From: Liolophura sinensis
Lineage: Eukaryota > Mollusca > Polyplacophora > Chitonida > Chitonidae
Assembly: GCF_032854445.1 (NCBI RefSeq)
Contig: NC_088303.1
Location: forward strand, 4,595,501 to 4,659,500
Reading direction: 5' to 3'
DNA length: 64,000 nt
The position numbers were made by a program, and so were the translations under genes. Shown here piece after piece: positions 1 to 64,000 of this stretch; position 1 is the stretch's first letter; each line of letters opens with the position of its first letter. The notes beneath the pieces were generated by a model. The model made no database searches. It saw only the letters and a program-made list of their open reading frames with translations, and had not been told where the DNA came from.

Positions 1-54
1 AATTAGAGCTAGATGTCTACTGCAGTAGCACTTCATTAACAACTGAAATGCTCA

Positions 55-4839
<4,785 letters not shown>

Positions 4840-7082
4840 TCTGCAAACTGATTAAATAAATCTGTCACACGAAAACCTTCGCTTCTACTTGCCACAGTGC
4901 TCGCTGTAAACACCTACACCACGTGTAAGTATGACTCGTACATTTTCCTATACCACGTAAATGTGTGTGTTGCCTTCAAACCCAGAGGTCATCCATAACG
5001 ACTTTTTTTATTCTTTCCTGATTTTTCCTGCCGTCAGTCTAGGCTATCAGTCGCAAAGGCTGTTTTAAATCTGTCCCTTCGACAGAATTTACAGCAGGGA
5101 TAAAACAAGGAAATTAAAATTGCACTAATTGTTAAAACGAAAGTAGACATGGTTGATGGGCATACAGTTGTACGCTAACGATGTAACGAGCTATACACAC
5201 GACCATACATCTCAGTAATTCAAGAATCATATTGAAACAGCTAGTTTATTTATTTGATTTGATTTGAGTTCAGAGCTGTACTCTAGAATATTTCACTTTT
5301 ATGATGGCGACCAGCATTATGGTGGGAGGAAACTGGGCAGAGTTCGGGGAGAAACCCATGATTATCCACAAGTTGCTGGCAGGACCTTTCCATGTTTCAC
5401 CAGAGGAAGCCAGCATGAGCTGGACTTAAACTCACAGCGACCGCATTGGTGAGAGACTACAGAGTTATTGTGCTGTGCTGGCAACAAAGGCCTCTGAAAC
5501 ATGTAGTGGTGATCGTAACATCTATGGGGAGACTGGCATGTAGTATCAGGGACTTAGATGACATTTTTTTTTAAATGGAGACGCTCAGTCAAATATTATA
5601 ACTATTGATCTTTGGTATTTACGAGATGAAGGTTGGCAATCCTGAACTGTCAGAGGAACAAGAAATGTAGGCTACATTTTGCAATCCTTAGTGGGATTCA
5701 TTTCACATACAATGCTTTGCCAATCAAAGTGTTCAGTATAGGAATGCTGTCTACCACACAAGGTAATTTGTCATTCAGTTCTCTGCCATGGAAAAAAAGG
5801 TACAGGAAACCTAAACCAAAGTGCAGATTGAAGCATTCTTGTTTTTACATTAAGATGATTTGATAGATCTTAAGCTTTAAGTGGAGGAAACCGGATTACC
5901 CATTAATCTTTGGCACTGATTCTGACGGACTTTCCCACTTGTGACTTAGAGACTTAATTCACACCATATTCAAGGAAGGCAAGTGATGTTGTGTGAACAT
6001 CAGACTGCACAAAGTTTTAGGATGGGGGAGGTGAAGAAAAATGTGCAACTGAGCAACTTTGGTAACTTAATTCACTGTTTAATAAATTCAATTCACATAT
6101 ACATGTAGTAACAGTTCTCCAATTTGATGGAGATAATATTTCAGCAGTCTTCACCAAGAAAACAAGAAAAGGTTATCTGCACCTTCAAAGAAAACAAGTG
6201 GTATGTTCTGATAATACCATGATCCCAGTACCTGTTGATCCCTTATCCTAGAGAACAACTAACAGACATCAGTTTATAGCTAACAAGCACTTTTATGTCT
6301 TATAACATGTATAAAAGTAAATACAACACTGACAACATTACATAATCAAAATATGTATACAACATGAATAAAATTTACAAAACCTTAACTAATCAAGAAA
6401 GTTCTATTAAAGTTCTATTATAATATGTCAGACGGCATTAATGTTTCAGATACAGAAACAAAATGTATTGTGCTCCACTTGTTGGGTTCACACTGTTAAC
6501 AGAGGCCTTTTTCTAAGGACTGTCAGCACAAGTGGGCATACTCACTTCATAAACATTTATCCGCAACAAATGGAACTGAGTAGCAAAGGAATTTTCTGGT
6601 AGAGTCACCACTAAAAACTACTTGTGTGGCGTTTTTAAAACCACACTGTACCCCTGAATTTGGCATCACAGATCATCAGTTTGGTAAAATAGTAAAGGGT
6701 TGGTTATTAAAATGCATAAACGAACATAATGCTTAAGTGAATTAAAATGAAACTCATTTAAAGATATAATGTAAAACACATTTCATATAATATAAATATA
6801 CAGACAAAAAACTGTAAACAGGTTTCAAACATGTTCTGAACAGTTTATATTTCATCAGATATCACAAATCATGGTCAATATGAGCAGCTGACCATTAAGT
6901 TGGTATAATGAACAAGTGATGCCTATATGGCTATCAAATAATGTTTTATCTTTCGTACAGGGAACCAAATAAGACATCAACACACTGATTTGGTCTTTTT
7001 CACATTTTCCCTTCTAAAAATGAGAGACTGCCTAATTTTGAAAAGTATTCACATGAAGATCTAGAGTGTAATATTTTGCTGA
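4840..7082. other. Intergenic stretch between the NSUN2 start and the ANKRD60-like stop
   Basis: The two genes are tandem on the minus strand. The interval holds a SINE (5245-5497), a fragment of another repeat (5880-5965) and AT-rich unique DNA. It should contain the NSUN2 promoter and the ANKRD60-like 3' UTR. No CpG-rich block, TATA box or other clear element stands out, and no open reading frame with codon bias or splice sites was found. Confidence 0.5.
5245..5497 (-). mobile_element. SINE (family 1), diverged copy
   Basis: Shares the tail (TTTATTTATTTGATTTGATT), the AGAATATTTCACTT block and the GCCAGCATGAGCTGGACTT block with full-length copies. The head is degenerate. Confidence 0.85.
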
Positions 7083-10000
7083 TCACACCCATGAAAAGTG
7101 CAGGTTATTTGTTTTAAGAACAGGTCTAACTTTTACACTGTCCAGCATTTCTATTTCCTTCTTGATCAACCAGTCGGAGTATGTGGTTGCTCCCCTCCGG
7201 TCAGCTAAGGACTCCAGGTACTCTCTCAGTGCTCCCTTCTTCTGTGAAGCCTCACGTGTATAGCCTGTCCTTGAAGCCAGGACTGGAACAATCAACCACA
7301 AGGTCAGCTCGATAAAACACAGATATTCTCCCTCCACCCTGCCTCTAACGCACACTACACGTTTCACAGGAGCCTTCTTTTATCTATGCTATTTTCCTGC
7401 CCAATATTTTCCCCAAATATTTTATCACATATAAACAAAAGTGAACAAATTATGCAGATAATGCTTATATCTGGAATACATATACATGTTTGTACATGAA
7501 AGTTCATTTAGACGTTCAACAGCTTCCTACTTGTTGAGCCTTGACAACGCAAACACTGATCAGTGACTCCTAAGAACTGAGAAACAAAACAGCAAAGTTT
7601 ACAAACTGTTTCTTTTAATGACTGTATAACGCACGCCTTTTCAGGAGTTTTCAGACAGTCTGTCACGGTGTAAATGACAGCAGTTAAAATGTAACGTCCT
7701 TCCCACATTATCTAAATCTGTTAAAATAATTAAATTGAATGTCTTCTGTGCCAAAGTGTTCGATATTTTTAAACAAAAATAAAGCAACTTAAAAATATGC
7801 AGGAAAGATTTTGATGCCTAAGCCTGCTGACTATACAGATCAACTGTAGTTTCTGTTAAGTTACCTCGGGCAGCTGGATCTATCTCTGTTGGTCTGTTCT
7901 CTTGATTTTTGTCCATTTCCTGTTGTAAAAGCCAGGACTCGTATGACTGGTTCTTCTCAGACTCCGCACGTTTCCTAAAAACAGTGTAGTCAGATCATAA
8001 ATTACAATCAGTAAATGCTGATTTCTATACCAATACATTTTCGCCAGAGAGTTCCTGATAAATATGGTAAATTACGCATTTGACCTAAACTTTAAGTTGC
8101 CATTTTGCTTGATTTAGAGAATTTTATTAATTGATCTCAAAAGGTTTTCTTTGAGGTTTGTTTGGAAGGTAAGATACATGCCACTTGGAAAATGTGAAGT
8201 TTTATTACCAAAAGTAATATTTATGACCTTTATTTGCCTTTATCTAAAAATAACTAAATACTTTGTGAATCATTGTTACAAATTATATTTAGCACTGGAA
8301 ATATTGCTGATACATGGAACGTTCATGCATTATATGAAAGACAAAATAAATGAAAGGGAAATAAGACACTGGAACCTAGTCTACTGAAGATGTGCTGGTA
8401 AGACCTACATAGAGAAGAAACAGGAAAAAGAGATTGTAGACTGGATTATGTGTATCTATAAGTCCATACTGTTTCTCTGTTAAAATACATTTACACTGTA
8501 CTACATTAAATCGCATAAGTAACCAGAAACCCAGTGTAATGATAACGAATAATTAATTCCAGTTTTATTTTCGAACCTTTAACGCCGTCTCACTTGACTG
8601 CTAACATATGTCATTGCATGGGTTATATGGAAAGTTCAACAGGAAATTTCAAAGATTTAATAACTCCAAACACAAAAGAAGAAAAACAAAATGTACAATA
8701 ACTATTTAAAAGACACATGAATGCAAAGGAAGAATAAAAAAGAGAGAGAAAAGATAATATAAGTAAAGAAACTGCTGGAAAAAGAGTTTTTTAACCAGAC
8801 AAAATACTACGTCTTGGAGCCTGTTTTAAAGTAAAGATGTCCATTCTGTTCAGCATGAATATAACACAACACCAGAAAATATACCATAAAACTAAATATT
8901 AAAGACATATTGCCATGTAGTTATACAGGGGAAATCTTTAAGACAAGCTCCAAGGGAGCTATACTGTAACATGTATAATGCATGGGATTGACAAAGACAG
9001 AACAAAGGAACTCCTGCGCTACATAACTATGATAATCACATACAGTATCATACACATGAAGTTCTCATGGTTCTCTGTAACGGCCTAAAGTTTAGTCTCA
9101 AAATGCTTCAGTCATGTCAGTAAGGGCAGAGTACCTGCCCTTGCCCACTAGGTGTCCTCACTATTTTGATGTGACAGAGATGACACTTGATACTTACAAT
9201 AAGCTCAATTGGCATTTCAGGTGAGACAAAGTCGGGGCTTTCTCAAACTAACGTACGCAAAAGGTGTGATTTTACAGTAGCTGCTACATTGCATATACAT
9301 CTGTCTTTCAACTGGGTAGCTCCACTGGCACCTACCAAATCAGGTCTTTTAGCTGCAGAGGTTTGGGACAGCCCCCCCCCCCCCCCCCACCACTCTATCT
9401 GACCTAAATCTGCGTGAGCTTTCGAGGCCGTGAAATGCTGATCAGGCTTATTACTGTGCCATCAAAACATTCAAATGTCCAAAAAGAAGCCAAAACTGAT
9501 CACAGACAATATTCGACCCCAACATCTTCCATCATGTCCATACAACCACCACTTCCCATTTCCCTTTACCTCAAAACAGTGGAGACATTATGTGAGTAAT
9601 GACAGATAATCTGGACTGCTCTAAGACTTGAGACTTTACTGTACTACCCATGCCTACCTGCCGGTGTCGAGTTGCCTGGAGATTATACATGGAAAAAACA
9701 TACAAAATGTTAAACACCTAACTAGTGATGTTTTGATCATCATATTTTAAGCTAAGAAAATGCAACTCTATCAACTCAAATGCCAGTCTTAACACAAGTA
9801 TTTCACATTAGAGCCAGAAACATAGAAACTGGAAAGGAAAACATATAAACCAAACTGTGTGTACTCTCTCCACAACAGATCATTCAAATCTATCAAGGGG
9901 CCTCCGTGGCTCAGTCGGTTAGCGCGCTAGCGCAGCGTAGTGACCCAGAAGCCTCTCACCAATGCGGTCGCTGTGAGTTCAAGACCAGCTCATGCTGGCT

Positions 10001-13000
10001 TCCTCTCCGGCCGTACGTGGGAAGGTCCGCCAGCAACCTGCGGATGGTCGTGGGTTTCCGCCGGGCTCTGCCCGGTTTCCACCCACCATAATGCTGGCCG
10101 CCGTCGTATAAGTGAAATATTCTTGAGTACGGCGTAAAACACCAATCAAAACAAACAAAAATCAAATCTATCATGCGGATTCTCTGTCATAAGACACCTG
10201 TTTTTCTGATACAAGTGAAACGTGATGTAATCTGTGTTATCCAATGAATGCTCCTTGTGTGAAACAAGTACAAATTTCCATTAGTCAAACTGGAGGCATG
10301 TCTTCGTTAATATTCACACCATATATACAGAGGCAGGGTGCTGACTAAGTCTCACATTTCCAATGAAATCTAACCTACTTCAGCAATACCTGGCATCACC
10401 AATTGCAAAACTGTGAACCATAAATAGTCTCCAAACTTACAACTGTCTCCATCAATGAATTTTATCTAATTTTTGTCTCACTTCTGCACCTCATTTACTC
10501 ATAGGGACATTTCAACAACTATGTGTTACAGCTTACGATGATAGGGTTGTTTCCATTGGTCATTCTGGATTATGTTGATTAATCTGTTAAGATTTGTGAG
10601 ACCTTGCAGCAGATGTAGCAAAGAGAAGGCTCTGGGCCTCTGCATGTGAAGAGTAAAGTATGTGTTAATCATTTTGTATATTTTTATACAGGACTATACA
10701 TTAAGATTTGATGTATGGGTGTTCATGTCCTGAGAGTTTCCACTTATCCTGTGACCTGATCAAGATTCCAAATCTGTACACCTCCTGGTAAACTTGCCTT
10801 AATTAATTTAACATCTTACCTGTCTTCTTCCTCTTGTCTAAGTCTTTCTTCTTCTCTCTTCTTCTGTAAAAATATTTTCCGCTCTTTTTCATGTAACTTG
10901 TTGATCCACTCATCATAACTTGGTGGTAAGGGACCCAGGGTAGTTATGCTGTTGGCAGATCACATACACAGGAGATATGTACATATAAATGTAAGATAGC
11001 TTTCCTGGTCAGTCATATATTCATAACACTTTCAAGGCAGAGCTGATTCTGCTCCACTATTATTTATTTATTTGACTGGAGTATTGCCGTCCTCAAAAAT
11101 ATTTCACTTGTACAATGGCAGCCAGAATCATGGTGGGAAAAAACCAAGCAGCACCGTGGGGAAATCAATGACCATCCACAGATTGCTGGAAGACCATCTC
11201 ACGTACGACAGAACAGGAAGTCAGCATGAGCTGGAGTCACAGCAAATGCATTGGTGAGATACTTCTGGGTAACTATGCTGCGCTAACAATAAGGCTAACC
11301 ACTAGGTTATTGAGGCCCCCCAAACCACTTTAATATCAAGCATTATGGAAAGTCTTGGACAAACTGCAGAATTCCACAAGTTGGCAGATTTTAAAAAATA
11401 TGTAAATGTTTGACCAGTGATAATCAGCACAATACTTCATCCCCTGGTAATGGGATTGGTTAAACAAACAATGCACAGTGCTTCAGTTGATATACATGTA
11501 CATATCTTGTTCTGAGAACTGACCCGGTCATATAATGTTATCTGACCCTGCTTTGGACACTTGTGCATTATTTGCTATATTATAAATAATTTCTCTTTTA
11601 AATTTGGGTGATAAACGACGTGTGGGCAGTGATGGAAGACATAATGGAAATGTGACAGGTCTTAACTTGCTACCATCTTACCCAAAATCTCCAAGTCCTT
11701 CTCCAATATCTGGCAGTGGCTGTGATCCCAGCCCTGTTAGAAATAAACAAGGGGATTTAGAATGCATCACATCCAAACACAACAATTCTGAGAGTTCTGC
11801 TGATTTTAGGACAGTGTACAGAGGTTTACTTGGAGGCAAGGATGACAGTTTACTTGTTAGCAATGTATCAGCAAGCAACATATGATGTATAACCTTTATT
11901 GGCCTCTAAAATTCCACTTTTTTGTGGCACTGGTATATACAAGTACATGTCGAAGTGGAAGGCGAGCTACCCTCGGCCACAAGGTTACTATATAGATGAC
12001 AACTCCATGCAACAAGTGTGTTGTTTTACACTAAGGTACATGTAGGTATTAACCCTGCAATTAAGTATAAAATAATAGTGAAGGGTACTGATGGCACATA
12101 GCAACCTATACTGAACAGTTGTTACCACCCTTGCCACCTTATGTCTGCCAGTATCTCCAGACGCAAGACTATGCTCAAACAAGCTTCAGCTGAATTCGAA
12201 CATGCGTTCTTATATGTCAAAGCTGTCAACTCTTCTATTCTATGATACCCCATGAGGATGTTGAAATATTCAAGACATTTCATTGATTTAAGTGTGATGT
12301 ATTTATACATCTCGTGGCCTCTTACATGATAACCGAGAACATCATGATTATGATAACCAAGAACATCATGATTATGATTACCAAGAACATCATGATTTTT
12401 ATAACCAAGAACGTCATGACTACGATAACCAAGAACATCATGATTAGGATAACCAAGAACATCATGGTTATGATTACCAAGAACATCATGATTATGATAA
12501 CCGATAACATCACAATTATGATAACCGAGAACATCATGATTATGATAACCGAGAACATCATGATCATGATAACCGAGAACATCATGGTTATGATTACCAA
12601 GAACATCATGATTATGATAACCAAGAATGTCATGATTATGATAACCAAGAACGTCATGATTATGATAACCGAGAACATCATGGTTATGATAACCAAGAAC
12701 ATCATGATTATGATAACCCAGAACATCATGATTATGATAACCAAGAACATCATGATTATGATAACCAAGAACATCATGATTATGGTAACCAAGAACATCA
12801 TGGTTATGATAACCAAGAACATCATGATTATGATAACCAAGAACGTCATGATTATGATAACCAAGAACATCATGGTTATGATAACCAAGAACATCATGGT
12901 TATGATAACCAAGAACATCATGATTGTGATAACCGAGAACATCATGGTTATGATAACAAGACAACACCAATTTTATTTTACATTTCGCAGGTGAGCCGGC

Positions 13001-16000
13001 ATCTAAAATTCCAAACATTGAATAAAAATAAAATTGAAATCCAACTTTTTATTTTGTCAAATTTTGATGTTCTCATGATTTTCCTGTTTTTCAAGGTTTC
13101 AGAACAGGCAAACATAAAAACCTTGAAACTTGAATAAAGTGTACATTTTCCACAAATTACATGTAGATAACATTCCCCTCTGACACTGACAGATGGTTTA
13201 TTCTGCCCATACTGTGCAATATCCTCTATTTATTCTGTCCACAAAACAATTAAAAGGTCATTGGTGTGACCTAGGCAAGATGGGGTAATCCATGACTTAC
13301 TGCTGCCATGATGTGTTGTCTGAATCATCTGCAAATTTGGCGGGGATCCAAATCTCTTTCTGAATGACTTCTCAGAGAAAGGCTGATATGGTCTGGAGTC
13401 GATGCGAGTGCCTTCAAACTCACCAGGGGGAGGTAATTTTGTCATATACAACTGACAGCGCTTGCCACTGCGCCACACGGGGTAGGCAGAATCGCACATT
13501 TGATGGGCCATGAGCGGTATTTCCATGCTGGGCTGCATTTTCTTGGCACGCTGTTGCCAGCGGAAGAGGAAGAGATGCCTTCCACAAGCTTTGTGTTTGA
13601 ACTGTTCTGCAACCATCAGGGCTGTCATCCCAGAGTCATCAACAGCATCAATGTCAGCACCTACATAACAGAACATGGCTTTACAGTTCAGAAGCTACAT
13701 AACAGAACATGACCATACAGGCATGACTGGTCAACGCCTACATAACAGAACATGGCTTAACAGTTCAGAAGCTACATAACAGAACATGACCTTACAGGCA
13801 TGATTGGTCAGCGTCTACATAACAGAACATGGTTTTACAGTTCAGAAGCTACATAACAGAACATGACCTTACAGGCATGACTGGTCAACGCCTACATAAC
13901 AGAACATGGCTTAACAGTTCAGAACCTACAAAACAGAACATGACCTTACAGGCATGACAGGTCAGTGTCTACATGGACACTGTGAACATGGCTTAACTGT
14001 TCAGTGGAGGCCTCTGTGGCCAGTATGGCACCATGACCCAAAAGTCCAGCTCCTACTGACTTCCTTTCCAGTCATCCATGGGAAGAAACCTGAAGATGGT
14101 TGTGGGTTTCCCGTGGGCTTTGTCTGGTTTCCTCCCACCGTAATGCTGGACATGGTTGTATAAGCGAAATATTCTTCAGTAACAATAATGAAATAAATAA
14201 ATAACAGTTCAGCCCCTACAAGAGATGCCATAACCATCAATAACAATAATGTACATGTTTAGTGAATCATATTTATAACTACAGGGCACTTCAAGAGGAA
14301 GAACTAAACGTACAAATTGCCCTACTACTGATAATGGGAGAATACTCTGCATTTGTGCTGTATCTTGAATTGGTGACTGAAAATTGCCTTAAAAATTCCT
14401 AGATCCAGATTAGCACATGTAGTGTTCAATGCAGTTAATCGCACTATTGATAGGGGAGAACTCAATGTAGCAGGAGAAGGAGGTTGTCTAATGTATAATG
14501 AAGTCTGTTGTCTGTCCCCCCTCGTTCAAAAATATCATTTACTGTGCTAAAATGAACAACAAAAACTGGATAAAAAATCATTATTTCATAATTTCATGTT
14601 TTTAGTTTTTCAAGGTTCAAAGTTTTGAAAAACACTGTTATACGGAATCATTCCAGTTAGCTTACCATTCTGTAGCAAGCTGTCAATAATCTGTCCATGG
14701 CCCTGGGAAGCTGCCAAGTGTAAGGGCGTCCGTCCATTGGGTGTGGAAGAATTCAAATTGGCTCCTGTAACCAAGGTAACATGGAGCAAATTGCATGTAT
14801 TTGACAAACATAAATTGTCATTAAATGCCTCACGGATAATATACCTTATTCTTCAACAAAGTACTGGAGAATCATTCACCTAATATCAGTTGTCACGTTT
14901 ATGAGTGGCACAAAAATAATCAAGCCCAAAATCCCTGTTTTTTAACAGGTACCTCACTAACCTCCTTCACAAGTTCCAGTACATGACCTTGTTTGATGAG
15001 GTTATGGCCTATAGCCAAATAAACACCAAGACACCATCTAATGACATTATTACATGTGCACATATATTTTGTTCATCTCTGTTCACATTATCATATCGTA
15101 ATGTGATATAATGTTTGACAAATATACAATCTACCCTAGTATCCTGTCAACCTGTGTTTCTCTCACACATGTACCTGTAACAGATTGACAGACCAACAAT
15201 ACATATCTTCTGAGTTACCTTCAGTAATCTGCTGATATGGTCTTCTTGGGGTTGCACATAAAAACTTTAATAAACAAAATTTTAAATAATAAATTCAAAA
15301 ATTGTTCACCAGGGAGTTTTGTTTTCACACTCTCATCGCTTAAGGTAAAAAAACATCCTACTGTACCATGCGACCTGTCAGAAATGTTAGACAACTATAA
15401 CATTTACTGTAACATAGGTGACTGAAAAATAGTTATTTACAGTAAACAAACTATGCAGAAGATTAAGGTGCTGAATATTTTTAGGAAGTTCCTGAAGGTA
15501 AATGGTATCATTTGTATATCCAGAGTACAGAGAGACAAGCTGTCTAACATTTTTGACAAGTAAAATATATATATATGATACACAAGGACTAGTTTTACCT
15601 TTTGCGACAAATGACTTCAAGTTTGAAATTCCCAGAGAATATTGATCATCAGCACTGTACCTGATCGGATAAGCCTGTTGACCAGTTCTGAGTGTCCTCT
15701 ATGAGCAGCCACACAGAGGGCCACAAAGGCTCGCTCAGCCAGCCATCCCGCCTTGGCTCTCTTTGGCATGTATTCACTGTTGGGGGTCTTGTAATCTGTG
15801 TCTTGTGTGACACCAAGCTTAAACACCTGATAATAACAAATGCAGGTATACAGGCTGTCAACAGTCAGAACTTACTACATCGTAATAAATGGAAGGAAAT
15901 GTATGGAAACTATGGATCCATAATACTTATGCTGAACAGGAAGAAAATACAAAAGAGAGAGCTATTCAATAACTACATTTTTCCTAAAATTTACCTCCCA

Positions 16001-17305
16001 AAAGTGGATACTTGAGGCAATTAAAGGTCATGAAACATAACTATGGGTGTTGAAACTGACATTTTTCCAGTATGATATAATTCTACCTTCAAAACTAACC
16101 CCAGAGCATCTTTATAAAATCAACAGATCTGTCTGAATGAGAAAAAGTTGAGTAACTTTCAAATACCCAAGGACAAACTTTTGGATGACACATGCACTGG
16201 AAAGCAACTGACACTTGACCAATGTTTAAGATATGTCCGAGTAGAAAAAGTTCTAATCTCTAAATTAGATTATCATCACTTTTCTCCCCAAATCTGATTT
16301 TAACATACCTGTAATGAAGAGTTACATACCTTGTCAATGTCATTTGAAGCCACAGCCTCTATCAGGTCAATCCACATGGGCCAAACTCTGATTTGTAAGG
16401 TGCCACCTGGGACAATGTCATTGGATTTGATATCTGTGTGGTCTAGTAAGTCTCCTACACACAGAAAGAAAAGAACTTTGTTGACCTCAAATGAAAGTGC
16501 TGCTAGCCTATCACAAAACAAGAGTATCAGATGTGCACCAAATGTGTTACACAGAAATGCAGCTTACATTCAACTGGAGTATGATTTAAATAGTAATATA
16601 TCCACAAAGGCACTGTATCTCCAATGTACATACATCCATGTAAATGTATGTCTTGCTTGACAACAACATATGTAAAGCAGCCCACCCATATGTATAAAAA
16701 TATTAAACAAAACACTGAGATATATTACTTTCAGAGTCTGGGGTGGATTCCACAATCCATTTCTGACTTACATGTATGTCAAAATTTCAAATCTTACCAA
16801 AATGCTCAGTTTTTGGTATTGAAAGTTGAAATTTGGATACATTTAGCTTAAGATAATACTGATGAAGTGGACAAAATTTTTCTTCATAAAATCCAAAAAT
16901 AGGCTTCAAGATCGTATTTCAAATTTTGACTTAAGTCCAAAATGTCTTTGTGGAATCGATCCCTGTTACAAATTCTTTTTCAACACATGGATGCATGCAT
17001 TAACTCTACAAATACAAACTCCCTACACCTGTACAGATAATCCATACTTATCACACTTCTAGTTAAACTGTCCTCTGCTAGGCATTACCTTCATCCAAAT
17101 AGCTAATTCTTTGAAGGTTTTGAGGGATTCCAATGGTGAACTCCAGATTGCGCTTCAACTCCCTGATCTTCATTTCTCCATAGATATGTTTTGTTGGGAA
17201 CTTTTCATTGGTAGCTAACAGTTTGCTGAACAGGGTAAAACGATTCTTATCCCGCCCTGTTTTCTGCCCCAAGCCTTTAAACTTCTGGTTGTTCTTTCCT
17301 GCCAT
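7083..17305 (-). CDS. ANKRD60: ANKRD60-like protein: ubiquitin-like domain, ankyrin repeats, triple W-motif tail (485 aa)
   Basis: Nine coding exons: 17089-17305, 16330-16454, 15661-15826, 14666-14764, 13301-13660, 11682-11733, 10820-10948, 7865-7974 and 7083-7282. They total 1458 bp including TGA, with phase consistent throughout. The start is the first ATG of exon 1 (MAGKNNQKFKGLGQK). Residues about 48-105 form a ubiquitin-like fold (MKIRELKRNLEFTIGIPQNL then LDEGDLLDHTDIKSNDIVPGG), matching the VRELKEEL, LQRLQYLDEG and VVPGG blocks of human ANKRD60. Residues about 145-245 are ankyrin repeats (RAFVALCVAAHRGHSELV, NGRTPLHLAASQGHG, DIDAVDDSGMTALMVAEQF). The tail is highly charged, with a coiled-coil-like KKREEERLRQEEEDR, and carries an S/T-Y-[DE]-x-W-[IL] motif once in each of the last three exons. 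Human ANKRD60 is shorter and, as I recall it, lacks this tail. Function is not established; no enzymatic motif is visible. Introns 4 and 5 hold minisatellites. Confidence 0.87.
9896..10161 (+). mobile_element. Full-length tRNA-derived SINE (family 1) with 12-bp target duplication
   Basis: The head has a pol III box A (TGGCTCAGTCGG, 9907-9918) and a box B-like GAGTTCAAGACC (9975-9986). The body ends in the conserved GTATAAGTGAAATATTCTTG block and an A-rich tail. It is flanked by identical TCAAATCTATCA copies at 9884-9895 and 10162-10173, so it was inserted by target-primed reverse transcription and is fairly young. It sits in intron 7 of the ANKRD60-like gene. Confidence 0.93.
11059..11320 (-). 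mobile_element. SINE (family 1), diverged copy
   Basis: Runs from the TATTTATTTATTTGACTGG tail to a degenerate head ending TGAGGCCCCC. It lies in the intron between ANKRD60-like exons 6 and 7. Confidence 0.85.
12322..12958. repeat. 24-bp minisatellite, about 26 copies
   Basis: Unit close to AAGAACATCATGATTATGAT plus AACC. The period is a multiple of three and three frames stay open across the array, giving long artefactual reading frames such as an 8-residue YHNHDVLG repeat on the minus strand. It lies in the ANKRD60-like intron between 11733 and 13301 and is not part of the phase-consistent transcript. Confidence 0.95.
13653..13970. repeat. About 77-bp tandem array starting on the exon 5 acceptor of the ANKRD60-like gene
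   Basis: The junction word GTCAGCAC|CTACATAACAG (exon 5 edge at 13660) recurs near 13730, 13808, 13885 and, weakly, 13964, as GTCAACGC or GTCAGCGT followed by CTACATAACAGAACATG. Each unit also holds a second CTACATAACAGAACATG half-copy. On the minus strand every copy reads as an acceptor-like TTCTGTTATGTAG. Confidence 0.88.
14006..14204 (+). mobile_element. SINE (family 1), diverged copy with internal deletions
   Basis: Head GGAGGCCTCTGTGGC, body GGTTTCCTCCCACCGTAATG and tail AAATAAATAAATAA are recognisable. It abuts the tandem array at 13653-13970 in ANKRD60-like intron 4. Confidence 0.8.
16800..16975 (+). repeat. Dispersed unclassified repeat, copy 1
   Basis: Resembles 24195-24365 in the same orientation. 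Both have a CAGTTTTTGG start, a diverged middle with GACAAAATTT / GACCAAAATTT, then CCAAAAATAGGCTTCAAGAT versus CCCAAAAATAAGCTTTAAAA, then GTATTTCAAA and CCCTGTT. The copies are clearly related but old. Confidence 0.5.
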
Positions 17306-19848
17306 GCTTATTTTCCCACTTTCAAGAGACCTGGATTACAAGTTTGTGTAACAGAAGAGAGTGAGACAATAATTTTTAACTGAAAAATGATTTTCTTACA
17401 GATTTTTAAAAAAAAAACCTTGTAATAATTGGTATGACAGAAAGATCACATTACAACTGGGATAACTACACTGTGAATGTTGTACAAACTTTTTCTTGTT
17501 TTAAGTTAGTGTCTGAACATGTCAGAAATTTTGTTGAAAATAAACACATGTTTAAATAAACTTAAAATATGACCAGTATTATAACCCAATGACCCTGCAA
17601 TTTCTCTCAGAAAAGTTCTGCATTACAAGGTGCATTGAGAGACAAGTGAGAAGATGAACAACAATAATTTTTATGTTAAACAGAAAGAAAACAGTATGAT
17701 AACTTATGCTAGTCACTTTTAGTACTGGTGTGTTAATTTCAATCTAAGAAATTGTTTTGTGGTTTTTAAGTTATATTGTCACATTTTATATGTAATTAAC
17801 ATTAGTCACCCATCCGCATAAACCTAAACAGGAATGTTGTCATTGTATTTCTCAACAGAGGAAATTAACAACTAAATAATAGTCATACATATAGTTTCAA
17901 CACAAGACATCACTGAAGCCAGTCTACATAGCCATTTGTCTTCTACGGTTTCGGGTAAACTCATCCTATGACCTACTCGTAGGCCTGTGATTGATCAACT
18001 TTTAATTTACTCATCAGTGACTTAACTTACATTTATAAACAATTACCTAAAACTATGGCTTCTACCATCTCCACATGCCACTACACCTTTGTTAACACTA
18101 CGGGGAAGAGCTACAAAATAATCCATTAGATTTTTCCAGAGTTCTGCCAACTTGCACCTCAGGCACTTTTCTCAAGGCACCTGAGAAAGTATAGGCCAAA
18201 ATATGAATGCTACAATTGGTGTTGTTTCGGGTTTGGTTTAGATTCGGAAGTCACTTGAAACTGATATATATGCCACAACCAGAAGTGCTAGCAGTAGTCA
18301 TTACAGCAAAATATTTAAATCCTCCTCTCAGTGCCTAGATTTAAATCCTACCGTTTCTTCCTTTGCTGCAGACATGTAGTGTAGTCCATGAATTGTCCAC
18401 AAACTCACAAGCTCATACTGTAAACACTAAAAAAAAAAAACACTATACACACATTGACTTCCATGGCTGCTGAACTAGGGACCTCTTCCCATAGAAAGTA
18501 AACTGTCAAAATGTAATGTAAAGTGACCCCTGTTTCCTGATTTGTGCAGAAAACAAAGGTGCATAATCGAAATAGAAAAATAAATCAAGAGACCATACAT
18601 ATTTCACAAAAAATGATATAATCTCCATTACACCTATAGCTGTAAAAAAAAAAGACAAACAGCGGTAAATATATATGACCCCTAGAATACATTGCCATCT
18701 TTGATTCTGGAATGCTCTCGTCCATATTTCTAAACCAAGGGGCGGAGAAGACAAGACAGGGTAAGACAACTCTTCCAAATGTCCAATTTCGTTCTATTTT
18801 CACATATCCTCATCAGTGTATAAAATACCTATATAAAGCATGTGACATGAAATTCCGTATCTTTATGTTCAATTTGGGGTTGGCCAGAAGTGCCATAAGT
18901 GTTTATTCTCACTTTCGACAATGCACTGCAAGGATCTGTAATGCCTTTTAGCAGAAGAAGGAGAACCGCCATTAACGTGGAGGTGTTTTCATTTTAACAT
19001 GGGGCAATGATCATCTTTTAGGCCGGCAATCTCCTAACGAATGAAGCTGAGTCCACAGAAATTGTAACATGCCATACTTATGTTGGCCTGTACTTTCGCC
19101 TGAGACATGAGAAAAGTGCCTGAGGTGCGAGTTGAATTCTGGCACTACTGTAAGAAAATCAAATGAACCGTTGAGTAGCTCTAGCCCATAGTGTTAGCAA
19201 AGGTGGAGCTAGGCTTCTCTCAGACACTACATATTCAGTTGAAAATAAAAATCATACAACGATATGATAGTGTTTTCCGTTATTGGTCCCCTAGACTACC
19301 GGTCGCTGCACCCCGTCTGTCAACTGTGTGGTGTAAGGTACTTTATATTAGCATATGGTGTACGAGTTGACCAGACACAAGTCGAGTTGACGTGTACGAA
19401 TACGTGCTTCGTTGGAACTTGGACGAGTTAACACTTATACGTCACGTGAACCAGCTTCTTGCTATCATAATCTCTTAAACAGTTTTTAAAACCAACAAAA
19501 TATAGGTTTAAGGAATACAAAATACTCACATCTGTCTTCCCGAATCATTACAGAAGTTGCGATTTTTTTTTTGGAAAGTATTTTTTAGCTAAGCCTCGTT
19601 GATAAGCTATACCCTACCCGCCATATTGTTTACACGGATACCGAGATCACAGGAGAGCAGAAAATATATTTAAAATTACATATTTACCGACTAAAAAAAA
19701 ACCTGTCATTTTATCTTCTTTAATATGAGAAATAAACATGTAAAACTTTTTAACTGTATTTTGACCAATAAAATTACAAGTCCATCTTGTTGGCAACTCT
19801 ACTTTTGCCGAAGATCACAGCTTGACATTGCTGGTGTCAAATAGCAAA
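17306..19848. promoter_or_regulatory. Shared head-to-head promoter region of ANKRD60-like and NDUFV2
   Basis: The two start codons face away from each other across 2.54 kb with no gene between, so both promoters must lie here. Visible short motifs nearer NDUFV2 are an E-box CACGTG at 19443-19448 overlapping ACGTCA at 19439-19444, and a YY1-like CCGCCATATTG at 19618-19628. YY1 sites are common near starts of nuclear genes for mitochondrial proteins. These motifs are short enough to occur by chance. Two arms of an imperfect inverted repeat also lie here. Confidence 0.4.
18084..19206. repeat. Imperfect inverted repeat, arms 18084-18218 and 19061-19206
   Basis: The left arm read forward matches the right arm read in reverse. 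Shared blocks in order include TTAACACTA, GAGCTAC, then a 20-nt identity CACCTCAGGCACTTTTCTCA (left arm about 18155-18174), then AAAGTA.AGGCCAA. The arms are roughly 135-145 bp and diverged, separated by about 840 bp of loop. They may be two copies of a dispersed element in opposite orientation or the ends of a fold-back element. I saw no target-site duplication. Confidence 0.6.
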
Positions 19849-22800
19849 ATGTTGTCTTCGTTTCGACATATTCTAGTGTCTACGGTGAGATTTAATGTTC
19901 AAGTACTGTGGAATGTTCATGAATCGTTACTCTGCACGATTGATGTCTTCGGGGCGTTTATAGCAGCAGATTACGTCTAAGACTGTAAACTTGGCATTAT
20001 TGAAAGTTCAGTTTTCGTACTTTTGTAACATACCGTCATTGGGGCGGCACATAGGAATCAGGTTGTGAAGTTAAAAAGTAGCGCATTTCAGGCGACATTA
20101 GACTCTTCCTGTTCCTTTTTTTGTTCCCGTAGTTGTAAATTCTTTAATACTGATACTGTCGAGATTGAAAGAAGTAATTACGTGACAACAGTCCAACTAC
20201 ATGGACTATGTGTGAGCTATTTCAACATTCAGATTTTTAATGTAGCACTGTGCTATTTCAAGATTCTGTAAACACTGAACTACTTCAGCTGCACATGACA
20301 TATCCACATCTTAGGTGGGATGGACAGTGGCACATTTCTAAATGATAAGCTGAGTAAGCCTTGGCAATCACATCTCTAGTCCGAGATTGGTATGAAGTTA
20401 ACAGGCATTAAGTTTAAAAACCTGATTCATTTAGCTTCTCTTGTCGAATTTGTCATTTTGAGGTTGACAGTGGGTGACTGTGAACACTAACAAAGAATTT
20501 TGGGCACATGTGCCTTAAAAACATCAATAGACGTTGGTCTTGGAATAATTAATAGAAGAACAGGTAAAGAAAGGTGGGGCTGCTACTTAAAGACCAAGGA
20601 GGTGTATTTGATGGATAAATTTTGTCTCAAATGCCATGGTAGTCCGACGTTGCTCTGACATTAAGTTTGGCAAAAGGTTTGTTTGCCCAAGGATGAACAC
20701 AAGTCAACGTCAGAGTGCGCTCCATTTAAAATCCTGATACTGTTGACAAGCCAGTTTGTCACAGCGTGTGAGACCAAAATTACCCATCAAATACATGTCC
20801 ATGGCCTTAAGTTTGCTGAAACCTGTATTTCTTACCTTTTTGTCTGTCGGTTTGTCATTCTGACTCATTCTATGACAAACTGGTAATGCAAGTGCATCAG
20901 ATTTTTTAATGGAGCACACTGTGATGATGGGATTGGGCCATTCTTGGCCATGAAGAGTTTACTAAACTTATGCAGTTCAGTAAATTTCGTGCAATAAATT
21001 AAATATTAAAAATTTTCCAAAAATTAGCAAAGGAGGGAAAACTACAGGGATTACTATTTTAGAATATAGCACAGATTCTAGTGCTGAAAATTGGCTGACC
21101 ACTGTGGGATTCGAACTAGTGTCCTCAGAGTCAGGCACCAAATCGCAAACAATACATGTTAACCGTCTAGACCACTCGACCAACAGGCCTTCCACAAAAA
21201 ATAGAAGGTACTTGAACGGTAGACTTTATAGCGAACATGCATTACCCCTCTGATGATCACAAATGACACCACCCCCTTAGGTGAATATATCAGACAGGTT
21301 TTCTGATTGTGCGGAACAAAAGAGGTGCAGGGTGCAGCACCCTTCTGAAAATGTGTAGTGATGGATGAACCTGAGTTCTGTGATGAGTCATCTGTTTTCC
21401 GCATTAAATTTATAAAACATTAACTTTTACTGCTTATGCTTACCAGACATCTCCTCTTTATTTGTATCTTGTGAACTGTTAGGAATTGTGAAAGGACAGA
21501 CAGAGATTTCCTTTTCATTGTAGGCACGCCAGATACGCCAACTCCATGGGACACCAGCCATGTGTAGTAGCCATCTCTTTGTGGTAATTATGTCATTTAT
21601 ATTTATGGGTTTGTATGCAGGTATAAATATAAAAACAAAATTGTCTTATGAATAATGCTCCCAAAATGTACATACCATGAACGGAATCAATTGGATTCAT
21701 CCGTCTTCTCTCAAAACATAAAACCCAGTGCACACAAACAACCTTTGTTGTCGGAAATCTTTCAGATCCTGGTGTCAAATGATCTGGAAATTGTTGTCTA
21801 TTTTGGAAGATTACAGCTCGAAAGATGGTCACATGATATGCTCAAGGTCATTTGATGTTCTAGACTCCGAAATTCTTGATGTGGTAACTGTACACCAGTA
21901 AATTTTGAGGGTTTTTATGTTGTCTAGATCAAGAAATCTCATTTTTGACAACAAATGTGGTCCATGTGCACTGAGCTTTAGAATATACACAAGATTGTGA
22001 ATACAAACATGTTGTATTTTGCTGAAACCACAATAATGTACACACTTTTTCAAGAATTCCATTTTGATTGCATATATTTCTGTAAGAGCACAAAGTCAAA
22101 AATGTACCCAGGTATAGTTAATTCCTAACACATACACTTTCATGTACTAGCAGTAATTTGTGCTAAATAAATGTATCTTGGAAAGGCTCTTCAGGCAGGT
22201 AAGCAGATTGTTTAGTTGGCGTCAATAGTCAGAGTGGGTTTCCCAAGGGATCCTCCCACCATATCGCTGGCTGCCAGTGAAATATTCTTGTGTATGGCAT
22301 AAAACACTAATCAAATAAATCAATAAATAACCATAGTCATTCTTCCTCCGTCAAACTGTGAGTAAGATTTTCATCACCTGTGTATTATTGTTTACTTTCT
22401 TACAGCACAGGGACAGTCCAGATAATAACCCAAACACACCATTTGAATTTTCCCCAGAGAATAAGAAGGTAGGTGATTGAGTAATCAGGTAGATGTATGG
22501 ATAGATTCCTGATACTCCTGATAAAGGTGTGGTGTCTTGTGACTATATCTGTACATGTATGTAACCAAGTGGATTGCTTACATCATAAATACATTTCTTT
22601 GGTTTTGGTGCAAAGTTCAAGACCGTGAAGAGTTTTGACAAAAGCAGGTGTGCATGGTAAGGTACACATGTACTGAATAGTCATCATGAGTGACGCCCAT
22701 AGATTAGACAGTACATGATTTGCATATGTATCTCAACGGGTTTCTTGCAGTGAAAACAACAGGTACAGTACATTTTCTTTGAGGCTTATTTTCTTTGAGG

Positions 22801-25800
22801 CACCCTACAACTGGCATTAACAGACAAGAAAATTTTCCTTCCTGTTTTCTGCACAAGGAGCAAAACAGTAGATAACTGAAATTACTTGCATTTCATAGAT
22901 GTTGTACGTGAAAGGGCGAAACCCGGCTAAGTTGTTTTTGAACGTTCAGTAGAGTCTTTTGGTCACAAGCTATGTTTGTGTTGTCAGAGAGTGGAGTCAA
23001 TTTTAGCCAACTATCCGGAAGGTCACAAGAGCGCAGCAGTGATACCCTTGCTGGATCTAGCCCAGAGACAGATCGGTAAGGCTGTGTTTGAACGGAGATG
23101 GTTATGGAGAATGAAGGATCACTAAGCGATGTTTGACTGAAGTCAAAATTTCAAATCACTATAAAGTTGTTCTTTCGTAACAATGTCAAAATATTGCTTG
23201 ACAGTGTAAATTCTGGGTATGTTATTCTAAAACAAATTTCAGCTAAAATAACGGAAAGGAAATACCAAGTTTAATGATACAATTCACTCATGTGAGGCAG
23301 GGTGTTAGATGTGTGTGCGTTTCATACTGAGATTGCTATATTGTGAATGAATAGCTAATCAGTAGTAACTATATGTACTTCAATTTTTATCTCCTTGCTA
23401 CTTTTTGTTTTTTTTAACTATTTTTCTTTATTAATTATTATGACATTAATTGCATGACAGATCATTGTTGAATATTTATTTCTTAATTATTCGTCTGTTG
23501 GAGGAAACTTCTCTGAATTTATGGATTTTTGCATTGAAATATTTGTCAACTGTGATGATGTTGTATATGCGTTGCCTTCAGGTTGGACCCCTATCTCGGC
23601 CATGCATCACGTGGCCGACCTACTGAAGATGCCCAGGATGAGGGTCTATGAAGTCGCCACCTTCTACACAATGTTTAACAGGTCTGAGCAATTCATGTGA
23701 TCTTCACTGAAACACTCATCATGTCATTTCTGTCTATAAAACTAATTTATCAGGGTAATATTTTATACCCTAAGGCTCAATCAGCGCTATAAAAACAAAG
23801 CCCAGTAACAAATGTATGCATGTTCTTACTATTTTTGTTTTTAGGAAAATTTGTGTCTTTTTTTTTTTTTTTTACTAGTAGTACCAATAGTATTATTACT
23901 ATGTTTTTCCATTTTTGCCAAAAATGTCAAGTCACTTCATATTTCAAAGGCCCTCTGTAAAAGGTAACACTTTCTGTGTTTTATATTTGTGTTGACAGTC
24001 AAATTTGAAAAGTGTTATATTTGTTTTACGTGATCCTTTGTGCAGAACATTCATCATGAAAATCAGCAAGTCCTGTCAGTGATTGTGCTAACACAACCAG
24101 GTGTTCTGAATGTTCAATTGAATGGTTGATACTTCATCCAGAGACAATGGAACAAAGAAATTTCTGACTTTAGTGACGATTTAAGGCTGTCTAATTGCTT
24201 AGTTTTTGGGACTGGAAATTCAAATTTAAACACTTAACCTAAGATGAACATTTTGTAGTGACCAAAATTTCAGTTTTTCAGGCCCCAAAAATAAGCTTTA
24301 AAATTGTATTTCAAAATTTGATTTGGCTTTGTGAAATCAGTCTGAGAACCCTGTTTTTGTAACTTTTTTTTCGATTTCTCACAGGGAGCCTGTGGGGAAG
24401 TACTTTGTTCAGATCTGTACCACAACCCCCTGTATGTTGGGTGGAGTGGGCTCGGGACCTATACTGGAGGCTATTAAATCTAACTTAGGTCAGTATGAGT
24501 CATGTGTCTGGGGTCAGTAGTGCTCCACAGTCATGTCAGATCACCAGGAGTACACATAGGTCAGTCTTTAGGTCCGTCCACCTCAGCAGCAGACAACACT
24601 CCAAACCAAGAAGTTTTTCTCTACAGTCTTGACAGTCTGGCTTTATTTCCGGAAGATCACTCACAGATTGCTGAGAGATTAGAAAGTCTGCCTCTTTCCC
24701 AGGACTCTGAGGTCAAGCCTGAGCCTTAAATAAGTGTATTGTGACAGGTGGGTGTGAGGTGGGGTGGGGGGTGCCGAAAGGTGTATTTTAATTTGGAAGA
24801 GCAATGATGTGAAATAAAACGCATCTGAAAAATATGGATTTAACCCCTGAATTTTTTTTTTTTGTCTCACAGGAATTGATGTAGGGGAGACAACTGAGGA
24901 CAAGATGTTCACACTAGCAGAAGTTGAGTGTTTAGGGGCGTGTATAAATGCTCCCATGGTACAGATAAATGACAACTATTATGTAAGTATGGGATGTTCT
25001 GCGGGATGTTTTGTTATGTGGGATTTTGGGGACTAAGTACTTGAAGTTTGCATGTAGGTTTACCGAACGTGATAAACCGAGATGCTCTATCCTGGGGGAT
25101 GTCATTGGCTCCACAAGTGATACATGGAACTGTTTTACTTTGTACTTAACATAGGCCAGGCTGGATGAGGTGACTAACCTGGTCCATGTTTTACTTTGTA
25201 CTTAACATAGGCCAGGCTGGATGAGGTGACTAACCTGGTCCATGTTTTACTTTGTACTCAACATAGGCCAGGCTGGATGAGATGACTAACCTGGTCCATG
25301 TTTTACCTTGTACTTAACATAGGCCAGGCTGGATGAGGTGACTAACCTGGTCCATGTTTTACCTTGTACTTAACATAGGCCAGGTTGGATGAGGTGACTA
25401 ACCTGGTCCATGTTTTACTTTGTACTCAGCATAGGCCAGGCTGGATGAGATGACTAACCTGGTCCATGTTTTACCTTGTACTTAACATAGGCCAGGCTGG
25501 ATGAGGTGACTAACCTGGACCATGGCATCATGATACATTGATTATTGACTGGATTGATGTTTTACATCAAACTCGAGAATATTTCACTCATACGTAGGTG
25601 GACAGCATTATGGTGGGAGGAAACTGGGCAGAGCCAAGGGTAAACCCTTGACCATCTGCAGGTTGCTGGTAGACCTTCCAACATACAGCCGGAGAGGAAG
25701 CCAGCATGAGCTGGACTTGAACTCACAGCCACAGTATTAGCGAGAGGCTCCTCAGCCACAGAGGCCCCCACCTCGTCTATGGTTCAGTGCTTAAAGTGTC

Positions 25801-27761
25801 CCACTGAAATGGGGAACAGCACTGATAAACAAATCAGTCAATTGGTCTAAACCAGTGAGCGGTTAGGTGAGTGGTTAGAGGTGCTTGTCTTTCAGTCGGT
25901 AGGACACACAAGGAAACAAGTTCAAACCCAACCATGGATAGGGAGTTTTTAGATTCCCCCTCACTTCTTGTGGGGCTGTTGGTGCAGTGTAACATTCGGT
26001 GAAGACCACTTGTCTTCCTCCAGTGCGGTATGCATATCCCGAGGTCACATAGGGTCTGGAGTTGCTGACACGCTGTTGCTGTTGGGCAGCAACATACATG
26101 TGGTGGACATCAGTGATAGGACTGAAATATTGTTCAAGGCATAAAATGTCACTTTACAAAACAATGATTTTAATATACTTTGGAACGAGGGTCCGTTTTT
26201 ATGCTAAACTAAGCAATCATTATTTTTTAATGATACATGATTTATCAAGAGGCTAAAGAAGATCTTGTTGATTTACTAAAATTTGTCGGCATTACAGATC
26301 ATAATTGACTCTAGAGGTATACGTAGTCAGATATGTCATCCATTGTCCTGTGGGTGATCAGGACCATGCCCATGAGACCCGGACTCGTTCATTGGGAGCT
26401 CACACCTTCACTGAGAATAAAAAACATCTTTGATAGACTTTAAATACACAGGGCAATCACAAAATCAGGTTTAAAAAAAAATACAAGCATCAAAATGGTG
26501 TAATTATAACAGTTTTCGTGGCAAATGTTTATATCAGCTTACAATGGCAAGATAATAATGTCAGAGAATTGTTGTCTAGGACAAAAGATGTTGATGGATA
26601 TTGTCACAATCAGCTAGATCTTGGCTCTTCAGCATATTCATCCAGAACTCAGTATATACGGATATGTGCATGCACTAATGGTGACAAAAAGGAATCAAGT
26701 GGAGACAAAAAGGAATCTAGCGGTGACAAAAAGGAATCAAGTGGAGACAAAAAGGAATCTAGCGGTGACAGAAAGGAATCAAGTGATGACAGAAAAGAAT
26801 CTAGTGGTGACAGAAAGGAATCTAGCGGTGACAAAAAGGAATCTAGTGGTGACAGAAAGGAATCTAGCGGTGACAGAAGGGAATCTAGGGGTGACAAAAA
26901 GGAATCAGTAAATGTATAACCAGGCATATGTATCATTTTTTTCAGGAGGATTTAACAGTGGATGACATGAACAGAATCCTAAATGATCTGAAGGCTGGGA
27001 AAGAACCTAAACCAGGACCACAGTAAGTCACAAATTTTCCTATCTAAGTTTTTTGGGGTAATCATAGCTGATCGTATTTTACCTTAAGTTTGGCTCTGAA
27101 ATCACACTTTCAGAGGCACATAAAAGGTCTGACAAAGCCAATACTTTAGTTTTTTTCTGGTACTGAAACATTTAAGTGACTCTATAAGGTGGATGAATCC
27201 ATCTAAATTAATCAATGTGTTTTACTTGAAAATAGATAAACTTTTGGTGAAATATGGTATTTTAATATGCAAAGCCTCATGGAGGATTAAGAAGGCTAAA
27301 ATGTCTTAGAGGAAAAGATAGACAATGTGGAATGTGAAGTTGTGAGTAGGCGGAGCTAGTGTCATTTATAAATTAAAAATTCTTCAGAAAGGCATCATCC
27401 CCATCAACATCAAATGAATTGAATTCATGAATATTGAAGCATGTCAGAATGTGATGTAACTTCCCCCATCCCAACAATCCACTTGTAGTACCATGGGAGA
27501 AAGCATTGCTGCAAACTAGTTAGTGGACATGTATTGTTGTCTAAAATAAAATTTGAACCAGAGATCCATGATAAGTGTTAATTTGAGAGATGAATGTAAA
27601 GTAATTTGTTTTGGTTATGATTTAATTTAATATTTGAATGCTTGTTTTATCTTCACAGGAGTGGCCAGGACTGGCGGTTTGCATGTGAACCTAAAGGTGG
27701 ACTAACATGTTTGACAGAGCCCCCTAAAGGCCCAGGCTTTGGGGTTCGCAGTGATTTATAA
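19849..27761 (+). CDS. NDUFV2: NADH:ubiquinone oxidoreductase 24 kDa subunit, mitochondrial (246 aa)
   Basis: NDUFV2 is a core subunit of the NADH-dehydrogenase module of complex I in the mitochondrial matrix arm and binds [2Fe-2S] cluster N1a. Nine coding exons: 19849-19884, 21524-21583, 22406-22468, 22988-23075, 23582-23681, 24385-24488, 24873-24982, 26946-27022 and 27659-27761 (TAA). They total 741 bp, 246 residues against 249 in human, and all phases match. The first two exons give a basic, serine-rich leader ([12 protein letters not shown] then [13 protein letters not shown]), as expected for mitochondrial import. The short second exon runs into the conserved [12 protein letters not shown]. 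Cluster ligands are present as C127-x4-C132 (CTTTPCML) and C170-x3-C174 (CLGAC). Further family blocks are [25 protein letters not shown] and [11 protein letters not shown]. Intron 6 (24983-26945) carries two minisatellites and two SINE-like insertions. No canonical AATAAA lies between the stop and the SINE at 28000. Confidence 0.95.
21093..21190 (-). mobile_element. tRNA-like SINE head
   Basis: On the minus strand GGCCTGTTGGTCGAGTGGTC (box A) and AGTTCGAATCCC (box B) have tRNA-like order. The total length is about 95 nt and the ends do not pair into an acceptor stem, so this is a tRNA-derived repeat and not a tRNA gene. It lies in NDUFV2 intron 1. Confidence 0.55.
22233..22330 (+). mobile_element. 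SINE (family 1), 3' fragment
   Basis: Only the 3' part remains (CCTCCCACCATATCGCTGGC, AGTGAAATATTCTTG, AATCAAATAAAT tail), in NDUFV2 intron 2. Confidence 0.75.
24195..24365 (+). repeat. Dispersed unclassified repeat, copy 2
   Basis: Partner of 16800-16975. It ends 19 bp before NDUFV2 exon 6 and contributes part of that intron's 3' region. Confidence 0.5.
25131..25523. repeat. 56-bp tandem repeat, 7 copies
   Basis: Starts at 25131, 25187, 25243, 25299, 25355, 25411 and 25467, with units containing AACATAGGCCAGGCTGGATG. It lies in NDUFV2 intron 6, about 150 bp after exon 7. Confidence 0.95.
25540..25769 (-). mobile_element. SINE (family 1), diverged
   Basis: Minus-strand copy in NDUFV2 intron 6, directly after the 56-bp tandem array. 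The GAATATTTCACTCATACG and GAAGCCAGCATGAGCTGG blocks are clear. Confidence 0.85.
25848..26150 (+). mobile_element. tRNA-headed SINE-like element (fourth family)
   Basis: Box A-like GAGTGGTTAGAGGTGCTTG about 60 bp before box B-like AAGTTCAAACCCAACC. The body GGTGAAGACCACTTGTCTTC is unrelated to families 1-3. It lies in NDUFV2 intron 6. Confidence 0.55.
26684..26912. repeat. 21-bp minisatellite, 11 copies, next to NDUFV2 exon 8
   Basis: Units alternate GGTGACAAAAAGGAATCTAG and close variants. In one plus frame they read GDKKESS repeats. The array ends 33 bp before the exon at 26946 and precedes its pyrimidine tract, so it is intronic. Confidence 0.95.
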
Positions 27762-27999
27762 TGGTGGTTTGTTTCAGTGTCTTGCTAGACCTGCAGTTTA
27801 CTGACATGTTCTGTTGCTTTCTAGTGCTCTGTAAATACTGTTGTTGTCTTCAAGTCCAGCTCTGGTTAACAGAGATTGGTGACTTGAATATAAATTTATA
27901 GCTGAAAATACAACAAATGAATATTATGTATGGATTCAATGTGTTGAGAATTTCTTATTATTGATGTTACATTTTGCTCATCTTATAAAGGTTTATGTA

Positions 28000-28269
28000 T
28001 TTTTATTTTATTTATTTGATTGGTGTTTTACGTCGTACTCAAGAATATTTCACTTATACGACGGCGGCCAGCATTATGGTGGGAGGAAACCGGGCAGAGC
28101 CCGGGGGAAACCCATGACCATCCGCAGGTTGCTGACAGACCTTCCCATGTACGGCTGGAGAGGAAGCCAGCATGAGCTGGACTTGAACTCACAGCGACTG
28201 CATTGGTGAGAGGCTCCTGGGTCATTACGCTGCGCTAGCGCGCTAACCGACTGAGCCACGGAGGCCCCT
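28000..28269 (-). mobile_element. Full-length SINE (family 1) just downstream of NDUFV2, with target duplication
   Basis: Complete copy on the minus strand, from the GAGGCCTCCGTGGCTCAGTC head at 28269 to the ATAAATAAA tail. Identical AAGGTTTATGTA flanks lie at 27988-27999 and 28270-28281. It starts 239 bp past the NDUFV2 stop, so it could fall inside the NDUFV2 3' UTR in antisense orientation. Confidence 0.93.
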
Positions 28270-28410
28270 AAGGTTTATGTAAATGGAATGTTCAGCATCT
28301 CAGGAGGTTTCATGTACTGGGGCGCAGTTGACATAGAAGGTTTAACTTACATTGAATGTAACTGTCGTGCACTATAGACATCAGGGGAATACATGACCAT
28401 GGTGGTAAAC

Positions 28411-28815
28411 ATCTGGCATAGCGTTACACCCTCTGTGTCAAACAGTCCCCTTACCGTAACACCCTCTGTGTCAAGAAGTCCCCTGACTGTAACACCCTCT
28501 GTGTCAAGCAGTCCCCTTACCGTAACACCCTCTGTGTCAAGCAGTCCCCTGACCGTAACACCCTGTGTCAAGCAGTCCCCTGACCGTAACACCCTCTGTG
28601 TCAAACAGTCCCCTGACCGTAACACCCTCTGTGTCAAGCAGTCCCCTGACCGTAACACCCTGTGTCAAGCAGTCCCCTGACCGTAACACCCTCTGTGTCA
28701 AGCAGTCCCCTGACCGTAACACCCTCTGTGTCAAGCAGTCCCCTGACTGTAACACCCTCTGTGTCAAACAGCCCCCTGACCGTAACACCCTCTGTGTCAA
28801 GCAGTCCCCTGACCT
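28411..28815. repeat. 33-bp minisatellite, about 12 copies
   Basis: Units contain GTGTCAAGCAGTCCCCTGAC followed by CGTAACACCCTCT; some are 31 bp. The array lies between the convergent NDUFV2 and kinesin genes. Confidence 0.95.
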
Positions 28816-28879
28816 TTTAGGCACAAGAGCAGTAAGGCAATCACTAACAAAATGATATGATAGGTCCTCCATTAACACC

Positions 28880-29130
28880 ATTTGCTGAGGTTGTTAGCAT
28901 GCCAGCACAGCGCAGTGATGAGGAGCCTCTCACCACTGCGGTTGCTTTGAGATCAAGTTGAGCAAGAGCTGGTTTCCTCCCCGGCCGTACGTGGAAAGGT
29001 CTGCAGCAACCTACAGATGGCTATGGGATTCCTCAGGATTGCTCGATTTCCTCGAATCATAACGCTGGCCACTGTTGTATGAGTGAAATATTCTTGAGTA
29101 CAGTGTAAAACACCAATCAAATAAATAAAT
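28880..29130 (+). mobile_element. SINE (family 1), diverged
   Basis: Plus-strand copy with GGCCGTACGTGGAAAGGTCT, GTGAAATATTCTTGAGTA and an AATCAAATAAATAAATGA tail. The head is mutated. Confidence 0.85.
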
Positions 29131-29704
29131 GAACACTATTTAATTAACTGTTGGAGTAAACAACCAGCCAGTAATAGAATAAGATGAACGTCATCTGATA
29201 TCTCAATGGTGCACACTTTCCCCCACAGGGCAAGCTGAAGGTGTTAGGTTATATTGGTGAAAGGCAAGTCAATTCATGTGAACTTCATGTAATACCACAT
29301 AAATGGACCAGTTTATACTTACTGCAGCCACAGGCCTGAAACAAGTAGAAACATGAATGATATTCTCCCTGCCCAAGGCTGGAACTGACCAGCGCTTGCT
29401 GTGTCTTATGATGCATAAATAAATATGTCAACTGCATGGCCATAACCTGTCCCTTTTTACTTTCTCAGGTTAAAGGATTAAGGGAAACATAATGTTGAAT
29501 ATGAAATTTACATCTTGAAATGTCTCATATATTTTTGGCTTAACAGATGCAGGATACATAGACTTGAGGATTCTTTGCTGATAATTCAATTCATCTACAG
29601 GTTTATGCAGCAGCAATGATGTACAGATATGTCTGTGATATTGTCTTAAAGATTGCTGAGGCAATGAAATAACACTCCAACAGTAACAGTTCAAAGTGAT
29701 AAGA

Positions 29705-29710
29705 TTTATT
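29705..29710 (-). terminator. Candidate polyadenylation signal of the kinesin
   Basis: AATAAA on the minus strand, about 350 bp downstream of the kinesin stop codon at 30062. This is the first canonical hexamer I noticed past the stop, and the distance is normal for a 3' UTR. Transcript support was not available. Confidence 0.35.
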
Positions 29711-30061
29711 TCATACAATTCATATGTACAATGGCACGCTTACAGTTGGGACACAAAAACTGATGCCTAGCATGGTTACACTTCACTAAAAGCTGAATAC
29801 TTTTTTAGTGTACATCTTAACAACTCAGCAAAAGTCATGGATCATTTTTGCTTACGTTGCTTCTGTCTACTGTTACAAGTTTGCAATAGCACCGTTATAA
29901 AATATACTTGTGTTGCGTAAAGTCTGGAGCATACATAGGATCAAACTAATGGAAAAATAGTCTTAATACAATATTCAGTGAGTCATGAGGTAAGGAAACT
30001 CAGCTTGATCTAACATGTCGTACAACATAAATCAGTTGTGGGACGATCTTGCGCGCACAGA

Positions 30062-33000
30062 TTACTGTATATTTAGTTTCCTTCGAATTGGTTTGAGCAG
30101 AGGAGTTACTGCCCTTGCTAATGGGCTCTTCCCTGGCAAGGGTGTCTTTTTGTTTGCTGCAGAGTTATTCCTTCCTGGTGCGGAGGCCGTGATCTGGGCG
30201 ACTCTGTGAGCGGCTATGGCAGAAGAGCTGGATGTTGATACAAGGGCACCAGAGGCAGGCAGACTCCCATAACTCGTTGTCTTAGTAACTGTTCTTCCAG
30301 AGGATGGCGGAGGCATTTTGGAGGACTTATTCTAAGATAAGAGCAAGATAATTGTAACATCAATAGTCAGTCCCCAAATGTTTGTTCAATCAACATTTCA
30401 TGGCCAAAACATTCCACCCGCCTCAGTCAATCTGGTGATAAAAGGGTGGCGCTTCATGTACACTGTACATGTACACCTTGTCCATAACATGATTCACTAG
30501 TGAATGATTACCTATTTCATACAAGCTTTACACATTCATTCTTATATCACATTTTGTGTTGCCTTGTTAGTGTATGGTCCATTATAAAAGACAGAAGGCC
30601 AATGTCAGAAGACGGATGTCAAAAATTCCTACCTACTGACAGAAAGAACAGCTCGCTCCTAAACCTGTTTAGTTGCAATTAAAATTGCCATACAAAAATT
30701 CATTTAAGCATAATCTTGTCCTGCAATATTTCTGACATGCATGGTGAGAGCATCCATTATACTTGTGTGGTGAGGTCTTTCATTTGTCAGCGACCACCAC
30801 GTGCATGTTGGTGCAATACCTACCTCAATGTTGGTGGCCTCTACCCGTCGTGTAGCCGCACCCAGCTCCACAGTCCTCACTCGTTTGGCAAAGTGCAGTG
30901 AGCAGAGAGTCTCCGAGACATGTCGCTCTGTAGGTGCTACCTGTACTATCATCAGGGTCTTACTGTCACCCTCTAGGAAAGAGAAAATCACACTGACCAG
31001 TTGCCTGTGTGGCATAGTCTTACCGTCTCTACCAATAACACAAGACTTTTACATGAGTACTTCATGTTTCAGGCGCAACAGAACTATGGTTACAGCCACT
31101 CTAGTGATACTGTAACATGTATTTAGTGACACACCCATCTACTGTTACATGTACAGCAACACTTATGGTTATGACTACACAGGTGATAAATGTACACTTA
31201 TTGTAGCATACATCTACATGTAGTTACAGCCACATCTACTATTACAGCCACCTGTACTGATACAATGCCATAACACATTACGCTAGAATAGATTATGATG
31301 ATGATAACTTCTTTAGGTGGCAGTTCCATTCTAATGAGTGATGTAGTAAATGGCAGATGTAAACTTTGTGGTTTGAGCGTCCACCTCAAAGACTGCAGAC
31401 ATGGCATCAAAGCCAGATCATGTCATACTAAAAACTTTAAAAATGGTACTTGCTGTTCAGCACAGAGATGGGTGTGTTAGAGAAACGAAACAGGACCAGT
31501 TGGCCAAGTGTCGGTACAAGGCATAATGTGATTGGGTGGGGTGTCATGTCTGGTGTCTTTTCAGTGGCTGCATGGTGCCAGTGGTTGCCTTGCCAATAGA
31601 TGACACAGGAAAAAGACACACACTGATGATTCCTCGTCATATTTATTTGATTGATTTGATTGGTGTTTTACGCCATACTCAAGAATATTTCACTTATACG
31701 ACGGTGGCCAGCATTATCGTGGGTGGAAACCAGGCACAGCCCGGGATGAAACCCCCGACCATCCGCAGGTTGCTGGCAGGCCTTCCCACTTACAGCCGGA
31801 GAGGAAGCCAGCATGAGCTGGACTTGAACTCACAGCGACTGCATTGGTGAGAGGCTCCTGGGTCATTACGCTGCGCTAGCGCCCTAACTGACTGAGCCAC
31901 GGAGGCCCCCCTCGTTGTCATAGGACTGAAAAACTGTTACACTTTACTTTGTAACAAACACATCTACTGTTACTTGTACAAGCACAATAAAGTTAAAGGG
32001 GCCTCTGGGGCCAAGTGCAGCGCAATGACTCCGTAGCTCTGTCCAGTACAGTCACTGTGAGTTCAAGTACCGCTCATTCTGGCTTCCTGTCTGTATAGTT
32101 GTGGGACTCCAGAGCCAAATTTCTTCCCACTACAATGGTTTAGAATAAAACACCAATCAAGTAAGTACATAGGGTTACATCGATGTACTTACTGAGGGAA
32201 TCCTGTAGCAGGTAGGTGAGCCTGGAATTCCTGTAGGGGACAAAGTTCTGTTTGGTTCTTAGGGCGTGGATCACATCCCCCAGGGAGGACAGCGATTTGT
32301 TGATGTTCTGAGCCTCCTTCAGACGAGCCCCGTCGGCTCCAGACTTACTGACGCGCTCTGACCCTGCCAGGTCGACCAGGTTCAGATGACCTGAGGAATA
32401 GAACACACTGCTTGTTTGCAGACTGAACTAACTAAACTATTCACAAACAGAGTTCTTCCACAAAATGAACTTGTTTAGGTAGTAAACACATTCACAACCT
32501 CAGCTCCTTTAGAAACTGAAGTCATCTACAAAATAAAACTCATTCAGAAGCAAAGCTTGTTCAGGAGCTAATATACCTGTGCTTGCTGAGTTGGTGGCCT
32601 TGTTCACCCCGAGGACAGTCACACACAGTATGGAGTGGGAGCGAGAGGAGTGGTCATTCATGCTGGTCATCGCCATGGCTCTGTTCTGCTGACCCACAGA
32701 AAATACCTGACAACAGAGAGAGGGGAAAAATACCTGACCACACAGAGTGGAAAAATACCTGACAAAAGAGAGAGGGGGAAAATTCCTGACAACACAGAGA
32801 ATGGAAAAATACCTGACAACAGAGAGGGGGGAATATATGTGACAACACGGAGAGTGGAAAATACCTGACAACAGAGAGGGAGGAAAAATACTAGACAACA
32901 GAGAGGGAGGAAAAATACCTGACAACAGAGAGGGAGGAAAAATACTTGACAACAGAGAGGGAGGAAAAATACCTGACAACAGAGAGGGAGGAAAAATACT

Positions 33001-36000
33001 TGACAACAGAGAGGGAGGAAAAATACCTGACAACAGAGAGGGAGGAAAAATACCTGACAACAGAGAGAGGGGAAAAATACCTGACAACAGAGAGGGAGGA
33101 AAAATACCTGACAACAGAGAGAGGGGAAAATACCTGACAACAGAGAGGGAGGAAAAATACCTGACAACAATACCTGACAACAGAGAGGGAGGAAAAATAC
33201 CTGACAACAGAGAGGAAGGAAAAATACCTGACAAGAGAGAGGGAGGAAAAATACCTGACAACAGAGGGAGAAAACACATCTGACAACAGAGAGAGGAGAA
33301 AATACCTGACAACAGAGAGAGGAGAAAATACCTGACAACAGAGAGAACGGAAACATGTCTCACAAAAGAGAGGGGAGAAAAATACCTGACAAGAGAAAGG
33401 GGGGGGGGGGGGTGGGGAAATAAGTGACAACAGAAGGGGAAAAAACTATATGACAACAGAAGGGGATAAAGCTATATGATAACAGAAGGAGGAAAAATAC
33501 CTGACAAGAGAGTGAGCAACAACACCAGATAGCAGAGAGGAAGGAAAAATACCTGACAACAGAGGAGTTGGGGGGATATATGACAATAGAAGGAGAAAAA
33601 TACCTGACAACAGAGAGGAAGAAAAGTTACCTGACAACAGAAGAGGAGAAAAAACATATGACAACAGAAGGAGGAAAAACACCTGACAACAGAGCGAACA
33701 AAAACACCAGATAGCAGAGAGGGAGGGAAAATACCTGACAACAGAGAAGAAGGAAAAACACCAGATAGCAGAGATGGAGGGAAAATACCAGACAACAGAG
33801 AAGAAGGAAAAATGCCAGATTGCAGAGAAGGGAGGAAAATATCTGACAACAGAGGGGGAGGAAAAATACCTGAAAACAGAGTGAAATATTCTTGAGTACG
33901 GTGTAAAACTCCAGTCTCTGTGGACTTTTTCTGGAATATCCTAGCTATTGCCAGTTTGCATTTGTTATATATGTAAATCCTACTTCATGATAACCAGTTT
34001 AACTACATATAGGTATACATGAAAGACCCCTCACAACTCTATAAGCAGTGTACACCACTCATTGCCACAAATTTCCCAAGAACAAATTGCCACCAAAGCC
34101 CTGGGAACAGACTGTCACCAATTTCCTGAGAGACTGACACCCTTACCCAGAGAACAGCTTGCCAGAGAATACTGTTTACCATAGCTTTACTTGAGCCCCA
34201 GTTCAAATGTATAATCCCTTTAAGTAACATCTACACTGACCGTATTGACATCATTGAGACTGGTAACCTTGACAGAGGTCAAACCAGGAACATGGTAGCC
34301 TCGGTCTGGGCTCATCTTTACTTCCAGTTTATCCACCTTGTCCTTTCTTAATAAATCCCTGGAATGATTAACATGGATGTTTTCACGATACAGCCATTAA
34401 GTGAGGACTACAAGTCAGTCTAATGAAAGTGAGGAATACAAGTCAGTCTAATGAAAGTGAGGACTACAAATCAGTCTAATAAGAGTGAGGACTACAAGCC
34501 AGTCTAATGAAAATGAGGACTACAAGCCAGTCTAATGAAAGTGAGGACTACAAATCAGTCTAATGAAAGTGAGGTCTACAAATCAGTCTAATGAAAGTGA
34601 GGTCTACAAGTCAGTCTAATGAAAATGAGGACTAGAAGTCAGTCTAATGAAAGTAAGGTCTATACAAGTCAGTCTAATGAAAGTGAGGAATACAAGTCAG
34701 TCAAATGAAAGTGAGGTCTACACAAGTCAGTCTAATGAAAGTGAGGTCTACAAGTCAGTCTAATGAAAGTGAGGTCTACACAAGTCAGTCTAATGAAAGT
34801 GAGGACTACAAGTCAGTCTAATGAAAGTGAGGACTACAAGTCAGTCTAATGAAAGTGAGGTCTAAAAGTCATTCTAATGAAAGTGAGGACTACAAGTCAG
34901 TCTAATAAAAGTGAGGTCTACACAAGTCAGTCTAATGAAAGTGAGGACTACAAGTCAGTCTAATGAAAATGAGGACTGCAAGTCAGTCTAATGAAAGTGA
35001 GGTCTACACAAGTCAGTCTAATGAAAGTGAGGACTACAAGTCAGTCTAATGAAAATGAGGACTACAAGTCAGTCTAATGAAAATGAGGTCTACAAGTCAG
35101 TCTAATGAAAGTGAGGACTACAAGTCAGTCTAATGAACGTGAGGACTACAAGCCAGTCTAATGAGTGAGTGAGTGAGTGCTTGGGGTTTAACGTCGTACT
35201 CAACAATTTTTCAGTCATATGACGACGAAGGAATCATTAGGGTGCATGCACGTGTAATGTGCCTCCTTGTTGCAGGACGGATTTCCACCGCTCTTTTATT
35301 TAGTGCTGCATCACTGAGACGACTTACCGAAGGCAAGTAAGCCGCCCCGACCCGCCCGAGCCATTATACTGATACGGGTCAACCAGTCGTTGCACTATCC
35401 CCGTCATGCTGAACGCCAAGCGAGGAAGTTACAACTTCCTCTTTTTAAAGTCTTAGGTGTGACTCGACCAAGGATTGATCCTGGATCTACCGGTCCCGAA
35501 GCGCCAGTCTAATGAAAGTGATGACTACAAGTCAGTCTAATGAAAAATGTTGTACTGCAAGTGAAGAAAAGAATCTGCATGTATGTTCTTCGGGTTTCTC
35601 CACAGCTGGTCATCTGATTTACTTGATACATGTAGGTGTATTGCTGAGGAGCCAAGAAAGAGTAAAGTCACTAAAGATTAATATGCAGATAAGTTCATAA
35701 TGATACCATGCATACTATTCTCAGTTGTATAATGAATAGCATACAAGGATAGGCATGGCCTTTATTCCTGGTGGCAAAGATGAGTTATTATCAATGGGCA
35801 GAGCACCTGTCACATTGTACATGTAGGTTCATTATTTGTTGGTTCTTCTTGGGGCTTTTGCAGGGTAACATTTGATCTTGCTATTCATTGTTGACTTGCA
35901 ATGAAGAATTCTGGTGTCGCTGTAGGCATATAAGGGCATGTCCACATTGTTCTTGCCCAAAGAAGCAGTAACCAGACCCACATGACATGTAATCCATGTA

Positions 36001-39000
36001 CAATGACAACAGTATTGCCAAAAGCTTTTCAAACATTATACATGTAAGTTGATTTACAGGCAAAGCATAAGTTAAATGTGCCATAATACTTTCAACATTC
36101 TTAAGTGGGCCTATGTGTCACTCACAAATACAGCAAATGCTCTTCACCCGATTAAAAAGCATTGGATTACAGAAAATGCTTCACTGCTAGACGAATGCAT
36201 TCGGCATGCACCATGAATGCACCAGATGTGAACAGTATGATTAATGCATTGGATGAACAGTATGATGAATGCATTAGATGTGTACGTTGAAGAGTGTGAT
36301 GCATCCATTTGATGTTTACCATGAACAGTGTGATGAATGTATTCAATGTGCACCATACAGTGTGATGCAGTCGATGTTTACCGTGAACAGTGCAATGTAT
36401 GCGCTTTGATGTTTACCATGAATACCACAGAACAGTTCATGAAACATTCTAATTACATCTGAATACTTACCTGATGGACTCGTTGTAGATCTCTAAGACA
36501 CTGACACAGATTGTGTATGTCCAGTTACCGCCCTTCCTGGTGACTTCCTCAAACAAGAGCTGAAGAGCTCTTTGGTTTATACCTTCACTTCCATGGGTAC
36601 CCTACAAGCAAAACATCGTGAACATCCAGGCTAGTAACAATATACCAATACATCGTTTTAGACTGCAATACACGACTCTTCTGTTGTGAAAATCTGTAAT
36701 GGTTTAGCAGTTACTCTACAAACTGATTTAGAACATAAATAAAGACAACTCCTTTCTAAGGTGCTGTATTTGACCTCAAGTTTCTTCCATGGCAACATTA
36801 CTCCTTCTACCTGCTGTACTGATCTTAGAAAGGTCTTTAGACGCTTTTCTTATTACCTATATTTGCCTGTAAAAATGCAACTTTTCAGGTAAATTTTTAG
36901 GCCAACAGATACAGCACTTTAATGAACGCATTGTGGCTATGTATTTGTATCATATGCACGATATATCACAGCCTATTCAAACTTGTCTCACTTTGACGAT
37001 TTACATGTAATTGTCTCAAATGTGACACATGGTGAAACACACATTCATGTACATGAATGGGTAAGGTTAAAATTTGTCTCATCCCATCTTTCTGTCGGTA
37101 CAAATATACATATGAGTGAGGTGTGAAATGTTGAAATTTTCATGAGCAAATCTGTCCAGTCTGCCATGTCTCACCTCCATGGTATAGGTTTTCCCTGAGC
37201 CTGTCTGTCCATAGGAGAATATACACACATTGTAACCATCAATACAGGAAGTCACAAGGGACTGTACTTCTTCAAACACCTAGGGCAAGATAAACAAAAC
37301 ACATTAATCAAGCATAGACCCAGTATAATTCATGTCAAATGTACCTGAGTATATTTCAATAAAAAAGTTAATTATCTGTTTATTTGATTGGTTTAAATAA
37401 AAAATTTTACCTACATATTTATTACCAAATTAATGATTGGAGGTCATTGCCCTTTCACAGGAAACTGACAAATCAAATGACTTTAATAAAATCACTTGAA
37501 AAAGTCCAAGACCTGGTTCCAAGTCTGCAGCCTCATTGGTCAGAGGCTGTTGAGCTGGTGAGGACAACCCTTTACCTCAGAGGCTGTTGAGCTGATGAGG
37601 ACAACCCTTTACCTCAGGGGCTGTTGAGCTGGTGAGGACAACCCTTTACCTCAGGGGCTGTTGAGCTGGTGAGGATAACCCTTACCTCAATAAGCCATCT
37701 AGCGAGGACCCATAACAGTTGATTAGACAGTATCTGAGTAAAATATACCTCAACCTGTGAGCTGTTCTCCCTAAAAACTTTGTCCATCTCAAAACTCTGC
37801 CTCTGTCCTTTATGGAAAATCTTCACCACAGTGTCATCATCAGCATCATATGATACCACTAGTTCACTACCAGGTTGAGCCAAATCTTCTTTGGTACGGG
37901 GACGGACGCGACAGAACACACGGATGTTTCCTGAAGCAAGTGAGAAAATGAGAAAATGCACGAACAGGGACCACATTGATAAAACATCAGATAGTGATAT
38001 TAATCGGTAAATTCCAGTCTTCTATATACGGCAGGAACTTAAATCATGGGAAATTTCTGGTACCTAAGTTTATAAAAGTGACATATATTTATTTATTTTC
38101 CTTATTGATATAATAAACAATTATTACAAGAGAGATTGGGTAACACAGAGAAAACTATTTTTACACAAATACTGTAGTATATTTTTATTGTGTTTGCTTC
38201 TTTTCTCTATGGTACGTCAATAATCTTTATCAAGGAGTAAAATGTACATTGAAGCATTGTGATAGACATGCCACATACCTTTAAGTTCCACCAATTCATT
38301 GTGAATTTTCCTCCTGAGAGTTAATTCTTGTCTGTATTTCTGTAACAGATCTTTGTTTTGCTTGCTGATCTCACTAATAGCCGAATAAGTCTGAAAACAT
38401 ATATAGCAGAATAACCACTGTAAGCTACCAGTACTGCCACATAGATCAGTTATTCCCCTTGATGTGCTTACATTTGTTTAGAGTTGTCTCCCTTGAGTCC
38501 AATTTGTTCAACTCCAATTACACGTTTATCTAGTTGAGCATATATCCCATTTCTGTTATAAATCATTGAAACAAAAGATGGACTTTCCTTATTAAAACAT
38601 TTATTTACCACATTCATTATTTTTAATGGTTTATAAGTGGGTGCAACTTGAATTATTGGAGCAAATGGTACACAGGTACCACTACTTACAGCTGCAATCT
38701 ATAATTGCTGTTGAGAATAAATTTTTTATTGATATGTTAACATCCAACTTAAACTCCAGAAGATTGCTTGGATTGTTTTTGGATATGTTCCATGGCTATA
38801 TATAACCCTCTTCTACAGTAAATGACATCACTTTGCTGCACTCTAATCACTGTGACTGGAAACTCTCATATTCTTCCCATTCCCCTCACAGACTGCCTGA
38901 GGTATTCCCCTGACTATAACCTCCAGTCTGAGATATCCCCTGACTAACCTCCTGTCTGATGTGTTCTCCTGACTAACCTCCAGTCTGAGGTATTCCCTTG

Positions 39001-42000
39001 ACTAATCTCCTGTGTGACATGTTCCCTTGACTACCAATCCCCTGACAAACCTGTCTGATGTGTTCTACTGACTACCACCCCACTGACTTACCTCCTGTCC
39101 GATGTGTTCCCCTGACTACCATTCCCCTGACTAACCTCCTGTCTGATGTGTTCTACTGACTACCATTCCCCTGACTAACCTCCTGTCTGATGTGTTCTAC
39201 TGACTACCATTCCCCTGACTAACCTCCTGTCTGATGTATCCCCTAACTATCATTCCCCTGACTAACCTCGTGTCTGATATGTTCTCCAGTCTGATGTGTT
39301 GTCCTGACTAATCTCCTATCTAATATCTTCCCTAACAATCATTCCCCTGACTACCATCCTCTCTGATGTGTTCCCCTGATCATCTTTCCCCTGACTAACC
39401 TTCTGTCTCATGTGTTCCAACTATCAGTCCCCTGACTAACCTCCTGTCTGATGTTCCCCTGACTACCATTCCCCTGACTAACCGTCTGTCTGGTGTGTTC
39501 CCTTGACTAACCTCCTGTTTGATGTGTTCCTCTGACTAACAGTCCCCTAACCAACCTCCTGTCTGAAGTATTCCCCTGACTTAACAGTCCCCTGTTTGAA
39601 ATGTTCCTCTGACTGACAGTCCCCTGACTAACCTCCTGTCTGATGTGTTCCCCTGACTAACAGTCCCCTGTTTGATGTGTTCCTCTGACTAACAGTCCCC
39701 TGACTAACCTCCTGTCTGATGAGTTCCCCTGACTAACAGTCCCCTGTTTGATGTGTTACCTTGACTAACCTCCTGTTTGATGTCTTCCTCTAACTGACAA
39801 TCCCCTGGCTGACCTCCTGTTGGATGTGTTCCTCTGACTAACAGTCACCTGACTGATCGCCTGTTTGATGTGTTCCCCTCAATAATCTCCTCTCTGATAT
39901 GTTCCCCTGACTAACCTCCTGTCTGATGTGTTCCCCTGACTAACAATCCTCGACTAACTTCCTGTTTGATGTGTTCACCTCAGTAACCTCCTGCCTGATG
40001 TGTTCCCTTGACTAACATTTCCCTGACTTATGCTCCCCTGACTAACCTCCTCCTGCCTGATGTGTTCTCTTGATTAACCTCCTGTCTCATGTGTTCACCT
40101 GACTAACCTTCTGTCTGATGTGTTCACCTGACTAACCTTCTGTCTGATGTGTTCACCTGACTAACCTTCTGTCTGATGTGTGACTAACCTTCTGTCTGAT
40201 GTGTTCACCTGACTAACCTTCTGTCTGATGTGTTCACCTGACTAACCTCCTGTCTGATGTGTTCCCTTGATTAACCTCTTGTCTGGTGTGTTCCCCTGAC
40301 TAACCTCCTGTCTGATGTGTTCCACTGATTGACCTCCTGTGTGTTGTATTCACCCGACTAATCTTCTGTCTGATGTGTTCCCTTGGCTAACATTCCCCTG
40401 ACTAATGCTCCCTTGACTAACCTCCTGTCTGATGTGCTCCACAGAAGCCTTCAGCAACTCTGGGAACATATAACATTCCCGCTTCAGTCTCTCATAGGAA
40501 TCTAGCACTTCTGTTAACAACGGGTGAATCAGTGATAACTTCAGTCTCAATTTCTCGTAATTTGTCCGCAGGGATCGGAATTTTTGCTCCATTTCCTTTC
40601 TGGTTGCCACCACTGCTTCTTCTTTGTGCCTTTCCAACTCGTGGATTTCAGTTGCCATTTGTCTATTCACTTCTGCCACCTCTGATGTAAAGTCATTCAC
40701 CTGAAATTTAGATACCATTTGCTGCGTCTTTTACATCCAAGACACACAAGTTACAAATTACGTGAAATATCATGTGCTTAGCAAGCATATGGACAGCATT
40801 TCTATGCAACCTGTACTTTTCCTCAAAGTGACACATACCATATTGCTCAAATATCTATTATTTAACTTCTTGAATTCCATGAACAAACTTGTACCACAAA
40901 AGCTGTCATCCTGTCACATACTTACAGTACATGAAGCTTATTTTGTTCCATAATGCTTGTACTCATACAGTGTAAACCCAAATCTTTCATCGAGGTGGAG
41001 AATTTTACAAAATTGAGTGACTGACCTGTTGCTGTAGGGTTGCGTTGTGATTGCGTGTGTTGTACAGATCAGTCTTCAGTTCATCACACATGCCCTTTAA
41101 CCTCTGGATCTGCTCTCCTAACATCTGATTGGCTGCCTGGGTCTCCTCATAAGACTGGCGTAAATCGCCTGAATTGAAGTCAACCCCCTTCACCTTGCAA
41201 TTGGTAAACACAATAAAAATCCAGAGTCAACAAACCATTTTTCAGAATTCACTAAAGTTTATGGCCAGCATCAGCATTGCTAACTTATCTGAATAAGCAT
41301 TTTATGTACTTTTAAAGTTTATTTCCATAATTTATTCCTGATGAAACAAGATATGCAATATGAGAAGAGTTAAACGTAAGTGGTCAAATTAAGCCTTTAA
41401 ACCTTTGGCTTTCAAGGCTCCATAAATACATACATACAGATGATATCTCAGGACCTTTCACAAGAACAATATCTATAGTATCCAATCTTCACCCTGCAAT
41501 ATTCTATTTATTACTGAAATTTTGACAATATCATTACTTTTGTGCATCTGAACAAGTTAAGCAGGGTTTAGGAGCTGTAGCCTACTTACACCACCAGGCC
41601 AAGACATAAATACATACGTTTACTTCACATGAGGCTGAAATATTATGAAGCAAATGTAATAACACTATTGATATCTAATCATGTGAAATATCATTTTTAT
41701 CACTGAAAGAAATTCTGATTTTTCAGGTTTACATATAAATAATAAATGTATCTACTTTGCACTGAATTTCTTGGTCAGCTTTGTGCTTATTTACTACAGA
41801 GCAAATTGCAGTCACCTCAAGCTGTTTTTGTAACGTTTTCACCTCTTCCCTCATGCTGCGTATTTGCTGAGTCATGTACTGTTTTTCCTTCATCAGTCTG
41901 AGGTTCTGTGACTTCAGCTGCCTCACAGCCTTGTCATGTTCCTCAGATTTCTCCAGCATTTCCTCTTCCATAGAATCCAATTGTAGTTTTAGTTTGTGAT

Positions 42001-45000
42001 TTTCGCTTTTGGTTTTCTGGAACAATGAACGCATCATATGCATACGTACATTCATCCTGCTTGACTGAATCACTGGAGCTACATAAAACACCACATAAGA
42101 ATATAAAGCTCATCAAAAAAAAAAAACAGATTAACATGTAGTTCTCAAAAACTCAGCATTGTGTGCCGACTTTCACAAATTCTATGTATACCTGGTACTA
42201 TTAAAGCAAATATGAGCTAAATTAAAGTCCAAGTGGAAAGATCAAGGCAAATTTAAATTACGAGCGCAATAATAAGAGCCCAAACAAAATCATCAATTGT
42301 CAGAAAGATGACCAAAAGCGTATCTGGGTAAGATGGCCAAGGGTTACAATGAGTTCATATTCATGCATTCTTTAACACGAGAAGGACTATGCATATGGTC
42401 AAGGGTTACAACGAGTTCATATTCACGCATTCTTTAACACAACAAGGGCTCTACGCATATGGTCAAGGGATACAACGAGTTCATATTCACGCATTCTTTA
42501 ACACTACAAGGGCTTTACACATCTGGCCAAGGGTTACAACGAGTTCATATTCACGTATTCTTTAAAACGACAAGGGCTTTACACATCTGGCCAAGGGTTA
42601 CAACGAGTTCATAATCATGCATTCTTTAACACTACAAGGGCTTTATGCATATGGTCAAGGGTTACAAGTTCATATTCATGCATTCTTTAACACTACAAGG
42701 GCTTTACGCATATGGCCAAGGGATACAACGAGTTCATATTCACGCATTCTTTAACACTACAAGGGCTTTACACATCTGGCCAAGGGTTACAACGAGTTCA
42801 TATTCACGCATTCTTTAACACGACAAGGGCTTTACACATCTGGCCAAGGGTTACAACGAGTTCATATTCACGCATTCTTTAACATGACAAGGGCTTTACG
42901 CATATGGTCAAGGGTTACAAGTTCATATTCATGCATTCTTTAACACTACAAGGGCTTTACGCATATGGCCAAGGGATACAACGAGTTCATATTCATGCAT
43001 TTTTTAACACTACAAGGGCTTTACACATCTGGCCAAGGGTTACAATGAGTTTGATTTCACGCATTCTTTAACACGACAAGGGCTTTACACATATGGCCAA
43101 GGATTACAACAAGTTTGATTTCACGCATTCTTTAACACGACAAGGGCTTTACACATCTGGCCAAGGGTTACAACGAGTTCATATTCACGCATTCTTTAAC
43201 ACGACAAGGGCTTTACGCATATGGTCAAGGGTTACAAGTTCATATTCATGCATTCTTTAACACTACAAGGGCTTTACACATCTGGCCAAGGGTTACAACG
43301 AGTTCATATTCACGTATTCTTTAACACGACAAGGGCTTTACACATCTGGCCAAGGGTTACAACGAGTTCATATTCACGCATTCTTTAACACGACAAGGGC
43401 TTTACACATATGGCCAAGGATTACAACATTTATGGTGTTCAGACAACCCTATTACTTTAGCCACACTGCAATGACAATCCTATCAAAGACTGGCTCCATG
43501 GTTGTCATGGGAACCTGACTTGCTAACCTGTAAATGTTCCCCGTACATCCCGCCTGATTTGCTTGTCAGCGTGTGACGAAGATCGGCCACCTGGTGGACA
43601 AGCTTTTCATTCTCCAGCTGAAGTTTATCAATTTGTTTCTCATTGTCAGTGGAACAAGGTCCTGTCTCAGAGTTCTGAAAAAATAACAACAAAAATTTTT
43701 ATTGAAATCATATAAAAAAAAAAGGATCTCAAATGATATCATATGAAGTAACATTCACCTTTTAGCTGTAACTGTGACAGCATAGTTTCCCTCCCTAATT
43801 GGGATTATGGTCTAATGTCATACTTAAGAAGTTTTTCCTCATACAACAGTCACCAATTTACTTTAGGTGAAGGAAACAAGAGTGCCTGAAGTAAACCACT
43901 GACCTTCAGTAAGTTACACTTGCAAGCTTTTCCATGTGTGACGTAAGTAGATGGCAGCTCCAGCTCACTTTTAACAACTACACAAGAGAGTACCGTGGAC
44001 CACTGATTGCCGCTAATTCCCTAAGAATGAATACACACGCACCTGTACTAAACTCTTCAGTTTTGTTATTTCTACCAGACACATTTCCTTCTCTTTCTTC
44101 AGAGCTTTGATCTGTTTGTGTAGAAGGTTTGCCTCTTCTGTGGTGCTCTTGTTCATAGATTTCAGTTGCTCCTGGAATCTGGTCAGTTCACGGGTCAACT
44201 CTACCTTCTCCGCCTGAAGTCTGTGTAGCTCCTGCACAATCTCCGGGGATGGGCTGGCTAAAGGAGGGCTATGGCTAGAATTGTGCCCTGTTGATGGTAT
44301 TACAGTGTGACAAAGTTAGATAAAGACACACACATATGTACAGGTGTGTTATAACCCAATCAGGCAATCAGATGATTGACAGCTTGATTCCTTGTTGTTG
44401 AATGCCATACTCAAAACTCTGTTACTTATACCATATGACAGTCATTTCTTGGCCTTACAAGGAAGTAGAGTGCTTGGCATAACTTTGTGATCTTTGGCAA
44501 GTGACAAACCTTCCCACATGTAACACACAATCATGCACACCATATTGGAGGAATACACGTGGTCTTCAAAGAACAGTATACACTGTGGCATGACAGAACA
44601 AATTTCTTCTCCACAGCCGGGATTGAACCTTTGCTGTGTTTGCCTCATGGCAATGTGCACCTTCCTTACCCAGAGGCCTGATCAGGTAGCACACCCTCCT
44701 TTAGTATGTGCACTATCTTCTTTTTAATTACTTCACAGTTTCTTGTGTATTTGTACAGGATTTGTTCAAGATGCTTTATGACAGTGGGCCAAACATTCCA
44801 ACTATAAATTCTGTTACCTGTTGTATAAATAAACGAATCTAAATACATCTCACAGGTTTACCTGCATCTGTTTGACACAAAACTCACAAAAGTTCATTTC
44901 TACAAATGCCTGAATTCTTGTCTCACAGATCCATGCAGCTCAATCATGAAAACAAAATCTCTCTGACTGACATCACTGGCCACAAGTGGCTGCTTACAGA

Positions 45001-48000
45001 GTGACATTCATGTACAATAAAAATCAAGTTTTAGTGTGAGGTTTGAGCATTTCATCAGATCATGTGTCAGTCCTGTTATTACAAGTAACGAAGATGAACT
45101 GTATCTGGGAGGTACTGTCAGCCTACCTTGAAACTGTTGCTGGAGCTCTTTCATGCGTGCTGCATTCTCCTCGATTTCATCCCTCAGGTTCACAATCACT
45201 CGTTCCTTCTCCTTTAGCTGGTCCTCGTGAGCCTTCTGTAGAATCTTCACTTGTTGCCTTCTCGTCGCCTCCTCTTTCTCCAGACGTGACTTGTGCTCTC
45301 TGCTTGAGTCAGTCAGTGTCTGTAAAGACAGGAAGGAGAAAATCCCAAGTAACACTAGATCATAGTCTCTGTTTTGGAATGCATCTACAACAGTAGGTCA
45401 CAAGAACAACCATAAATTTTAACAGTTCTTTCCATTCTCTGAAATAACATCTTTTAGCTGCAGAAATATCTAGTCGCATTCATACCAGATACATGTAAAT
45501 AACAACCAAAGGTGCTTTAGACATATCTGCGTTCATCTGTATATCTTCATTTTTGGTTTTGATCAAATCCAGTAATGCTGGGATTGTACCATCAACATGC
45601 ACAATTAAATATGTGACCAGTAATATTGGGGTTGTACCATCAACATGCACAATTAAATATGTGACCAGTAATATTGGGGTTGTACCATCAACATGCAGAG
45701 TTAAATATGTGACCAGTAATATTGGGGTTTTACCATCTACATGCAGAGTTAAATATGTGACCAGTAATATTGGGGTTGTACCATCAACATGCAGAGTTAA
45801 ATATGTGACCAGTAATACTGGGGTTTTACCATCAACATGCACAATTAAATATGTGACCAATAATATTGGGGTTGTACCATCAACATGCAGAGTTAAATAT
45901 GTGACCAGTAATATTGGGGTTGTAACATCAACATGCACAATTAAATATGTGACCAGTAATATTGGGGTTGTAACATCAACATGCACAATTAAATATGTGA
46001 CCAGTAATATTGGGGTTGTAACATCAACGTGCAGAATTAAATATGTGACCAGTAATATTGGGGTTGTACCATCAACATGCACAATTAAATATGTGACCAA
46101 AAAAGTGATAAATTTGTGACTGATCCTAGAAAGTTATCCATCCGGTACGTACTCCTTTGAGGTTTTAGGAGTTAAGCAATTTGACAATTCCCCTCCCCTC
46201 TCCCCTCACCCCACCTCCCAGTGTATTTATGATACGCACAACCACTTTACATCAGTATTTTCACTCACTCATGATTCACCCACTGTTCAGGGCATAGCAT
46301 AAGTCTTCCAATAATAGTAAATACAAATATGTTGTATAATATACTCCACAGCTTTCTTCCTGGAGTGATTAAAGGCAAGAAATAAAAACACCCATGCAGC
46401 CACCATAGCATTTTGTTCAATATTATGTTCTCCTAGACTAATTCTTATAAATGTTATGTACAAATCTAATATTAGGAATACAGAATTCTTTGAAGTGTTC
46501 ATGCACAAAAGATGGGAAGTTTTTTATTGATTGTTACAAGTTAATTCTGGAGACAAAATCACTCTTGACGCAGTTACAAAAAAACTGCAAATACTTTTAC
46601 CACTATAGACACAAATGTAAATGAAAATATTTGGCGTTCCTACAAAATGTGATAGAACCAACATCAGTCCAGATGGTGATGAAAAGCTTGTGTACTCACC
46701 CTGATCTTATACAGAAGTTCATCTCTCTCACTGTTCTTGTCTGCCAGTTCTCTCTTCAGGGTCTGGTACTCCACAAAGCTGCAGGGGCCAGAGCTTCTGG
46801 GGGATGACACTGTACGGGCATACCAGACTTGTTAAGACAGAAGGATGGAGAGCAAATTTGCACTCACTCAGCTCATGCTTATGTGTAGGAAAAGCAAATA
46901 CCAATTTCATACATTATGTTTACAGAGAGCCAACTCTAAAAAAATCCAAAATGGAACAGAAATAATTTAAAATCTACATTTTGATCTTGTCAGACTTCAT
47001 TTTTTGTTTTTACAATTCAACAGGAAAAACTGCTGACAACATTTCAACATTTCCCACAAAGTAAATGATTTTCAGTTATATTTTTATGTTTATACCCTCC
47101 TCTGAAATTGGAACAAGATTTTCAGCCCATGAAATAAAATTCAAATTGGTGTGAACTAACAGTGAAGTGAGAAAGGAATAACCATACTGGAAAAAAACCC
47201 AAGAGAAGCACAGGTTGATTTTCATGAAAAATGGAAGAAATAAACCCGTAAATGTGTTCAGTACTCATTCACTTTACCATATACATGTAGTGGCCATGTG
47301 AATCATGAGAACAAACAACGTGGCCTACATGTGCTGGCCTTGTGAATCATGAGAACAAACAAGGTACATTTTCTGGCCCTGTGAATCATGAGAACAAACA
47401 ACGTGGCCTACATGTGCTGACCATGTGAATCATGAGAACAAACAAGGTAGTCTACATCTGCTGGTCGTGTGAATCATGAGAACATACAAGGTAGTCTATA
47501 TGTGCTGACCCTGTGAATCATGAGAACAAACAAGGTAGCCTACATGTGCTGACCCTGTGAATCATGAGAACAAACATAGTAGCCTACATGTGCTGACCTT
47601 GTGAATCATGAGAACAAACATAGTAGCCTACATGTGCTGACCCTGTGAATCATGAGAACAAACAAGGTAGCCTACATGTGCTGACCCTGTGAATCATGAG
47701 AACAAACAAGGTAGCTTACATGTGCTGACCCTTTGATTCATGAGAACAAACAAGGTAACCTACATGTACTGGCCCTGTGAATCATGAGAACAAACAAGGT
47801 AGCCTACATGTGCTGACCCTTTGATTCATGAGAACAAACAAGGTAACCTACATGTACTGGCCCTGTGAATCATGAGAACAAACAAGGTAGCCTACATGTG
47901 CTGACCCTGTGAATCATGAGAACAAACAAGGTAGTCTACATCTGCTGGTCATGTGAATCATGAGAACAAACAAGGTAGCCTACATGTACTGGCCCTGTGA

Positions 48001-51000
48001 ATCATGAGAACAAACAAGGTAGCCTACATGTACTGGCCCTGTGAATCATGAGAACAAACAAGGTAGTCTACATGTACTGGCCCTGTGAATCATGAGAACA
48101 AACAAGGTAGCCTACATGTGCTGACCCTGTGAATCATGAGAACAAACAAGGTAACCTACATGTGCTGACCCTGTGAATCATGAGAACAAACAAGGTAGCC
48201 TACATGTGCTGGTCATGTGAATCATGAGAACAAACAAGGTAGCCTACATGTACTGGCCCTGTGAATCATGAGAACGAACAAGGTAGTCTACATCTGCTGG
48301 TCGTGTGAATCATGAGAACAAACAAGGTAGTCTACATCTGCTGGTCATGTGAATCATGAGAACATACAAGGTAGTCTATATGTGCTGGTCATGTGAATCA
48401 TGAGAACATACAAGGTGGCCTACATGTGCTGGTCATGTGAATCATGAGAACAAACAACGTGGCCTACATGTGCTGACCATGTGAATCATGAGAACAAACA
48501 AGGTAGTCTACATCTGCTGGTCGTGTGAATCATGAGAACATACATGGTAGTCTATATGTGCTGACCCTGTGAATCATGAGAACAAACAAGGTAGCCTACA
48601 TGTGCTGACCCTGTGAATCATGAGGACAAACATAGTAGCCTACATGTGCTGACCTTGTGAATCATGAGAACAAACATAGTAGCCTACATGTGCTGACCCT
48701 GTGAATCATGAGAACAAACAAGGTAGCCTACATGTGCTGACCCTGTGAATCATGAGAACAAACAAGGTAGCTTACATGTGCTGACCCTTTGATTCATGAG
48801 AACAAACAAGGTAACCTACATGTACTGGCCCTGTGAATCATGAGAACAAACAAGGTAGCCTACATGTACTGGCCCTGTGAATCATGAGAACATACAAGGT
48901 AGCCTACATGTGCTGACCTTGTGAATCATGAGAACAAACAAGGTAGCCTACATGTGCTGGTCATGTGAATCATGAGAACAAACAAGGTAGCCTACATGTG
49001 CTGGTCATGTGAATCATGAGAACAAACAAGGTAGCCTACATGTGCTGACCCTGTGAATCATGAGAACAAACAAGGTGGCCTACATGTGCTGGCCCTGTGA
49101 ATCATGAGAACAAACAAGGTAGCCTACATGTACTGGCCCTGTGAATCATGAGAACAAACAAGGTAGTCTACATCTGCTGATCGTGTGAATCATGAGAACA
49201 AACAAGGTAGTCTACATCTGCTGGTCATGTGAATCATGAGAACATACAAGGTAGTCTATATGTGCTGGTCATGTGAATCATGAGAACAAACAAGGTGGCC
49301 TACATGTGCTGGTCATGTGAATCATGAGAACAAACAAGGTAGTCTACATCTGCTGGTCATGTGAATCATGAGAACAAACAAGGTAGCCTACATGTGCTGA
49401 CGCCCTGAATCATGAGAACAAACATGGTACATGTGCTACAAATACATGTGCTGGCCCTGTGAACCATGGGAACAAACACAAACAATTTCAGTTCCTAAAA
49501 GAAACCCAAATGTACGAAGTCATACGAATTATGAAAAAATGAACCATTTTGGAATCATAAGAATTATCTGAGCTTTTATGATGCTATTTCTTTTGGAAAA
49601 GAAAATAATTAAACACTGAAAAAAATTTTAGAAAGAGGAAATACCCAGTCCTATTCTGGTTCACTATTGACTTTAACCCAGCTCTTATACAAGTACATAT
49701 ATCACATATAGCCTAATAACACCTTTGCTGACATTTGTAATTGCACAAGTAAATTAACAAATATACATGTTTATTAAACTTCTGGAGAACCATGAATTTT
49801 AATTTGTACTGCAAGGATCTCCAAGTATCTACCAGCAAATACATATATGTAAATACAAGCAGCTCAGAGACACTTTATCTCACCCAAAATTTACATGTCA
49901 CATGAAAATCCAGATTATGTGTATTCATAAATGCTCATTTAAGTGTTACATGTGATATATGTAACTGACACACTGGGGGTTTAAATCCCCCAGTGTGATT
50001 TATACACCCCCTTTGGGCATGGCCTGCAGCTTTGACGAGTGTCAACATTTTAACCAGCCTGATCAGGCCAATTGCAATCAAGAATCATGGATGATGTAGA
50101 AACAAGTATATAAAGACAATAAGACTAAATCATAATATATGTATATAGACAATAATATCTAAATTCACTGGTATATCCACTGGAAAGCCATAAATCATTA
50201 AAAGATCTAATTAATAGGAGGAGCAGATACATCCTTAATTTAACTCATATATCATACAAGACTGAATCCACAAGAGCCTAACAGTTGGCTCTGCTGATAG
50301 TGGTTAGCAAGCCAGCGCAGCACAATGACCCAGACACTTCTCCCCAATGAGATCATTGTGAGTTAGAGCCCAGCTCATGTTGATTTCATCTGCTGTTATA
50401 TCTGGAAGGTCTGGCAGCAACTGCAGATGGTCATGGGTTTCTTCTGGGCTGGCCATCATGAAATATTCTTGAGTACAGCGTAAACTCGAATCAAAATATA
50501 AATAAATCCTATACTGAGTTCATGTTGATGTGTTGCCATTTTTGGAGTGCCTTGATTACTCTAATTCCTTTACCTCCTGCGTGTTGACACAATTACTATT
50601 CAAATATATTCTGAAAAATATTTTTAGCTGGAAATAGTCAACTCTAGGTCCATTTGTTGAATACATTCATGGCTCTAAATGAAGATGCATTCTGAATGAT
50701 GAAGTGTAGCAATCTATGTGTGTTAAGCAGCAAAAAGCTGAAGTGACATCACTGCTCCCAGAATGGTTAGAAAAGGCCAGTATAGAATCCAAAATTTTAA
50801 ATGCATTTTACTAGGTCACAAAATATTCTAAAAAAATTAATCAATCTATTTTCACAGACAACTTTTCATGGTCTTTCATCTGACTTGTTCTTCATCCTAG
50901 TGTGTTCTTTGCCTTCAAATATCTATATCCATTTATGAATCTGTGGCTGCTATCGTATGTGTGAAATATGCAGGAGTATAGAGTAACTCTCCAATCAAAT

Positions 51001-54000
51001 ACGATAACTACGAATCTGTGCCCAGACACTACACGCTAATCTATAATACACATAACACATGTGATACTAGAAATCTTACACACTTCTGGTAAATGAAATA
51101 AAATCAATATAGCAGTTATAATTTGGCAAAAATTTATAAAATAAAAAAGTAAACAAAGTAACTTACAAGTGCCAGTCCTAAATCTGTTCATGGTATCAAG
51201 GGACAGTCCAGAGATGTACAAATGTCTTCCTGAGTAAGTGTCGTGTATGAAGCCAGTAGAGGCCCGTCCCTTCCTGTCCCACATAATAATCAGCTTTTCT
51301 ATCACCACACACAATTATCACACAGCTAAAGCTGGCAGAGTCTTCTAATGAAAGCCAAAATTGTCACACAAAAGACTCCTGATTTTCCATTGAGATAACT
51401 TCCTGTCAGCCACAAAAGCCAAGGAGAATATTCCATTTTTTTCCTCAGGACACCTGAGGAACACTTAACAATTCAGAATTCACTCAGGTAATTTCTTAGC
51501 ACCTAAATATCTATGAAATGAGAAAGTGTCCTTATTTTATGAGCAGTACCGGTCGTCGCATCTCCACCTTCATCCAGTACACATCCAGCACTCGGGGGGG
51601 TTATGCATGTAAAGCTAAGATGCTATACCTCTCAATTAACTATGTCCCTTTGCTTTACACGTCAGTCTTTCAAATTAGAGACTCTCGTTCCTATGTCATG
51701 ATAATGTTGACAGATTTTCTATTTCCAGGACATCCTGAATTCAGTGGTTAAATCTTCCATCCTTTCTGCTAGCCACGCCTCCTCCATTTACTAAAATATG
51801 TCAGCTACTAAATCATTCCTAAAAGGGCAGAAATAGACACACATACTTTTTTTCTTCTCTTGCACTGGTGCCAAATGTGGCCTGACTTGCAGTCCTGATA
51901 TAGAACATAAAGCTAATAACAAATGAGAAGAAAACTGAATCAATCCCACAATATGACACATCAAATCCAGATCTCCACCTGACGCTAGCAAAGTCCCCAA
52001 ATCCTCACTGGTCACATAAAGGGGTACTCAATATCCATAAGCTGGGGTTCAAACAGGTAGGCTCTGGTAGGCTGCCCGTGTTCTGTATGCTCCAGTGACT
52101 CAATTGATGAGCTAACTAACTGCTAACTAAATCCTCTTCCCTTCCACCCCTAGCATAGGCTTAAGGCATTGGATGTAAATATCCTAAATAATTAGATTTT
52201 AAAAATACAACAATACAAAAACTCTAACATTTAGTCTAGTCAGTTTCACACTAGTGTCATGTTGGTGATTAATAAAATTTTCTGGGGTTAGAGAAGAACA
52301 GAGATAAACTCTTTGCACTGAATAACAATATGTGTTACTGAGGTCTGGTGAAGATAAATAATGATGAACAATGCAGAGGTAAATCAACATACTCTACTGA
52401 CTTTAAAATTGAAATAGGTCTCTAATGTTTATGCATAAAATAGGTGACAATGCTGCAAAGTTTGCTGAGGAATATAATAAATCAAGTTTATGCATGGGCA
52501 CACTTTTGACAGCATATGCTAATTATTTGATTTGGAGAATCAGGTAAGAATGATAGAGCAGCTTGCAGGCCTTTGAAAAAAAAAAGACAAGGACAAAAAA
52601 TAAAATTTTATATCATCCATGAAGCTGCTGAGCAAGTTACAGTACATGTACATGATGGTAAAATTAACTACACATGGTGTCACTTTTCACCGGCATCAAT
52701 CAACAGTGAATGATATTAGAAATATATTCTGACATCCGATGTGACATCTACCTGTACATTTTTCTGAACGCTGAGAAATGTTGTAGTCTTGGAGAAACAT
52801 TCAGCCTGTTAACCAAACGTAAAGTTTATAAGGAATGTAGAAAGGAAAAATGTCACATTATTCACTTTTTCACCTGAAGTTTCTCATTTTTTAAGGGCCA
52901 CATTTAGGTGATTCTAAATGATTCCTCTGTGTCTACCTTATATAGGGACACTTACATGTACACATAGAGTTTTTGGTGAACTGCCATTAATTTCTTTACA
53001 GAAAAACTTAATAACTGGCATCAGAAGAATCATTCTAAGGCCTGTACATGGTTATAAAAGTGCAGTTTTACATACCAAAGTTTAGGTAAAATACACTATC
53101 CCTCTTATGTTACCTGTGGCTTCCTAAATTTGATCATTTTTATAGGTGGATGTTGACAATTCCATAATTTGGTCACACCTTTATAAGTTGATGAGGATGA
53201 TTTAGGTGACTAGAGGACAAATAATTTAGCTACTGTACACTAATGTATAAATGATAAATACAATCTGGGTAAACATTTCACCTCTGGCTGAACAAGGCAT
53301 TAAGAACACCTGTAATACAAAAAAGCCGTACTGGTCTTTTTGAGCACATCTAATACTGACTTGGAATGGGATACCAGCAGCATCACAAGCCTCAACAGCA
53401 TGACCTCACAGTAGGTAAACCAAATATGTCACAGCACGCACTATGTTTCGCGTCATACAACAAAAGGCTTGTGACGTGCAAGTCCTATGTAACACCAGCG
53501 CCTCCTTGTACAAGAGGAAAATCTGCCAATACTCCGTTGGCCTGAACCAATTAAAAATAGGTTCCTCTATAACAAGCCTCATCTTCATCAGAAAGTTTCG
53601 GCCTGAATCCAACTGTAAAAAAGGCTGTATATTTTTTCTCAACTGCATGAGGATTTCCATTTATATGTAACTCAATCCTGATTGGTTGCCTTTATTTCTA
53701 ACAGCTAATCCAAGTTTCTAGCATTAAAAGAACAGTTATAAAGTATAAATTCTGACCCTGGTTTCAAAGAAGCCTCAGATATTTAGAGTATCAGTGGTAA
53801 CGATGATCGAACCTTGTGATCAGTCAACAATAACACAAAGTCCTGCAATCCTCAAGCTCAGGTATGGTCACTGATCCCTTCACAGCCATTGTCACTATTA
53901 ACAAGAAATAACAGTAACAATAAAGGCACCCAGTTTTTGTTCCATCAGGTACAACTGTTAGAATTTCACTGAAAGACACCCAGTTTTTGTCTTGGCTCCA

Positions 54001-57000
54001 TCAGGTACAACTGTTAGAATTTCACTAAAAGACACCCAGTTTCTGTCTTGTTCCATCAGGTACAACTGTTAGAATTTCACTAAAATACACTTTAAAATTA
54101 ATGAGTGTTTCTAGTCAATTTATAAGGAATATCATTTAGTTCAGTTCTAATAATCACAGTGTTTTGTTTGTTCATGCAGTTGACATTGGCTTGTTACACT
54201 GAAGGGTCTGAAAGTGCATCAAGTGATTGATAGGTGCCTTGTTTAACAGTGTTCAAGCTGACACCAGATGATATATGGTTTTACTGAACAGATCATAAAC
54301 TTTGCCAAAGGCAGAAATCATGGAGTACAGAACTCCGTAGGTGAAAGTGTGTCACCATGTTTTGTGGGCTTCGCTGTACAGCATGACAACTAGCACATTC
54401 CAAAGTAAACAAGATGGCTACAATGATTGGTGCTTTATTTTCTACAACAGCTAAAATTGCAACAGCTTCTACATCCCACAAAATGTTGATGCCATCTTGC
54501 ATTCTGGTCCCTCATTAAGTGGATGTCATGATGTCCAATGTTTGGCCGACCAACAGACAGACAGAATAACAGGCAGAATAACGGACAGACTGACCTATAG
54601 AGAGGCTGGTTGCAGCTAAAAATCAATGGTTCATTTAAAATTTTGAATCCCTCATTCTTTCACTTCGATGAGAATTATACTAGATTGACCTCTTCCTTTA
54701 AATAGAATCACTCAGTTGTGAGTATGAATAATCCTAGTGGCCAGTCAGTCACATTTGCATCTTTGGTAAATATCTTATCTGCAAAACAAAGGCTACCCTG
54801 GAATGTTACTGTAGCTGATCCCAGCAGAGCCAACACCAAACATGCAAAACCTGTCTCATTTATAACTGCATTTGATTTATTCCAAACCTGAACAATGCAT
54901 GAATAATCATTAAAGCTAGAACTATGCATACATGTATCAAATGACCAAATATAGGCTCATATAAAAACTTCCCACAGAGACAAAGAGTAAGAATGGATAT
55001 GTGGTTATGTTTAACCATCCTCCCATCAACCTGCATCAGGTGCTTTGAACATTAATCATTAGAAATTAACGAGGGTTCATCTGCGACCAAAAGGGGCTAT
55101 ATTCTTGCTACACGTACACATATATATATGCAAGTTTATTGCATTTAAATAGAATATAACATTGTGGCCCTTTTGGGTCAGATTAAGTCATGTGATTTTT
55201 ATGAATATGAAGAATATGAAGCACAGATTTGGCCCCCCCTTTGCCCCTTTCCCCCTCCCCCCTTCCCCATCCCCCCTTTCTCCATCTCCCCCTTCCCCAC
55301 CCACCCAAACATCCACTCATGTCTAACGTCTTCTACATGATATTTTAGGGGTGGCTTGGACTCGCTCTGCCACAAGAAGACACAATACATCTACTGTACA
55401 ATCATCATATGACTGAAAAATGTTCAAGTACGATAAGGGGTTGTTCGCCCCTTCCCCTCTGTCCCACACACCCACTCATGTCTAGTGTCCTTGACATGAT
55501 ACTTCAGTGGTGTCTTGGACTTGTGTCATGGTACAAGAAGATACAATACATGTACTGATTGAAAACTTAGTACAACATAAAACACTAATCAGACGTGTAC
55601 ACTTCTAGCCCCTGAGCCTTCACCCAATTCATCACAATGAGAACCCTCTTAGGTCAGGTGGTGAATTCCCTGTGTCAGGTGGGGACTCCCCTTTGTCAGG
55701 TGGGAACTTACCTGTATCTGGTGTGGAGGCTGGTTTGTCTTCATCATCAGCTTCTAACTCACACCTCTCATCCCCTGGGTCATCTGGACAACAAACAAAA
55801 CACACTGTCTCAAGTTCACATGCAAATCTTTATAATGAAATATATGTCATTTTTAAGAATGCATATACCGTACTTGTTAGCTATACTAATACCATGGATG
55901 GAAGAATTAAACCACAATGACTGAATATAACCAGCAACATTTGGCAAACTATGATAATTACATGATTCCAACATGTAAAGGATAAGTACAGCTATGCTCA
56001 CCATATTGGTGTATTAAAGACAAGTGGTCTTCTATGAACTCAAGAGTACGCACATGAGTGCTGTCAGTGGTTTATGGTCTCCAAGGCCCCAAGATCAACA
56101 GTTGTGCAGTCTCGCATGAAGTTCACTGGCGCCCGCTTACAGCACAGCCGGACCCTAGGCCAGCATGACCCAACCATACACAGCCAGACCCTAGGCCAGC
56201 ATGGCCCAACCATACACAGCCAGATCCTAGGCCAGCATGACCCAACCATACACAGCCAGATCCTAGGCCAGCATGGCCCAACCATACACAGCCAGATCCT
56301 AGGCCAGCATGACCCAACCACACACAGCCGGACCCTAGGCCAGCATGACCCAACCATACACAGCCAGAACCTAGTCCAGCATGACCCAACCATACACAGC
56401 CAGAACCTAGTCCAGCATGGGCCAACCATACACAGCCACATCCTAGGCCAGCATGACCCAACCATACACAGCCAGATCCTAGGCCAGCATGGCCCAACCA
56501 TACACAGCCAGATCCTAGGCCAGCATGACCCAACCACACACAGCCACACCCTAGGCCAGCATAACCCAACCATACACAGCCAGATCCTAGGCCAGCATGA
56601 CCCAACCATACACAGCCACACCCTAGGCCAGCAAGACCCAACCATACACAGCCAGACCCTAGGCCAGCATGACCCAACCATACACAGCCAGATCCTAGGC
56701 CAGCATGACCCAACCATACACAGCCAGAACCTAGGCCAGCATGACCCAACCATACATGGCCAGACCCTAGGCCAGCATGACCCAACCATACACAGCCAGA
56801 CCCTGGGCCAGCATGACCCAACCATACACAGCCACATCCTAGGCCAGCATGGGCCAACCATACACAGCCACATCCTAGGCCAGCATGACCCAACCATACA
56901 CAGCCAGATCCTAGGCCAGCATGGCCCAACCATACACAGCCAGATCCTAGGCCAGCATGACCCAACCACACACAGCCACACCCTAGGCCAGCATAACCCA

Positions 57001-59905
57001 ACCATACACAGCCAGATCCTAGGCCAGCATGACCCAACCATACACAGCCACACCCTAGGCCAGCAAGACCCAACCATACACAGCCAGACCCTAGGCCAGC
57101 ATGACCCAACCATACACAGCCAGATCCTAGGCCAGCATGACCCAACCATACACAGCCAGAACCTAGGCCAGCATGACCCAACCATACATGGCCAGACCCT
57201 AGGCCAGCATGACCCAACCATACACAGCCAGACCCTGGGCCAGCATGACCCAACCATACACAGCCACATCCTAGGCCAGCATGGGCCAACCATACACAGC
57301 CACATCCTAGGCCAGCATGACCCAACCATACACAGCCAGATCCTAGGCCAGCATGGCCCAACCATACACAGCCAGATCCTAGGCCAGCATGACCCAACCA
57401 CACACAGCCACACCCTAGGCCAGCATAACCCAACCATACACAGCCAGATCCTAGGCCAGCATGACCCAACCATACACAGCCACACCCTAGGCCAGCAAGA
57501 CCCAACCATACACAGCCAGACCCTAGGCCAGCATGACCCAACCATACACAGCCAGACCCTAGGCCAGCATGACCCAACCATACATGGCCAGACCCTAGGC
57601 CAGCATGACCCAACCATACACAGCCAGACCCTGGGCCAGCATGACCCAACCATACATGGCCAGATCCTAGGCCAGCATGACCCAACCATACACAGCCGGA
57701 CCCTAGGCTAGCATGACCCAACCATACACAGCCGGACCCCAGGCAGGCATGACCCAACCATACACAGCCGAACCCTAGGCCAGCATGACCCAACCATACA
57801 CAGCCGAACCCTAGGCCAGCATGACCCAACCATACACAGCCGGACCCTAGGCCAGCATGACCCAACCATACACAGCCACATCCTAGGCCAGCGTGACCCA
57901 ACCATACACAGCCAGACCCCAGGCAGGCATGACCCAACCATACACAGCCGGACCCTAGGCCAGCATGACCCAACCATACACAGCCGGACCCTAGGCCAGC
58001 ATGACCCAACCATAGCCAGACCCTGGGCCAGCATGACCCAACCATACATAGCCGGACCCTAAGCCAGCATGACCCAACCATACACAGCCAGACCCTAGGC
58101 CAGCATGACCCAACCATACACAGCCAGATCCTAAGCCAGCAAGACCCAAACATACACAGCCACACCCTAGGCCAGCATGACTAAAACCATACACAGCCGG
58201 ACCCTAGGCCAGCATGACCCAACCATACACAGCCGGACCCTAGGCCAGCATGACTAAAACCATACTCAGCCGGACCCTAGGCCAGCATGACCCATTCATA
58301 CACAGCCGGACCCTAGGCCAGCATGACCCAACCATACACAGCCGAACCCTAGGCCAGCATGACCCAACCATACACAGCCGGACCCTCGGCCAGCATGACC
58401 CAACCATACACAGTCAGACCCCAGGCAGGCATGACCCAACCATACACAGCCGGACCCTAGGCCAGCATGACTAAAACCATACTCAACCGGACCCTAGGCC
58501 AGCATGACCCAGCCATACACAGCCGGAACATAGGCCAGCATTGCCCAGCCAAACACACACGGTCCGGCCATCACACTCAGACCCTGATCCACTCCCTGCT
58601 GCCATCTTGATGCGATCGTACGCTTCCCAGCATAAACTGCCAGAGATCGATGGCTTCCTACATGTAGTTGGCACTTGGGTTTCCTCCACAAACAATAAAC
58701 AAAACAAATCTACTACAAGTACCTGGAGAGAAGGTGTTCTTGCTGTTATAGTTTTCTACATCCATATATAACCTGTTTGCTGTTGTACAAATGAAAAACT
58801 CTTTAGCCCTGTGTAAAACATCAGTTTCTAATTAAAGTAATTACAAAATGAATAAAAAGAAGATATATAATCTTGAGAAGCTGAAGCTCACCGTCCAGTC
58901 CCATCTGAGTCTTCCATAGTTCCACCCTGGATGGAGATGGTACAGCCTTCTTCCCTATCAGGCGGGGGATGTACGACATGGGACCCTTGAACACTAGGCC
59001 AGACTGATCCAAGCACAAAGGAAATTTGGGGTAATAATAACAATATCATATTTGTAACAGTGCAAGGCAATAAGAGATTAAAGGTCATGTAGAATGTTGA
59101 GAAAAAACAAAAAAAGGCATAAACGTCTAAATTATGTCATAATGAATAACAAAGGGAGGGATTTTGTTTTATTTATTTATTTTATTTGATTGATGTTTTA
59201 CACTGTACTTAAGAATATTTCACTTATACGACGGCGGCCAGCGTTATGGTGGAAGGAAACCGGGCAGAGCCCAGCGGGGGAACTCATGACCATCCGCAGG
59301 TTGCTGGCAAACCTTCCCACTTACGGCTGGAGAGGAAGCGAGTATGAGCTGGACTTGAACTCACAACGACTACTTTGTTAAGAGGCCTCAACTGAGCCAC
59401 GGAGGCCCCTGGATATTGTTTTAAAAATATTACATACTAGCATTGCAAGAACTGATTACATAACCACAGCATAGAAAATAAGTACACATAAGCCTACACA
59501 GGCAGTCTTCACAAAATATACATTAAAAACATGAACAAAAATATATATGTATTGCGAAATCAGCTGAGCAAGATGGTGCTCAAAGTATCTACTGTGGAAA
59601 AACAATATGCAAATATGTGGTCTAAACTCATCCTCATATATCCATACAAGATATCTCCATATGGAGCCAGACATAAAACTAGAGAAAGATAAAAATGTCA
59701 TTTTTGGATGAACATCTAATTAGTAAATGAATAAAATATTCATTTTGGATGTTGGAGATTATCAAAATTAATGAAATAGATTTTAAAAAAAAAGCTTGCA
59801 ATATCCTGTCATATATTAAGTGAACCTGAAGGCATATACACCAACTAACTTTAAACCATTTACATGACTTACCTTTTGCTTCCCTTTTGCAGTGGAGTAA
59901 GACAT
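30062..59905 (-). CDS. KIFC3: KIFC3-like C-terminal-motor kinesin (kinesin-14), 1000 aa
   Basis: Minus-end-directed microtubule motor; human KIFC3 acts in apical transport and at adherens junctions. Twenty coding exons: 59873-59905, 58892-59003, 55712-55783, 51847-51894, 46700-46809, 45127-45319, 44043-44287, 43528-43674, 41816-42016, 41026-41193, 40422-40700, 38279-38390, 37749-37930, 37175-37279, 36471-36601, 34241-34358, 32577-32706, 32193-32390, 30824-30972 and 30062-30331. The sum is 3003 bp with all phases compatible. Residues 1-125 are low-complexity; about 126-570 are coiled coil ([37 protein letters not shown]). The neck [18 protein letters not shown] leads into the motor at about 574-900. 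Visible motor motifs: P-loop GQTGSGKT at 658-665, switch I NDHSSRSH at 769-776, switch II DLAGSE at 802-807, and YNE/GIN blocks. The C-terminus is a basic serine-rich tail. The acceptor of exon 10 (GCAAG|GTG) is weak but is required by phase. An extra in-frame exon at 51167-51298 may be included. Confidence 0.92.
31480..31590 (-). mobile_element. Family 2 repeat fragment
   Basis: Read on the minus strand it contains AAAGACACCAGACATGACAC and a CACATTATG / CCGACACTTGGCC block like the 2.3 kb copy. Confidence 0.5.
31641..31910 (-). mobile_element. Full-length SINE (family 1)
   Basis: Close copy of the 28000-28269 element, head at 31910 and tail at 31641, in the intron between kinesin exons 18 and 19. 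Flanks share only a short CTCGT, so the target duplication is uncertain. Confidence 0.9.
31997..32163 (+). mobile_element. SINE (family 1), decayed, next to kinesin exon 18
   Basis: Retains GGGGCCTCTGGGGCCAAGTG, GTCACTGTGAGTTCAAGTAC and the AATAAAACACCAATCAAG end. It stops 30 bp from the exon 18 boundary at 32193. Confidence 0.7.
32707..33881. repeat. 27-bp minisatellite built from the kinesin exon 17 splice acceptor, about 40 copies
   Basis: It begins at the exact 3' splice site of exon 17 (exon edge 32706). On the minus strand each unit contains a pyrimidine tract (TCCTCCCTCTCTGTTGTCAG) followed by GTATTTTT, the same order as the real junction CTGTTGTCAG|GTATTTT. The core at 32880-33260 is regular; the distal half has insertions, a G-run at 33392-33411 and variant units. 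It gives long artefactual reading frames on the minus strand. Confidence 0.95.
33882..33914 (+). mobile_element. SINE (family 1) 3' remnant
   Basis: A 33-bp scrap containing GTGAAATATTCTTGAGTACG and GTAAAACTCCA caps the far end of the 27-bp array. Confidence 0.6.
34396..35545. repeat. 28-bp minisatellite, interrupted by a family 2 element
   Basis: Units contain GTGAGGACTACAAGTCAGTC and TAATGAAA, some extended by two bases. The array is split at 35165-35502 by the inserted element and resumes for about 40 bp. It begins 38 bp from the acceptor of kinesin exon 16. Confidence 0.93.
35165..35502 (+). mobile_element. Second repeat family (family 2), about 338 bp, inserted in a minisatellite
   Basis: Begins with a GTGAG repeat and GTTTAACGTCGTACTCAAC, then TTTTTCAGTCATATGACGAC, and ends near GGATTGATCCTGG (box B-like). 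The 13-bp GCCAGTCTAATGA occurs on both sides (35152-35164 and 35503-35515), although the surrounding array also contains this word. It is a non-autonomous element with no coding capacity. Confidence 0.8.
36190..36420. repeat. Degenerate tandem repeat
   Basis: Loose copies of GAACAGTGTGATGAATGCAT and TGATGTTTACCATGAACAGT with variable spacing, 50 bp from kinesin exon 15. Confidence 0.6.
37540..37690. repeat. 37-bp tandem repeat, 4 copies
   Basis: Units contain GGCTGTTGAGCTGGTGAGGA and CAACCCTTTACCTCA. On the minus strand each carries GAG|GTAAAGG or GAG|GTAAGGG, which resemble splice donors. The array lies about 60 bp inside the intron after kinesin exon 13. Confidence 0.9.
38880..40436. repeat. 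29-bp minisatellite built from the kinesin exon 11 splice donor, about 50 copies
   Basis: Units contain TGACTAACCTCCTGTCTGAT followed by GTGTTCCCC, with shorter CTGACTAACAGTCCCCTG variants. The last 15 bases of exon 11 (40422-40436, CACATCAGACAGGAG on the minus strand) plus its donor GTTAGTCA form the core of the unit, so most of the intron is repeated copies of the exon-intron boundary. Confidence 0.93.
42327..43430. repeat. 64-bp tandem repeat, about 17 copies
   Basis: Units contain GGTTACAACGAGTTCATATT, CACGCATTCTTTAACACGAC and AAGGGCTTTAC. A few copies lack five bases (ACAAGTTCAT in place of ACAACGAGTTCAT). It lies between kinesin exons 8 and 9. Confidence 0.95.
43800..43965 (+). mobile_element. 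Family 3 repeat, short copy
   Basis: Shares the GACCTTCAGTAAGTTACACT and TTTTCCATGTGTGACGTAAG blocks with the 44.4 kb element. It sits between kinesin exons 7 and 8. Confidence 0.5.
44385..44690 (+). mobile_element. Third repeat family (family 3)
   Basis: Contains TTTGGCAAGTGACAAACCTT, CCCACATGTAACACACAATC and a box B-like CCGGGATTGAACC (GGTTCAATCC on the minus strand). A related shorter copy is at 43800-43965 (CCACTGACCTTCAGTAAGTT), with scraps at 1165-1265 and 5880-5965. Confidence 0.55.
45570..46105. repeat. 48-bp tandem repeat, 11 copies
   Basis: Units contain AGTAATATTGGGGTTGTACC, ATCAACATGCACAATTAAAT and ATGTGACC. The period is a multiple of three, so frames stay open on both strands. 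It lies between kinesin exons 5 and 6. Confidence 0.95.
47285..49455. repeat. 44-bp tandem repeat, about 49 copies, with a 1056-bp internal duplication
   Basis: Units contain GAATCATGAGAACAAACAAG and GTAGCCTACATGTGCTGACC. Marked variants recur 1056 bp apart (24 units): CGTGGCCTACATGTGCTGACC at 47402 and 48458, and GTAGCTTACATGTGCTGACC at 47711 and 48767. It lies between kinesin exons 4 and 5. Confidence 0.95.
50293..50509 (+). mobile_element. SINE (family 1), diverged
   Basis: In the intron between kinesin exons 4 and 5. It retains GCGCAGCACAATGACCCAGA, AGATGGTCATGGGTTTC and ATGAAATATTCTTGAGTACA. Confidence 0.8.
51167..51298 (-). CDS. Possible cassette or alternative first exon of the kinesin (132 bp)
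   Basis: Between kinesin exons 4 and 5 lies a 132-bp open segment with a donor (ACTT|GTAAGT) and a possible acceptor (GTGATAG|AAAAGC). It is phase 1 on both sides, so inclusion adds 44 residues without changing frame. The peptide ([19 protein letters not shown], then [20 protein letters not shown]) looks protein-like rather than random. It also contains its own ATG at 51282-51284 in the same frame, so it could start a shorter isoform from an internal promoter. The acceptor's pyrimidine tract is mediocre, and I have no homologue in mind for the peptide. Confidence 0.4.
53930..54090. repeat. Tandem repeat, 3 copies of about 56 bp
   Basis: Copies contain GACACCCAGTTTTTGTCTTG and TACAACTGTTAGAATTTCAC, in the intron between kinesin exons 3 and 4. 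Confidence 0.85.
56140..58540. repeat. 36-bp minisatellite, about 66 copies, with 432-bp higher-order units
   Basis: Units contain CATACACAGCCAGACCCTAG and GCCAGCATGACCCAAC. Variant units recur every 432 bp (12 units): GCCAGCAAGACCC near 56628, 57060 and 57492, and CATACATGGC at 56751 and 57183. A third CATACATGGC at 57579 is 396 bp on, implying loss of one unit. Several frames are open across it (up to 680 codons). It fills most of kinesin intron 2. Confidence 0.96.
59172..59410 (-). mobile_element. SINE (family 1) with near-perfect target duplication
   Basis: Minus-strand copy in kinesin intron 1. A 13-bp flank, GGATTTTGTTTTA at 59159-59171 and GGATATTGTTTTA at 59411-59423, differs by one base. 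A small deletion in the head removes part of the box A region. Confidence 0.9.
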
Positions 59906-61339
59906 GATGAGATCAAGTTATGCTGATCACAGAGGGGAGACTTGTCACTGCTGTCTGCAGGAGTTATCCCCCTTCATCCCTTGAGAATCTGTGCACATTG
60001 GCGTGGAGATAAGGGTACCAAGATAAGAATCAGACCTATCCCATCTCACTAATCATAAACAGTACTGCACCATATAAGTTCTTTAGGTTTCAGAAAAATG
60101 TGTGTTTAATTTCTCTGTGATAACTGCTGGTATTAACGTATAATATAATATTAAGCCACAAGTGAATTTTCTTGAAAATAGCATAATACACCCATAAAAT
60201 AAACGATTAAATAAGTAAATCAAATGCAAGGCAAAGTTATACGTGAATGTAAGATTACATAGTTTGTTGGGTTTTATTATTAAAATTATAAAATCATAAA
60301 GTAAACTGGTGCTTGTTTTACAAATCTGCAATTTAAATTGTTTAAAACAAGATTTGTAGAGAAATTAGCATCTTTTCAGTTTTTGCCGTTGGCATATTGC
60401 AGTCAAGTTATAAACTGTATGTACACCTACATGACCAGTCAAGCTACATGTAACAAGGGTTTATATGTGCTGGTAAAATCCACCAGTCATCTCCAGGGCT
60501 CATCAGTGCACTGAGTACACAAATGGACACATTGGAACACTGACTAATTTATCACTAACAAATTAATGAGACTGTTTTACCATGTTGATAAGAAGGGGGA
60601 AAGGTTTAAGTCAGCAGCAAAATGACATACATGTCAGCTGAGGCACAATTCAAGGAATTTTGTACGTGTAAGTTTAACAGTTATTACAGTTATTTACTAA
60701 ACATTAGTAAACAGGAAACTGTTGTTAAATAAAACAGAGAAATCAACTGATAAAATGAGCAATCTCCACAATTGTTAACTAATCCCTATAAAATCCACAG
60801 AGTTTTTTGTTATAGAACTGATGAAATAAATTAAAAAAAAACACATTATAGATTGAGTGTACCAGTACATTTATATAGGTACTTGCTACGCCAGTTTTAT
60901 GATCACTGAACAATAAAGAAATTGTCATGATCAGGGTTTAAATATGTGCACACTGAGGTCAGCTGGAACGTTTACAAGTTACTGATGGATTAACAGATTG
61001 CAAGAATAAGAGATTAACTCACGCTTTATGGGGTCAGCCAGAAATCAGAAAGAATGGCCTAATCCAATTGTCCATGAGCTGGCTAAAAACAAGAACATGA
61101 GTACATGTACGTACCAAGATATACATACTGTGTACCAGGTTTCTTTTGAAATTAATGCAGCAGGAGAAATACATGCATATTGTTGCATTAATTCTATCTC
61201 AAATGTAAAAATAGCATGCCCAATGAGACATACGTGTTTTCCACATACAGTGTATAGCGTCCCAAAAGTTACAAAGCTTTAATTGTGTTCAAATGCATAA
61301 AACTGATATATTACTATAGTTAAGCAGTAATATACAACC

Positions 61340-61432
61340 CCCTGTTTCCTCCCCCTATAATGCTGGTCACCATCGTATAAATGAAATATTCTTGAGTACG
61401 GTGTAAACACTGATCAAATATATAAATAAGTA
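61340..61432 (+). mobile_element. SINE (family 1), 3' fragment
   Basis: Recognised by TATAATGCTGGTCACCATCG, AAATGAAATATTCTTGAGTA and an ATAAATAAGTAA tail, 40 bp before the 47-bp tandem array. Confidence 0.75.
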
Positions 61433-61474
61433 AAATACAAATACATATAACTAGCTATTACATTAAAATAATGA

Positions 61475-62355
61475 TAGGCCTATGTCATCAGGTTACAAGT
61501 GAAAAGAAAAACCAGTAACAACAGGCCTATGTCATCAGGTTACAAGTGAAAAGAAAAACCAGTAACAACAGGCCTGTGTCATCAGGTTACAAGTGAAAAG
61601 AAAAACCAGTAACAACAGGCCTGTGTCATCAGGTTACAAGTGAAAAGAAAAACCAGTAACAACAGGCCTATGTCATCCGGTTACAAGTGAAAAGAAAAAC
61701 CAGTAACAACAGGCCTGTGTCATCAGGTTACAAGTGAAAAGAAAAACCAGTAACAACAGGCCTGTGTCATCAGGTTACAGGTGAAAAGAAAAACCAGTAA
61801 CAACAGGCCTGTGTCATCAGGTTACAGGTGAAAAGAAAAACCAGTAACAACAGGCCTGTGTCATCAGGTTACAGGTGAAAAGAAAAACCAGTAACAACAG
61901 GCCTGTGTCATCAGGTTACAAGTGAAAAGAAAAACCACTAACAACAGGCCTGTGTCATCAGGTTACAAGTGAAAAGAAAAACCAGTAACAACAGGCCTGT
62001 GTTATCAGGTTACAAGTGAAAAGAAATTCCAGTAATGACAGGCTTGTGTCATCAGGTTAAAAGTGAAAAGAAAAACCAGTAATGACAGGCCTGTGTCATC
62101 AGGTTACAAGTGAAAAGAAATTCCAGTAATGACAGGCCTGTGTCATCAGGTTAAAAGTGAAAAGAAAAACCAGTAATGACAGGCCTGTGTCATCAGGTTA
62201 CAAGTGAAAAGAAAAATCAGTAACAACAGGCCTGTGTCATCAGGTTACAAGTGAAAAGAAAAACCAATAATGACTGGCCTGTGTCATCAGGTTACAAGTG
62301 AAAAGAAAAACCAGTAATGATAGGCCTGTGTCATCAGGTTACACTTGAAAAGTAA
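61475..62355. repeat. 47-bp tandem repeat, about 18 copies
   Basis: Units contain AGGCCTGTGTCATCAGGTTA, CAAGTGAAAAGAAAAACCAG and TAACAAC, drifting to TAATGAC in later copies. It lies about 1.6 kb upstream of the kinesin start codon, in a putative 5' UTR intron or promoter. Confidence 0.95.
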
Positions 62356-62627
62356 AACCAAAAACTCTACAAGGCCATGTTCATGCAACCACACATAAAA
62401 TTTGCTTCAAACAAACAAATTACTTTACTGGTTAAATGTTCTACACTAGATGTTCCCCTATCTTAACCTTGTACAAACACCTTTGTGTTCGCCCATACTA
62501 CATGTCCACACAGGTATATGTATGCAGTATACAGATTGGTGAACATCATAAGTAGGAATGTAATCTCACCTTAGCCCTGGTCAGTTGACCAGTAGTACTA
62601 TATATACACACATTAACTCTAATGTTC

Positions 62628-62752
62628 TCCATGTGTTGTGGGTTTCCCTCAGGCTCAGTCCGGTTTCCTCCCACCATGATGCTGGCCATCGTCGTATAAG
62701 CGAAATATTCCTGGTGGAGTATGGCGTAAAACACCAATCAAATAAATAAATC
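62628..62752 (+). mobile_element. SINE (family 1), 3' half
   Basis: Contains GGTTTCCTCCCACCATGATG, CGTCGTATAAGCGAAATATT and AATCAAATAAATAAAT. The head is missing. Confidence 0.8.
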
Positions 62753-63947
62753 TGCTGTTCTCAGTGTGACTCAGGACAAAACTCTGATTGCAAGGTAATA
62801 CAGACAAAATATTTGATGTACATATAGAAGTACTCTAAGAAGGCCTCATGGTAAGGAAATTCTCCTAGATTTTGGAATGGCTTTTGTATTAGTAACCATT
62901 CTCAGACAACAATGGGTACATACAAAAGTTTAGCCTATACAGGATGATACAACAGTGCACATCAGTGAACCGTTGCCTAAAACGATGTTCTACCAGTTGT
63001 ACAGTTATAATAGTGTAGCCGCCATACAAATATTACTCCTTCAATTCTACTATAACAGACAATACTAACTGATTTTTTCTTTCAGTCAAACAACTAATGC
63101 CAACTTACTGTGCCCAGTGAAATCTGGATTTCATTCCAGATTATTATGGCCTTACTTGTATGTGCCCTGGACTCCATGGTCTTTGGGTAAAAATTCCAGC
63201 AGTCTGTGATGAAAACGAAGGTCAGCTCTGCTATACAGCAGGTCATATGTACATACATGTACAAGTATCGACTACAGTAAGTTGGTATAAGTAGATAGAT
63301 GGTGGTGATTTTTGGCAGGAGGCCTATCATGGTGTTGATTTGGGCACAGCACAAAGACTTCATCAACACTTTATTCTGCTTTATGAACCATGGTGTATTG
63401 AGTGACTACAATCAGCGTGATAAGTCTATCTGTGTATGCCAAGCTGGTATTCTGACGCCTATGAATAGACCTTCTTTGTAGATGACAAATATGCCAATCA
63501 CAGGGCACACACAATGCTCGTGGCACAAACCTGCTCCCCCCTCACCCCTGCCAATCCCCACCCCCTCCTTATTATGGAAAAGGAACTAGTCAGGCCCATG
63601 ATATCATTTAACCTGGCCTTGTAGGAGACCCAGCAAACTGCTCACACTGAACAACAAGAAATACATAAATATTATCTGGGCAGTGTTCTGTTGGAGTTAG
63701 TGATCCAGTCCATAATACAAACACAACTCTACTGAAGTGGAAACATGACAGTAACAAGGTTGACTAAGCAGGATTGTGACAACAGTTTTTCTTCACATTT
63801 ATCAAGTTCATGTCCAGGTCATAGATTGCCGGTAAATTTGATCACTAATTTTGTTATGACTGATAAATTACACATTCAAAATCACAACTAAATTACATAT
63901 GTAAGGAGAGATAATATATAAAAACATGACATAATGCCAGTTTTTAC

Positions 63948-63993
63948 TTGGAGCAATGGGACCCAGGTCTGTATTCCAGGGCTGCTCAGCCAT
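63948..63993 (-). CDS. Possible short first coding exon at the right edge
   Basis: ATG at 63991-63993 opens MAEQPWNTDLGPIAP and ends at a donor-like CCAA|GTAAAA, phase 1. This phase would join kinesin exons 3, 4 or 5 (all phase-1 acceptors) but not exon 1 or 2. It could instead belong to an unseen gene further right or be fortuitous. Confidence 0.18.
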
Positions 63994-64000
63994 ATTCACA

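Follow-up and report, generated by a model that had tools for sequence, protein, structure and literature searches.

A splice acceptor multiplied into a 27-bp minisatellite in a chiton kinesin gene, and similar arrays at other exon-intron junctions of the genome

Introduction

Which splice site is used when the intron in front of an exon offers dozens of copies of the proper one? A chiton kinesin gene raises this question in natural form. Within the window analyzed here (the whole stretch of DNA studied, 64,000 nt long, with positions given as w-coordinates), the acceptor of one exon has been multiplied into a tandem array of 27-bp units. To our knowledge, the choice among near-identical splice sites has mostly been studied with duplications made by hand. 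We describe the array and its exon, the strength of the copied acceptors, the recurrence of such arrays at other junctions, and the ways in which they may be tolerated. The reading that we favor, with a probability of roughly three in four, is that the array is a minisatellite derived from the junction itself, a so-called mirage, and that it is tolerated because the copy adjoining the exon is singled out by the exon context. The array, the kinesin gene, and the junctions described in the window all lie on the minus strand.

The exon and its amplified acceptor

The exon whose acceptor is amplified (w32577-32706, minus strand) was delimited by its open frame and by alignment to the structure 5wde. 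It begins GTATTTTCTGTGGG, and the junction at w32707/32706 reads TTGTCAG|GTATTTTCTGTGGG on the gene strand. The motor domain that it helps to encode is, in a comparison with solved structures only, closest to KIFC3 (5wde, E 5.1e-130; second best 8.3e-76). An intron of 1534 nt (w32707-34240, minus strand; donor AATACG|gtcagt, acceptor TTGTCAG|GTATTT) contains the array and separates the exon from the upstream kinesin exon (w34241-34358, minus strand), which stands in phase 0 at its end (...DVNT). Across w32707/32706 the protein aligns to KIFC3 (5wde) without gaps and without insertion, and the residues V-F, encoded by the GTATTTT part of the array unit, align to conserved KIFC3 positions, which marks this part of the unit as truly exonic. 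Reading frame and protein conservation thus point to w32707 as the real acceptor. The exon has a single match in the genome assembly, where no second haplotype copy of it was found, and searches of the window for RNA families and tRNA genes gave no match.

The array descends from this junction. TRF places it at w32700-33881 (minus strand) with the unit GTATTTTTCCTCCCTCTCTGTTGTCAG (gene strand), and by these boundaries it shares seven bases, GTATTTT, with the exon and is continuous with the functional boundary. The units contain TTGTCAG|GTATTTT and thus straddle a single exon-intron boundary. When the array was aligned in wraparound fashion to the consensus GTATTTTTCCTCCCTCTCTGTTGTCAG, 46 rows resulted, 44 of them complete units, and an AG falls in register at 31 of 45 unit ends. 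A preliminary description of the locus had reported about 40 copies of a 27-bp acceptor unit composed of a pyrimidine tract, CAG, and GTATTTT, together with minus-strand frames open through much of the array. All of this stands, the copies being 44 complete units, the overlap with the exon seven bases, and the exon's own minus frame remaining open from w33471 to w32512 (320 aa).

From about w32865 to w33254 most units are nearly identical, whereas divergence is greater at both edges of the array in the unit table, and the differences among the units are ordered. A genome search for 22 bases of the unit, allowing at most two mismatches, gave 26 matches, all 26 inside w32700-33881, and the backward control had none; a dispersed repeat as the source of the array was rejected on the ground that the unit is absent elsewhere in the genome at this threshold. 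A SINE-tail fragment (w33882-33917, plus strand) adjoins the distal edge of the array. An origin of the arrays from SINEs was likewise considered and rejected, as array edges lie no closer to SINE tails in the real sequence than in rotated controls: the cases observed and the rotation means are 1 and 1.8 at up to 10 nt, 4 and 2.3 (P 0.2) at up to 20 nt, and 4 and 3.5 at up to 40 nt.

Strength of the copied acceptors

Splice sites were scored with a weight matrix built iteratively from 65 acceptors and 57 donors, which were collected at 71 matches to kinesin exons in the 20 loci fetched first. It is a small matrix that relies on homology for its exon edges, and the training loci include some boundary arrays. 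By this measure, the real acceptor scores 10.9 bits and stands at the 63rd percentile among the 65 acceptors of the same genome. Besides the real one, the array holds 35 AGs (the decoys), 29 of which reach at least the 10th percentile, while 12 of the 35 score as high as the real acceptor (10.9 bits) or higher. The splice model is therefore unable to tell the real acceptor from many of the decoys, and the dozens of near-identical acceptors that had been claimed upstream of the exon, with a splice-site model proposed as the check, are borne out by it.

The columns of AG|G have conservation values of 0.89, 0.80, and 0.80, against a mean of 0.88 for the columns of the array. Since these columns do not stand out by better conservation, the decoys carry no sign of selection for use, and constraint on them was rejected. 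This favors our reading, as does the spread of decoy offsets over all three frames.

Copied junctions elsewhere in the window and the genome

Arrays of this kind recur at other junctions, and they do so in both polarities. The same kinesin gene has a donor array (w38893-40440, minus strand) that repeats about 19 exon bases together with the donor (CACATCAGACAGGAG|GTTAGTCAG); the junction probe has 28 near copies in it. The exon whose donor heads this array (w40422-40700, minus strand) ends at w40422 with CACATCAGACAGGAG|gttagtcaaggg. A third array (w13653-14004, minus strand) belongs to the acceptor of an exon that we call ankyrin-like, a label with little support in the exon itself (Pfam E 0.0089, below the cut-off) and more in a neighboring stretch. 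It has a 77-bp unit with two AG sites, ends at the acceptor w13661, and contains seven near copies of the junction probe, shuffled probes having none. A single decoy there outscores the real acceptor (10.0 vs 6.1), and the remaining ones reach at most 3.4.

The frequency of such arrays was measured in a sample of 29 pieces of 10 kb picked for kinesin matches, plus the window gene, with junctions called by the matrix. For each of the 191 junctions, to which the window gene contributes 19 and the other loci 172, a probe of 22 nt (14 intronic and 8 exonic) was used, and near copies of it with at most five mismatches were counted in the adjoining 2.5 kb. At least three near copies were present at 8 of the 191 junctions and with none of the shuffled probes. 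In the locus L012, three probes were positive, two of them inside the locus's own array; these two were removed, so that 191 junctions were tested and 189 counted. The automatic test then gives 6/189, namely, the window acceptor and donor, the acceptors in L002 and L004, and the donors in L012 and L028. The acceptor array in L029, which we take to be an Eg5-like kinesin locus, escaped this test and entered the count through one of its own (16 near copies of a probe made of the AG and 16 exon bases, against a mean of 0.09 for shuffled probes). Junctions heading arrays of their own copies thus number 7/189, or 3.7% (95% interval 1.5-7.5%), the count without L029 being that of the automatic test. 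Excluding the window gene, which had prompted the search, it is 5/170. The ankyrin-like array lies outside the kinesin sample and is excluded from 7/189, as are arrays near but not over a junction (one each in L017, L016, and L001 and two in L002), which were judged by eye.

These arrays differ in what they repeat and in the quality of their copies. In L012 the donor end of the exon is repeated. L028 has 35 near copies, but only 4 of its decoy donors score well. Since most decoys are weak there and in the ankyrin-like array, decoys as strong as the real site are not a general property of such arrays.

Whether junctions are hot spots for such arrays was judged against a background of tandem arrays. 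In 354 kb, 84 arrays with a period of at least 15 and a score of at least 100 cover 15.5% of the sequence. If units were seeded uniformly, about 1.8 junction-spanning births would be predicted against the 7 observed (Poisson P ~0.003; for 6, 0.011), an estimate that is rough, post hoc, and inclusive of the window gene. Probes placed 60, 150, 300, and 600 nt into introns were positive in 12/191, 16/191, 19/191, and 30/190 cases, respectively, and probes placed 20, 35, and 50 nt into exons in 4, 3, and 0 of 191, all of these positives being in L004 and L012. Arrays are thus common in introns and extend to the boundary, and none was seen 50 nt inside exons.

Likeness to lancelet mirages

Structures of this kind have been described in lancelets under the name of mirages, which are minisatellite-like tandem duplications of exon-intron boundaries, both 5' and 3', and are known from the Adh, globin, troponin C, and PGBD5 genes (PMC3087553, PMC3902484). 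These two sources describe many units with AG/GT, a unit number that differs between two haplotypes, and results suggesting that mirages do not interfere with splicing (PMC3087553, PMC3902484), as well as concerted evolution inside the arrays with divergent edges (PMC3087553). Four features of mirages are found in the window array: units that span the boundary, continuity with the functional boundary, signals that look usable, and a homogenized middle with divergent edges. The last of these agrees with mirage turnover as described there and counts in favor of our reading. Moreover, the functional boundary is in both cases the copy attached to the exon.

The differences concern size and host. 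The window array has 44 complete units vs 3-6 in the lancelet BflGb6 mirage, and its unit of 27 bp compares with 150-160 bp in BflGb6 and with 10-72 bp in lancelet Adh3, as given in the same sources. The host is a mollusc here and a lancelet in the known cases, which we counted against our reading; searches of open-licence PMC papers listed no boundary minisatellite for a mollusc. Eight successive hemocyanin matches in the genome accord with a molluscan host. A related process is the gain of introns when an AG|GT is duplicated in tandem (Rogers 1989 and subsequent work, discussed in PMC3087553). It shares with the present case the duplication across AG|GT, whereas here an existing intron has been lengthened.

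Because lancelet mirages are already on record, the earlier suggestion that no comparable case had been described fails, as it also does before the six other sampled kinesin junctions of the same genome. The kind of structure is known, and what appears to be new is the phylum, the copy number, the presence of both polarities, and the measured frequency. Boundary minisatellites are thereby extended from lancelets to a mollusc, which is relevant to the lengthening of introns and perhaps to their origin. The pattern of both polarities across the genome is more interesting than the single array.

How the arrays may arise and be tolerated

The array was most likely born by tandem duplication of a segment spanning the junction, comprising about the last 20 intron bases and the first 7 exon bases. 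Slippage or unequal exchange would then have multiplied the copies on the intron side, with partial homogenization. They would be confined to that side because copies added to the exon would harm the protein, and a pile-up on the intron side only would leave the copy attached to the exon body as the real acceptor. The real site would consequently be the last copy in acceptor arrays and the first copy in donor arrays. In favor of such an origin, other arrays repeat more of the exon, as the window donor array does with its 19 or so bases, the L004 array with about 29 coding bases, and the L012 array with an exon's donor end. Against it counts that the window acceptor array shares only seven bases with its exon.

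Tolerance would then depend on the exon. Its context, that is, the downstream donor and exonic enhancers, could pick the exon-attached copy even though that copy scores no better than the decoys; a plain first-AG rule operating from a distant branch point would go wrong in acceptor arrays by choosing one of the decoys. Both polarities would be accounted for by recognition across the exon, with help from enhancers and the downstream donor. We infer that this exon is spliced normally and owes this to recognition across the exon. With arrays of copied sites at about 4% of its sampled junctions, some at acceptors and some at donors, the genome offers a natural test set for exon recognition versus scanning.

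The branch motif YTNAY is absent from the consensus unit and occurs 3 times in the array, against a mean of 30 in base-shuffled arrays, and none was found in the final 714 nt of the intron. Sampled acceptors have YTNAY 15-50 nt upstream in 68 of 96 cases and lack it in 28. The missing motif near the real acceptor counts against our reading. Loss of branch motifs could aid tolerance in the window array, though as a general reason for tolerance it was rejected, since all of the good decoys in L004 (8/8) have the motif.

Alternative readings

Recursive (zero-length exon) splice sites consist of a pyrimidine tract and a CAG that is directly followed by GT, so that acceptor and donor coincide. The window array shows the same CAG|GT arrangement, but dozens of times in tandem and within a short intron. 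If its units were bifunctional sites of this type, the use of a wrong decoy would regenerate a donor, which would be re-spliced until the last copy is reached, and the removal of the intron would be stepwise or self-correcting. Indeed, 26 of the 35 decoy AGs are directly followed by GT, and 23 of the 26 donors thus formed score 8.3 bits, at the 42nd percentile of the 57 donors. On the other hand, AG|GT is rare among the AGs of the other acceptor arrays (1/99 in L002, 0/45 in L004, and 4/28 in L029) and is therefore not needed for tolerance, the intron is merely 1534 nt long, and the units are devoid of branch motifs. We give this reading a small chance. A long shot, too, is the broader proposal that boundary minisatellites occupy a few percent of the splice junctions of the chiton genome and that each 27-bp unit of the window array acts as a full acceptor-donor pair, through which the 1.2-kb tract would be re-spliced and errors repaired. 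Under such re-splicing, array length would be free to drift, and an intron's own splice sites would be the source of its growth.

It had also been suggested that alternative acceptors within the array add repeat-encoded residues ahead of switch I of the motor, which would create an isoform series of variable length. The frame makes this decidedly unlikely. The offsets of the 29 acceptor-grade decoys, taken modulo 3, are 0, 1, and 2 in 5, 8, and 16 cases, and of the five in-frame decoys only two, at offsets 27 and 573, can be read through into the exon, a stop being met in the other three. Hence 27 of the 29 good decoys lead out of frame or into a stop, and 2 of the 29 are in frame and open; the KIFC3 alignment, without insertion at the junction, also speaks against added residues. 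The decoy at offset 27 would add nine residues. A parallel may exist in the human gene 6-16 (IFI6), whose minisatellite reportedly provides multiple splice donor sites, to go by the title of a 1995 NAR paper. The repeat units are splice sites there as here, but donors there and acceptors in the window array, and it is for the human gene that the use of several sites is claimed. Repeat-encoded residues could thus account for one nine-residue step and would be a poor fit to the array as a whole.

Very improbable, in our judgment, is a regulatory role, in which the pyrimidine runs of the array would gather repressors such as PTB and tune the inclusion of the exon. PTB binds pyrimidine runs, and the array is 76.5% pyrimidine on the gene strand, with CTCTCT occurring 32 times in 1175 nt; moreover, a C. 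elegans intronic minisatellite has been tied statistically to multiple alternative splicing. Against this role, the other boundary arrays of the sample carry units quite unlike that of the window.

Finally, we give almost no credence to an assembly artefact, as the published assembly is based on PacBio HiFi reads (14X; PMC11068029) whose mean length of 8,347 bp exceeds that of the array, the units differ in an ordered way, and similar arrays stand at other junctions.

Minisatellite load

Minisatellites (period at least 15, score at least 100) make up 15.5% of the 354 kb formed by the window and the 29 fetched loci, with a median period of 51. The genome paper gives only 0.08% for simple repeats, microsatellites and RNA, which it groups in one category (PMC11068029), and many minisatellites may have been counted among the unclassified repeats in its listing.

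Donor arrays in the sampled kinesin loci

In L012, one of the 10-kb genome pieces chosen for their kinesin matches, positions 7088-9105 hold tandem copies of a kinesin exon's own donor junction. One inner copy of this array carries a longer exon stretch, matching at 8709-8831, so duplication can extend to larger exon pieces. The donor array of a second such piece, L028 (2570-5834), is built of a 71-bp unit and contains 35 near copies of the junction, among which a good donor score is retained at only 4 GT sites; immediately before the GT, the unit consensus is unlike the real exon end.

Further features of the window

The preceding exon of the kinesin gene (34241-34358, minus strand) also has an array close to its acceptor: a 28-bp array at 34399-35164, which begins about 41 nt upstream and does not reach that exon's junction. 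Read on the gene strand, the units of this array contain CTGAC, which resembles a branch point. The window has many tails of a tRNA-like SINE family, at 33882-33917 and at about 18 further places. The tail at 33882-33917 lacks a body and directly adjoins the edge of the main 27-bp array, and adjacency between arrays and SINE tails was not significant across the 354 kb. On the plus strand, an exon at 23458-23697 matches PF01257 (2Fe-2S thioredoxin-like) with E 1.1e-11 and presumably belongs to NDUFV2.
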